The position numbers were made by a program, and so were the translations under genes. Below, in pieces: positions 1-64,000 of a stretch of DNA of 64,000 bases (position 1 is the first letter of the stretch; each line of letters begins with the position of its first letter). Source of the stretch: Lutjanus erythropterus (taxonomy: Eukaryota; Chordata; Actinopteri; Lutjaniformes; Lutjanidae); assembly GCA_020091685.1 (NCBI GenBank), contig CM034604.1, forward strand, positions 4,949,820-5,013,819. The letters run 5' to 3'. The notes beneath the pieces are model-generated. The model had not been told where the DNA came from. It saw only the letters and a program-made list of their open reading frames with translations, and made no database searches.

Positions 1-226
1 ACACAAAGAATATACATTTGGTGTATGATTTAAACAAATGGACATGCATAAATGAATATAACAAAAAAACATCTCTGATTTCTCTATGATGGAGTGGACG
101 TCACATACAAGGGTGTAACCAGACTTTTTGACTGGGTGGCCCAAGTGGGCACTTATTTATTTTTTATTAATTTATTTTATTCAATTGGAAAGAAATCACT
201 AATTTCAAGCACTTATTTAATTATTT

Positions 227-784
227 AAGGAGAACTGAGAGTTACGTCACCTCCATCAGATGAAAATCTGACAGAGTCGACGTCTTGCAGAGTCGGTGAA
301 ATGTTACATTTTTTAATTTCACAGCACATTTTATTTTTTTGAAGCTGCTCAGAGTTTTCTCAGTGCTAATCAAACTACATATTTTTAAACTATAATTCTT
401 ATTTAGCTTTGATTAGAAGGGCTACAGAGCTTCTGATAGGAATTTTATTTAATGAATTTGTCAAAAAATAGAAAGTTCACCAGTGCTGTTAGCAGTATCC
501 CCACCTTTTTTAAACCAGGACATGAGACAGGGGTCTTTAGGGTATAGTTAACCCTTTTTATGCCCGATTAAATCATGTTGTTGTAAAAAGTCTGACAGAA
601 ATCTGGGACACAACTTTAAAGGGCCAACATTTAAAACTTAATTTTAAAACAAAGATGATTATATTAGCACATTTTTATACCTATGTTATCAGTAGGTATT
701 GTTAGTTTTAGATTTTGAAACTTTTAAGACATTTTTAAATGCTAAAAGTTGTGAATTTTTGTCTGAGACAAGGGTGTTTTCTGG
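227..784 (+). repeat. Dispersed repeat A, copy 1
   Basis: About 560 bp that recurs in the same orientation at 40922-41472 with many substitutions and small indels. Shared landmarks run in the same order: the start AGGAGAACTGAG, TTATTTAGCTTTGAT, AGGGCTACAGAG, TTAAATCATGT, and TTTAAAGGGCCAACAT. No open frame or known element end is seen, so the family is unassigned. It ends just before a CA microsatellite. The flanking bases 1-226 show nothing recognisable. Confidence 0.75.
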
Positions 785-810
785 CACACACACACACACA
801 CACACACACA
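785..810. repeat. (CA)n microsatellite
   Basis: Uninterrupted CA dinucleotides followed by a short A run and a TATA-rich stretch to about 870. Small open frames here are made by the repeat and are not genes. Confidence 0.95.
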
Positions 811-1077
811 AAAAAAAACATATATGTACATATATATATATTTATGTGTGCATATATGCATATATACATTTTCTGGTAGGGCATGGTTTGCCCCAGTTCT
901 CACAAATGGGTGACAAATCAAAGGAACAACATGCATTGGTCAAAAAACTGTGTCAAGGTGTTTTTCTACATATATTTATCTCTATAATCTATTCAGTCGA
1001 GGGTGTTCAACTGGTTTGAGATCAGATAATAATGGAGGCTGCATGTTTTTCATACTCATAAGTATCCAGTGAGCCCT

Positions 1078-1097
1078 CAAGGCGCTTCGGCGCCTTT
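1078..1097. other. Perfect hairpin with TTCG loop
   Basis: AAGGCGC-TTCG-GCGCCTT is a perfect 7-bp GC-rich stem closed by a cTTCGg tetraloop; pairing continues with one bulge through TCAA/TTGA. In RNA the cUUCGg loop is unusually stable. No flanking RNA gene is evident, so this is a structural motif only. Confidence 0.5.
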
Positions 1098-1625
1098 GAA
1101 CCCCTCTTCAGAATCACTCAGATCTTTGCACGATTCACGTCAGCTTGGCCTGCTCAGCAAGACGGGATGTTTACTGCTTAACTGTGTCACGTAGTACACC
1201 TGTATGGAAGCAGCCATTTGTAAATTCACTGAAAAAATATGAAGCACAGTATTTGATAATATAAAGTTGATGTGCGTTGCTGTTGGTTTTGTTCTGGGAA
1301 GCACAGCACGCTGTCAGTGTTTGCTGTCGGGGTCAAACAGGGATATAAAAAAAAACATTCCTCATTCCTTAGAAAAGTCTTTAAGAAACGGGACAAGTTG
1401 AAAGTCATGTTTCCTCAGAACAGTGTGAAACAACAGGCTCTGAAACTGAGTCATCAGTCCCACATGATCCTGATGAATGTCCTCTGAGTTTACAAGAACG
1501 TGACAACTAATAAGAAACAATAAAAATACTCTTATATTAAAGATCTGCTGTACTATCTTATTCTGAGCCTCAGCCTTACGTTAATATTTGGATGTTATTT
1601 CAAGACTTTTCTCATTATGTACATA

Positions 1626-2072
1626 GGGGAGACCAGGGATGATAGTAACACTTTTTGTTTGAGCAAGTGTAACTCAGTGGTTCTTTGTGCTAGAGATCTC
1701 AAACTGTGCCATGTGGTACCCATATTTGTCTGCTATAAGTGACATACACTTGGACTTCTACTACATCATCACAGATTATGTAAATTAATGTCAAATACAA
1801 AGAGGTATGTTGTTACAACCTACCCCAGTACCGGGGTGAGTTGTAACTCTACGTGAGGATGGACGTAACAATTAAATTATTATGCTTAAAAAAGATCCAC
1901 ACTAATAAATGTATGGAAGCACTTTAATGAATAATAAAGAAGGAACCATAAACATGTAAGACTACAAAAATAATAATAATAAAATAAATAAAAAGTATAA
2001 GTTAAATACAATAGCAAAAGCACACAATGCAGACATTTTCATCATCTGAGGAGTCGGCATCTTCTGTGTCAT

Positions 2073-2116
<44 letters not shown>

Positions 2117-2540
2117 ACCAGTACAAAATGTCAACATAAGGGGAAGGTTGTAACACTTGTTAAGAACAGTTACAACCCTCCCCATGCCAGGCAGCCATTA
2201 AAAAGCTAACTGTTTTTAGCATTTAGCTCCAAAGCTAACACATCAAATTAAACTAGAGAAACTACTACTTGAGCTCATGTAAGTGAAACAATTGTATCTA
2301 CAACACAATGGACACTATGCAAAAAATATTTGTGATGAAAATTTTTACTTTCTTACCTGAAAAGTCATTTTTTGGCTCCAGAACAGACAGTTTTCAACTC
2401 AGAGACATGAGGCTTCACCAGTGAGCTCAATTTGTAAGAGGGTATGGACTGTATTGATGACATCACCACAGCTCGTTTCTGATTGGTCAAACTGAGAAGG
2501 TTACTACTATCCCTTTGTTACAACTATCCCCGGTCTCCCC
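1626..2540. mobile_element. Non-autonomous DNA element with ~28-bp TIRs, TA-flanked
   Basis: The left end reads GGGGAGACCAGGGATGATAG and the right end, reverse-complemented, GGGGAGACCGGGGATAGTTG, both leading into TAACA. TA lies on each side (1624-1625 and 2541-2542), as in Tc1/mariner-type insertion. No transposase frame is visible. Several GTTGTAAC/GTTACAAC motifs are scattered inside. A paralogous stretch near 3325-3390 resembles the unoccupied target, which supports the boundaries. The superfamily call is inference. Confidence 0.65.
2074..2113 (+). repeat. A40 homopolymer
   Basis: Forty consecutive A residues inside the TIR element at 1626-2540. It is long enough that its exact length in the assembly is uncertain. 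It could mark the tail of a small retroposon, but no body is recognised upstream. Confidence 0.9.
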
Positions 2541-2825
2541 TACTTTAGTGATGTGATTGTATTATTTACATTTCACTTTGTTAAAGTGAAACGCAAACAA
2601 ACATAAGCATGTAAAGAGTGTCTGTCTGTATTTTCATTTAAAACGTTTTTATATAAATCACACAAGGGACAAAGAACGTGGTCGTACTGACCACACAGAA
2701 ATTGCCGCTGTTACATTGTCTTGGTTGCTTAGCAACTATCATCGTCTCTGTCAATAAAACGGTCTCAATTTCCCAACATTAAAATACAAATAATTAATTA
2801 ATTAGACTGAATTAAAAAAAAAGTA

Positions 2826-2880
2826 GGGGAGACCTGGGACAGTTGTAACACCATTTGTCTCACCTAAAACTCACTGAATT
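2826..2880 (+). mobile_element. Second left terminus of the GGGGAGACC element
   Basis: TA followed by GGGGAGACCTGGGACAGTTG and then TAACA matches the left end of the element at 1626. No matching right end follows, so this is a terminal fragment. Confidence 0.55.
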
Positions 2881-3054
2881 TTTGTGTTAAAGCTCTTGAA
2901 TAAAGTAGTAGTTTTTTTTGTTTGTTTTATTTTTGTACTCATTTCCAGTCTTTTCCCATTGGCTGTGATTATTTCTTGTGATGGGTCTAGGTGGAAAATT
3001 GTGATTATGAATGAAAACATGTTTATAATCATACGAGTATGTTTATAATCATAC

Positions 3055-3225
3055 ACTCTGAGTAATTCTAGATTATTCCAAAATATAAATTGGGTCACAG
3101 GTGGTTATTATCCTACAAAAGAATACTGCTGTGAATATATGAAATCATTATGCTCTACTACATGTGATAACATGCATGTTGATAAACATGTAAATACATT
3201 TGACAAAATTTACAAGTTTGTCTTA
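3055..3225 (+). repeat. Dispersed repeat B, copy 1
   Basis: About 170 bp that recurs diverged at 22258-22425. Shared order: CTGAGTAATTCTAGAT-like start, GTGGTTATTATCC, then ACATGTGAT and TTGATAA. Unassigned family. Confidence 0.6.
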
Positions 3226-3370
3226 TTTGATTTATAAAAAGATAAACTAACAAATAAATGCATTAATCTCTGACTGCTTATGGTCGTTCTCGTAGTTATG
3301 AAATTCTGGCACATCTTGTGTTAAAGCTTCTCATTATGTTTTATTTATGTGATTGTATTGTGTACTTACA

Positions 3371-3955
3371 TTTTACTTTCACTTTCAATTGTTGGTGTCA
3401 GTGTCTTTTTTTCCCGTAAGTACCTGACTATTTTTATCTCACGTCAGTTCAGTCATGGTTCTGATTTTGTGTCTTGTATTGTAGCAGTTAACAATCAGCC
3501 ACGCCCGCTCCAAGCTGGAAACTCCACAGTGAACACAGACAAGGTGATAAACATCTTAATGACAGCAGCTATCCAGGATCAGTGATGTTAGCTTTAGTGA
3601 TACGAATAACCCAAAGAGACCCGAGAGGTTGGCCTCTAGCCAAGTCCTACAAACTTTCCCTTTAAATTCTTTGAAGTACAATGAACTTCAACACAACACG
3701 TGACGTGCTCTCAGCAGTTGTTTTTGTGTTGGTTCTTGTGTGTTGACTGAGGAATACAATGTACTGATGCTCACCTCAAACCTGGATCGTATCAGTGCAA
3801 TTTCTGTCTGCCTCTTGTGCCTCCACTGTCTCTTTTCACAGGTATGTGTTCACGCATGACATCATGTTTGTGAGAGTGTATCAGGTTATTTGTTCTCCAG
3901 GTGAAGGGCTCATTGCATGGGTCAAACAGTCTCAGTATAAAATCAAAAATGCAAG
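3371..3955 (+). repeat. Large inverted repeat, left arm
   Basis: This arm reappears in reverse complement at 6228-6744 with high identity by eye over more than 500 bp. Landmarks are TCACGTCAGTTCAGTCATGG, CAGCCACGCCCGCTCCAAG, CACGTGACGTGCTCTCAGCA and GACATCATGTTTGTGAGAGT. The left arm carries two short stretches absent from the right (near 3543-3567 and 3645-3695). No protein frame is conserved in both arms. Confidence 0.85.
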
Positions 3956-6227
3956 GCCACTGGCTTTTCATTACGCTGAATTTGCCTCCTCGTCTCTCCT
4001 TCGTCGACGAGTCATTTCCCCTCCACCATGATGAAGTTTTCCAATTGTTTAAATGCACCTGGACGAGAGAGACGAGGAGCGAGGAGAGGAGGCCTGGAGG
4101 CTCAGGTGAGATACACCGTTATATCACGGAAGTCTTTATCAATTAAGGGCGTGCCGTATAAATGACGACTCCATGTTATCTTGAACACAACTAAATCATT
4201 TTAATTATGCAGTTTATTCTCAGTTACATGATGAAACACAATATCAGGCACCGTCAGTCTGTGTGTGATGCGTCTGGTACATTAGGATATAAAGGTGACT
4301 TAAACTTTTTTTTTGATTGATCACAAACAACACAAACCCATGCATATATTAGATGATTTAAAAAAAGTTTAATGATCCATATATTAAAACAAATTACAAA
4401 ATGAAATCTACTGTGAGTTTTTAGAAATTGTTCATAAGTAAAGGCTTCTATGGACATTCAGCTGCAGTCCTTTGACAGCTAATACAGCTGTGCAACACGT
4501 CACCAGTAGTTGACGTCGCTTTGGACTGATGCTGTGGGACTGTGGCTGGCCGAGGTCTAAAGGACAATAAGTCCAACCAAATGCTCCATTCACTCCCATG
4601 GTAGGAGCCAAAATTTCTGGAAGAAAGCAGATGATTCCAGTTTTTCCATCGTGGTGGTGGCCTCATTTTTCACACCACAGAAATAAAATTTGCATAGCGT
4701 TCGTGCCTGTCCTCTCACTCACCATGTGTGTTTTTAGCTGTAGCAATTACAGGTGTTTCATTAAACAGCTGGAGTTTGAGAGGTACGTTGTCTCAATTTT
4801 GCCTCTTTGGAGTATTTAAAATTGAATGTGCCGTTGCTCACAGGTAATTGGCCAATTTCACCAACCTGAGTTTTTAGTAGTTAAAACCTCATACAGACAA
4901 TTACACCTGAAGCAGCTCAAAGTGTGAATTATTAACAGTTTAAAAACACTGTCTGTCTGTCTCTGTCTGTGTCTTTCTGTGTCCAACTTGAACATTTTAG
5001 ACTGCAGTCTTTTGAACTGTTAATAAATTCAAAGTTTGAGCTGGTTAATGTTAAATTCATTCATTCATTCATGAAATGTCCATCTTTCTACACAGTGGAT
5101 ACATGTCCACTCACAGTTGCTGGGCAGAAATTGCTGATTGTGATTGGCTTAATTAAATGTCGAGCTCTAAGTCTAATATCCATGACTGCTACTGACATTT
5201 TTAATGTCAGCCATATTGTTCTTCTGTCCTGTTTACTCACACAACTTCTCATATACACACACACAAAAGCTGTTCTTTGTGTCTGTAGGGACTTTATTGA
5301 CACACACTCTCACATATACATACAAACACATAATGGATAATACATGCATACAAAGCCACACACTCGCATACATATGCATGTGACAGCGTGCATGTGCACA
5401 CACACAGACACACAACCTCAATGATACATCTACTGCTATTAATACTGCTGGCAATATGGTGGAGATACTAGTCTGCAGCGAACATCAAGCACACTCAAAA
5501 TTTTGTGCAAATTTTCTAGTTTACAGACTGGAACGCCTTGTTTCGAAACACTCTGGCCTCAATGATGACACTGACTTTTTCTTTTTTGTGAAAATGTATA
5601 ACAATATTAAACAAATGTTAATGAAATGAACAATATAAAAATGGACAATGTGGAACAGTTGATGTTTATGGTTGATGGGTAATTAGCAGAATTTATCGTG
5701 TACATAAAGAAATGATTAGGTCTATCTTGATTTGATAACCATTACATTTATCCCCTTTTTTAATGATTTGGATTTACCCCACTCCAGTTCTCTTTTCTTT
5801 CACTCATTTCCTTAACCTCTCTCCTCAGTTCTTTTTCCTTTTCATTTTTTCTATTTTTCTTTTCTTTTCTCTTTCCTCTTTCTTTTCTATTTTTCTTTCT
5901 TTTTTTTTTTACTTTTTGTTTATTTTATTTACTTTATTTTCTTTTAGTTCTATATATAGATTTTTCTCTCTTCTTTCTTTCTTTTTTTCTCGTTTTGTCC
6001 CCCTTTTTCTCTTTCCTTACACTTGGTGTCTAACCAGTGGGCGTCTGTCTTCACAGGAAACTACCCTCCCACTCAACTCATGAGTGTAACACAGCACAGG
6101 TCTGCAAGTTACTCCTGTCTGACCCTGATGAAGACCTGTGCTGGTATATGTGTTGGTCATTTTAACTCTTCCTGTCATGTAAAATAAAGCATTTTAACTT
6201 CATACAAACTTTACAGTGTGTAGTGTT
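3956..6227. other. Spacer between the inverted-repeat arms
   Basis: Mostly unremarkable AT-rich DNA with no supported coding sequence. It holds TG/CA-rich low-complexity DNA at about 5240-5420 and a pyrimidine tract at 5785-6040. Near 6110-6190 a segment ends in an AATAAA-bearing stretch resembling a retroposon tail, but I cannot assign it. Confidence 0.5.
5785..6040 (+). repeat. Long polypyrimidine tract
   Basis: Roughly 250 bp of almost only T and C on the plus strand (TTTCTTTTC-type units). Long homopyrimidine tracts can form triplex DNA; whether this one does is unknown. A 106-residue open frame through it is compositional noise. Confidence 0.8.
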
Positions 6228-6744
6228 TTTGAAGGAGTCTTGCATTTTTGATTTTATACTGAGACTGTTTGACCCATGCAGTGAGCCCTCACCTGGAACA
6301 ACCTGATACACTCTCACAAACATGATGTCATGACGTGAACACATACCTGTGAAAAGAGAGGTGGAGGCACAAGAGGCAGACAGAAATTGCACTGATACGA
6401 TCCAGGTTTGAGGTGAGCATCAGTACATTGTATTCTCAGTCAACACACAAGAACAACACAAAAACAACTGCTGAGAGCACGTCACGTGTTGTGACTTGGC
6501 TAGAGGCGACCTCTCAGGTCTCTTTGGGTTATTCGTATCACTAAAGCTAACATCACTGATCCGGATAGCTGCTTGTCTGTGTTCACTGTGGAGTTTCCAG
6601 CTTGGAGCGGGCGTGGCTGATTGTTAACTGCTACAATACAAGACACAAAATCAGAACCATGACTGAACTGACGTGAGATAAAAATAGTCAGGTAATAGTA
6701 CTTACGGGAAAAAAGACACTGACAATTGAAAGTGAAAGTAAAAT
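6228..6744 (-). repeat. Large inverted repeat, right arm
   Basis: Reverse complement of 3371-3955, lacking the two short extra stretches of the left arm. The arms are separated by about 2.27 kb. The pair is either an inverted segmental duplication or the long TIRs of an unrecognised foldback element; no clear TSD was found at the outer ends. Confidence 0.85.
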
Positions 6745-8879
6745 CTAAACAATAATGAGCCCTTCACCTGAAGAACAAGTGCAAAATACCTGAAGTATCC
6801 AAAGAGCAGCTGTATTATGACCCAGCAGCGCTTCTACTCTACTGTCTTCACTGTATCAGGTTATTTTGATGTATGCAAAGATTCATGGCAGTGGTTCATT
6901 TTGTGTTATGTTTAAACCTATTCTGCTAAACAGCAGTGTTCTTACCTAGCTTTCCTCTTCTGATTGCATAAAAAAAGTTTTTTTTAACTCAGTTGTAATG
7001 CATGCATATAGTGGTGTGTCATAGTATAAAGACTATGACAGTCGTCCTAACGTCAGAGTTTCTTTTGTGGTACATGGCGATGATTAGTACAATGAATGCT
7101 GCCTTAGGTAAAAATAAAAAAAGTTACATTTTATGCTACCTTATCCTGATACTCCACTGCACTTTATAGTAGTAATGATTCTACTCCATACAGTTATTAG
7201 AGAGATATAATTACAACTTTCTTCCCAGACTTTGAGCAGTGATCCTGAATCACAATTCCTGTCCAGTTTGTCCAGAAAATTGTTAGCCTACAATAATAGA
7301 TCATATGAGCAAGCTAAAATGAGAGCTGTCTGTATCAAAGTACTAATTTTTAGTTATTAAAAATCCAAAGTCCCGATCCTTTTTGTAAAATATGAGAGTA
7401 TTATTGTTGTGTTTTCACTCGTCTATTGCAATGATTCAGCTCCCAGAAATAACAGATTGTTGATGTCATCTGACCTGTTTCTTTTAAGGAATCTGTGCTA
7501 AAAATATTTTAAAAAATGTGTTTGTAAACTCCTATAGAACTTGATGATAATTTGATCTGCTGACAAGACATTTAAAATGACTGTAACACACCTGTCACCT
7601 GTGTGTAATGACATGTGCGTCTTCAGGACTTTAAAACGACAGTCTGATTTGAACTCTAAATTATTTTCTACATTTCATTCCTTCTAACACGACACACTCA
7701 CCCCCAACTCTTCAGTCCTGATTTTTTAAAAACTTTTCTCATCTGATCACCCTACACCTGATGCACGCAATAAATACAATGCCTTGTATTTTTTTTATTA
7801 AGTACAAAGCACTGTCAAAGTTTAAACCAGTGGTTCCACACCTTTCTGACTTGTGTATATATTTCAGATATATTTCTTTGAGTTGGAGCAGTGTTGCCAG
7901 ATTGGTTTGATGTTTTCCAGCCCAATAATTGATCAAAACCTGATTAAAAAAATAAAGTTCCACCAAAAAGAGTAAAGTAAATTAGCTGCACCTTGACTTA
8001 TTACAACAATAAAATGCTGCTTACACACTGATGCACCAGTATTACCAATCTTATAATGAAAATTATTACAATATCAGTGAGAGAAATGCACTCTCCTTTT
8101 GCTACTTTTGTAATTTTACTGAAGTTGGAGTTGGACTGCAGGACATTCACCTTGTGGAGTACGTTATGCTCATGACTGTGAGAGATACTGAGCAGTTTTT
8201 TATTCCATGAGGATCATGAGGAGCCTGAGGGACATTTGTTGTAAATGTTGTACAATGCTGCCCTCAGCTGGTGACTCACAATATAGCATGTTGCTGCAAA
8301 CTGACTGGAGGAGAGTGTTGCTTATCGGAAAGTATGTGTGCATAGCGTTGACACTTGTTTGTAATTCTTTTGCATGTGTTAATTTTTAACTGCTACAGCA
8401 GCAGCAGCATGTGTACTGAGGTGAAGTGAAAAGCATTGAAGAAACAAAAAATGACAACAAGAAACACCTACACTGAGCAGAAAAACAAGAAAATCAGTCA
8501 ATAAACAGATGATCAAATGAAAACAAAGAAAAACATAAATGATAATATCTAAAAAATAAAACAAGAGAAACATTACACGTCAAGAAATAATTAAACATAA
8601 TGAGTTAAATGTGATGACACATTTCCACAAGCTTTTGATAACATGAACTTTTGTGTTCCATATCTGTGCACCAGGATATCTGAGGCAGAGCTGGTCATGT
8701 TTGGTTTTATAAAAAGGAAAGTGAAGATGATCAGCCTGTCTAGTGTGATATGAGTGAAGCTGAGAATCAAATTTGAAGAAGTTACTAAAGGAGGATGGAC
8801 AAGACGAACAGGGGAGAACAAAGGAGCTGAGGCCTCTGCAGAGTCTGACAGAGTTCTAGTCTCACAAATCGTTTTTGCA
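6745..8879. other. Gene-free stretch
   Basis: AT-rich DNA with no supported exon, RNA gene or complete element. Only short A/T runs and a (CAG)4-like stretch near 8397-8410 stand out. Confidence 0.5.
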
Positions 8880-9345
8880 GCAAATAAAGTTCATATATAA
8901 TGGAAGTGAATGACACTCGGTTTGTGGTGCTCAAAGCACCGAAAAAAACAATTTGAAAAATTCAAAACCAACGTCTCTTTTCAAAAATCATGACCTGGTT
9001 ACTCAAGATAATCCACACGCCTTGTTGTGAAGCAGCTTCACTTTTCTGTCTGACTACATTAGATTCTACTCTGTGCAAGAAAAAGTAGTTCTGGTAGATT
9101 CTACTGCAGAAAGAAAACAGTTCCTACGTGAAACTGCTCACAACCAGGTCTGTGGATTATCTTGAGTAACTGGTTCGTGAATTTTGGGGAGAGACACTTA
9201 CTTTGAATTTTTCAAATGTATGCTTTGGTGCTTTGAGCCGTCCCATTACATTAGAGAGAAGGCAGTGTCTGCAACTCACACTAAAAAAAATAATCTAGAA
9301 GGTAAATAGCACTACAGACCAGGGAAAAAATCTGTATTCTGATTT
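8880..9345 (+). repeat. Palindromic dispersed repeat C, copy 1
   Basis: The unit carries a perfect 18-bp inverted repeat (TACTCAAGATAATCCACA at 9000-9017, complement at 9151-9168) around a less perfect palindrome with TTGTTGTGA / TCACAAC and GATTCTACTC / GTAGATTCTACTG. A diverged copy lies at 35700-36110, and both end with TAAATAGCACTACAG. The layout suits a foldback MITE. No TSD or transposase was identified. Confidence 0.65.
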
Positions 9346-9431
9346 TATAGTGAGCAGCACAACACTTCCTTTGTCCTGCAAAATGTGGTCACTCACTCAA
9401 AACTTTTACCTGCTGTGTTAATAACTTCATC

Positions 9432-9487
9432 CATTAGTTAATCAGTGACACCAGAATGAAATGTCCCTTTATCACTGATTAGTTAAG
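9432..9487. other. Imperfect hairpin
   Basis: TTAGTTAATCAGTGA near 9435 pairs with TCACTGATTAGTTAA near 9472 (13 of 15 positions) across a loop of about 20 nt. No flanking gene; function unknown. Confidence 0.35.
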
Positions 9488-10110
9488 TCAAGGTGGTCAA
9501 ATGCCACAGACGTGTGAAGACAGAGGACACTAATCTCACTGACATTTACATACAGTTACATAATAAAGTCAAATATCCAACATGTGCTAACAGACAGAAC
9601 TGTCAGTCCAACCAGTTTGGTCACAACACTCTTAGGAGCCAAACAATTAGTTTTTTGGAAAGTTATTGACCGATTATATATTGTTGTTTTTTTTTTGACT
9701 GTATTAAGTAGTAAAGTGCATTATAAACTGAAACAAATAAGAGGAACAGAAGCCAACACTTGGAATTATTACTCAGTCTCAGGCCTCAGCTCCTATCTAA
9801 TTACAAGGCCTTTGTAATCTGCTATTTATATGAACTAAATACATTTAACTACAAAGTAACACCTAATTACTGACTGTTCCATGAAGCACTGTACTGTTCA
9901 TTTAATATGCTCATGAATACAACAGTAGCCGACACCCATTAACCAACAATTAATCAGTTTTAAAAAATGCAAAATAACATGAAATACAAGAGGCGCTGTA
10001 CTCCGGCACTCCCCTTCCACAATCAGCTCTGACACAGCATTTGGAAGCGCTGTTCTTCAGTGTTTTTTCGTTGTAAATGCTTTGCCTTTAATTTTGCTGT
10101 TGGCTCTGTC

Positions 10111-10135
10111 TGTCTGTCTCTCTCTCTCTCTCTCA

Positions 10136-10168
<33 letters not shown>
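10111..10168 (+). repeat. Compound (TC)n(AC)n microsatellite
   Basis: TCTCTCTC is followed directly by about 15 AC units. This is an ordinary simple repeat. The flanks at 10170-10550 hold no recognised gene. Confidence 0.9.
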
Positions 10169-10171
<3 letters not shown>

Positions 10172-10556
10172 CTGCAGCAGCTGTGCGCACAGCTGTCAGC
10201 TCAGCAGATCGGGCCTGAGAGCTCAAGCCAAACAGTTTTAATCCTGAAACTGTGAGCTCTGTTCTTCAACGCTGTGCAGCCAAACACCGGGCTGAAAAAT
10301 GCAGCACAGAGCTACGGATTCTGTTAAAATTCACGGAAAAGAGATAAGGAGAGGGAGAAAACCTGACACACAGACTTAATGTCTCTGACAAACGCTTACT
10401 TGCTTTGCTGCTCTTCAACAGTGAAGAGCACATTTGAAACTAGTTGCATGTTTAGCTGTTAGAGAGCAGAGCGCACCGCGATCCTGATAGTTGTGCTGCT
10501 ACTGTGCCAAGGCATGAAGTTGGAAAGTTCATTTAATTTTTTGTGTCCATCTAAAG

Positions 10557-11360
10557 CAGAGGCCTGCGACCTTTAGAAATAAAAAGAGCCATTTTTGGCC
10601 AAAAAAGGGAGAAAAAATCTGTCTGGAGCCGCAGCTATTAAATGCTCTCTTTTCCCTGAAGGCTTTTTTTTGGCAGCCATAGCTTATGGAGATTCAAGAA
10701 GACGAGCCACCATCACAGTTTAGAGGAAAAGACACCGAGCCATAGACACAGTCTTTGATGCATATTTTAGTTGATGAAATATTATTTTGAAATTTGGTGT
10801 ACAACATACTGCAATAGATTTTTGAGTTTTGTGCCCAACTCAAACTTTAACCAACTTTCTGCTGACCTTTAGTTGAGATAATTTACTATTCTTCCTTAGA
10901 TAAATTCATAGTAAACGTTAGTCAACTGTGATTAAATTTTGAAAGACAATATGTTTGAGTTTCTCTGTGAACCTGATTTGTTACTATTTTGTTGCCTTAA
11001 AATTAAATGGTTTATGCTTTATCTTTTTAAAATACAACATTTTGAAGTTTCTAAAATTCAAATATTAAAATGTATCTAAAGAGGAAAAGTAAATTATCTC
11101 AAAAAAAGATCAGCAGTTGGTAAAACTTTTCAAAACTGAAGAATTTGACTTGGGCTCAAAACTCAAAAATCTATTGTAGTATGTTGGCTTGAAATTTTGA
11201 GCTGTCTCAACTTTTCCATGGACCTACAACAATGAAACATGAAAAATATTTATAAAATGTTATTCATTTCCACATCATTTTTTCCCAAAGTCACAGGGAG
11301 CCACTGGAGAAGAGCTGAAGACCCGCATGTGGCTCTGGAGCCTCAGGTTGCAGACTCCTG
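10557..11360. mobile_element. hAT-type MITE, 804 bp, with 8-bp TSD
   Basis: The left end CAGAGGCCTGCGACCTTTAG and the right end, reverse-complemented, CAGGAGTCTGCAACCTGAGG are diverged inverted termini of the fish/vertebrate hAT type 'CAGRGGTCTGCAACCT'. The flanks are ATCTAAAG (10549-10556) and ACCTAAAG (11361-11368), an 8-bp TSD with one mismatch. AGAGCCATTTTTGGCC and GCATGTGGCTCTGGAGCC sit just inside the ends. No transposase frame. Confidence 0.85.
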
Positions 11361-11379
11361 ACCTAAAGTAAAGAGATAC

Positions 11380-13350
11380 AGAATACTGAGAAGTTAATAT
11401 GTAGTTCCTCATTGTCTAATGATTACTTATCTTTGTGTGTCCCTTAAAGAAAAGCAATACATAATACTGATGGTTCCTCATTACCTGATTATTTACTAAT
11501 GAGTAAGTAATCATTAGGAAATGATGAAGTAATGAGGAACTACTTAGTAACTACTCATGAACTGCTCAGTAATATGTATCACTTTACTTTAGGAAACACA
11601 AAAAGAGGAAGTGATCATTACATAATGAGGAACTACTCTTTAAGTACTCAGTAACATGTAACGCTTTACTTTAGGGTAGGGGTGTCAAACTCAATCACAG
11701 AAGGGGCCAAAATTTAAAACACAGTCTAAGTCGCGGGTCAAACAGGATTAACATTTATTAAACTGTCTAAAACTGACTATGTTTTATTCAGAAATATGAA
11801 TTTAAACAGCCAGACTGCAACAACTTTTTCCTCAATAAAATAAATAAGATTTAAAATAAGCTTTTTCTTCAACAATAACAAAGGAAAACGAGAATATTTC
11901 AGCTCAGAATATTTCAGCTCACATATCCAGGTGGGGGTTACATTTGAAAATGCTTGCTTTTTGTCTGGACACAAGATATCACACACTTTAATCATGCAAA
12001 CCCTCAATGGCACTGCATCTGACATAAAAATCTGCTCATATAATAATATTACAAACCCATCAGTCCATCAGGTACAGATGAACATATTGACCTGCTCAAT
12101 TTAACATTAAGACCAAAACACACTGAGAACTTCAATAGAAAAGTCAACTGTAGCTTCTATGGTGCACTGCAGGCTTCAGATTTAAAATGTAACACCACAG
12201 AACCAGCAGTATTTTAGGAAAAGGTTAAAGTGCACACTGACACACACTGAGGAGATGAAGAGGAGAGACAGAGTCTGGACTCTTCATCATGACTTACAAT
12301 AATGCTGCAATTAAGTATTTAAAAGTACACAAATCAGACTTGGAGTAAAAAAAAATCACACACCACAGAAGTGTACATTAATATTATGATTCATGAAAAG
12401 TTTTTTAATATCAAGTCGACACATCTGTCCATACTCTCTCTCTCTCTCTCTCTCTCTCAGTCTCATTTTTATTTTTACCTGGTTTCAGGTGGAGCTGCAG
12501 TTCATCTCCCTCCTCATATACTCATACTCATATACTGTTTCTTTGCACTGAGTCAGTTGTCTAAACAGACAAACCTGTTTACATTGTCGTTTGATAGACA
12601 TTCGCGTCTTTGCGACTGCAAGCTGATTTATTTCTCGAGTTGCGCGGCAGCTGACGCAGTGCATTGTGGGACTTGTAGTATGAGTGGCCATTCATAATAG
12701 ACACATGAAATTATCTCGCGGGCCCTATATGCTTTAGGGCACAAAAAGAGTAAGTAATCATCAAATGATCAGGAACTACTCAGTAGCTTCTCAGTAATAT
12801 GTGTCACTTTACTTTAGGACACAAAAAAACCCATAAGTAATCATTAGGTAATGAGGAACTACTCAGTAAGTACTCAGTAATATGTATCACTTTACTCAAA
12901 GGGACACAAAAAGTGTAAATAATCATGAGGTAATAAGGAACGACACGAAAAGAGAAAGTAATGTTTAAATAATTAGTTATTAATGAGTAGTTTGTGCTCT
13001 ACACCAGCCGGTTCAGGATTAATCAGGAACCATTCATAAAGAAAGCGATCACTTCAGATAATCATTAACTTTCGTACTGATTGATGAATACAGGATCTCC
13101 CAGTCTGTTCTCTAGTCACTCATCATTTTCTACTATATAGTCCTTCATGAGGAATTATTAGGACAGTACTAATGAACAACTCATCAATAATCAACTCATT
13201 CCAAAATCATTCCTCACTTTTTTTTTCATTAACTAATTATTAGCAACTCTATAAAATTTGATTAGGGCTTATTCATTAACTAACTTCTATGTACCTTATT
13301 CACCAATTCATTTGTTTTCTTGTGTAACTTTAGTCAAAATAAGTAAATAA
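11380..13350. repeat. TAATGAGGAACTACTC repeat block, split by a younger hAT
   Basis: Several diverged units contain TTACTTTAGGAcACAAAAAGAG, AAGTAATCATTAGGTAATG, AGGAACTACTCAGTA and CAGTAATATGTATCACTTTA. Units near 11392-11490 are inverted relative to those at 11500-11676 and 12732-12960. More TTAATGA/TCATTAA-rich DNA continues to about 13350. The block looks like an old non-autonomous DNA element or internally repeated MITE. It is interrupted by the insertion at 11677-12731. Confidence 0.6.
11677..12731. mobile_element. hAT-like element with perfect 8-bp TSD
   Basis: CTTTAGGG at 11669-11676 is repeated exactly at 12732-12739. Removing one copy plus the insert restores the surrounding unit GCTTTACTTTAGG-gCACAAAAAGAG. 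The left end TAGGGGTGTCAAACTCA matches the common hAT 'CAGGGGTGTCAAACTCA' terminus; the right end has CTCGCGGGCCC. An open frame of 82 codons inside shows no transposase similarity, so it is non-autonomous. A (TC)n run lies at 12431-12460. Confidence 0.8.
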
Positions 13351-14532
13351 ATAAATAAAAATCCACACTATATTTTAGTCTGGAGTTCAAAAATGTGTCA
13401 GATTAGGTTGATCATGTTTTTGACGTTACTTTGTGACTGAGAATCACCCACATACACAATATAGACAGAGCTGGAGAAATTGGGGTGGGGGGTGGGGGGG
13501 TCACATGGGGCCAATGGCTCATTTTCCCCCCTTGTAGGTTAATCTGGCCTTTGTCTACAGGTAAGTATAATTCAACATATATGAAGAAACACTCCTGCTT
13601 TCAATTTAATGTAATAAACTAAAGTAACTTTAAGGACTGTTGCAGAAATGCTACGTGCCACATTACTTACAGTTCTTTCCTGGAAACTTTCAAGAAGTTA
13701 TGATGAAGTTATGAGGAGGACGGACTGCACATTTCAAATAAAATCTTCTAAACCAACCTTTCCCAAATTTAGGAATGCCACAGCCCAGTTTGAAATCTGT
13801 CCACCCAAACCTTTAATCACAACTCTGATCAGCACACCAGACTGATCGTACCAGTGACCAGATAAAAGATCTGTTCTGGTGTTAAGTTGACAGGTTCCCA
13901 AATACAACATAACACCTGTTAAACTAGACCAGATAAATGAAGAACATCACTTAAATTAAATCCCATGGTTTTGTTTTATTAGTTCTTCAATTTAAAAAGG
14001 CTTTCTTGCAGTGTCTCAAACATCTGATAAAGGTTAACTCATGCATGAGAGGCAGAGGGCCGTGGCTTAGACGTCGGCATTTGACGAGCTGGGATGAGAA
14101 CATGTTCAAAAAGCCTGAACTATCCCTTTAAGACATTTTCTTGGTCAAACTCCAAAGTCATTTCATACTGAACACTACGTCTTCAGGGTTAGTTTCTTCC
14201 ATCTTTAGTCATTTATTGTGTGATGAGAACCAGCATAAATCAACAAACAGGTTCATGGCAGTCATGGAGTCATAAAGACAAAAATTAGATCATCACTTGC
14301 ATTCTTATTTGTTTAAAAATAACCTGCAGAGTCTTCAAGTCACCTGACTGTTTTCAAATGATCTATGAGATCACTTTCTTCAACATTAGTTAAATACAAC
14401 CCAAATAAATTAAAAACAACAGTAACACAGTTCATCAGTATTGGTCTACTCCTCTGATATGATACAGCGGCTTAAATACAGTAGTATTAGTAAGTAACAC
14501 TTTAGAATGAGGTTAGACAAATAAACTCAGTA
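13351..14532. other. Gene-free stretch with a G-rich cluster
   Basis: No supported gene. The plus strand at 13481-13500 reads GGGGTGGGGGGTGGGGGGG, four or more G-runs that could fold as a G-quadruplex. The rest is unassigned AT-rich DNA. Confidence 0.5.
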
Positions 14533-16088
14533 TTAAAGGAGAAATACGTAACATATAACAGAGTCAGACTCTTTGCACTCTTTTCACACATCGAATTAAG
14601 GATTTAATTCGACCAAACCAGAGTTGGTGTATGTTGAAAGAGTGGGCAGACTAACAAAGATGGTTCTGCTGAGTTTGCCATGTTTTTCTGTCCAGTTTGA
14701 ATTAAGTGACTTAAATGAGCCAATTAAGCTCGTCTTAGTTCGGTAAGAGGAGCTTGAATATGTTGGATTTACGGCTGTATTTATTCCGCTTAAAAAGGAA
14801 AATGAGTGTGACAATATTTCTAGACGCTTCGTAAGTTTATTTTGTTTATTGGACATAGTGAACGTGTGTGGTGAATTCACCGCTTGCACACATCTCCCAG
14901 CGGGAGGACGGGAAGGGGGACGAAGATATCGCCAAACACCCATTGATAGCCTGATGATGGTCGTCTGGAAAATTTTAAACATATCACCCAATTCTAATAG
15001 AGGCAGTACTGTCTGTTCTCTATGTAAAAAGGCCTTCAGGATATTAAGCCCTAAGTTGAAATACTGGCTTCTCTAAAAACAATGCTACAACCAGCAGACT
15101 CTTCTCTGAAGTGTCCATTCCGGTGAGGAATGTTTCTTTTGGCCTGCATGATTCCACACACTGCCGTTTCACAATTATTCACTCGACCTACTCGCCAAAC
15201 GATTTACTGTCTGTTAGTGAGTCATAAGGAATCATTAATAATCTTGTAGAAGGCGTTGATGTTTATGTTTATAGCGGTTAAACTGAGCAAAATGTCGGAA
15301 CCGGCCACATCAGGCTATGGCGACATCTTTCTCATTTGAAAAAAACGCTTGTCCTGCTTCTACTTCTGTGACGTTTCATGCACTTGCTCCATCTCCAATA
15401 TATTTTCTCTGGTCAAAATCTACGCTGACGTCCTCTTAATGTTTCTCCTTCCCCTCCAAGAGACTAATTTATAGATGTTCCAAATTTTTTTCCTTCCCAA
15501 TATGATACCTGAACTTTCTGTATTGACCGATACAGAGTACCAATCTAATACTAGTGCGTTAAAAGATATATATACAACACCTTTGTATAACATGTACAAA
15601 TACCTCATACCTGCACAACTGAATAGGCCGATTGTCAATTACTCCAAAAACCACATATATTACCAGTCGAGAGTACTGGCAGCATCACGCTTACCAGACC
15701 TTAACAACATGACATAACTCACACGACATTACACACATGATTTATGTGTAAAACGATGGCAGTTTCGTTTTTTAGATGACAGAAATTACTATGGTAGGTT
15801 TAGAAAAAGTGGTTACATGACTAGTGGCATCACTTGCGCAAAACTTAAGTTCCTCAAAACTTTTTATAACTCTGTGTTTACTTTTCATCTCCTGGGTGAA
15901 ATACCTCTGTCTGTTTGAGCCATCCATCCACTCCACCTCATATTCTGATTTTTCGCTCCTTATATGTCTGCTGTCGTACTGATTACGCCCACGAGAGGTC
16001 GCCACCTAACAATAAACGGAAGCATCAGTCGAAATAAGCTGCTTGCACGTTCGACCAGTGCTGTCAGTGTTACATATTTCTCCTTTAA
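14533..16088. mobile_element. TTAA-flanked DNA element, ~1.55 kb
   Basis: The left end TTAAAGGAGAAATACGTAAC and the right end, reverse-complemented, TTAAAGGAGAAATATGTAAC are inverted, each with TTAA at the outer edge, the target used by piggyBac- and Kolobok-type transposases. A fragment of the same right end is recognisable at about 35520-35575 (CACCTAACAATAAACGGA, then AATAAGCTGCT). Open frames of 131, 80 and 77 codons inside do not resemble a transposase, so this is a non-autonomous copy. Confidence 0.7.
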
Positions 16089-16268
16089 TGCCTGAATTAG
16101 TGTATAAAGTTAAATATTATGGCTGTTTATTCCCCAGTCATCACACTGCTGCTGTCCTCTACTGTCCAATCAACCTCCAGCTCCTGGTTGATTCAATCAG
16201 AGAGCAAACAGTGGGATAAAGTCACATCTTTAGATAAGATTCATTCATCTGTTCCCTGACTGTTAGTG

Positions 16269-16274
16269 TTTATT
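16269..16274 (-). terminator. Candidate polyadenylation signal of ankrd9
   Basis: AATAAA on the minus strand, about 104 nt past the ankrd9 stop codon; a second AATAAA lies near 16123-16128. Position is the only evidence. Confidence 0.4.
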
Positions 16275-16377
16275 TGTTCAGCCCTATAATGAAGTGTTAC
16301 CGCTTTATCAGGCACACACACACGCACACACACATGCTAAATTAGAACAGTTTTTCATGCATCATGCCGTACTGTTG

Positions 16378-16902
16378 CTACGCCAGCTTCTGTCTGTCCC
16401 TTTGGCTCACGGGCAGACCGGCCGGTTTGAGGGAGGTGGGGATAGGCAGCTTGTGCAGGCTGTCCGGGAAGCTGGCGGGGCTCAGCTGCTTCAGGATAGT
16501 CTGCATAGCGATGAGGAGCAGCGGGGCCGGCCTCCTCCCCGCGAGGTACCTGTAGGTGTCCTCTCCCAACAGCTGGCTCCAGGACTCTGACTCCCTGTCC
16601 AGAGCCGCCTTCAGTTTAAAGTGAACCTTGGGCATGAAGAGGAGCAGGTTGTCCAGACACTGCCTCCTCTCCAGGTCGTTTGACGCCTGCTTCGAGTCCC
16701 CGAGCTTCTCCAGGACCACGTCCAGCGGGGTCAGGCCGTTGTGGTCCAGGGCGAGCGGGGACGCTCCGTTCCCCAGCAGCATGAGGACGGCCTCGGGTCG
16801 CAGGAGCTCGCAGGCCAGATGTAGAGGGGTCCTGCCGTCCTCCATGTGGAAACAGCTGGATCGCTCCGTGTAGGGGGGCGTGCTGGGGACCCGGTGAGTC
16901 TC
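16378..16902 (-). CDS. ankrd9: ankrd9, exon 2 (C-terminal 174 residues and stop)
   Basis: Second coding part of ankyrin repeat domain-containing protein 9. Reading from GAG at 16902 it gives ETHRVPS, then the ankyrin unit DGRTPLHLACELLRPEAV (about residues 143-160 of the joined protein), GASPLALDHNGLTPLDVV, a linker, and the C-terminal block SWSQLLGEDTYRYLAG ... LPIPTSLKP, which parallels human ANKRD9 as I recall it (WQRLLGED, LPLPPFLQP). ANKRD9 is reported to be a substrate receptor of a cullin-RING ubiquitin ligase and to control IMPDH2 abundance. The acceptor is TGCTTACAG|GAG after a C-rich tract. Phase 0. With exon 1 the product is 295 residues, against 317 in human. The strip between this exon and exon 1 is a hAT-like insertion. 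Confidence 0.92.
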   Translation of the reverse strand, partial: ETHRVPSTPPYTERSSCFHMEDGRTPLHLACELLRPEAVLMLLGNGASPLALDHNGLTPLDVVLEKLGDSKQASNDLERRQCLDNLLLFMPKVHFKLKAALDRESESWSQLLGEDTYRYLAGRRPAPLLLIAMQTILKQLSPASFPDSLHKLPIPTSLKPAGLPVSQRDRQKLA

Positions 16903-16909
16903 CTGTAAG

Positions 16910-18157
16910 CAGGGTGGGGTCAGATTACCTTGAAATGCAGTCAGGACAGAAAACTATAACACCAATCACATGGCAAATTTTGTAATCAATGATGTAATGC
17001 ACTGGATTATAAAAATGTAAAATAATCTGAATACTTTTGGATTTTTTCAAACATTCAAACGTTGAAAATATTCCACCTCACACTAAAAAAACCACAAATA
17101 TCTCAAAACATTTTCAATGCAAATAAAATGTATTTTTCTTGGTATTATTTTTTCTCCTGTCAGGTCCACCACAAGTGGAGTTAACAAAAATTATCATTAG
17201 TTTCATAAATTAATTTTAAAATGCCCATATTTTAAAGAAATAATCCCCAATTTCCTGTGGCATTAATGATGTTCTGAAGATCTAAAATGTAATCAAATAA
17301 TCCTTGACAATGGAACTATAATCTAATTACACATTTTTGCACATGTAATCTGGGCTGATTACTTATTTTATACTTTTTATTTCAAAATCTAGCCTTTTTA
17401 TTTAATTATTATCACATTTATCTTATAATTATGACCTTCTCATAATTTCAACTTTTTATCTCAGTATTATGAATTTTCATTATTGATTTTAATCTTGTAA
17501 TTATAACTGTTCATCTCATTTATGACATTTTATCTATTAATTTTGACTTTTTATTTCATTATTATGACCGTTTATCTCAATTTAAACTTTCTACTCCCAT
17601 AATTTCAACAATTAACCTAATAATTATGATTTTTTTTATCTCATTATTTTGACTTTTATATCAGAATTGTGACTTATTTCATTATTTTGACTGTTTATCT
17701 CACAATTTCCTATATTTTTCAATGTCAAAATTATTATGGGGACATTTTTTTCCTTTTACTGGCAGAAATGGGCTTCTATAGACAAGAAATAAAGACTTAA
17801 ATATTTGATAATAAAATATTTAGTAGCAGTGACAGTTCTGTGTATGTATGGACTTTATGTATCTTTAACAGCAGATACTGTATGTATTTCCTTCGGGAGA
17901 GTAAAGTATATCTTATCTTATCATGATATCTTAAGTCTTTACCAATTTCTGTTGAATGACTTTATTATTCTTCAGTCCATGATATACAGTCTGAGTTTAT
18001 TTTGATCTGCTGCATGTGTGGTTGCATTTACGAATGTAGTATTTTCTATAAAATAAAAATGTTAACGTCTTTTTTTTTTCTAAATGTCAACGTCTTAAAT
18101 ATTCTATAACATTTTTTGTAATCTGATTACATGTAATCTATTACTAGCCAAACTGTG
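16910..18157. mobile_element. hAT-like element forming the ankrd9 intron
   Basis: The 1248-bp insert begins CAGGGTGGGGTCAGATTACC and ends, reverse-complemented, CACAGTTTGGCTAGTAATAG then ATTACATGTAATC, both close to the common fish hAT-type terminus CAGGGTTGGGTAGTAAC. The gene-strand flanks are CCTACAGG (18158-18165) and CTTACAGG (16902-16909), an 8-bp TSD with one mismatch. Inside lies a degenerate array of TTATCTCATAATTATGAC-type units (about 17395-17715) and, at 17870-17930, CCTTCGGGAGAGTAAAGTAT, resembling a LINE 3' tail. No transposase. A related segment lies at 20690-20990. See the finding on intron gain. Confidence 0.78.
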
Positions 18158-18158
18158 C

Positions 18159-18521
18159 CTGTAGGATGAGGCCGAGGATGTATCGGCGGTCGTAGCGGAC
18201 AGCCATGGCCAGGTGCGGGGCGGAGGACGGGCAGCAGCAGAAACGCTCCCCGGGCTTCGCTAACGCCTGCTCGGTGTAGCGGCTCAGCAGGTACTGGGCG
18301 TACGCCTGGTGGTCGTGGACTATCGCGTAGAGCAGCGCCTCCGACGGGCTGTAAATCCTCTGACCGACCTCCTCCTCCTGGTAGAAGGTCTCCATGGTCC
18401 GCATGTCCTCCAGCATCCAGACCGGCTTCAGGTCCCGCACGGCCCGGTAGAAGAGCAGCGAGAAGGACTTGCGGTGTCTGTCGAAGCTCCGAGCCGCAGA
18501 GCTGACGGTTAAAGAGGCCAT
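18159..18521 (-). CDS. ankrd9: ankrd9, exon 1 (N-terminal 121 residues)
   Basis: The start ATG at 18521 sits in a strong Kozak context (GTCGCCATGG). The product opens MASLTVSSAARSFDRHRK, then SLLFYRAVRDLKPVWMLEDM (residues 21-40), matching the human ANKRD9 block FYQAVRDLLPVWLLEDMR as recalled. Ankyrin-like helices follow: IYSPSEALLYAIVHDHQAYA (about 56-75) and APHLAMAVRYDRRYILGLIL (101-120). Residue 121 is Gln (CAG), followed by GCACAG, so the donor would be GC rather than GT. Read-through without splicing adds AQFG and stops, giving a 125-residue truncated protein. In human the coding region is, to my knowledge, uninterrupted. Exon is GC-rich. Identity is secure; splice use is inferred. Confidence 0.93.
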
Positions 18522-18830
18522 GGCGACAAGACAGAGCGGGGGAGCGTACTTAACGTAAGTGTGTCCTCAGCGGGCTTAGACCTTCAGAGTCCTTCACCGC
18601 TCCGGAGACATTACTATGAGAGCTGAGGACGTCCACACGAACAACACACACACATTCTACCTGTTTAGCGACAAAATACTGAATAGACACAGCAGCTGCA
18701 GCTCAGTGTGCACAGTCATCTGTACAGTGTCACAGTCACATCCCTCCACTGACAGCTGCGGGACTCCTCTCTGCAGTATACAGCTAGTGCGCATGCGCCC
18801 AGCACGCATACTTGAAATAGTCTCAGGAAA
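18522..18830 (-). promoter_or_regulatory. Likely ankrd9 promoter / 5' UTR with NRF1 site
   Basis: Directly upstream of the ankrd9 ATG, with raised GC and CpG content compared with surrounding DNA. It contains TGCGCATGCGCC at 18788-18799, a full match to the palindromic NRF1 consensus YGCGCATGCGCR, about 270 bp before the ATG. No TATA box is obvious. Upstream noncoding exons cannot be seen from sequence alone. Confidence 0.55.
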
Positions 18831-20500
18831 CTTTATTGACAATCAGGATCAAAATATCTGAACAGTTGATAGTGTTTTTATTTTACTTTATTATGTTTAG
18901 AACACTTTACAAATATCTTTAAACATACATAGGAAGATATTTCGATAAAAAAAGAAAAGAAATAAAGAAAACGGAAAAGAAAAGGGGGGAAAAAGACAGG
19001 ACGAAAATATACACAGGAGTAGCATATGACAGATCATAGAAGCCCTTTTAAGTCATGAAACAAAAAGACGAAATTGTGAGATTAAAAATGTGACTTTTTA
19101 GGTAACACTTTATTTAAAAGGGTGTGCAAGACTGTCATGACACTGTCATAACCACTGTTTGGCATAATATGCTGATAATAAAAATAATAATAATAATAGT
19201 AATAAAAATAACTGTATTTATGTAGAACCTTTAAGAAACAGAGTTTGAAAGACAAAGCAAAAGTGCAGGACACCCAGGAGGCAAAATAACAAGGTGAGGC
19301 CAACAAAATGAGGCCAAACAAAAGCAATACTGACAGAAACTGTTGTATGCTGTGTATGTTAAACTAGAGGAGAGGTGTTTTGTTTGTTGACCTATTCACC
19401 TTACCTTCTTGCAAAACTGGCCCTGTATTCCACATCACGTACTTTTTCTTTTTACTTTTAGTACATATTGCAGCTGCCCTTAAAAAATGTACCGTTTCAT
19501 GCAGTATGCATACAACTGAGACATAGTACTTCCTCATAAGATGGTGCCTTGTGCTTTGACCATGTTGCTCACACGCCCACCACAAAGGATTGGGTCAGAA
19601 TAGACAGAAAAAACATGCTGGCTTGCATACTTCAAAATGCGAGTGCCTGCAGTAGGACATCCTGGTATTTTCTGCGTACTGCATCTGACATTAGGGGCGT
19701 TTGAGGTGAGCCAGGCCTGCTCAGAATCGATCACCGGCGATTGCCACACAGTGCATGCATGTTATGCAATGAAGTTCTAATCTGTTAACACGTATATATT
19801 TTGTGGCTGATAATAATAATATATTACTTCTCAAATTAATAGCTGCAAAGTGCTTTACAAGGCAGATAAAATAACAGAGGATCATGTAACAGTAGGGGGT
19901 TCTCTCTGCTTCAACTTTATCAGTCATCAAGAACTCACTTTATCTTTTCAGCTATGAACGTGGTCTGCAAACTACAGGTAGTCCACAGGTGATCTAACAG
20001 GATGTTAGCGTTTCTTCCTGCATGTTCTCTGAAGTCTGCTGGAAACCGTTCAAGTTGTCTGCAGACTTTTCATCACCGTCTCCTGCTGCAGCCGCCTGAT
20101 CTCATCTACTTTCCTGACGTGGCGCAGTTCATCTCGAACGAGCCTACAATAAATCTTTTTCTGATATGCTAAATAGTATGGTAGTGGGGGTACTGGAGTG
20201 CACAGTGAGTCTCTGTAGAGGTCTTGATTAGTAGAATGAGATGCAGCTGGTGAAGCTCTGCTCCACCTCAGGCACAATCTGTCTACAATCAGCCAATCAC
20301 ATACTCACACACGGCGAGGGAGAGAGAGAGAGACTGCAGGCTAGTCAGAAGAATTGCAAATAGCTGAGGTTTGTCGGTCAAAACTGTGAAATCAAAACTG
20401 TGTGAAGGGCCAAACCATGAGCCTGATATTTATTATCTATTGTTCATTTCAGAAACCAAGGACCAGATTGGACTCCATATTCTTTAAATCCAGTGATATG
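18831..20500. other. Repeat debris upstream of ankrd9
   Basis: No supported gene. GGTAACACTTTATTTAAA with CTGTCATGACACTGTCAT at 19097-19145 resembles a common fish DNA-element end. ATAATAATAATA with TGTAGAACC (19170-19240) and GCAAAGTGCTTTACAAGGC (about 19844-19862) resemble LINE/SINE 3' tails. 19440-19690 has GCAGTATGCATAC / CGTACTGCAT, typical of another dispersed fish element. A 75-codon minus-strand frame at 20050-20277 has no recognised similarity. Confidence 0.45.
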
Positions 20501-21440
20501 TAGTGGAAGAAGTACTCAGATCACTTAATGAAGTCAAAGTTCCAATACCACAGTGCAAAAATACTCTGTTAGAAGTAGAAGTCCTATATTCGAAATGCTG
20601 CAATGAGTAAAAGTAAAATGCAAATAACGCACATTTTTGCATGGTGTTCTTTTTGTCCTGCCAGGTACAATACAATACAGATGTATTTTCATGGGTTAAC
20701 AGAGCATTACTTATCATGAAAAAAGACAATTTAAAAATGCCCATCTTTTAAAGAAATAATCCAGAATTTCCTTCTGAAGATCAAAAATGTAAGCAAGTGA
20801 TTCTGACAATGTAACTGTAATCTAATTACACATTTTCTGCAATGTAATATGGGCTGATTACTTATTTTATCCTTGTTTTAAACTTTTTATTTCATTATTA
20901 TCACTTTTATCTCATAATTTTGGTGTTTTAGTTAGTTAGTTTAGTTTTCTCATTGATGTCTATCTCATAATCATGACTTCATCAGTTAATCTCAATCATG
21001 ACAATTAAGCCCCCTTTCAGAGTGTTACATTATGGAGCCTTCAAGAGGGAGATTGTTTTTATTTTTAATCTTATAGACATGTTATTATCATGTGCAACAA
21101 GATTTGCATTCTTATAAGTACCATTCTCATACGTACATGATGACCTTGTGTAAACCCAGCATACCTTTGCACAACTTTACTTACCTTTGAGAGTGTGTGG
21201 GGCCTTAAATCTGTAACAATGCATCATATTCTATAACTTGATTTAATATTTTTTTTCTATTTAAAATCAAATTAGCTAATAACTATATCACTTAAATAAA
21301 TGTAGTGGAGTAAAAAGTGCAATATTTGTGGTGAAGTAGAAGTATAGTAGCATTATTGTAGCCTACATAAGTAAAGTATGATACCTCCAAACTGGACATC
21401 AGTAAATATCTTGAGTTAAAGGTACTTTACTTAATGTAAT
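20501..21440. mobile_element. hAT-type 'AGTGGAAGAAGTACTC' element, composite
   Basis: The left end TAGTGGAAGAAGTACTCAGA, with CACAGTGCAAAAATACTCTG inside, matches a very common percomorph non-autonomous hAT family. Its right part reappears at 21300-21440 (AGTAAAGTATGATACC, AAGGTACTTTACTTAATG). Between them, 20690-20990 matches the interior of the ankrd9-intron element (AAAGAAATAATCC, GTAATCTAATTACACATTTT, GGGCTGATTACTTATTTTAT), so one element appears nested in another. Confidence 0.6.
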
Positions 21441-21960
21441 TTGACTTTCCTAGATCAAAATTGACAATTTGGCCGCCCTTGATCTGAAAACAAAGAAGTA
21501 CCATTGAAATCTGCAAATAAACATTACAGTACAATAGAACTATAATATGACATGTAATAGCAAATCATGAATCAAACTTATGAACACTTAAGTCTTGTTG
21601 ATGAAGCCAGCTTATAACTTGTAAGAAATGTGTAAATACAGGTGTTACCAATGATCCTGTTTAAAGTCCTGTTCCATTTAGTGTAGCAGAGCCTTTCCAG
21701 CGAGACAACAGGCACAATAGCAGCCTCCTGACTCTGTCTGACCTGAATGGAACTGAGCCTTAATTAGTATCACTGACAACAGATGTGTTTGAGCTACTAT
21801 TTCATGTGAAAATGGCTGCTGTGAAAAAGTTCTGTTGTGATCTTTCTTAGTCCAAACAGGAGCAAGCAGCCCTTCATCTAAAGTGAAAAAGTACCCATAA
21901 AATTGTGAAGGTTTTAAAGGACCAGTGTAAAACTTCTCACCTGAAAATCTATATGAGCAA
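21441..21960. other. Gene-free stretch
   Basis: No supported feature. TTTTAAAGGACCAGTGTAAA at 21912-21931 is the typical left end of a common fish MITE; a partner-like end (CACACTGGTCCTTTAAA) is at 30342-30358 in unrelated surroundings. Confidence 0.4.
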
Positions 21961-22240
21961 AATGAAAGACATACTGATTGATTTTAGCCAAAAAAAAAAA
22001 AACAGCAAATCCATCTCAGACTGTTATAACAGACAACACAGTTGAGATTTTAAGTACCTACAAATACCTCAGTACAATCATTGAAGACAAACTGCAGGGA
22101 GATAACTGTGTGTCTTCCACTCCAGAGCACAACAAAGACTGTTTTTACTGAGGAGGCTAAGCTGTTTTAAAGTGGACAAAACAGTTATGACACCGTTTTA
22201 TAAATCTGTTATAACTCCTGTCATTTTGAAGGAAAAAAGT
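21960..22240 (+). mobile_element. LINE reverse-transcriptase C-terminal fragment
   Basis: Conceptual translation in broken frames resembles the thumb/C-terminal part of fish non-LTR reverse transcriptases: DFS(Q)K, VEILSTYKYLSTIIEDKLQG (cf. EYKYLGVHLDNKL), then a segment like LYFLRRLRSF. It has stop codons and indels. The clade is not resolved (CR1/L2/RTE-like). A dead 5'-truncated copy. Confidence 0.5.
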
Positions 22241-22257
22241 CAAAATTTTCTGATTTC

Positions 22258-22425
22258 AGTTTCTCTGAATAATTCTAGATGAATCTGATTGAAGTGGTTA
22301 TTATCCCACAGAAAAATACAGCTGCTAATATATGCAATCCTTACAGTTTACCACATGTGATGGCATGCATATTGATAAGTATACAAATAAATTTGAATTA
22401 AATTTCTGTCATGTTTTAAGGTGTT
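22258..22425 (+). repeat. Dispersed repeat B, copy 2
   Basis: Diverged copy of 3055-3225 in the same orientation (TGAATAATTCTAGATGAATC, GTGGTTATTATCCCACA, CACATGTGATGGCATGCAT). Confidence 0.6.
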
Positions 22426-22662
22426 TTTACTGTTTATTTCATACGTTAACAATTCAGTGTTAGCCTGTTAAGCAGCTAGTGTGGCTTCTAGCGCAGGCTG
22501 AGGCGATGTTGGACTAATGTTGTAATACTGAGGGACAGCCAAGAGAAACTGAGGGCATTAAACCTAATTTGAAGCCAACTAAACTAAACAACAAGAGCAG
22601 CAGGTCGTTTTGTTGTTGTACAGAACAGGTACAAGCTGGTTCTGTTCCGCGATTCTCGTCAC

Positions 22663-22688
22663 CTGTGTGTGTGTGTGTGTGTGTGTGT
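22663..22688. repeat. (GT)n microsatellite
   Basis: Uninterrupted GT dinucleotides. A shorter GT run lies at 23228-23242. Confidence 0.9.
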
Positions 22689-22939
22689 TTCTTGTTGTTG
22701 TGTTAATCGACCTGTTAGACATGTCCTGGAGATAACGACGTAGCTACATGTGAAAAAAGAAAAGGTCAAACCACAGGAATTCATTTGCATCACTGCTGAA
22801 TAGCGCCCTGCAGCTAGCTTGCTGGGACCATAAAGTTTCCCCGCCGGGCAGTGAGGTGAGATCCACAGATAAAGTTAAAGTTACTGCACCAACTGCTTCA
22901 TTTATCATGAATGTAGTAATTAGCAAAGCCAAAATAATG

Positions 22940-23145
22940 CTGGTAACACTGCATACTGCACTGTTGAGCCAACTTCAATAACTGCAGGGGAAATTACACC
23001 ACCAGGACAGCCCTACTGTAAACTTAGTACAGTGCCTTTGTAACTGCTATATGCACAGTACATTTCTTCTATGTATTCTATGCTGCAGTAGAATTGCTCT
23101 CTGGGGACAATAAATATGTATTGAATTTAATTAAACTGAATTCTA
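22940..23145 (+). mobile_element. LINE/SINE 3'-tail-like fragment
   Basis: CACTGCATACTGCACTGTTG, AACTGCTATATGCACAGTAC, and CTCTGGGGACAATAAATATG followed by T/A-rich DNA resemble the conserved 3' end of fish non-LTR elements (GGGACAATAAA tail). No coding part is retained. Confidence 0.4.
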
Positions 23146-24044
23146 CTCATGTAGTCATTTAGAAAAACACTGTATTACTGTCTCTGTGGGCTGTTGATTT
23201 TACAGTTCAGTAATTAGGTACCTGTAGTGTGTGTGTGTGTGCAGCAATATAACTGCAAATAAGCAGTACAGTGCATTAGAAACTGCCATATGAAATTAGA
23301 ATGAAATAAAAAAATCAAATGCATGAACTTGTTGTGAGAGTCACTGACTAAACTATCAATGCAACTTAAGTCTCACCTCCACGCTGGGACAGATTATAGA
23401 CAGAGGGCCCCTGGGTAAAGACAGATAAGAAGCCCCACCCCCGGACTATCCCCTCCCCTCCCTCTCTATCAGCCTCGCTCTGCAGATTACCAGAGAGGCA
23501 AAGGCATGGGGGGATTCACAGTATCACTAAAACACTTACTTTGTCTGTACTGAAGAAGGTTATCGACCTGGCCGACGGAGAAGCAGCAACGCCAGAACTC
23601 TCCAAAACTTTAAAGCCCCCGCGTGCAGGATTTGCTCATGAGCCGGTGGTGGCACAGAGAGCAGAAACCTTTGTCGTCGGAATCATTTGAAAGCTGCTGT
23701 AATCACATTAAGTCCCGCACACTGCGGCTGTGAAGGAGTTCAGGCAGCTCAGGGACTGGTTTTTGTTGTGTTGGTCTCAGTGGCAACTTCAAGGTTCCTG
23801 CAGGAGACGGTCTAATGATGAGATGAAATGATGAGTTTCTTTTTTTTCTTTTTCAAAGGCTTAGACAAAGAGAAGAAAGAAAAAAAAAGTTTGTTAGTGT
23901 GTTTCTTTTCAGGAGGGCTGCAGTGGTGGAAATGACTCACGGTGCCCTGAGGTATCCTTGTTATGATTTGGCAGTATACAAGCAAAATTGAACAGAATTA
24001 AATCTAAGTACAGTTTATTGTACTTTATTGTATACAGTATTTCC
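23146..24044. other. Gene-free stretch
   Basis: No supported exon. A C-rich block at 23400-23470 (AAGCCCCACCCCCGGACTAT) and A-rich runs near 23860-23890 are the only notable composition shifts. Confidence 0.45.
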
Positions 24045-24697
24045 CAGTGGTGGAAGGAGTACTGAAAATCTGTACTCAAGTACAATCACGCTGCTAAATT
24101 ATTACTCAATTACAAGTAAAAGTACTGGTGTTAAAAATGTATTTAAGTAAAAGTAAAAAGTATTCATCTCAAAAACTTCTCAGAGTATTAGTTACTTTTA
24201 ATTGTTGATGTCACAGTCACCTCTCCAAATTAGGGCAGCAAATTTTGTGCATCCAGAACCAATAGTTGAAAACACTAACAGTCGATAAATCATTTTTCAT
24301 TTATAAGATATAAAACACATTTATTTCATAATTTTCACTTTTTTCTGTTTGTGTCATTTTTCCCCCTTATTTTAAGTATGTTTGCTGCTGCAGTGTTTTG
24401 TTTTGATTTTCAGTTGTATGTCTTTGTTTTCTTTGTCCCGTTTGTGATCAGATCACCTGATTGGCTACTTAAATGCAGATGAAAGGTTTGGATATTAATT
24501 CAAATTGTACTCAGTACTCAACTATGGGTTTAAAAGTAACTGAGTGGATTACATCTTGTAATGCATACTTAAGTACAAGTAAATGCAGACTTGAAAATCT
24601 ACTCATATAAGAACAAGTCCCACCCCCGCCCGCAAAAAAAAAAATAAAAAATAGTTACAGTAATTTGAGTATTTGTAATTAGTTACTTCCACTCCTG
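24045..24697. mobile_element. hAT-type 'CAGTGGTGGAAGGAGTAC' MITE, 653 bp
   Basis: The left end CAGTGGTGGAAGGAGTACTG and the right end, reverse-complemented, CAGGAGTGGAAGTAACTAAT are the classic inverted termini of this abundant fish family. Flanks GTATTTCC (24037-24044) and GTATTTTA (24698-24705) agree at 6 of 8 positions, compatible with an aged 8-bp TSD. The interior is rich in AAGTAAAAGTACTG-like units. No transposase. Confidence 0.75.
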
Positions 24698-24822
24698 GTA
24701 TTTTAATTTTATTCTACTCTATACTGGACTACATTTCAGAGGGAAACATACATTTAACTCAGAAGTACAGTAAAGTTACTTTGCAGATGACATACAAATG
24801 ATATCATCACTTCTGATCTATA

Positions 24823-25423
24823 TACAGTACTGGTCCAAAGTTTGGTCGCACTTCTTATTCACTGTTTTAATTATTTATTTTTTGATAAGAAATTGTTCAG
24901 ATTATACCAGCAGTGTACAAAGCTGTCTCCAAAGCAAAAGGTGGCTACTATAAAAAATCTAAAATATCTAAAATAAGTGAAAAACGTTTGCAGACTTGTA
25001 GGTCAACAAGTGTGTAGGAGAGGACCACGAGTCAACAACAGACAGGAGAAAGATATACATTTTAATTTTGAACACATAGAAAAGAAAGTAAACACTAAAA
25101 ACATCAAAAATAACAAAATGAAAACAGAAAGAGCAGAAAATCTATCCAACAAGTTCACTGAAGAAATTCTCCAGAGTTGACATCCTTATCTCCTATTCTT
25201 ATTTACACACACACATGCACACGCACACACACGCAAACACCCACCTATATAATACATATAATTCATATTTTGTCTTGTTCTCACATGTTTTCCTTACTAC
25301 ATAATTCCAGATTTCATAGTTTTGATTTCTCCAGTATTAATGTACAATGTATACAAATAATAAAGATAAAGAAAAACAGTGAGTGAATGAGAAGGTGTGT
25401 CCAAACTTTTTACTGGTACTGTA
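24823..25423. mobile_element. Tc1/mariner MITE, ~600 bp
   Basis: The left end TACAGTACTGGTCCAAAGTT and the right end, reverse-complemented, TACAGTACCAGTAAAAAGTT, continuing into TGG, are the standard Tc1 MITE termini (TACAGTACCAGTCAAAAGTT), with TA on both outer sides. The interior has an imperfect CA microsatellite at about 25205-25240 and no transposase frame. Confidence 0.85.
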
Positions 25424-26400
25424 TATAATTCTATCATAATATAAAATATGATGCATGTCTGACTATAAGACCCAACGGCAGGTGTAGCTGCACCTCAAAC
25501 AGCTGTGACATTTTTCTCAAAAAAACAAAAAATCAGTTTTTGCATGAGAATATTCACAGTAGGCTGCAGCTCAGTATTATTTTAATATAGGTGATTAGTT
25601 GGTTGATTATTTTCGTGATCAATAGTTGTTTGCCTGCTTATATGCAGACCAGCTCCATCATTCATATCATGTCTACATTTTTGCCTTCAATACGTATTTA
25701 TGAATGCAGGACATTTACTTCTACTGTAGCATTTTTTTGAGACTTCCACTACATATACTTTTTTCACCACTGTCTTTCTGTGCAGACATGTTCAGAGTTA
25801 TCGGTAATATAAAATTCCAAACCCACAAGACAAGAAAATCCATGAAAATAGTATTTCCAGCTTTAAGGATAAAGATATTGTCTATGTGCAGCACGTTCTC
25901 TCCACAGTGCATGAATGCATTCGACATTGGTGTTGTGTAGTAATCATCTTTGTCCACAGTGGGGCAGTAGAGGTCTACTGAATGTAGACTTGTTGTAGAG
26001 GTCTAAATGTTCTCCAAACAAGAGGGAGCACAGTGACTAATGTACCAAACATCTTCATCATGCTGCTGCAGTTTCAACATCACAACATGTCTGAGTGTGT
26101 CGGGGTTATTTGTGAAGGGAAAGACAGAGCAGTGCGAGGTGAGGAAGACAACAGAATGTATAACCCAGTTTTATATATGGAGTGTCTCTGTTACAGGTAC
26201 CAGGCTGCAGCTTCCACAAACAGTTACATATGTCCTGAAATACAGGAAACAACAGAGAGATGAGACGTGGCCTGACTCTGCTGAATCCTCCACAGTTATA
26301 TTTATTCACGTATCTCAATTACAACACAGTCAATTTATTTTATACTGTTTGCATTAATTTTAGAGTTGCAGGCTACTCCAGCTCTAAAAATGGGCCTGCC
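25424..26400. other. Gene-free stretch with hAT debris
   Basis: 25565-25790 includes pieces such as TGATTAGTTGGTTGATTATT and CAGGACATTTACTTCTACTG that belong to the common 'AGTACTTCTTCCACCACTG' hAT group, without both ends. Frames of 70-105 codons at 26033-26357 have no recognised similarity and overlap one another. Confidence 0.4.
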
Positions 26401-26830
26401 TGGGAGTAAACTGACAAGCCAGATGGTTTGTTACACAGAACCATCTGGGAAGTCATCCTCAGAAACTGTTTGGAAAAGGGCAGGCACTTGGCAGGTGATT
26501 GGATAAGCCGTCTGTCAATCAGATCAAACCCTTGCAGAAGCCAGTCGGGAGAAGAGGGAAAACATCTTTTCCATGGAGAAATGACTTCAGTGTCGTTCTT
26601 TGCTTTTCTTTTAATGAATATAAATACTCTCCAATTCTGATGTAACTGATGCTATCATAGTATTTATGCTGACCTCTTCAGGAGCTGCCATTGTTTGTTT
26701 GAGATGAGGTACTTCCAAGGATGTTTCTTGCTGTCATCACACCTAAAACCACGCCCATAGCTGCCAGTAGTCCCTGCTAAGACGCTGACCACTTCTGGTG
26801 GGGACACAAACAGATAACTTGGAGCCGGGT
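26400..26830 (+). repeat. Dispersed repeat D, copy 1
   Basis: Matches 34100-34390 in order and orientation: CAGATGGTTTGTTACACAGA, ACCATCTGGGAAGTCATCCT, AAACTGTTTGGAAAAGGGCA, then CACACCTAAAACCACGCCCA and GCTGCCAGTAGTCCCTGCTA. Copy 2 is shorter in the middle. Unassigned family; no coding frame is shared. Confidence 0.65.
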
Positions 26831-27590
26831 AAGACTGACTGTCATAAATCCAGCTGTGTCACAAGGTAAGGTTGGGAGAGGTTTAATCAATCAGAAAAAT
26901 ATGTCCTATCCTGGTTCATGTATGTTTTAAAAAGTCTCTTGCATTAATCCATGACTGAGAGCTTCTCAGGTTCATTAAATTTCATGCTGGAATTTCTGGT
27001 TTTGACAAACTAGCAGCAAATTGGAGTCTGACCAGTGGTGGATTTTTCTCCCAAGGGGCCTATATGGAAAATTAGGGGAACATGTTTACGTGTCGCTCCA
27101 GTGTTCCAGGTCTTTATTTGTATTATAGTCTTTTGGAACTTGCTTAATTAAGGTAAGGTAAGGTACATAGTTTAGTGAATTTTTATTTATTATTTAATTA
27201 TAAACATTATCTTTTATGCTACAATTTGTTATGCTGAAAGACTAAAGTACGCAAAAATGACCACAGTGAGAGTGAAAGAAATCTGATACCACAAACCTTG
27301 ATAAGATGAGATCTTAGAGAAAAGAGGGATAAGAGTTTAGACATAAGAAAGTTATGAACACAATAAAACCTATTAGAAAATAACAAAGTGTACAGAACAT
27401 GTAAGAATAAATAATTGAAAATATGGTATTACATTTTTGCAAGTTTGAAATTTGCCATCTTGGGGCTATAACAGCTGACACATACCCTCCAGTTTGGACT
27501 GCAGGACTTTTACTTGTAGTGTTATGTCTTCATTGTGTGGTATTAGTGCTTTTACTTAAGTAAAGGATCATAATATTTTATCCAGCTCTC
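26831..27590. other. Gene-free stretch ending in a hAT right end
   Basis: 27480-27570 reads TTTTACTTGTAGTGTTATGT ... CTTTTACTTAAGTAAAGGAT, the right part of the common 'AGTGGAAGAAGTACTCAGAT' hAT group; the left end is not seen. Otherwise nothing supported. Confidence 0.45.
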
Positions 27591-27595
27591 CTCAC

Positions 27596-27797
27596 CTGTC
27601 TGCAGATCAGCTGATCTCAGTGTGAGGCTGAGTTCCAGTGTCACTATGTTCTCCACAGAAAGTTTATCATCTTCCTCTGATTGTTGTTTTATGTCAGGCT
27701 GATCAGGTCCAGCTTCTTTAACTCTGATCTTCTCTTGTAATGTTCTCCTCTCAAAACACCTTGTTTGTAGAGACTTCACTGAATTTGATGTCTCCAT
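27596..27797 (-). CDS. Orphan candidate first coding exon, unknown gene
   Basis: ATG at 27797 in a strong Kozak context (GACAATGG), open for 67 codons plus one base, then CAG|GTGAGG, a near-perfect splice donor at 27596/27595. The peptide starts METSNSVKSLQTRCFERRTL and is charged and Glu/Lys-rich, with DIKQQSEEDDKLSVENIVTL and LELSLTLRSADLQTG following. I do not recognise the family; it has the look of an N-terminal exon of a nuclear or zinc-finger-type protein, but that is impression only. No partner exon is evident downstream (below 27595 on this strand), so it may be a relic or a dispersed exon copy. Context is repeat debris. Confidence 0.35.
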
Positions 27798-28705
27798 TGT
27801 CGCAGCTGATGCATCAAACTCCTCAAATTATCTAAACATGCTCAGTGCTGTATTAACTGTCAGATGTAGATGGAGCCACTTGCTCTCTGCTGCCACCCAG
27901 AGGTTGGTTGTGTGTAAATCAGTATCATTCAAATGAATGCTGAGGCTGCAGGTCATGTGCATCTCATCAAGCTCTTATCTCTTGTATTGAGAGGACATGT
28001 ACCACTTCTAATGAGAGTCAAAGTGGGAAACACATGTAACTTAAGGCAACGTAAAACATTTTTAACAAAGCGTTTTGTTTACATTTTTACATTTTACTCA
28101 CTAACTACAGAATGTAAATATTTCAAGTCTTATTCAATTATTCTAGGATGCAGGTAGAGGTTGGACAGTGCCCTGGTTCCCAACCCAGGGTCCATGCCCC
28201 CCTTGAGGGGGCGTCAGGAATCACAGGGGGTCCCCAAGACCTTTTCTGCTCTGAGGTCCTCAAAATCAAATTTGTGCATGTCAACTAAAATCACAATTCC
28301 AGGGTTTGTACACCTTTTCCAAAGTTGAATTTATGCACTTTTCAAATATTTTCAAGCTTTTCCAGCACATTACAGCTGTGGTAAATGACATGTCTATGTA
28401 CAAAATGATTATTTCTCCTCTTTATAGCATTAAATCAGATGTTAATATACAGATGCAGGACAAATTAAAAGAAAACAAACTTTCATGTTTCAAATTGTGT
28501 CACTTGTTTCTAGGATTGTGAATTTTGTACATTCTCCTTGAATGATAGTTGAAAATGCTAACAATTGAATAAATGATTACTCATCAATAATTAATAAGCT
28601 ATAAAACACATTTTTTTTTTTTCTCTCTTTTTTAATATTTAAATTTAGTATTTAAGCTCTTATTTAAGTTTAATTTTAAGTTTCCTTATCCAATGAATGG
28701 CCTTG
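27798..28705. other. Gene-free stretch
   Basis: Contains CCCTGGTTCCCAACCCAGGG near 28171-28190, with AGGGGGCGTCAGGAATCACAG after it, resembling the terminus of a fish hAT-type element, and AT-rich DNA after 28300. No exon supported. Confidence 0.4.
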
Positions 28706-29269
28706 TGTCACAGCCCTGGCTGTGTCACTAGTTCCTCTGTTTTTCCTTGTCCTCTGTTTCCCTTTCCCCCGTCTGTCTCTGTGTGTCTGTGCTGTGGGTG
28801 TGGCAACTCCCTCACTCTCTTGGGTTCCTGATTGCGTCCATGTTACTCACCTGCTCCCTGCTGCTCACCTGAGATCCATCCAGTGATCAACCCTGCAAGT
28901 ATAAAACACCGGCTCTCCTCTCCAATCCTCCCCAGATCATTGTGTCTACCACAGTGGTACAGTTACGCTCAAGGCCGGTTACCTTGTTTATGCTAGTGAA
29001 GTTTTTGTGGATTCTTACCCTGTTTTTTCCGCTGACATTTGATCACCACCTACCTACCTACCTGCCTGTCCGTCCTTCTACCATACTTCCAGCCAGCCAA
29101 ACCCCTCCAACCTTGTCTACTCCCCTGCCATCAGCCCGCTCCCCTCTGCCTCCTTCCCCTGGATTTTCCACACTACAGCCACACCCACTATTTAAAAATA
29201 AAACCCCTTTTTGTCATTCTGCTTCTGAGTCTGTGTTCTGCGTTTGGGTTCTCCTAGTGGATTGTAACA
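28706..29269 (+). mobile_element. Solo LTR, Ty3/gypsy type
   Basis: Starts TGTCACAGCCCTGGCTGTG and ends GGATTGTAACA, about 564 bp. TATAAAACACC near 28899 and AATAAAACC near 29203 fit promoter and polyadenylation signals of an LTR. Flanks CCTTG (28701-28705) and CCTCG (29270-29274) suit a 5-bp TSD with one mismatch. No internal region adjoins it, so it is a solo LTR fossil of moderate age. Confidence 0.7.
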
Positions 29270-30600
29270 CCTCGCCAGACAAAACAATGTCAAATGAGGC
29301 ACAAGTTCTGAACTATCATTTCTAATCGATTAATTATCAGTTAATACATGTTTAATCGGTTAAATCCTTATTTACTAATTAATCAATTAATGATTAATTG
29401 TTTACGTTCTATGTACATATGTGAGCGCGTCCTCTGGCTGGGGGGCTCAGCTTTCCTTAGATACAAGTAAGGTGGGCTCCAAGGAAATAGGTTAGGAACC
29501 ACTGTCCAAGAGCCATCTATTGACCAGCCGTCACGCCGGCGCTTTTGGCCACGCCGAGCCAAACTGTACCACACTGAATTGCATTTCCATCATCGCTTTC
29601 AGTGCACTGAGCAGCACCAAGCCACACCCGAGGTGGACCTACTGTGGAGTGGGGCCAAAGTGAGCCCGACCCGTCTCCAAGCGGGCTGCGGTGACATCTC
29701 AGCTAACCTGTGATGAGCCTCCTTTCTCCCCCTTAAACGAGTGTGTGATGTGACACTCAGCTCATGTGTGTCCAGGAGAGCAGAGAGAAGACGTTTCATA
29801 AAGTCTCTTTATGCTCAGCTCTCTTTACTTTTGTAGCTCCTAACAGAATCTTTATCTTTTGAAATGTAGTTTCTCTCCTCTGTCGCAGTTTGAACTTTCA
29901 GGTATCTGCATCGGTCTCGTGTTAAGTTACTGCCGATTTAAAGCGTTTAAATAACGAAACAACAGGGGACTTTTATTGTGAAGAGTTTAAGGAAACGGTG
30001 TGCTTATCCAAGAGATATGACTGGTTTATCCACCGATTTACAGCCACTCGACTTGAGCTTCCTCCAGCTGGTCTTCAGTTAAAAGACACACCTTCAAGCA
30101 GGCAGCCCTGCTGTTATAGAAATGCAAACCCCTGTCACATTGGGCTGACGGGCCGAGTCAAACCGAGTCGAGCCAGGCCAGCTCTTTGTCTGACATGCTC
30201 CTATTATGCTAACTGCTAATGGAAAATATAAAGCTCTCATTCTAATGCAATTCTTATTTTCAGTTGATTATACACTAATGAAACCATAATATTATATTTT
30301 ATTTCTGACATAATGTGTCAATAGAGCACCCTAAATATTACACACTGGTCCTTTAAATTCTCTGCAGGCTGGGTACAGAATCTCTTGAGTGTCTGTACTC
30401 AGTGTTTAATGGTAGAAAAATAGGGTTTTATTATAAAGATGGTACTGAAAGTGAGTCAAGTGCTCTGCTAATTTGCCCTTCATATATAAATGAGGTGTGT
30501 AGGGCTGCATTCATTTCTAGAATGAGGTCAGGTCAAGCATCACTTACCTTTTTCCTTTGTAATCTGATCACATATAATCTATTACACATGCAGTAATCTG
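29270..30600. other. Repeat-rich stretch
   Basis: 29520-29560 has GCGCTTTTGGCCACGCCGAG with CCAAACTG after it, and 30145-30180 has GGGCCGAGTCAAACCGAGTC, inverted-looking GC-rich ends of a common fish MITE. CACACTGGTCCTTTAAA at 30342-30358 is another element end. GTAATCTGATCACATATAAT near 30557-30576 is a fragment related to the ankrd9-intron hAT. No exon supported. Confidence 0.4.
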
Positions 30601-31090
30601 TCCGCACGCAGGACGTCTGCCGTGTTGTCTGCAGCTCTCTTGATTTATTTATTTGTTCCCTCCTGGATCTCCCTCTGCAGCAGGACCTGGCCGTGAATCT
30701 TCCATATTTCAGCGTGACTGATCAGATTAGCTCGACTATTAAGATGGCTCTGATTAGAGCCGCAGCCTGTGATCACCTCTGGCTAAGCCTTTGATTGAAT
30801 TTGCATTTGGTGGGTGGTCAGCGGCGTGTTTCAGCTGTGACCACGTCCCTTTTTATCCCCACTAATTACACCCCTCTATTCTGACCAATTGAATTAAATG
30901 TCAGGATGAGGCGGCTCAACGAGCACTTTGGCACGCTGTGGAATATACTGCGGATCTGTCTGGGGGTGCTGATTTCAATGCAAAGTGGCTGTTTAATTCT
31001 CCCGCCAATTAAGCGCCGAGTGTGAAGGTCTGTCTGTGGGTACTGATCTGGGAGCAGTGTCTGTGTCTGTGATGACACAAGCACCATGTG
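30601..31090. promoter_or_regulatory. Candidate conserved noncoding element
   Basis: Non-repetitive block with mixed composition, no open frame, and clustered homeodomain-core motifs: GATTAG (twice), CTAATTACACC, CCAATTGAATTAAATG, GCCAATTAAGCG, plus ATGCAAAG. Such blocks stand out from the surrounding transposon debris and are typical of vertebrate developmental enhancers. Conservation cannot be tested here. Confidence 0.35.
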
Positions 31091-32056
31091 AGCCTTTGCT
31101 GAGGTTACAGCCAGTAAATATTACAGCAGTATATTTGTTTTTTCCTGCAAACATTCACCGCAAACACTCTGAAGGACCTTTTTATTTGGTCAAAAAGGAA
31201 GAGACATATTAAAAATGTATTCCTCTGCTGTTTACAGTGGAGTGAGCTATCTGCAAGGCTGAGCACGGGGACAAAAATGTCTCCTGTCCTTGCGGGATGT
31301 AGGAGTTCTCACCGAGAAAACAACAGCATCATTGGTCAGTGGTTATGTTCAGAGAAAGATCATAGTCTGTTGTATTCTAACACATCAAATATATGAAAGA
31401 CAATGAAGAAATCTGTGCATTATATGACCATATATAACAACAGTATAGACCACAGAGTCATAACTGTCAGACTCACCGCTACAGAGACTGTAGCCAGGTG
31501 TGAAAATGCATTGGATTAAAATTAAGCAATCAGAAAAGGTTTGATGGTATTGAATATTTTTCTGTTGGAGCATATTGCCTTTTATACATAAAATTTTATT
31601 TTTTAGATATAAATATTAGCATATCATAATATAATAATACATGTTGTAAATAAATAATGATAATAACAATAATGTAAAGAATAACAGTAAAAGGTGTAAT
31701 ATCATTATCAGAGGAAGATTTTTTTTTTTTTATCATATTTGTCATACTGCTTTTTAAAGCTAAAGTGATCAGATAAAATGGAAGTTACTGCTTTTTGCTT
31801 TGGTTTGATCCAGTTATTTTTGGACAGACAGAATACAGTAACTTCTCATTTGGAAGTTAAAGGTGGGGGGGACAGAACCACTGCAGGGGGGACACAGATG
31901 ACCAGAGAAGAAATGATTTATGTTTTTTATGTTCTATATTTATATCTGTACCCTTGTCGGTTGAATAGTTATGTTCATTTAGCATTTTCAAATGTGTTTT
32001 TAAATTCCTTTACGTACTATTCTATCATAATTTAGCTTTATTTATTGTGGCTTGCT

Positions 32057-32060
<4 letters not shown>
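31091..32060. other. Gene-free stretch
   Basis: AT-rich, no recognised element with both ends. A T11 run near 31718-31730 and GGGGGGGACAGAACC near 31865 are the only notable features. Confidence 0.4.

Positions 32061-32132
<72 letters not shown>
32061..32132. repeat. (AC)36 microsatellite
   Basis: Seventy-two bases of perfect AC dinucleotide, the longest simple repeat of the window, followed at 32220-32350 by imperfect ACAC/ATAC-rich DNA. Confidence 0.97.
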
Positions 32133-32134
<2 letters not shown>

Positions 32135-32699
32135 CTTAACTTTTATGCCTTAACCACAGGGTTGGTAGTCATATCTGTATTTTTGCAGCAGCAGTCATTT
32201 GTAATGTATATACCGTATGCATGACTATGTATACATATGCTATACATGTATTCATGTCCATATGCGCACATTCACACATGTACACACCCGCATGCACACA
32301 TACTTGCACACATACATTATACATCAGTATACACAGACAATACACATATACATCAGATCAGAGCACTGACTCATCAGCTGCACAGCCATCTTTGCAGGGA
32401 CACATAGAAAAATAAAAACAGAATTGTTGGACCAACTTTAAAAAAAGAAGAAAAAATTGGTATCACACAAATGAATTATGTTTTTTTTTTTTTAAAAGTT
32501 GGATGAACACAATTGCTTTAAGTCAGATGTACTTAATAATCTGTTTGCTTTCAAATCAGTAGTTTAAGTACGACTTAAATTTAAAGTGTCCCATTTTTCA
32601 GCTCAATATATCTTTATCCAAAGGTACAGGAACAGAATTTTTTTAACTTCATAGAGATAATATCTAACATTTTGATTGGCTCTAGTTTTCAAGCGTCAA

Positions 32700-33320
32700 A
32701 CCACCGCAGGACGGACGCTTCTTTCAAATCTGGCTTTTATCCAGTGGCAGGGGAGGCTGTTACCACAGGGCTGCGTTTGATATCAGTCAAACTGTGGGTC
32801 AAGTACAGGCTAACCTGTCACTGTCTGTGACGTTGGGACACCTAACAGGGATAACTGACGCTCACCGCAAAGTCACAAGCTATGCAGATTCTGTGGAGAC
32901 ATGAAGAGATGCTGCACATGTGAGCCCACAAGATGCGTCCCTCTGTATTTGCTTAGCATGGCTGATTGGGAAAGTTGCATTTAATTAAAACTTATTCGTT
33001 AATTTCAGCACATGCTAAAGATCTAACCTGTAACTTTGCACAGTCAGTCATTACAGCATTAATGAGAAAACTTTAGTGGGATTGTGAACATCACAGTCTG
33101 AAATCTGCCTGTGCAGCGGGATCAGCGTGTTCATAGTTTCTGGCGCTGAGGTTATGATTTGACTCAACACGTTGAAGGAAGTGTGTAAAAGCTACTGTGA
33201 AATCTGCTCCAGCCTGCCTGGAGGAAGTGCTGCCTCACCTGCAATAAAACATTTTATAACTTCTGGGTTTCAGTGGAGAGTTTTACTGTCCCATAACGCT
33301 CTAAATGTTGTTTTAACACA
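32700..33320. promoter_or_regulatory. Non-repetitive block, possible noncoding element
   Basis: Mixed-composition DNA without repeat ends or coding potential. 32960-33060 is notable: GCATGGCTGATTGGGAAAGT, TGCATTTAATTAAAAC, TTCGTTAATTTCAGC and GCATTAATGAG cluster homeobox-like cores. Weak call based on appearance only. Confidence 0.25.
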
Positions 33321-34095
33321 CCGGTCGCTCACAGAGGGGCACAATCCTGTAGAAATGAGGAAATATTCAAAATGTTTCAGTGAAAAAGTATCAAATATCT
33401 GTTTATCAGCATAACATATTAAGTTTTACTCAAAAATAAAACCTGGATCAGTTTACAATAAAATGTAAATCTTCCATTCTTGAGAATTGGGGCAAATCAT
33501 GTCTCACTTACTGGTTTCAAAAAGGCAGGAATACTCCTCAAGCACTGATAAACTTTATATTTTTTTGACAAACTCATTAAATAATATCACTATCAGATGT
33601 GTCTCAATCATAACACATCAAGTCTGTAGCTTTAATTATGGTTTAAAATGTGTATTTTGACTAGCATTAAGAGAAGCTTTAAAAAATAAAATGGCTGAAT
33701 GAAAAAATATATATTTTTCAGCATAATTGAAGTGTAAAACCCCCTCAAAATATGGTTTTGTCCCAGTTCTTAAGGATTATATGTGTTCATCCGCAAGCTC
33801 TGCACACCGCCTGATAAAAACAACCTGTAAAAATGTGTTCAGACTGAATGTAAAGCAGATTCTCATTTCTGGAGTCTGTGTTTGTTCACTGCAAACAGCC
33901 GATGAACCAACTATACAGGTGTCAGCTGTGGCAGTGTACACACCGGCTGTGTGCAGAGTGTGTCTGCGCTGTAATAACGTGACAGCCAGGAGAAGTCACA
34001 TCTCAGGATCCCCGCTTCCTGCAGTTATTTTCCACCAAACTCCTTGCTGTTTCCTCTGTTTCTGGGGAATGGAGTCAGAACTCGAGGAAGATTTT
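33321..34095. other. Gene-free stretch
   Basis: A 161-codon plus-strand frame starts at 33727 but runs into repeat D and has no recognisable domain, splice signals or composition of a gene. Confidence 0.4.
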
Positions 34096-34099
34096 TGCT

Positions 34100-34390
34100 T
34101 CAGATGTCAGTCAGTTAACCAGACGGTTTTTTACACAGAGCCATCTCGAAAGTCGTCCTTAGAAACTGTCTGGAAAAGGGCAAACACTTTCAAAAAAACA
34201 CCTGGAAGGTAACTCGATGAACCATCTGTCTATCACTCCTAATATGAGCTAACTAACAACCAATCAGATCACTTTCATGGACGCTTCATGCTGTTGTCAC
34301 ACCTAAAACCATGCCTGCAGCTGCCAGTAGTCCCTCCTAAGATGCTGATTGGCAGCAGACACAAGCAGATAACTTATGGCAAGAAGACAA
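34100..34390 (+). repeat. Dispersed repeat D, copy 2
   Basis: Diverged, internally shorter copy of 26400-26830 (ACAGAGCCATCTCGAAAGTC, AAACTGTCTGGAAAAGGGCA, CACACCTAAAACCATGCCTG, GCTGCCAGTAGTCCCTCCTA). Confidence 0.65.
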
Positions 34391-35699
34391 AATTTGTCCT
34401 TAACCAATATTTGGTCCCTGGAGTTATCCTTTACTAACTGATACATTTCTCTTGCATGTATTTTGGGTAGTCATGGTACTGACAGGATAAAGTGTGTGCT
34501 ACCATCGGCCAAAAGGGCAAGAAAGAGGAAGAAGAGGAGACACTCCAACAACATCATCAGATCAAACCAAACAACAGCCTCTGAACCTACAGACAGCAGC
34601 TGGTGGAGCTGTAACACTTGACAAACCATGTAATTCATAAAAGCGTTGTTGCTGCCGTGAATGGGACATTTGGGACAGCTGCTGGAGGAGTCAGAGTGAG
34701 TCGGCGATGCAGTGACTGAATCTACAGTATATGTGTGATCTGAAAAGACTGTCTGATGAGCCAGCTCACAGGTCCTGTCTGCGCCTGGCAGTAACATGCA
34801 TCCTGGGTGATCTGATCACAAGCGGACGGCTTTGAGTTCTGGTGTGAACTCAGATTCTGATCTGACCTGATCGCTCCACTGTTTTTCAGCAGTGTGTGCA
34901 CAGTGTGTCCTGGGTCACACTGAAGGGCGGCCGACTCAACTGATGTCCCGTAAGCCCATGTGACGTTTGGGCTCTCTGACCTGCAGAACTGAAAGTGTGA
35001 ACAAACTGTCTGTTTCAACTGATGTGCGCTGAACTAATAACCCCCCTTCAAAAACTGTGAGAGTAGCTGAGTGAGGAGCAACTTAAGAAACGGCTTACAG
35101 CAAATCCTGATTCATTCCTGCCTTTTGGTAAATACAGCATTAAAGCAAAACATCAAGTTGTTTCCACAATTTCTCCTTATTTTGTTAGTACATGTAGACT
35201 TTTGGGATTCACCAGTGTTTTTTACTTTTGCTGCTGTCCTTGGTAAGAGAAAGTCAAGATACAAGAAGACACAAGGAAAAAATATTATTTATATATAATT
35301 ATTTGTTATAATTATAATTAAAAATATCTCTCCATCCAAAGTATCCATGACAACACTTTAAGTTAACTGCAACTTTAATAACTCTCAACTTTTACTTTTT
35401 ATTCCACACAGGACTCAAACGCTGGTCTCCAGGATGAATGTGCTGTGTTTGTTTGACCCACCCAACCTCTTTTCTTGCTCCTGTCACTTCTCCTTACCTC
35501 CACTAGGGGCCACCACCTAACAATAAACGGACACATCAGTCAGAATAAGCTGCTCGCACTTACAACCAACAGGCACATTTTTCTGGTGAGGAAATACACA
35601 CTTTTCCCCTGGCCTGTAGTGTGATTTATCCATCTAGATTCTTTTTATTTCTTTTTTGGTTGTGAGTTGCAGAGTTTTGGAGCCACAGAGATGTCTGCC
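34391..35699. other. Gene-free stretch with a TTAA-element fragment
   Basis: No exon supported. 35505-35580 matches the right-hand part of the element at 14533-16088 (GCCACCACCTAACAATAAAC, CATCAGTCAGAATAAGCTGC). Two overlapping minus-strand frames at 34471-35018 have no recognised similarity. Confidence 0.45.
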
Positions 35700-36110
35700 T
35701 TCTCTCCATTATAATGACACTAAGTGGCACTTGCTTGTAGTGCTCAAAGCACCACAGCGTCTCCTTCCAAAAACCATACTTATGATAATCCACACACCTT
35801 GTTGTGAGAGGTTTAATGTTTCGAGTAAAAGGAAAGTAGTTCCAGTAAATTCTACTGCAAAAAGAAAATAGTTCCTGCATGAAACTTCTCACAACAAGAT
35901 ATGTGGGTTATCGTCATGAACCAGGTCATGATTTCTGGAAAGAGACGTTGCTGTTGAGTTTTTTAAATGCATTTTTTTGCCGCTTTGATCACCACAGGAG
36001 AGGAGAGAAGGAAAGGAGAGACCTGTCTTCGGCTGATATGTCGAGAACTCTGCAGCAGTAGCATACGTAGATAAATAGCACTACAGGTCAGAGGAAAAAC
36101 ATGTACTTTT
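35700..36110 (+). repeat. Palindromic dispersed repeat C, copy 2
   Basis: Diverged copy of 8880-9345: GTAGTGCTCAAAGCACCACA, ATAATCCACACACCTTGTTG, AATTCTACTGCAAAAAGAAA, and the shared end TAAATAGCACTACAGG. Confidence 0.65.
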
Positions 36111-36820
36111 AAAATAACCGTGGTCTAGATTGCCATGAAATTAGCTGTGTATAATTCTGCTTTGTGTTTCCATGACTTGATCTATAGCACTGAGTGAAAC
36201 CTTTAGTCCCTTTTGCTGAGCATCAAAATCATTAGCATGCTTGTTCTGCCTGATACTTCAGTTTTGTTTTGACCAGTGTGTCAATGCTTTAAGGTGGATT
36301 CTGTCTTGAGAGAAGCCATGAGCCTCTGGCCTGTTTCCCTCTCTCAGCACTCCCTGCACAGTCCCACAGAGACACACCTTTGGATATCTGACCTGCCGCA
36401 GCACTTATTTGCTGGCCAGGTATCAGTACACCAAGTGGTGGTAAACAATACAGAGGAATCGGAACAAGATGTAACACACTGTTCTCCACTCAATGCCTGT
36501 TAAAAATAACTGTTTCTTTCTGCCTCGGTGTCCCACTGTGAATGTTTATCCCCTTAAAACTGTCTTCCTTTGAATTTCCTTTTAAGTGTATTTGTGGTTA
36601 TTTTACACTGTCTGACAATATCTGACTGAATTTTTGTGAAGCTATGAGATGTTTAAACATGAGTCAACAAACATACACGAGTCCATGCTTTTATGTCTCC
36701 AACAGATGGAAATATTCTACTCGTGTGCATCATCTTAATTCCCCCAAACTCAGCCTGATAGAATTGGCATCTTTGGAAACTTTGGGACCTAGAATTTAAA
36801 ATCAGGGCCTGTGGAACAGT
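36111..36820. other. Gene-free stretch
   Basis: No supported exon or complete repeat. Confidence 0.4.
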
Positions 36821-37119
36821 GGGCCTCATGCAAGAACTTATTCTTATCTTAAATTTCTTGTTTGTACGATGGACGAACATGTCATGTCAGATTCAGCGAA
36901 CGCTCGTAACTTAAGTGTAAATGATCCACCTGTGCATATGTGAGTGCACGTGTATTAGCATAAATAATGCCTCAATAATATCATATATGGCCATGTAATG
37001 TGTAATTTTGCACATTTTTTCGTTGCAATGTCTCCTCTTCTCTCTTCCCAATGTGTGTGTGTGTGTGAGTGTGTGTGTTCTCTCTCTCTCCTGAATGAGT
37101 GAGTGAATTGAAAACAGGC

Positions 37120-37594
37120 GGTGCCTGATTGGTCAGGGGGTGGGTCCCCGGGGCGGGTCCCCGGGGCCTATTTGAACCACGGGCAGACTGCACTCTGTCT
37201 CCCCTCCGGCCTTTCCACCACAACGAAGTGCCAGCATGGTGTTATTGCTTGTTTCGTCTTGTCACAAGATAGTTTGTACTCTGTAGAGTTTTGGAAGATC
37301 GATGGGATTGTATGTAAAGTAAATGAAAACTTAAACCTTGTAAATGCCTGTAAATTACAGGGCAGTTTGGTAGGAGGGAGAAGATTTTCTTTCTCCTCTT
37401 TCTTTATTTTTAGGAGATAGACTAGAAATTTGTCATTTATTTACATTTTATTTTGTTTACAGAAGTTAGGATTAATTCAGATTTTAATTTTCTTTGTTAT
37501 GTTGGCCTGTTCTCCCTCTGAAGCAAAATAAAAACTGCTTCTTGGCACAGGAAGACGTGTTGGGTCAAGGGTTCCCCAAGACCAGGGTATAACA
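37120..37594 (+). mobile_element. LTR-like segment, unassigned
   Basis: Ordered promoter-like signals: CTGATTGGTCAG (inverted CCAAT), two adjacent 13-bp GC-rich direct repeats GGGTCCCCGGGGC (37142-37167), CCTATTTGAA as a weak TATA-like box, then AATAAA near 37527 and an end in GGTATAACA. This is the layout of an LTR, but no partner copy, TSD or clear outer 5' end is seen. A host promoter is less likely because no exon follows. Treated as a fossil. Confidence 0.35.
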
Positions 37595-37894
37595 GCCGCA
37601 CTTCCTGCCCCGTATACCAGGAAGTGTTCATTCATGAAAATGGCATCAAAATGTAAAAAGACAAACTTTCATGAGTTCAGAATTTGACATCTCGCTTTCA
37701 GAAATCCAAGAAGGAAAATCTGTCATTTCAATAGCATCGGCAGTGGAATTAAGAGACCTGCTACAACAAAGGAGCTGGAAAAATGAGCGATGTGAATGGT
37801 ACCTGAGGGTCGGACTGTCACTGACATGAAGAAGAAACGTCTCGATCTGAAAACGGTTTCAAAGAAAAAAGTCTCAATGGCTGCAGTATTAGGA

Positions 37895-38170
37895 GGGGGT
37901 GAAGGGGAGAGTTTCTGTCACAGTGAGAGACCGGATTGATCACATTGTCTCCATGATTAGAAAGAGCACTGTCACGTCAAGGAAACATTCTGGATATGTT
38001 CCACCTTCTGTTATGACTGATGCTGTTCTGTCACTTGTTCTGTCACAGCTGGAGTACTGCCCAATTATCTGGTCAAGTGCTCCTCAAAAACACCTTAAAA
38101 AGCTTCAAATTGCACAGAACAGGGCAGCCACGGTAGTTCTTCATTTGTTCTGTCCGTGCCAGTGTGTGTG
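37895..38170 (+). mobile_element. LINE reverse-transcriptase C-terminal fragment
   Basis: Open over about 90 codons with VTVRDRIDHIVSMIRKSTVT and LVLSQLEYCPIIWSSAPQKH, then LKKLQIAQNRAATVVL, the strongly conserved thumb region of fish non-LTR elements (HLEYCPVIWSSA...LQ.AQNRAARL). 5'-truncated and without the 3' end. It lies inside the composite at 36821-40431, upstream of the gypsy fossil. Confidence 0.75.
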
Positions 38171-38399
38171 TGATGCATAATGGACTATCTTGGCTGAGTG
38201 TGGAGGCTGAAATTAAAATCTAGTCTTTTGTTACTCATGCATACTGTCATCTTGAAAAAAGCTCCTCAGTTCTTTGGTGATAAACCAGGACATAGTGTTT
38301 TTTTGTCGTGGGTATGTGACTAGCAGCACCAAGTCCATGAACAAATCATATGCCATGAGAACTGTTCTTTATAGAGGTTCTTCTGCTTGCTTGTTGATT

Positions 38400-40111
38400 A
38401 AGCTAACAGTGAAGATTGCCTCTGTACAGACTTTTGTAAAGTGAATGGTTTGACAAAACCTGGCTGTTACCATCTTCCCAGGATGGAAGATTATGTGGAT
38501 CATGTTGGGGGTGCCAGATTTGTGGCAAAGTTGGACTTTCTGAAAGGTTATCGGGAGGTCCCTTTGACTGAACGTACAAAGGCGGTTTCTGCTTTTGTTA
38601 CAACCGATGACTAATGCGCCAGCCACCTTTCAGCACTTGAATGGTTTTCTGTCGGGTCTGTCATTTTGTGAAGCGTATCTGGATGATTTGGTTGTCTGTT
38701 CTGGGTCATGGTCTGAGCACATGGGGCATTTGGGTACAGTGTTTTGTCGCTTGGAAGAGGCAGGTTTGACGGTGAACTAATTGTGAGTTTGGGCAGGCCA
38801 CAGTGACGCATCTTGGGAAAGTAGTGGGGGTTGGGTTCGTCCTGTGCAAGCAAAAGTGGAGTGCACTGAAGCTTTTCCTGTTTCAACCAACCAAACAGAG
38901 CTTCGCTGTTATCTTGCGATGGTTATTATAGGGGCTTTTGCAGAAATTACTCTGCCGTGGCCTCACCTTTAACTGATCTGTTGAGTCCGAAGGTGAGCTT
39001 TAATTGGTCCAATGCCTGCCAGTCTGCATTTGAGCAGACAAAAAGTCTCTTAGTGAATGCACCTGTTCTTGCGGTGCCCCGGTTTGATCAGCCCTTTAAG
39101 CTGGCTGTGGACAGGGGCGATACTGGCATTGGCGGCGTTCTTCTGCAGGAAGGTTCAGATGGGGGTTGAGCATCCAGTTTCTTAATTTTCTAAGAAACTA
39201 GACATCCATCAGAAATGGTACTCAACCACTGAAAATGAGGCTGTAGCACTCGTCATGGCTCTGGAGCATTTCGAGGTTTATGCCGACTCTGCTATCGCTC
39301 TGCTATCGGCTGTAATTGTTTATACCGATCACACACGCTCGGTTTTCTGCATAGGGTGCGAAACGAAAAATGATGTTTGATGAATTGGAGTTTGCGGTTA
39401 CAGGTCTTCAATGTGGAAGTCAGACATTTTCGTGGCAGGGATAATGTTCTGGTGGACACATTGTTGCGCCTGTAAACAGTTGTTCCTGAACAATGCATCC
39501 TGAGAAGACTGTAAGTTCTTTTCTTGTTTAACTGTTTTTTCCTAGCATGCATTGTTCAGTAACTTAGGGTGGGGGTATTACATTGCTGCCCCCTCTTGCT
39601 GATCAGCTTGATCCTGTCTCACTCTGTCTTTGCCTCCTTCCCAACAGGTGTGGCTGCTCAGTAATTGAAGCACCTATAAAGAGGGGGAGGGGACTGGTAG
39701 CAGCAGTGGGTTTGGTAGTAGTTGTCGTGTGACCCCCCTGTAGTTACTTTTGGTTTTCTTTCTCCTTTGTTTCTCCTGGTGGATCCAGTAGTTCAGTTTT
39801 CGTGGCTTTATTTCTATTGTTTAAGCTGTAGTTTGGTTATGTTAGGGTAGAAGGGAGAACCCTGTTCTGCCGGCCCCATGTGGGCTGGACAGTGGTGGCT
39901 CCCCTTCTTTTGTTCTTTTTGGCTGGCCCACCAGTATTAAGTTATTTGGGAGGGGGTTTAATTTAGGTTAGGTTTTCTTAGGCTTTTAGTCTTTGAGATG
40001 GTAACATTGCTTTTCTACCCTTTTTAATAAAAAAACGTGGTTCCTTTCAACTCTTGGCTTGTTTGATTGTGTTCACTCTCTTTGGTATGAGCTAATTTAG
40101 GGGATTGTAAC
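38400..40111 (+). mobile_element. Ty3/gypsy retrotransposon fossil with 3' LTR
   Basis: The pol region shows reverse-transcriptase hallmarks (FVAKLDFLKGYREVPLT, NAPATFQHLNGF, CEAYLDDLVV) at about 38420-38780 and RNase H-like sequence (APVLAVPRFDQPFKLAVD and a later VRHFRGRDNVLVD) at about 38960-39475. The LTR lies at about 39576-40111, with TATAAAGAGG near 39674 and AATAAAAAAACG near 40026. A sister LTR is the solo copy at 63171. No 5' LTR, gag or integrase was recognised. The copy is broken, with several breaks, and looks old. Confidence 0.8.
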
Positions 40112-40434
40112 CGACAGGAAGACTAGCAAGCACTTAGTGGAAGCTGATAGGGATCTGAATAAAGAATAACTAATAAATAATAAAGAATAAGTGTGGATAT
40201 TCACATGGATAGAGACTTCATAAACATGCATGTGAAGATATACAGAAATACACCTGACAGTAGATATGAATACATTGTTAAATTAATGATAAGAGGGTTA
40301 ATGTGTAATTTTACAATCATGTTATAGTTTGAATTTTCTTTCAGACATTATCCTGTTTGACTGCGTTTCAAAGTACCAGAAAATTAAGAAACAAAATCTG
40401 TTCGTATATGAGTGATTCTTGCATGAGGCCCAGT

Positions 40435-40920
40435 GTTTGGCTGCACAGTGTGAATTTGACTCTGGGCTGCATGGGAGCGAAACACATAACGTGATATCAA
40501 GCTGGAACATGCAAACAGGCTGCAGCGTCACAAACCAGCCTGTAATGGAGCCAAATCACCTTTGCCTCACACCGAAGAAGCTGTGAGAAGCAGCTTGAGG
40601 ATTACGCGAGTCCCCTGGCACAACCTGCTCGTCACATCATTTCACAGAAACGCTCCCATGATGACGTGCAGCACCTCGAATGCAAAGGTTAAATCCTGCG
40701 ACGGCCTGCTTTGAACTCCTGAGCTCGGTATCACCCCTGTGATCACGCTGGGTGACCCGGCTGAGCCCTCTGCAGACCTCTAATCCAGTGTTTTGTTGCA
40801 CATGCGAGCGCAAACACATGACTTTCACCTCAGAATGACATCAGCACAACACGGAGGTTTCCGCACTTATTATTACACTGTATCTGAATTTTTCACATTT
40901 TCAAACACATTTTTCCAATT
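40435..40920. other. Non-repetitive stretch
   Basis: Mixed-composition, fairly CpG-containing DNA at 40500-40850 without an open frame or known repeat. It could be conserved noncoding DNA; nothing firmer can be said. Confidence 0.3.
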
Positions 40921-40921
40921 C

Positions 40922-41472
40922 CAAGGAGAACTGAGGCTTATGTCACCTCTTAGTTAATGGAAGTCGAGTAGTAAAGATTTTTCAGCATAGTTGTAGCAAG
41001 CAGACATTTTATTTTTTAAAGTAGCTCAGAGTTCTCTAAATGCTAATAATAAAAGTACACATTTTTAAACCATAATTCTTATTTAGCTTTGATCTAGAAG
41101 GGCTACAGAGTTGACGTGTTATAGCTGAAACACATCTGAGCAATATTATATAATAAATTTCACATAAAATAGAAATTTTGCCAGTGCTTGAGCAGTATTC
41201 CCGCCTTTTTTGAAACCAGGAAGTGAGATGGGGGGTCCTTAGAGTATACCTAAGCATTTTTATGCCTGATTAAATCATGTTTTTGTAAAAATTATCTGAC
41301 AGTTTACAAAAATGTGGGACACTACTTTAAAGGGCCAACATATTAATTAAAACACATTTCGAAACTAAGATGATTATAATGATACATTTATACTACTGTT
41401 ACTTTTAGATTTTGAAGGTTTTAAACACATTTTTAATTGTTAGATGTCATCTAGGACAATGGTGTTTTATGG
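40922..41472 (+). repeat. Dispersed repeat A, copy 2
   Basis: Diverged copy of 227-784, same orientation and landmark order. Confidence 0.75.
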
Positions 41473-43014
41473 TTTAGAAAAAATATCAGACAAAACATTT
41501 TATAAATGTAAATATATTTCATATACATTTTTTCCTTGAAAAGAAAAAACTATGGAATTAGTGTGCTGATAAGTAATAGTTTTAAGTTGCTGTTTTTGGT
41601 CAAGTCCCAATTCTCAAGAATAACACACAGACATGAGATTGATATCTATCTTCCTGTCTCACACTTATTTGGAAGAAACAAAGGTGAACACAACCTGTAA
41701 TCATCATCACAGTTTAAAGATCTACTTCCTGATTCCTCTTCGACCGATTGTACTTACTGTAGTTGTGCACACTCAGCTTTTCTGTGCAACAAGAGAACAT
41801 CATCCTTTATCACCATCATTTAAGATCTGATCTGACTGTTTCTGTATTTCACTGTGTTCTTATATCTCTGCAGTTAACTTGATGAGCACAAAGTTATTAT
41901 AACTCATAGAAATGACAACCAATTGTTCCCAAGTTATAATAAACTGAAACTAAAGTTTAAGTTTTATAGTAAAGGCTTATACACCTTTGTCAAGAATTCG
42001 GGCTCCTCGTATTGACTTTGAGTTTCAGTCAGGTGCAACCTGGCCATTGGGAAGTCCAGGAATTTTCCCGGTGGACTGGTGTTGTGAGCGCTGGTCTTAT
42101 TTTTCTCCAACCTGGAATTCTATAGCTTTCATAGGTCATCTTCGCTGCAGCGACACAGCCGGTGTAAACTCAACTCAAACTGAAAGTATCCAGCTCTCAT
42201 TAAAAGTATGTAGGCTAGCAGTAGTTGCTGAAATGTGGATAGAAAGAGAAAACCTGCAGCTGTCAATGCACCAAAAATCAGAAAAAAGGTTTTGCTGGCT
42301 GACGCTGCTTAGTGTGCTCAGACAATAGATTTATTTAAGAAGTCTGCAGGTGAGGATGAGGATGGTGGTGAAGAGGCAGAAACAGGAGAGGAATGAGCAG
42401 GGAGCCGCTGCTTCGTCATGCTTCAGAACAAACTAAATCTGGGAATTCAATGCTGCAGTCCTGCTGCAGAAGGAAAATGGTCATCAACTTTACATGGGTA
42501 AAATAAACTTTGTCTAGAGTATTCATCAAATCTTGTTCACATTGTGGGCAATAAAAATGATTTGTTAGATGCTTACTCCACAGGTGAACATGGCTCCTCC
42601 ATTATTCCAGCTGTTGATGTGTTTCCATAGTGAAGACGAGCCTGGCTTGCAGCTATCAAAAGCTAATACTTTTTGAAACTTTTCACAAGCAGCAAAGCCA
42701 CTTGCAACGTTATTCCCACAGTCTCTGAACGCACCAAAATGTCCGATGTGGCTTTTAATGATCTAATGTGTCCTCTGCTGGCTATTTTTGCCTTCATGTC
42801 ATCAGTTTTAGCTTTCAGCTAGCCTTCATCGCTGTCAGCTCCAACAGCGACATCTCATTGTTTGGCAGGATGTGGGGTCAGAGGCAGACTGTCACAATAA
42901 AATCCTGGCGGCTGATTAGGCTTGACATTACTGTATTTAGTAGATAACATTTTTCCAACAGAAGTTCAACATTTGTTTTTATATTTATTTGCTTTTTCAT
43001 TACTTTACTTAATT
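41473..43014. other. Gene-free stretch
   Basis: No supported exon. A 113-codon plus-strand frame at 41987-42328 has no recognised similarity. No element with both ends. Confidence 0.4.
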
Positions 43015-43652
43015 TACTTTACATCATTAGTGTAAACAGGCCGGCACCCGACTGTGCTGTTGGAGGGAATGTGGAGAGGTTATGGTTGATCAGGCCCATG
43101 TTTTTTGGTCTTAACCCTACATTCAAACTTTCTGGAAGGAAGTGGCAAATATCATCTTGAAAGTTTTGTGTCTTCATATTTGTACAACATTCACAACCCT
43201 TTGTCTTGGAAATGTCCCGGTTGGACAGAGCAAAAACGACACTTACCTTCTTGCAGCCAGCGAAAACACCATCACAAAACATTGGCTCCAGAAAAACTGC
43301 CCCACTACAGGCATTTTCAATAATATCGTTAAACATTTATGTTTTAGAACAAATGACTTGTGTCATGCAACTCCAAAAAGATCTGGGAGAAAAACAGAAA
43401 AGTGGTGTGCTTACTTAGCCAATGAGACAGATTATTCCCAATTACTGTATGAATCACGTGCCATTTTGTTTTGAATTAGGCAAATTTGCCTTGATTTACA
43501 GATCACCCAAAGATCTCATATTGTTTGCTTCTCCTGTCTTTTTTTTTTTTTTTTTGTGTGTATGTGTGCATCCTTTATGTTTTTTTTTGTTTGTTTTGTT
43601 CTTATTGGAAAACTTGAAAGAAGTTTAGAAATAAAGTTTTTAAAAAAGTTGA
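43015..43652 (+). mobile_element. Tx1/L1-clade LINE, 3' end
   Basis: Translation shows the L1-type C-terminal region: a degenerate Cys/His-like segment ending in a 'HVFWFCP..FWKEV'-like match (43060-43150), then FTTLCLGNVPVGQSKNDTYL and LAASENTITKHWLQKNCPTT, typical of fish Tx1-like ORF2 ends, then KTEKWCAYL. A T-rich 3' UTR follows, with a T17 run at about 43540 and AATAAAGTTTTTAAAAAAG as the tail. 5'-truncated and interrupted by stop codons and small frame changes; a dead copy. Confidence 0.75.
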
Positions 43653-45159
43653 ATAATGATAAAATGTTAACATAAATGTTATAAAATACTGCACAAACAG
43701 TTTCTTTTCTGATTTCTCTAGGGAAAAAAACATGTTATTCCACTGTATGTGTTACATTATTGTTGTCGCCTGCTGCCCGCCCACAAATAGTTTATTTTTA
43801 CCTCATGCCAGTACCTGTGACTTTATATAAATGCAGCCTATTAGAAGATGTATTTCATCATTTTGCATATCAGTCTAACACAAACAATACAAATTAATAG
43901 ATTGTGTGTGTTTTTAATTGACAGAAATGTTGACTTGAGTTTGGTGTATCAATGTATGGCTGCTTGACAGCAAATTCCCAGGCTGCTTTTTGTTTCCAGT
44001 GCAGCCCTGGTTTGTGCTCATACGCTGTAAACAAAGTACTGTGTAATTCTGATACACAACTGCAGAAAAAAATCAAATAAAAAATTCTGATGAAATCAAG
44101 CGAGGCAGAAATGAGCAGCAGTGTCATTTAGTTTGGCGTCTGTCAGTTGTCCGTGCAGGATTTGCTCCAAATTGCAGATTGCTTGTTTTCCTCAGGTGGC
44201 TCAACAGATACCAGTAGCTCAGCCTCGGGCTCGGACGAGGTGACAGCTCATCAGCATGAGTGACAGGTGACGGAGCAGAGGCTTGACCGCCGTAGAGTGG
44301 AGGGAGGCATGAACAATACATGAACGGCCTCGGGGCCAGAGCTGCAGTTTGTGCCTTTAACACCGTTTGTTTGTGTGGTAAAAAATGCACAGCTGTGGCT
44401 GTGCTGTGGAGAATTAGATCGCATGTGTACAAAAATGCTGCTTTGAAAATAAAACAGTTAATTGACATATTTGATGGTGAATCAAGTGCGCTCTTTGATC
44501 TAAATGAAACCATTAAATAAAATAATTTCTTCATCTACTATAGCGCTGCATTTTGTCATTCAACAACCAAATCCCATTTATCATTTCAAGCATAACATAA
44601 ACTGACAAAAGCTGCTTGAATCAGAATGAATCTGAATTATAAAAACTGCTTAAATTACATGTGAAATGAAAAGGTGACACTAAGTGATATCTGTGGCTGT
44701 GTTTCCATCCAAAGTGTCGCAAATTTTAATTGAATTTTGAGTAAATCGGCCAAAGAATGAGTGAAAGAATGTGAGTGAATGCTTGTTTCCAGCCTCACCT
44801 GTTATGTGATTACTGGGAGATGGTTCATTGAGAAAAGCAGTAGGTGGCGCCAGATTTTCAGTCAGAAAAAACATTATGCCACTGCAGAAGAAGAAGGCGC
44901 AACATGATCACATAATTAAAAGAGCAAAAAATGTAGAACTTGTCTGGCAAAAAAGGCAAAAACCATAATTATGTACGTTACATAACATATGTAAGTTACA
45001 TAGTACAGATGAATTCATAATAAAGCTCTCTGCAACACTCAGGTGGTATATAACTAGCATGTGTTACACAACTCAAGACAGTTGTGGGGCTTTCTACGGT
45101 GGCCAACAAGGGCAAACGCACTGCAAACACAAGTTACATATACAGAAACACGCTGCATA
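43653..45159. other. Gene-free stretch, possible noncoding element at 44340-44530
   Basis: No exon supported; overlapping frames of 66 and 136 codons near 44124-44534 look spurious. 44380-44530 is non-repetitive with AGAATTAGATCGCATGTG, CAGTTAATTGACATATTTGA and ACCATTAAATAAAATAATTT, an AT-rich homeobox-like composition seen in conserved noncoding elements. Weak call. Confidence 0.3.
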
Positions 45160-45448
45160 TAAGAAAACAAATGCAAAAGGAAAACACTGCATATCCAGTC
45201 ACGACGTATCAACGTATGGTCTGGAGCAGATGAGGGAGTGAGTGAAAAGAAGTTATGGCTGGAGGAAAGTTGGAGTCGGGAGAGGCCACATAAAAAAGTA
45301 CAGATTCATTTCTTTCTTTTTTGCTTTCTTTTTTTTGATATGTCCATTGTCTGTCCCTTGGGTGAAAGCTCAGCACTGCCCCTAGAGGCCTGGAGCACTT
45401 CTGCTGTTGACTGGATATGCAGCGTTTTCTTTTTGCATTTGTTCTCTT
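45160..45448. mobile_element. Foldback MITE with ~40-bp inverted arms
   Basis: AACAAATGCAAAAGGAAAAC then ACTGCATATCCAGTC at 45167-45202 is inverted at 45407-45441 (GACTGGATATGCAGCG, TTTTCTTTTTGCATTTGTT). The loop is about 200 bp with no coding sequence. No clear TSD. A LINE fragment begins directly after it. Confidence 0.6.
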
Positions 45449-45479
45449 TTTACTAACTGACTTCAATGGCAAATCAAAA

Positions 45480-46437
45480 TACTTTTTTTTCATACCACTG
45501 CTATGCTGATGATGCCCAGCTCTTCCTGCAATTCTCTCTGGAAGACCACACAGTCTTTGCTCGGATCTCATTGTGCTTTATTAGTATCTTGACATGGATG
45601 AAAGGGCACCGCCATCAACTTAACCTCTCCAAGACTGAGGTCCTTATCATCCCAGCCAGTCCATCTGCACAGGAAGAGATCAGTATCCAACTCGAATTAA
45701 CCCAGCTCACACCTACAAAGCCTGCCCAAAACAGGCAAACAGGTGATATCAAGCACTGACTGACTGCAACTCCTTGCATGCAGCCCTCCCCAGATTTACG
45801 TTCACACCTCTGCAGATGATCCAGAACATGGTAGCACATCAGATTTTCAACCAGATCCTTGATTTGATTCCACACTCACTGAGCCGAGGTATCTCAGGAT
45901 CTGCCCTCTGCTGGTTTATGTCCTACCTCTCAGGGAGATATTTTAGACCATCTTGGAGGAGAGAAGTGTCCAAATGGCACAACTTATCAACAGGGGTTCC
46001 TCAAGGGTGATCCAGAATGCGCTGGCATGTTTGGTTTTCAACCAGCCCAAAGCAGGGTGTTGAGATCGCTCCACTGGCGTCCAGTTGCTACCTGGATCAA
46101 ATTCGAAACCCTGAAACTCACCTACAAAACAGCTCCTGCCTCAGTTCAGGTCTACACTCCCTTCAACTCGCTATGCCCTGCCAGTGATTCAACCACCAGA
46201 ATAGGACTCAACAGTGACTAGCTAGACTTTTCTCTTTTCTAGTTCCACAATGGTGGAAAGACTTACCTAACTTGTTTGATCTGCAGACTCCTCTTAGTCT
46301 TTAAGACTAAATACCAGCTTTTTTGGCACTAATGGCACTCACTTATGTTGTTCTCTCCTGCTTGTGTTATATGAGCTCTCAGAAATGCGTCACTTGGGAT
46401 AAAAGCATCTGCTAAATAAACCTGTAAACTGTGTGCT
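45480..46437 (+). mobile_element. L2-like LINE fragment with scrambled domain order
   Basis: Begins with the catalytic motif region YHCYADDAQLFLQFS and WMKGHRHQLNLSKTEVLIIP, then LQMIQNMVAHQIFNQ (C-terminal region), then the normally upstream segment GISGSALCWFMSYLSGRYFR ... LSTGVPQG (45885-46010), then the C-terminal region again (FNQPK-like, SLHWRPVATWIKFETLKLTY, YKTAPAS). It ends with GATAAAAGCATCTGCTAAAT, the typical L2-type 3' end. Stop codons are present. It is either two defective copies in tandem or an internally rearranged copy. Confidence 0.75.
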
Positions 46438-47583
46438 GGAGGAGTACCACCATAAATGACGCTAGAGGTGTAACTACAGCATCACAGTTTGAAGTATAGG
46501 GGCAGTGAGCAAGCAGCTGTGTTTGGTGAGTTGGGTGTGTGTCCCCATATAACCCAGCTGCTAGAAGAATCCTAGAAGAAACAGGCTCACATCACACGGC
46601 TGTCTCAGGAGATTTTTAGTTTTATCTTAGTAGCAAAAACAACAAATTTGACCACACAAACATCTTTTACAGCTCCAGGCAAGAATTGTGCACAGTTGCT
46701 GCTTCACACCTCCTCTCCTACTGTACAGTTCAACTGATGCACATGTTCCAACTGGAGTAAATGGTACAAAAAAAATCCAATATACAGAGACACTGTACAC
46801 ACGCAGTCATATCAGAATTATCACAAAAAAAGTCATTCAGACAACATGGGAAAAATGACAGCATGAGTGTATACACTGGACTAAACTGTCTCATGGGTCA
46901 GTTCAGCAGAAACATGCAACACCTGACAACAAAAGCAAACAACAACATGTTGTTTAATAGAACTCTCTGGACAATGAACTGTCATTAAATAGATTCATTA
47001 TTTACTCATTAAACCCTTATCGAACCCATATCTCCTCCAGATGGTAGTTATACCACCTGTAGGAATCCTACGAACATTGACCAGTGTGTGAGGAGAACAT
47101 GGAGGAATTCAGTTTCCTCAGTTTGATGTCAAACATTAAAAAAATACATTTGCACAAAAATCACAACCTCAAAACAAATTCTGGGACTTTTTGAAAGATG
47201 TGAGTAACTTTCAAGCTTGGTAGACAAAATGAGGGACTTAATAACTGGATACTGAACAATAAACGTTAGCTACTTCCCTCAAAATGAACATAGCGTGTAA
47301 AGGGAAATTCTGGTTTCATACAACTTGGGTCTGAAGGAAACATGGCACGAGAGCGAGGTATGTTAATGCTGTGGTGCACCTTTAAGGCCTGAATATACTC
47401 CCAAGCAGATGCGTACACGGATTGTTGTAGACCCCAGTGTGTAGTAGTTCTGTTTACACTACTTTCTGGGGTTTGCATTCCACATGTGCGCAGTAGATCG
47501 GCATCTACAGGATCTGTGTAGTGGCCGCATGGACAAGTTCACAGACAAGTCAACCTGGTCACATGAAATTGGGGATACGCAGA
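46438..47583. other. Gene-free stretch
   Basis: No supported exon. GGCCTGAATATACTCCCAAG near 47386 resembles the terminus of the element at 48181. Confidence 0.4.
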
Positions 47584-47864
47584 TTAGAGCATGACACGGG
47601 AGTGGATTTTCAATTCTGCCCCATCCAGTTCCTACAAAAATGCTCCTGTCCCATCCCAATCCCATGAAAAAGACAAAAACGAATCCTGTCCTGCCCAAAT
47701 CTTGGAAGGATGGTTCCCGACCTATCCCGTTTTTGTCAATCCACAGTCAAGTGCCAGCAAAATACTGAACTATTGTTATAATGTTTCCTGGTGACTTCTT
47801 TCCCTGTCCCATGTGACATTGAGTCCCATCCCACGTGAATCCCTTGGGATATGTCAGTCTCTAA
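47584..47864. mobile_element. Small MITE, ~281 bp
   Basis: TTAGAGCATGACACGGGAGT at the left and, reverse-complemented, TTAGAGACTGACATATCCCA at the right form short diverged TIRs. The interior is rich in CCCATCCC/TCCCATCCCA motifs. No TSD was defined with confidence. Confidence 0.5.
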
Positions 47865-48180
47865 CGTGGATGTCTGCACAGACCCTACATGTACACCCTA
47901 TAATAATGGAAATCTACGTCACATTGACCCTCATGCACTTACAAACACGTAAAATCTCGAAACATTAGTTGACTGAGATTCTTCAAACAGTCTTTATTTG
48001 TCAGACAGCGAACACTGTACTTTTGCGGAAATTCGGTCCCAAGAAATAGCTACAATGTGAGCTTTAACCCTGCTCTCTGGTGTTAAATCATTCCACTGCA
48101 TCATCCTGTCTGCTTGTTAAAGATGTCTGTGAAGGGCACAGGTAGTTGCAGACCCGGCCAGATCCAGGGTGAGTCTGAGT

Positions 48181-49051
48181 GAAGCCTGGATTATACTCCA
48201 AAATGGACAGGCCTTGCCCGGCAAGGCTCCAAGATAACTTTATCTTCTACCTTCTTCTTAGATGTGATGAATTTATACCTCAGAGCAACTTGATACGATA
48301 TATAGGGAGGCAAAGTCACACCCCTTCTGGTGGAGACCTAAGTTTGGAAAAAATATGAACTGCCATCTATGGCAAGAGACAGTTTATTTTTGTGTCTTCA
48401 GTTGTGCCACAAATTGATTATTACAAACATATCATATTTGTCAATTTAATTTTTAAGTCAAGAAAGTTGCAGTTTGTTATAAAACTGTTGAAGTATACGA
48501 TTGGCAAGATGACTTTCTTCAGAAGCTAACGTTAGCCGCTGAAGCTACAGTCCCTGTGTGTTTTTGTTCTGGGATGCGGTCACACTACAACGGGTCCTAC
48601 CAGTTCTTTCTCTTCACTGCTGATTAAAGGACAATAAGAGGGATAAAACACTTCAGGTAAGATAATATTACAAGGGACAGCGAGCCTAATGTTGATGACA
48701 TATATTTGATGAGGCAAGAGATATAGTTTCACATAAAACTAAACTATGACAAACCTTGGACAAACTGAGACTTTCTTGACTTGTAAAAGTATGTTTTAAA
48801 TAGATAAAAAAAAATGTATGTGTAGTTCAAACAGAATAAAAAAATAATTTGTCTCTTGCTATAGACCACAGTTCATATTTTTTTTAGTTAGATCCCGTGA
48901 GGGGTTCATGACTTCATCTCTCTATAGTCTCTGGCTTTTGTTTGAGATCTGCTGTCAGCATCAAAAATGCTTTTGCATAATTCAGATTCGTCATTAGCAT
49001 AGTTAGGACACTTTAATGTCCTTTGGGTGTCTGGTAGTATAAGCCAGGCTT
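48181..49051. mobile_element. MITE with AAGCCTGG termini, ~870 bp
   Basis: GAAGCCTGGATTATACTCCA at the left and, reverse-complemented, AAGCCTGGCTTATACTACCA at the right. No transposase frame. AAGCCTGG-TTATACT termini are a familiar fish DNA-transposon type; the superfamily is not determined here. 47865-48180 between this and the previous MITE holds nothing recognisable. Confidence 0.6.
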
Positions 49052-50397
49052 TAACTAGACACCATGAACATCCTGCTGAACCCCATTAAAATCATCTAGC
49101 ATCTCAATAAAAGGTTGCTTAATAATTCCAAATCTGATTTGATTGACAAAATTCTGAGTTAGGTATAGCCTTAGAGTCATTTTATCAGTCATGTAGGCAG
49201 TAAAGTTCATGTGAGGCTTGTATGGAGATATGATTTAAAGCCTATTTAAGCCAATGCTGACAAACTGATATTATCGTAATCCCTATTTACTAAACCTCAC
49301 AGCAACATTTGTGTCTTTATACAGATTTTGTGTCCTGCTGAATGTTGAAAAGAGGTTATGAGGGACTTGTTTCCTTACATTCAGAGCCAGTGTACTGTTG
49401 CTAGTGGAGTGACAGGGAGTGAAAGGGAAACCTGCAGCAAAGACTGACCCAAGTTCAAGGTAATTAAAATAGTCCATGATAGGCTACACAGTTATATAAT
49501 TATTACTCCTTGGGCCCAGTATGACTCCCAGGAGGTTGGGGACTTGGCTTAATTAATCTGCATAAAACACTGATTTGTTTCCAGCCTGTCTGCTGGTCGG
49601 ACTGCTCTTGTTTCTGATGATGTGGCTGTGTTACCAGACATAAACTCTGACTTTGGAGCTGTAACCTTCATTTCTATCAGCAATAATAATGCTCTGCTCA
49701 CCAAACACGGGTCTCGAGTTGTAATAAACCAGAATTATCCTTATTATTAAATATATATTCTGATTTTGTCAGTATCGCCATGAATGTCTAGGTAGTTTCA
49801 GTGAACTGGGAGAAAGTGTTCGGTTTGGTTTCGGGGCACTGTTGGGCGCTGAAACCAAACCGGAGTGCATCTTTCAAAAATTACCTTGAAAATAAGAATA
49901 ATAAAAAAAAAAAATAAAAACAATTATTTTGCTACTGGACCTAACAAATCTAATGTACACAAACTAAACAGGCCTAAGCGTGTTGGAACATCCGACCTGT
50001 TGCACCAGATTCCTCCTCAATAATTTGGCATTTTTCAAACCATGAACTGAATCTTTACATACAGTACAGCCATCGTTTGAGAGATGATGGGTTTTATAAT
50101 CTATGCAGTCACATAAAATTTGATATGATTAGCATACAGAATTATTGAGTGACCCCTCAAATATATACTCTGTATAGAAAGTAAATATAATCACATACAA
50201 CTTTGTCAATAAATCTTTTTTTTTTTCTTAAATCTTAATGAATCAAAGCATCACATCTATGTATATTTATATATATACTGCACCATTCAGTCAGAGAAGG
50301 TTAAACTGCATCAGTAGGTAACTGAAACGAAGATCAATTTACAGTTGAAGATTTCAGAGTGTGTCCTGGTCACTGTGCCGAGGCAGAGACCAGTCAT
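49052..50397. other. Gene-free stretch
   Basis: No supported exon or complete element; an A-rich run lies near 49902-49922. Confidence 0.4.
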
Positions 50398-50405
50398 GGA
50401 TCATT

Positions 50406-51789
50406 GGTTAACACTTTCTATGAAGATCACATCTAAAGTTCGTTATGGAGGGATTTAAAGTGTATTATGTATTATAACACTCACAAACACATATAACACT
50501 TTCTGATGGATTTTATCAACAGCCATAAAACTTTATAGATGTGACTTATAATGAATTATATGTTAAAGTGTCTTATGGATGCTCTTGACTGCTTATAAAC
50601 TAGAGGTTGACTGATGAGGCTTATGATCCACTATGACCACCTATACTCACATACATGCACATAATAGACCATACATTTAAATTATCAGTAGCTGCATTCA
50701 ATTTTTGTTGGTTTGTTAGAACACACCAACTCATTGCTTCCATCCTGTAGTGTCTTTTTTGGACAATTAATTACAAAAAGTGCAATTACTCTTAATGGAT
50801 AGAGAGGATTACTCACATTATATCATCATATTAACATGATATCAGTGTTTAATTTTTTAAATATCACAGTTATTATCAATACTGGTGTATTGCAACATCC
50901 ATATTTTATACCATAAGCTTCCAATTTAGACTAATAAGTTTCGTTGGCATTTGAAAAGACCACAAATAAAGTCATATGCTAGTGGTATGCTATAGATCAT
51001 TATTAATCTCACCAAGAATCTATCCGAAATCTCACACCAAGTCAGTGAGGGCTTTTTTTTTTTTTTAATTACTTTGTAACTTAGATATAAATGGCCTAAA
51101 AAACTCACTGATCACTCTGACACTGCCGTACACCAGTGTGGGTATGAGGTAAAGGCAAAATTATACCTTCAAAATAAGTGCATTTCCCGGAATAGTGAGC
51201 TTCTGTTCCCAGGACAGAAAATGTCTCATTTTCAGGAAAAATTAATTCCTACTCCTCACCACATCACATCATCTAACATTACATAGGCCAACACAAGTCA
51301 GTGCGAATGCCTCCACACCACACTAGAAATCCAACAACCAAACAGAAAGCTAACAAAAGCTAATAAATTAGCCAAAAACATGCGATTGGATCCTGGACCA
51401 GATCCTGGACGAGGCCTCATATGTTATGACCCAAAAGATGCAACATGAAGGTTGAAAACAAAACCAAAAACTACATTAATTGTAACACTGCATACTTAAA
51501 TCACATCCTTACTACAGCTGATTGTTGAGGTTTGTGTATGAGTATGGGTGGTCATAATGCATTATAAGACCAGATCAGTCAGCCTCTAGTTCATAACTAG
51601 TCAAGAGCATCCACAAGACACTGAAACTTATATCAAATCTTAGATGTGACTTATAATGAATTATAATGCATCAAAAAGCATCAAAAAGCATTATGTGTGT
51701 ACAGTCACGAAGCATTATGAATGCATTATAATTCAATATGAATGCCCCCATAACACACTATAGATGTGGTCCTCATAGAAAATGTTACA
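50406..51789. mobile_element. Foldback DNA element with ~260-bp inverted ends and 8-bp TSD
   Basis: The left 260 bp (TTAACACTTTCTATGAAGAT ... CATCTAAAGT ... GGATGCTCTTGACTG ... ACTAGAGGTTGACTGAT ... CTATGACCACC) is matched in inverted order by the right 260 bp (51530-51789). Flanks GGATCATT at 50398-50405 and 51790-51797 are identical, an 8-bp TSD consistent with hAT-type insertion. The 1384-bp insert has no transposase. It lies about 390 bp past the lrfn2 stop codon, probably within or next to its 3' UTR. Confidence 0.75.
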
Positions 51790-51797
51790 GGATCATT

Positions 51798-52180
51798 TGT
51801 GTTTGACCAGCAAAATAAAAAATATAAAACTTTAATTTCATTACATACTTTAAATTTATACAGTATAGTAACAGTCCATGGGCATAAACACATATTCTGT
51901 AACAGACAGCACTGCTCTGTCAGCTGATCAGCCATTTGAATCCATATCTGTACAATGTGTGAGGCAAAACAATCTTATTCCTAAAGTCTGTATTTGGCTG
52001 TGACTGTGGATTCACCCCTCGTCCTGTCTCACTGGAGTCCGAGCGCTGGAGTGAAGGGATGAAGATGAGTGTGCTTCATGCAGGACAAAGGCTCTAAGAC
52101 CAGCAGGTCTGTCTTGGCGTGGCTGTGGGCCGTCCATGTGGGCAGTGTTTGACAGTGTGACTGACGCTCCTCCATCTATC
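51798..52180 (-). other. Proximal 3' UTR of lrfn2 (likely)
   Basis: Immediately downstream of the lrfn2 stop on the minus strand. No splice or coding signal. No clear AATAAA on the minus strand in this stretch, so the transcript may run into the foldback element to the left. Confidence 0.4.
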
Positions 52181-53156
52181 CTAGACAGTACTCTCCATCA
52201 CCCAGTCAGCACTGTCTATTGTCCCCTTACTGCCCCCTGTGTCCCCCTCCTCCTCACACTGCAGCAGCATGCCGTTCACAGACAGGCTCCTCTTAGTCCA
52301 GATACTGCTGATCCTGCGCGGTTTGCTGCAGAGCTGAGCGGCGCCGGCGCCTGTTACATCTCCCATGTCGAAGGACTGGCTCCTCTTTGGCTTGGAGTCC
52401 AGAGGTAGCATGAGGAGCCGGCTCAGGCTGGAGTCCAGCGTCCGGCCCAGCAGCGGCTCCCTGTCTGTGTGGGGTTTAGCTGCCGTCATCGCAGCGCTAC
52501 TGGAGGCTCCCGGGTCGCACCCCTGCGCACTCCGCAGATCGAGCGAGGTGAAGGCCCCCAGGAGGTGGTCCAGATTGGCCCGGGGCTTGGAGGCAGCCGA
52601 CCTCCAGATGTTGGCAAGTGTGCTGTTGGGGCTGTACGAGCCCCCGGCCATGGAGCCTGAAGAGGAGGAGGAAGATGTGAGGCTGCTCTGCAGGGAGCCG
52701 CACTTGAACTCCACCACCTCGTCCTGCAGGGTCACCTTGGCCTTGACCTTTGGCTCAGGCTGAGCCTGAGCCTGAGACTGGGGCATGAGAAGTCCATTCT
52801 GCCCAAGTCGCCCCCCATTGGTCTGGGAGTGCGTGTCACTGACGCTGGTCAGCTTACCTACAGGGGGTTCAGTATCTGCAGCTTTGTAGCGCACCATGAG
52901 GATGACGATGAAGACGAGCAGAGTCGCCACGATGATGCCCCCCACCACCAGGATCATGGTTCCCCCCAGCAGCTGGCTGGGCAGAGACTGGCACTGAGGG
53001 TACTCGTCCTGGGTGTAGAAGTGGGTGCAGCCCACCACGTTGGTGGCCGTGAGCGTGGTGGCGGTGTCATCCCAGGCGGCCAGCACGCACAGGTCGTAGC
53101 GGGTCCCCGGCACCAGATTGGTCACCAGGAAAGCTTTGCTGGAGGCCGGGATCATC
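52181..53156 (-). CDS. lrfn2: lrfn2 (SALM1), last coding exon
   Basis: C-terminal 324 residues of leucine-rich repeat and fibronectin type III domain-containing protein 2, a postsynaptic adhesion molecule. It starts in the fibronectin III domain (FLVTNLVPGTRYDLCVLAAW), then EYPQCQS, a transmembrane helix GGTMILVVGGIIVATLLVFI at about residues 64-88, a basic stop-transfer MVRYK, and a Ser/Pro-rich cytoplasmic tail with HTDREPLLG, KRSQSFDMGD and SIWTKRSLSVNGMLL. It ends in ESTV, a class I PDZ ligand that in SALM1-3 binds PSD-95; LRFN5 lacks it. FDMGD, NGMLL and VMESTV match human LRFN2 as recalled better than LRFN1 or LRFN4. The acceptor is TTGTTCAG|G at 53156, phase 2. The LRR/Ig exon is not in the window. 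I cannot say whether this is the a or b paralogue. Confidence 0.93.
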
Positions 53157-54589
53157 CTGAACAAAGACAGGAAAAAACAATTAAGAGCTGCAGGTTAATT
53201 ACTGTATGAAGATGAGGAGGTCTTCATCTGTAACAGCCTGGGATGATATCTCATTTCCAGACACAGGGGCAGCTGTAAAAACCTAGAGGAGTCATACAGG
53301 AAATGCTATTAATGATTGAGCCATTAGCATCTGATGAGCTACACATCAGTTAGCATGCTCTTTTTCAATTTTCTTTATTTTGCAAAGTCATTAAAAACAT
53401 TTACTCATTCCATTGCCTCAACTCGTCTCCACAACACACACATACCATACATACTCAACATCCCCTCAAATTGTTATTCCACAGATGTGCCTTGATTGGA
53501 CAACAATATGATATTTGCTAATATCACAAAGTCTGCAATGATATGATTTTGATTTGATTCAATTCAGGGGTCTGCAATCGGTATTCAGCGACATCATATG
53601 TCCATTTAACACAATCAGTTATATTTATGCCAACTCACAAAAAGTAACTCAGTTATGATTCAGCAACTCTTCCAGACATTTAGGACACAGACACGTCAGG
53701 GGAATTTCAAAATAAAGGTGCGTCTTAAAGATAACGTTACACCTTTAAGACACAATGACATTATAAACCAGCCTTGGACTGGTCACAATAAGAGGACACT
53801 CTAAAATTTGCAGTTTGATCTCGGAAAGAAAGACGTTTATTAAGCACTGAACTAAGGCTATTTCATGTAGGGCTACAAAATCCACATTGTTTCCCCAAGG
53901 AGGGCAAAGTCAACAAAAGCAATGCAATTAAATTTTTGTTGAATTCAGATTCATCTACACAGATAGGTGCACATTAATTTTTTTGTATATTTCTAACAAG
54001 TTTGCTCCAGATGCTGTTGAAAATCATTGGTTGCTCTTTAAGCAGTTCCTCCAGGAAGTTGCGATCACAACAATTCACGCAAATTCAACCAATCCCCTTG
54101 AATTCTCTGCGACTTTGCAATTTTGTCCAAACTCCAGAACTGCATATTCTGCATATTGGACCATTCATCTTTGTTTCTTGCAAGTTCCTCCAATCACAGC
54201 AGTCCCCTGCATGATGTACATCATACATGTACATCTCAATGAACTGATTCAGTGTTTTATTATTCTTTTTTTGAAATTATTTTGTCAAGAACACAACATA
54301 CGTGTATGAGATCCCCATAGTTTGCATCATATCGTGAGCATAGGAGACACTCTGGGACTGATCTGATGGAGGTGAAATTAAACTGCAGAAGTCTATGCTT
54401 GGTATTAACCAAATTTGTGACTTTTTAAATAGTTTTTCCCATTCATTCGACATTTTTCATATCCTACATCAATTCATAGTTAGGCTGTGCAGAACTGTAG
54501 CTCATTTCACTGTTAATGTTATTATGATTCCCTTTTGTGAGTTTGTTTCTGAAATACTGGGAAAGTTTTTAACTGGCAGTGACAGCGTC

Positions 54590-54790
54590 TATTAGACTGT
54601 CTGGGACTGCAGGGTTATTCCATTAGGGATTACGTGTAAATAAAACATTACGCAGCCCCATTAGCATGTGGCTTTCCTGCCAACACTCAAATGTATGGCA
54701 CATAATCTGTATTTTTCTTTGTGCACACAATTCTAATTAATAAGTTTAATGTCTATAAATGGAATTAATCTCAACAAGACGGGGTTAACC
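54590..54790. promoter_or_regulatory. Candidate conserved noncoding element in the lrfn2 intron
   Basis: Non-repetitive block with TTCCATTAGGGATTACGTGT, CCCCATTAGCATGTGGC and TTCTAATTAATAAGTTTAAT, a cluster of homeodomain cores typical of neural enhancers. No open frame. Appearance only. Confidence 0.3.
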
Positions 54791-56059
54791 ATCTGTTGTT
54801 CTGTAGTTGGACTTGTTGTATCTCTCTGAAGCTTGGACCATACAACTTGCAGTTGCAGTGCCAAACATTATATTTTAAAATAAGGTTAATTCAGACCTCA
54901 TTTAGCCAGGGGGGGTTGTATTGTTGAGATCTTCACTTGGATCTTTTTTCCAGCCCATAAGAACTTTGAGATCATTTTGTTTCTTGGCACTGATTGGAAC
55001 AAATACATGGATTTTGGCAATGCATTCTTTTTAATAATATTTAGTCTTCCAATTAATGATGGATAGAGTCATTCTGAACTTTGAAAGACAAAGAGGTCTT
55101 CCTCTGCAATAGCCAGGGCTGATTTCTCTTTTAAAGATACAAAGGCGCGGTCTGTGCAAGAACCTAGTTTGATACAGTAAACTCTAATAATGATTGAGCC
55201 GTCAGCATCCGAACAGCGCACACATGTAACTGCAGCACATGGAGACTTAACTAAGTCCTGCGGAAGGTAACGGAAGTTCTATTCACTGTGCAGTTTTTCA
55301 TTAAAGAAGATCCAGGATCTCCATTTGCATTCCCTGGAGATTCCCTCCACTGCTACGTCTCTGCGGTTGCTGCTTTAACAGACAGCCAACAGTAATTGGC
55401 TTTATCTCTCAGAGCCATCTGTCTTGCTGCAGCGAACAGAGGGTCCATTTGATATCGGAGCTCTGGAGCAGTGATAAATAAATAAGTAGAAAACCCAGGA
55501 AAGGCAAGAAAGACCAGAAGGGGGGAAGCGCACTTTGCATGAGCCAATCCTAGATGGATTTGGACTTGTGGGAACTGTCCTTGTGGTTAGAACATCAACT
55601 CAAGGGAGTGTGTCAGGTGTTAGCGTATTAAGCTCTGGAGAGCTGTAATGCTGTATGCACAGGTGTGTGTGTGTGTGTGTGTGCTGAGGGAGAAATGTTT
55701 CTCTCCGCTTCGACAGCAAGATGTCGAGTTGCCCCAGAGAAAGAGGGCCTGAGGCGAGCTGCTGAGCGGCCGGCGGCGGCGGCGGCAGAGGGCTGGAGGT
55801 TGTGCTGCTGCGGTTACACTCACACCTGCTGTTTAAATGATATGACTCATTTCCCTGCCAGAGCCACAGCTTCCCCCTACAGGGATTCACATCAGTCATG
55901 AACCAGATCGTCTAACCTACAGGCCCATTCTGGTTAAAACCATGTGGTAGAGCTGAAAATAACACGCCACTAAAGTAACAGTAGTACAGAGATGGGAAGC
56001 AACTAAGTGCGAATACTATTACTGTACTTAAGTACATTTTTAGGTGTCTGTGCTTGAAT

Positions 56060-56850
56060 ATTTCCAGAACATAAAAGTACGTAAGACAAAAATTACGAAA
56101 AAGATATAAGATGAAAATTATGGAACATGACAAAAACAACAGAACAATACTAAGACAAAAATAACGTAAAGACGCAAAGATGAATATGATGTGTCAAGAC
56201 AAAAATGACATAAAAGACGTAACAAGATAAATAATTAAAAGACGTGACTAGACAAAAATGACATAACATGAGGAAAATGACCTAATAGACGTAACAAGAC
56301 AAAACGACAAAAATATGTAACAAGCTGAAAAGACATAACAAGATGAAAGCGACTAAAATACTTGACAATACATATATAAAAAATACATAAAAAGACAAAA
56401 AATATGTAAAAGAAGCAACAAGATGAATGTGACGTAACAAGACAAAAATGACATAAAAGTCGTAACAGAACAAAAACGACTAACAAAACGAAAACGCCCT
56501 AACAAACTTTAATGAGACAAAAATGATGTAAATATGTAACAAGATGAAAACAATTTAATGCTGAAAACAAGGTAAAAGATGTAACAAGATGAAAACAACA
56601 TAAAAAAACATAACTAAAGGGACTAAAATAGTTGACAATACATAATGTAACAATACGTAGCAAGACAAAAATTACTTAAAGGACATAAAAATGACTTATC
56701 ACAACAAAAATAACATAACAAGACTTAACAAGACAAAAATAGATGAAAAAGATGAAAAGACAAATGCAGAAAACTCTGTTAAAATAAATATGATGCAACA
56801 AGACAAAAATGACGCAAAAGATGTACCAAGATGAAAACAAGATAGTTTAC
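56060..56850. repeat. Degenerate GACAAAAATGACATAA minisatellite
   Basis: About 790 bp built of diverged units of roughly 18-30 bp with the core AAGACAAAAATGACATAAAA and GACGTAACAAGATGAAAACG. Unit length and sequence vary, so it is an old, decayed array. It is preceded by ACTGTACTTAAGTACATTTT, the edge of a common hAT-type repeat, so the array may be internal to such an element. Confidence 0.8.
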
Positions 56851-57699
56851 TTTTCTTCTTTAGGTAAACTTAAATCTTAAAAAGTTTTAGAAACTCACAA
56901 AAACATATTTCAAAAATTGGTCACAGTGAGCTGTGTATTTCTCATTATTTGGGTGCCTGAAAATTAAATGTTTTAAGTGAAAATATTAATTATTATTCAC
57001 TGTCACTTCAATTAGTTTACTCTATTTTTTTCAAATACAGTTTTTGGGTGTTTCTAAAGCTCAAAGATTCAAATTTATCTAAAGAAGAAAAGTAGATTAT
57101 CTCAGCAAAAGATTAGTAGTTGTTAAAACTTTTTAAAAACTTAAGAGTTTGACTTGGCCTCCAAACTGGAAAATCTTTTAAGTTTTCTCAACTTTTTCTT
57201 TGTTACTCCGTAGTATTAGCAGCAGTAGTATTGACAGGTTAGCTAGCTAAATGGACCGGACCACTATCATTCCTCTTAAATGCATGAAGTCATCTTCATC
57301 ATATTTAGACAGCAGATCAGTTTGACGTACGTCAGAGAATAATGGATCAGTCTGAAGCAGCCACAGTGAGCTGTTAGATGAAGAGTTGTAGTCCACACTG
57401 CACACCTCCAACTTCTCTCTTTCAGTGTGTGCCGCTGTTCACAGACTCACACTGTGTGCAACGTAAGATCAGATCACAGTTGCTCAAAAAACGATGGAAA
57501 AAGGCCAATTGTTACCTGACGTCTTTATTAAAGCATCAAATAGTTTGTTTGCTGCTGCTGAATTCTGGGACTTGTAGTATTAAACCACATCTGCTGTAAC
57601 CACAAGTAACTACAGGTGTCACATCCATAATGATTTGACCCACCACTGTGTAGCACTCAGAGTGTTTTCTAGTTCAGTATCCAGTTATCATTATGGATT

Positions 57700-57990
57700 T
57701 CCCATGTCTATTTACACCCGTATGTACTAATAAAAATAACCTTAATTTCTGCAGGGACGAGAAAAAGGCTGGCATCATTTCATATTAAAAATATGTAAAA
57801 TAAAAGGCTAATTAAGGCAAACCTCAAGGCAGATCAGAAAACACTGAAATGAATCGTGTCTGTAACAGTGATAAGTAATGGATTTGGAAAGCACTGACAC
57901 ACAATGTCATCCTGCTGATTAGGGAATTAGATTAGAAGACACACAGGACTGCAATGTAATTCATTCCTTTTGGCAGGATATACATATGGT
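57700..57990. promoter_or_regulatory. Candidate conserved noncoding element in the lrfn2 intron
   Basis: Non-repetitive block with GGCTAATTAAGGCAAACC, TGCTGATTAGGGAATTAG and AATGTAATTCATTCCTTTTG. No open frame and no TE ends. 56851-57699 before it holds nothing recognisable. Confidence 0.35.
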
Positions 57991-58017
57991 AAAAGAGACT
58001 GTGCTTGATATTAAGAT

Positions 58018-59870
58018 TTAATTCAGTTTTGATGTATTATACTGAGGCCAATTATCTAAAAACATGATTTGAAGAAGACACAAGTATTTAAAATTAATTT
58101 TGGCTGCAAGTACGTTTATTAAAATGATAAAGGATATTTATGCTGTGGAGAAGCTGCAAGTGAAGTGAAATGAAAGGTGTAAAGATTTTCATCTCAGTCT
58201 GCTCGCAACCCTTCCTCCAACCTCCTTTCTGTTGGTGTTTTTTTTCTTTTTGTCTGTCTGGTTTTGGTTCTTTTTATAAAGTTTCCATGATTTTGAATGC
58301 CGTTCTCTGTTTTGTACTTGTCTCTCTTTGTCTTTCAGAAAAATAAATTAGGAGACATGCTCAAAAAGCCTTGTTGTTGTCAAATTATTTGTGAAATCCT
58401 CTCAATAAAAAAACATAAACTTCAACATAAGATTAGAAAACAGATTCCATTCAGTTTAGATATATTATACTGAGGCCAATTATCTAAAAACACGATTTTA
58501 AAAAGACACAAGTAATTATTAGTATTTAAAATTAATTTTGGCTGCAAGAAAGAAGGCCATAACTAGAAATTGTTTACAGCCACAACCACCTATATTACAA
58601 TAATGTCTTGAAATTATTGAGGATATTTATGTTATGGAAAAGCAAGGAAAGTGCATTCATGAAAAATGTAAGAATGTTCATCCTTGTCTGCCCCAGTTTT
58701 TGCATACCTATACACTATTTCTTTTTTCCCTTTTGTGTTATTTTTTTCTTGCAAAGAAAAAAAAATCAAAATAAGATTAGAAAACTTGTGTATTAGACTG
58801 AGGCAAATTACCTAAAAATATGATTTTAAGCAGACACAAGTATGGTTATTTTATTTTGTAATTTATTTCTTGGGTGTCCCTGTTAGCTGTCTAAAGATGT
58901 TCATCCCAGTCTGCCCAAACTTTCTTCATTTTCTTTCCTTTGTCTTTTTCAATTTCTTTCTCAAAAACAAATGTGGAAAAAGAAGAAGAACAACAACAAC
59001 AAAAATAAACCCTGAATCAAATCAAATTAAAACCAAAGAATGGGTGCAGCTCAAAGCGGCTCAAAGCAAGGTCTCCCTAAAACTTCAACTATATGCGAAA
59101 CAAACTGATGGTGGAGATGGTGGGGGTGGAGGGTGTTGCTTGGGCCTGAATTATGGGGTTCTCGCTTGCCTCTTTGGTCCTCTGGCTGTATAAATGTAAC
59201 TCTAGTGGTCATTATTGTAATGTTCTGCATTAGATTACATTATATCATGTTATGTTATATATATTATATTATATTATATTATATTGCATTTATTATGTTA
59301 TATTGTATCCTACTGCATTATTGTATGTTGTGTTATATCATATTGTTTATAATGACGATATTGATGTTATATTATTATCAAAATATTTTATCATTATATG
59401 ATCATTACAGAATTGATAATATACATTTACCTTCTCTCTGCCATGTATGTCATTTGACTACTCTGTCTCTCATGCACATGCACACACACACAGGCACACA
59501 CACTTACATACATCACACACATATCCTATCGAAGCCAACCTAATTTCTGCTGCCTGACTGCTTTATGTTATCATGTCCTGTCTAAGCTGTCTGTATGTCT
59601 GTCCACTGTGTCCTTTATTGTTTTCCTGTGTTACTATTTTGTTGTTGTCACGCTATTTAAATAACAAAATTGTCTAGTTTTGATTCTTTTATGAAGTTTG
59701 CATGAGTTTGAATGTTATTCTCTGTTTTCTTACTTGTCTGTCTTTATAGTCTGTGATTACATATATACAAAAAAACATCATGCTGAAAAAGGCCAGAGTC
59801 TGAAGACGAAGGATTTGTGAAATTCTCTCAATAAAAACAAACATAAGTTTGAAAAAAATAATAAAAATAG
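58018..59870 (+). repeat. Imperfect tandem array of ~200-420-bp units
   Basis: Three successive units start with ATTATACTGAGGCCAATTAT (58035), the same at 58469, and ATTAGACTGAGGCAAATTAC (58793). Each continues with ACATGATTTxAAxxAGACACAAGTA, most with GAGGATATTTATG..ATGGA, and all with TTCATCxxxGTCTGCxC. A fourth partial copy at about 59690-59870 shares TTTGAATGTTATTCTCTGTT and TCTCAATAAAAACAAACATA with 58290-58420. Units are increasingly truncated. No coding capacity. A (TATTA)n stretch lies at 59240-59290 between units three and four. Confidence 0.65.
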
Positions 59871-60099
59871 GTGAAGGTGTAGCATGCGGCAGCTTTGACA
59901 TCCTGCATTTGTTAATTTGCTCATTGTGACCGGCCAATTTATCTTACACTCTTCACCGAACGAACAAGAAAATCTGTCGCGCAACAAACATCAGAGATGA
60001 GTTTGGAACCAAGAACATCACACCCTCAGTGTTTGCCTGATCCCAATTAGTCACCACAGCTCAGACAAAAGAAGCTGTTTTCCAATAATAAAAAAAAAA

Positions 60100-60830
60100 A
60101 AAGTTCTACTTCTCCAACAACTTGTGCTACACTTCATTACACCATTATAATTGGCTGCCTGGGATCGGGAGCGAAATTCTTTAGCCTGGTGATGCTTTCG
60201 CTGTGCGCTGCTTGCTCCTGTGTCTGGCTCTAATTGATTTCAGGTTGTCTGCATAGACTGGCTAATTCATTTTAATTCATAGGAATAAAGCCCAAGTCCA
60301 GAGAAACCTACGCCCGTGCTTATCACACGGAGATAAAAGTTTTTTTTCCCGCCCCTTCAGGCTGCAAAAGGCAATTTGTGGAGTGGCCTGCTTAGCTCGC
60401 GATGATGGCGTGGGGCCATAGCATTAATCAGAAAGAAAGCAGGGGAGAGAGAGAGTGAGAGGGGGAAACGGAGAAGGAGATGGGCTCCTGGCTTAGGCTT
60501 CTTTAAGCTTTGCGAGAGATTTGTCAGTTACAGTTTTATTATTCGACATATTTTCTCAGTTCAAAGAAAGAGCTGACAAAACAAATAAATCATGACTCCA
60601 GGCTGCATCTTTCCTGTCCGCAACCATTAGACTATTTCATGGCTCTGAATTCTCCAGCTGCAGAGAATCGCTCAAACATTCTTCATTATCTCCATTGATT
60701 TCTTTAGGCATTTTTTTTTTTCCTGGACAAACACAGACAAGGTCACGCCAAATGGTCTCCCGCCCCATTGACTCAGCCTAAACACTGGGGTGATGCTGGG
60801 AAATTTGAATATGCTTATATAATCAAAATC
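60100..60830. promoter_or_regulatory. Candidate conserved noncoding element in the lrfn2 intron
   Basis: About 700 bp of mixed, mostly non-repetitive sequence, unlike its AT-rich neighbourhood. Homeobox-like and other cores are dense: GCTCTAATTGATTTCAGG, GGCTAATTCATTTTAATTCA, AGCATTAATCAGAAAG, CAAATAAATCATGACTCC, GGTCACGCCAAATGG. No coding frame. A neural enhancer of lrfn2 is plausible but not shown. Confidence 0.4.
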
Positions 60831-61460
60831 GTGAACGGCCTCTCACTGGCTGCTCCTCACTGTTAGACTCACTGCAGCTGTACTGTAGAGGATTAAATGG
60901 GCCGTGACATTTTTCTGTCTGCGTCCATACCCCCGAATGTCTCCTGGTTGCCATAAAACATCCCCTCCATCGTCCTGTAATGGACAGATGCATTAGGAAG
61001 AGGAAGTTGTGCTGAAAATGGTGCAACTTTAGGCCTGTGGTTGGTGTCACAGTCTCCGCTTGGTAGAACTCAGAGAACAGCAGAGATCAAGAAAAGTTGC
61101 AGCCAGTCTGCAGGGAGGCTGCATGTATCTGGGTACACAGCAGCTAGCATGAAGGGAAATGCTCACTGTGCATACCATAACTAGAAAAACCAAGTACACA
61201 TGTGACAGCTTAGGAAGAGTGAAAGAGAGCAATATGTACAAAAGTATCAACGTGATATGAAAACTTCATTTGATCACAGTTTAATGTCTCTATAATTCTG
61301 TGGTTTATCGGTGAAGTTCATGAACTACACTGCAGGCTGGAGTCTGTTAACAGTGAGAAATAGACAGATAGAGCCACTTACATTATTTTAAGACAGGGGA
61401 GGCAGTGACAATGAGAAACCTTCTCGACACGACTTACACACAAGTTATTATTTTGAGACA

Positions 61461-61660
61461 GGGGAGACCAGGGGGACGGTTTTATTTAAAAATATTTTCC
61501 TACTTGAAATACACTAGTTATTTTTTGATGGGAGAAACACATATTAAATTTCATGCAAAAAGGTAGGGTTTTACCATCATCCCCTTTGGTGGCTGCAACT
61601 GTTGCACACCTCAAAGTAATCACATCACAGCCAATGTCTTTTTCTGTTTTTGCTGAAGAC
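61461..61660 (+). repeat. Fragment resembling the GGGGAGACC element
   Basis: GGGGAGACCAGGGGGACGGT recalls the terminus of the elements at 1626 and 2826, but no TA flank or right end is visible and the interior is diverged. Confidence 0.35.
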
Positions 61661-61859
61661 TAGCCAACTATTCTAGTGCTAACTAGATTTCAATTCAGAG
61701 TTAAACGTAACATTTTCATCTTCTAGCAGAAAAGTATGCCAATGCAGACAAACATGGTGCTTAAATTGCTTGAGTATATAGGTTTGTACAGATTTTAAAT
61801 TGATCTATAATGGTTTTATGTAGATTTGGTTTAAAGAAGAGAAGACATTTCATAAATAT

Positions 61860-61998
61860 CATTGCTAATTTGACCACCAAATGTGCAAACTCAGTACAGA
61901 AAGGCCTCGCCCCTGCCACAAAACAAGATTTGAACTCAGAACCTTCTTGCTGCGAGACAACAATCCTAACCACTGCACCACCACGGTTGTTACAAAAC
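61860..61998 (-). mobile_element. tRNA-derived SINE-like element
   Basis: On the minus strand GTGGTGGTGCAGTGGTTAGG resembles a pol III A box, and AAGGTTCTGAGTTCAAATCT a B box, followed by GGGCGAGGCCTTTCTGTACT and GAGTTTGCACATTTGG. This is the head of a very common fish SINE-like repeat (TGGTGCAGTGGTTAGCA ... GGTTCGAATC ... GGCCTTTCTGTGTGGAGTTT). Diverged; not a functional tRNA. Confidence 0.7.
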
Positions 61999-62600
61999 CC
62001 CCACCACAAATTATTATTGCAATATACAACTACACAAAATGTTATGAGTTTTAATTCACCATGTCATTACTTTGCACCCACTTATTTCCCAATATGGAGG
62101 CAAATTTCTTTAAAGGTCTTCTGTCAAAGCGAACCCTGGGTTTTGCCGTTCATGCAGCTGCTGGATGGTAGTAATTACTGGAGTGTGACACATCAAAGGC
62201 CCCGATTGATTGATGCCTATTTCTTTTACTAACCAGCGCTGCAGGTACTCTGCCTCTGATTACCTAGCAGGCTACTTCACATTTCCCCTCTTCATTAGGT
62301 TGGATATGGAGGCTATTTTGACGTATATGACTACAGGTGGGCCTTGAGATTTTGGCTTGCTCTTTGGGAGGACCTTCAGTGTCAGAGTTTGTTGTGTAGA
62401 GCCACTGACCTAGCTGCTGTATTTGACACATCTGGAGTGAGAACATGTTGATTTTGTGCGGAAAATCTTGGTCTGCAATGCAACTAGAAAGTATAGCTGT
62501 GGGATAAATGTAGTGAATTAACAAGACCAATATTTCACTCATGGAAAAACTCAAGTAAAGTAAAAGTATCTCACATTTATATTTAAGTAAGTGTAGTTAC

Positions 62601-62790
62601 CATAACAGAAAAAACACATTAAAATCACATGTGAAATGTGTGTTTTTCACGTGTTAAACATGCTCTTTGCACATGGGAAATGTGGTTTTTGAACATTTTC
62701 ATGGTGTAATATGTATATTCCCATGTGAATGTGATCACATGTAGCCACATGTGGCAAAGAGAGAGGAAATTTGAGTTTTTTTCTGTAAGG
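62601..62790. mobile_element. 190-bp hAT MITE packed with CACATG motifs
   Basis: Termini CATAACAGAAAAAACACATT and, reverse-complemented, CCTTACAGAAAAAAACTC. Flanks GTAGTTAC (62593-62600) and GTAGTTAT (62791-62798) are an 8-bp TSD with one mismatch. The interior has repeated CACATGTG/CATGTG and CACGTG hexamers (E-box-type). Confidence 0.75.
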
Positions 62791-63170
62791 GTAGTTATAT
62801 TCCACTGCTGGTAGAGTCTCAAATCCTCTTTGTAAAGGCTCTCTACAATAAACAAGTCTCTAAAGCCAAATTATGTTAAGATGATGTCTGATAAGAGTTC
62901 ATTGTTGATCCTCTTACGCTCCACTGACCTGATGCTGACATGCTGAAAATGACCAAAAAAAAAAAAAAATCTCATTTGCAGCCATAACTTGAGTCATCTA
63001 AAACATGCTTTGTAAAACATGCAGTTCCTTGAAATCCAGCACGTAATTTATCTCAAACTTCAATGCATCTTTTATATTGTCCAAAAACTTGCGACACACC
63101 TTAGAAAAGAATGAAGAGGCTTGAATTTTAGTTTTTGTTTTTTCAGAAAAGATTACAGAAGCTTTGACAG

Positions 63171-63717
63171 TGTTACATGCCGCCCCCTCTTGCTGATCAG
63201 CTTGATCCTGTCTCACTCTGTCTCTGCCTCCTTCCCAACAGGTTTGTCTGCTCAGTAATTGAAGCACCTATAAAGAGGGGGAGGGGACTGGCAGCAGCAG
63301 TGGGTTTGGTAGTGGTTGTCATGTGACCGCCTTGTAGTTACTTTTGGTTTTCTTTCTTCTTTGTTTCTCCTGGTGGATCCAGTAATTCGGTTTTCGTGGC
63401 TTTATTTCTTTTGTTTAAGCTGTAGTTTGGTTATGTTAGGGTAGAGGGGAGAACCCTGTTCTGCCGGCCCCACGAGGGCTGGACAGTGGTGGCTCCCCTT
63501 CTTTTGTTCTTTTTGGCTCGCCCACCAGTATTTAGCTAGTTTGGGAGGGGATTTAATTTAGTTAAGTTTTTTTAGGCTTTTGGTCTTTGTGTTGGTCACA
63601 TTGCTTGTCTACCTTTTTTAATTAAGAAACAAAACAAAACGTGGTTTCTTTCAACTCTTGGCTTGTTTGATTGATGTTCGGTCTCTTTGGTATGAGCTAA
63701 CTTAGGGGATCATAACA
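63171..63717 (+). mobile_element. Solo LTR, Ty3/gypsy, sister of the LTR at 39576
   Basis: Starts TGTTACATGCCGCCCCC and ends GGGGATCATAACA, 547 bp. It is nearly identical by eye to 39576-40111 over its whole length (TTGCTGATCAGCTTGATCCT, CACCTATAAAGAGGGGGAGG, CTTTCAACTCTTGGCTTGTT). Exact 5-bp TSD GACAG at 63166-63170 and 63718-63722. No internal region; looks fairly young. 63723-64000 holds nothing recognised. Confidence 0.88.
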
Positions 63718-64000
63718 GACAGACAAGTGAGACAAAAAAAATTCAGGTGATCCTTGACCCTCCACCACATTTAGTCTTGTCTTCTCTTGTTTGCCCTTAC
63801 TATATCTGCAGCAGCAGTTGCAGCATGGCTAATTTTAGCTGCGTTAGCCTCACCCTCTGCACTTTTCACCAGGGGTTTCTGAGGTGGACAATATGACAGA
63901 CTCTTACTTGTGAAGTCCTGCACCAGACACAGGTAAACGAGCTGGTGCAGGACCTGAAAAAATTTTATTACATATTTATATAAATTAACACGTGCTGGCA

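Follow-up and report, generated by a model that had tools for sequence, protein, structure and literature searches.

Vertebrates very rarely gain new introns, and where such an intron came from can usually no longer be read. The nearest parallel in the literature that we found, as far as the accessible text of that study goes, is intron 3 of the notothenioid slc26a2 gene, which was made by the DNA-transposon-like element NTE-1; the same study also finds convergent intron positions (PMC12357937). As at the ankrd9 locus described here, an inverted-repeat element lies in a coding exon of a teleost gene, and the splice sites fall within the direct and inverted repeats, an arrangement that we likewise propose for ankrd9. 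The two cases differ in detail: slc26a2/NTE-1 has 4-nt direct repeats, tgt...aca ends and gt-ag splice sites, whereas ankrd9 has an 8-bp duplication, CAGGG ends and a putative GC donor. In addition, the slc26a2 intron is common to five species, whereas the ankrd9 insertion is described from one genome and its splicing is predicted from sequence.

In introners, the target duplication of a DNA transposon supplies splice sites and removal leaves the mRNA unchanged, as in the arrangement proposed for ankrd9; the available part of the introner paper limits them, among animals, to two groups and describes no such pattern in vertebrates (PMC9860276). Introners are present as many introns per genome, whereas a single locus is examined here, and because one locus makes no introner family we class the ankrd9 insertion as a probable intron of transposon origin, not an introner. 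An earlier reading of this DNA from its letters alone (the sequence-only reading) had regarded the introner arrangement as rarely documented in vertebrates; the notothenioid slc26a2 intron is already published (PMC12357937). A third comparison is provided by the fish MC2R and MC5R receptors, which carry novel introns mostly at MAG|R proto-splice sites and, like ankrd9, are otherwise intronless genes of ray-finned fishes; the accessible text gives these introns no demonstrated insertion mechanism, whereas the element and its duplication at ankrd9 are still readable (PMC3151243). The portions of the ANKRD9 literature that were available held no account of the structure of the gene.

Here, we analyze a window of 64,000 nucleotides from Lutjanus erythropterus in which ankrd9 is interrupted by a transposon. 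We propose, with a probability of roughly 0.58, that the insertion is a transposon-made GC-AG intron, and we infer that it is spliced from at least part of the transcripts.

Results

Organization of the interrupted ankrd9 gene

The ankrd9 coding sequence is split after Gln121 by 1256 extra nucleotides, which correspond to the 1248-bp element plus one 8-bp target copy (Table 1). The element has a G+C content of 26%, as compared with 64% in both ankrd9 exons. Deletion of positions 18158-16903 (1256 nt) generates an open frame encoding a 295-aa ankrd9 protein. The sequence-only reading had placed a 1248-bp interruption between Gln121 and Glu122, with exact removal restoring the frame at phase 0 and a stop after 125 residues if splicing fails, and all three statements are borne out by the coordinates. 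The joined protein matches best to ankrd9 of the snapper Symphorus nematophorus (94%), followed by one record at 87% and by two sciaenids and Pagrus at 86%, an order that by itself makes a lutjanid source probable. A Pfam search, which gave ankyrin families, and PDB, Rfam and tRNA scans were uninformative about the putative intron. Elsewhere in the window, a 327-aa open frame at 52181-53164 (-) reads as a fibronectin-type end, a transmembrane segment and a serine-rich tail, and presumably resembles an LRFN-type synaptic protein.

Table 1. Features of the ankrd9 locus and of the inserted element, in window coordinates; splice-site scores come from matrices built on approximate frequencies.
Feature	Positions	Strand	Details
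ankrd9 exon A, codons 1-121	18159..18521	-	ATG-started open frame; last codons CTA CAG; 0/121 residue differences relative to Symphorus P0001
ankrd9 exon B, codons 122-295 and stop (16380-16378)	16378..16902; sense codons 16902-16381	-	174 codons open; 16/173 aligned residues differ from Symphorus P0001
TAG stop reached if the insertion is retained	18144..18146	-	read-through frame of 125 aa
hAT-type non-autonomous element, 1248 bp	16910..18157	.	+ strand CAGGGTGGGG...CCAAACTGTG; ends found in other copies
Target copy CCTGTAAG, exon B side	16902..16909	+	gene strand CTTACAGG; would provide the acceptor AG; 7/8 identical to the other copy
Target copy CCTGTAGG, exon A side	18158..18165	+	gene strand CCTACAGG; would provide CAG as the exon end plus the first intron base (+1); 7/8 identical to the other copy
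AT-rich degenerate tandem array, ~20-bp unit, within the element	17486..17702	.	Tandem Repeats Finder
Fragment related to the element interior, no recognised ends	20617..21006	+	68% over a 432-column alignment
Putative GC donor CAG|GCACAG	18157..18158	-	score -2.4; rank 72/193 GT/GC sites
Putative acceptor AG, CCACCCTGCTTACAG|GAG	16903..16904	-	score 7.7; rank 7/141 AG sites

The interruption has the ends and target duplication of a hAT-type element

Members of the hAT superfamily are recognized by an 8-bp target duplication, by short inverted ends starting CA(G) and, in autonomous relatives, by a hAT transposase. Within the window alone, the inverted match between the two ends of the element is equalled by 0.032 of 5000 random pairs in the anchored comparison, and 0.044 of splice-like pairs from the 64 kb have 8-mers that agree at seven or more positions; these statistics are marginal, little better than chance. 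The ends and the duplication are convincing because other copies in the same genome share them. Chance formation of the ends was thus rejected only once these copies had been found, the window statistics being insufficient.

The search of the fish's own genome covered 937.6 Mb in 444 contigs. With the whole insert as query, at least 68 matches were listed (40 scored of 1190 candidates), mostly in the AT-rich tandem part. At locus L031 the match starts exactly at the first base of the element, CAGGGTTGGGTCAGATTAC. L032 contains both family ends, CAGGGTTGGA...CCCAACCCTG, on a 930-bp element with left end CAGGGTTGGATCAG and flanks CAAAAAGC/TAAAAAGC that are equal at 7/8 positions; its middle does not match the ankrd9 element throughout. 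L038 is a 1215-bp element, also with both ends, whose in-register flanks GTGTTTGC/ATGTTTGT are equal at 6/8. The left end is common to these three loci and degraded in L039. A search with the right end generated eight matches, one being the query, and five of the seven others have a full or near-full end: L035 and L036 finish in CCCAACCCTG, and L034, L038 and L040 in near variants, while L037 is more degraded and L039 is without the end. None of the remaining right-end loci could be assigned a left end together with a flanking duplication.

The 8-bp duplication is therefore present at ankrd9 (7/8), L032 (7/8) and L038 (6/8), and the short inverted ends are shared, with CAGGGTTGGG on the left and CCCAACCCTG or near variants on the right at other loci. 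By its ends and its duplication, the inserted element is a hAT-type non-autonomous transposon, as far as sequence can assign it. Read by eye against the family ends, the ankrd9 copy has 1/10 positions changed on the left and 3/10 changed plus one extra base on the right. The hAT-type ends and one-mismatch duplication claimed earlier thus recur in other genome copies, and the claimed relative of the element interior within the window was also recovered, its best block reaching 78% at 20728-20922. The adjacent segment at 20432-20616 resembles another common fish repeat, starting GTGGAAGAAGTACTCAGATC. A 21-base match (3 mismatches) to the right-end region of the element lies at 30566-30586 (-), without the terminal CCCAACCCTG; none is expected in 100 shuffles. 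Two sequence words of the element had no match in published paper text, scans of viral and prokaryote collections with element patterns gave zero matches, and a protein scan of viral contigs found no relative.

The target site was continuous coding sequence

Exon sequence directly abuts the outer side of both target copies, and the element fills the interruption. With the target duplicated and exon on both outer sides, ATCCTACAGGAGACT was unbroken coding sequence before the element landed. The ankrd9 protein has three matches in its own genome among 36 candidates scored, two of which are the halves of this gene. The third is an ankrd9-like paralog, 47% identical (contig C15, L043:1453-2334, minus strand), with a single 293-aa open frame that runs across the position corresponding to the insertion. 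No second ankrd9 copy or retrocopy was present among the 36 scored candidates. The duplicated target and the continuous paralog uphold the earlier claim of a hAT insertion into the ankrd9 coding exon and show, at the level of sequence comparison, that the exon was uninterrupted in this lineage when the element inserted.

Predicted splice sites at the two junctions

The bases AG|G are the last of the duplicated 8-mer and stand exactly where precise removal requires an acceptor, and the target copy on the exon A side itself scores 9.3 as an acceptor. The earlier proposal that one duplicate supplies the acceptor fits the high rank of this site. Its counterpart, that the other duplicate and the first element bases make a GC donor, holds for the sequence CAG|GCACAG, but that donor is poor. 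GC donors usually compensate with a closer match to the consensus elsewhere, according to the available text of one survey (PMC2490688). On the same matrices, an end of the family-majority type would give the donor CAG|GCAGGG a score of +2.2 instead of -2.4, and the acceptor would score 6.1 instead of 7.7. Relative to the family-majority end, the predicted donor is weakened and the predicted acceptor strengthened.

CAG|GCACAG is the sole donor that restores the 295-aa protein. Other frame-keeping donor/acceptor pairs outscore the GC pair, which is itself missing from the pair list as donors scoring below 0 were omitted. The transcript might be spliced elsewhere, for example from the GT at 18368 in exon A (donor score 5.0) to the same acceptor, which would keep the frame and give a shortened 225-aa protein. 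Such a product would lose residues 52-121, a part of exon A that is identical to Symphorus, and we consider use of these other sites quite improbable.

Exon B is conserved while the element copy has decayed

Exon B carries 4-7 window-specific residue changes relative to five outgroups, and Symphorus-specific changes number 3-7; its distance to these outgroups lies in the upper 9-25% among 65 fishes. In simulations of a neutrally evolving exon B at 10% divergence, ~33 of 174 residues were changed and the open frame survived in 0.27 of indel-free runs and in 0.002 of those that allowed 0.1 indel for each substitution; at 5% divergence, 17.5 residues were changed and the frame stayed open in 0.50 of runs without and 0.049 with indels. 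Compared with the majority sequence of four further left ends, all taken from loci obtained otherwise than by a left-end genome search, the element copy is different at 29 of 143 positions (20%), and these four depart from the majority at 13/140, 21/124, 27/143 and 15/139 positions. By these comparisons the element copy is decayed while exon B appears to have been kept open and conserved. The divergence of the element may be partly older than the insertion.

The two exons differ in their relation to Symphorus (Table 1). Among the 89 pairs with a similar exon B distance, out of 3207, none equalled this contrast, the lowest exon A count being 1. The contrast could come from relaxation of exon B in the two lineages alike or from unusual constraint on exon A. 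There is no support for strong relaxation of exon B along the window branch, the window-specific and Symphorus-specific changes being about equal, though the contrast with Symphorus stays odd.

These data bear on the possibility that the same hAT insertion is damaging, with imprecise removal, a product ending after 125 residues and a broken gene or allele. The very weak GC donor, which would have been stronger when the element landed if its end then was majority-like, would accord with damage, as would the in-frame TAG shortly past the junction and the exon A/B contrast, and a duplication with one mismatch in eight allows a young insertion. Against a broken gene stand an exon B that is open and conserved despite the decayed element copy, the AG|G falling precisely on the final bases of the duplicated target, and the similar numbers of window-specific and Symphorus-specific changes in exon B. 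A search for the 125-aa read-through form in other species likewise gave four matches of 12 candidates, none of them with the ..LILQAQFG tail of a truncated relative. We regard a damaged gene as possible but less probable than the intron.

The same codon in ankrd9 proteins of other fishes

An LGLILQ-type motif is present in 108 of the 144 proteins collected. In two of these, P0121 and P0122 (85% and 83% identity with the 125-aa query), similarity ends right after the Gln and Val (a GTN codon) is next, the continuation expected from an unspliced CAG|GTN donor. The exon A part of P0122 is nearest to Genypterus blacodes (90%), and that of P0121 to six percomorph proteins (88%). A search with exon B collected 38 proteins of 135 candidates, with no element reading upstream among the junction rows listed (only the start for motif-less rows). 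Complete proteins in other records are no proof of an intronless gene because many are gene models. P0015 of Dicentrarchus labrax has ten extra residues, ETRAARCDLQ (122-131), exactly at the ankrd9 junction, which are either an alternative acceptor in the gene model or inserted filler.

An intron at this site in other fishes, named by the sequence-only reading as a sign of an old intron, is thus partly indicated by P0121 and P0122, but the target duplication shows that the exon was continuous in this lineage at insertion. If percomorph ankrd9 had an old spliceosomal intron into which repeats had moved, with the hAT ends and duplication arising by chance, these two proteins and the marginal within-window statistics would fit. 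This reading was rejected, and we judge it highly improbable: both element ends are family ends lying flush with both junctions, with exon just outside the target copies, whereas an element entering a pre-existing intron would be flanked by parts of that intron, and the paralog is uninterrupted. Alternatively, the boundary after Gln121 may be a hot spot at which several percomorph lineages gained introns independently, this fish being caught in the act through a hAT element with an acceptor-like target; we find this unlikely, and offer it only tentatively.

Discussion

In the pathway that we favor, a hAT-type non-autonomous transposon entered an uninterrupted ankrd9 exon at CCTACAGG and duplicated the 8-mer, a target that already resembled a 3' splice site. 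The copy on the exon B side, following the pyrimidine-rich end of the element, would then have served as acceptor, and the copy on the exon A side together with the first element bases as a GC donor. A phase-0 GC-AG intron of 1256 nt would thereby be removed from at least part of the mRNA, yielding, we infer, the 295-aa protein.

Splicing is favored because AG|G ends the duplicated 8-mer, exon B is open, the element has decayed but exon B has not, and the distance of exon B is not extreme. The intron reading is weakened because the donor is very weak, better-scoring frame-keeping pairs exist and part of the divergence of the element may predate the insertion. The position of exon B in the upper 9-25% of distances and the contrast with Symphorus could also point to some relaxation of exon B. 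Thus, of the original claim that ankrd9 gained an intron from a hAT-like transposon, the insertion and the target-derived AG acceptor stand, while the donor is poor and splicing is the predicted step.

At this locus one can still see the element with its two ends and the target duplication, and also a paralog that has no interruption, and so the origin of the interruption can be read from the DNA. If the insertion is not spliced, a conserved gene would be broken in a fish assembly. If it is spliced, ankrd9 would represent a vertebrate case in which the target duplication of a hAT element contributed to both splice sites, the GC donor being unusually weak.
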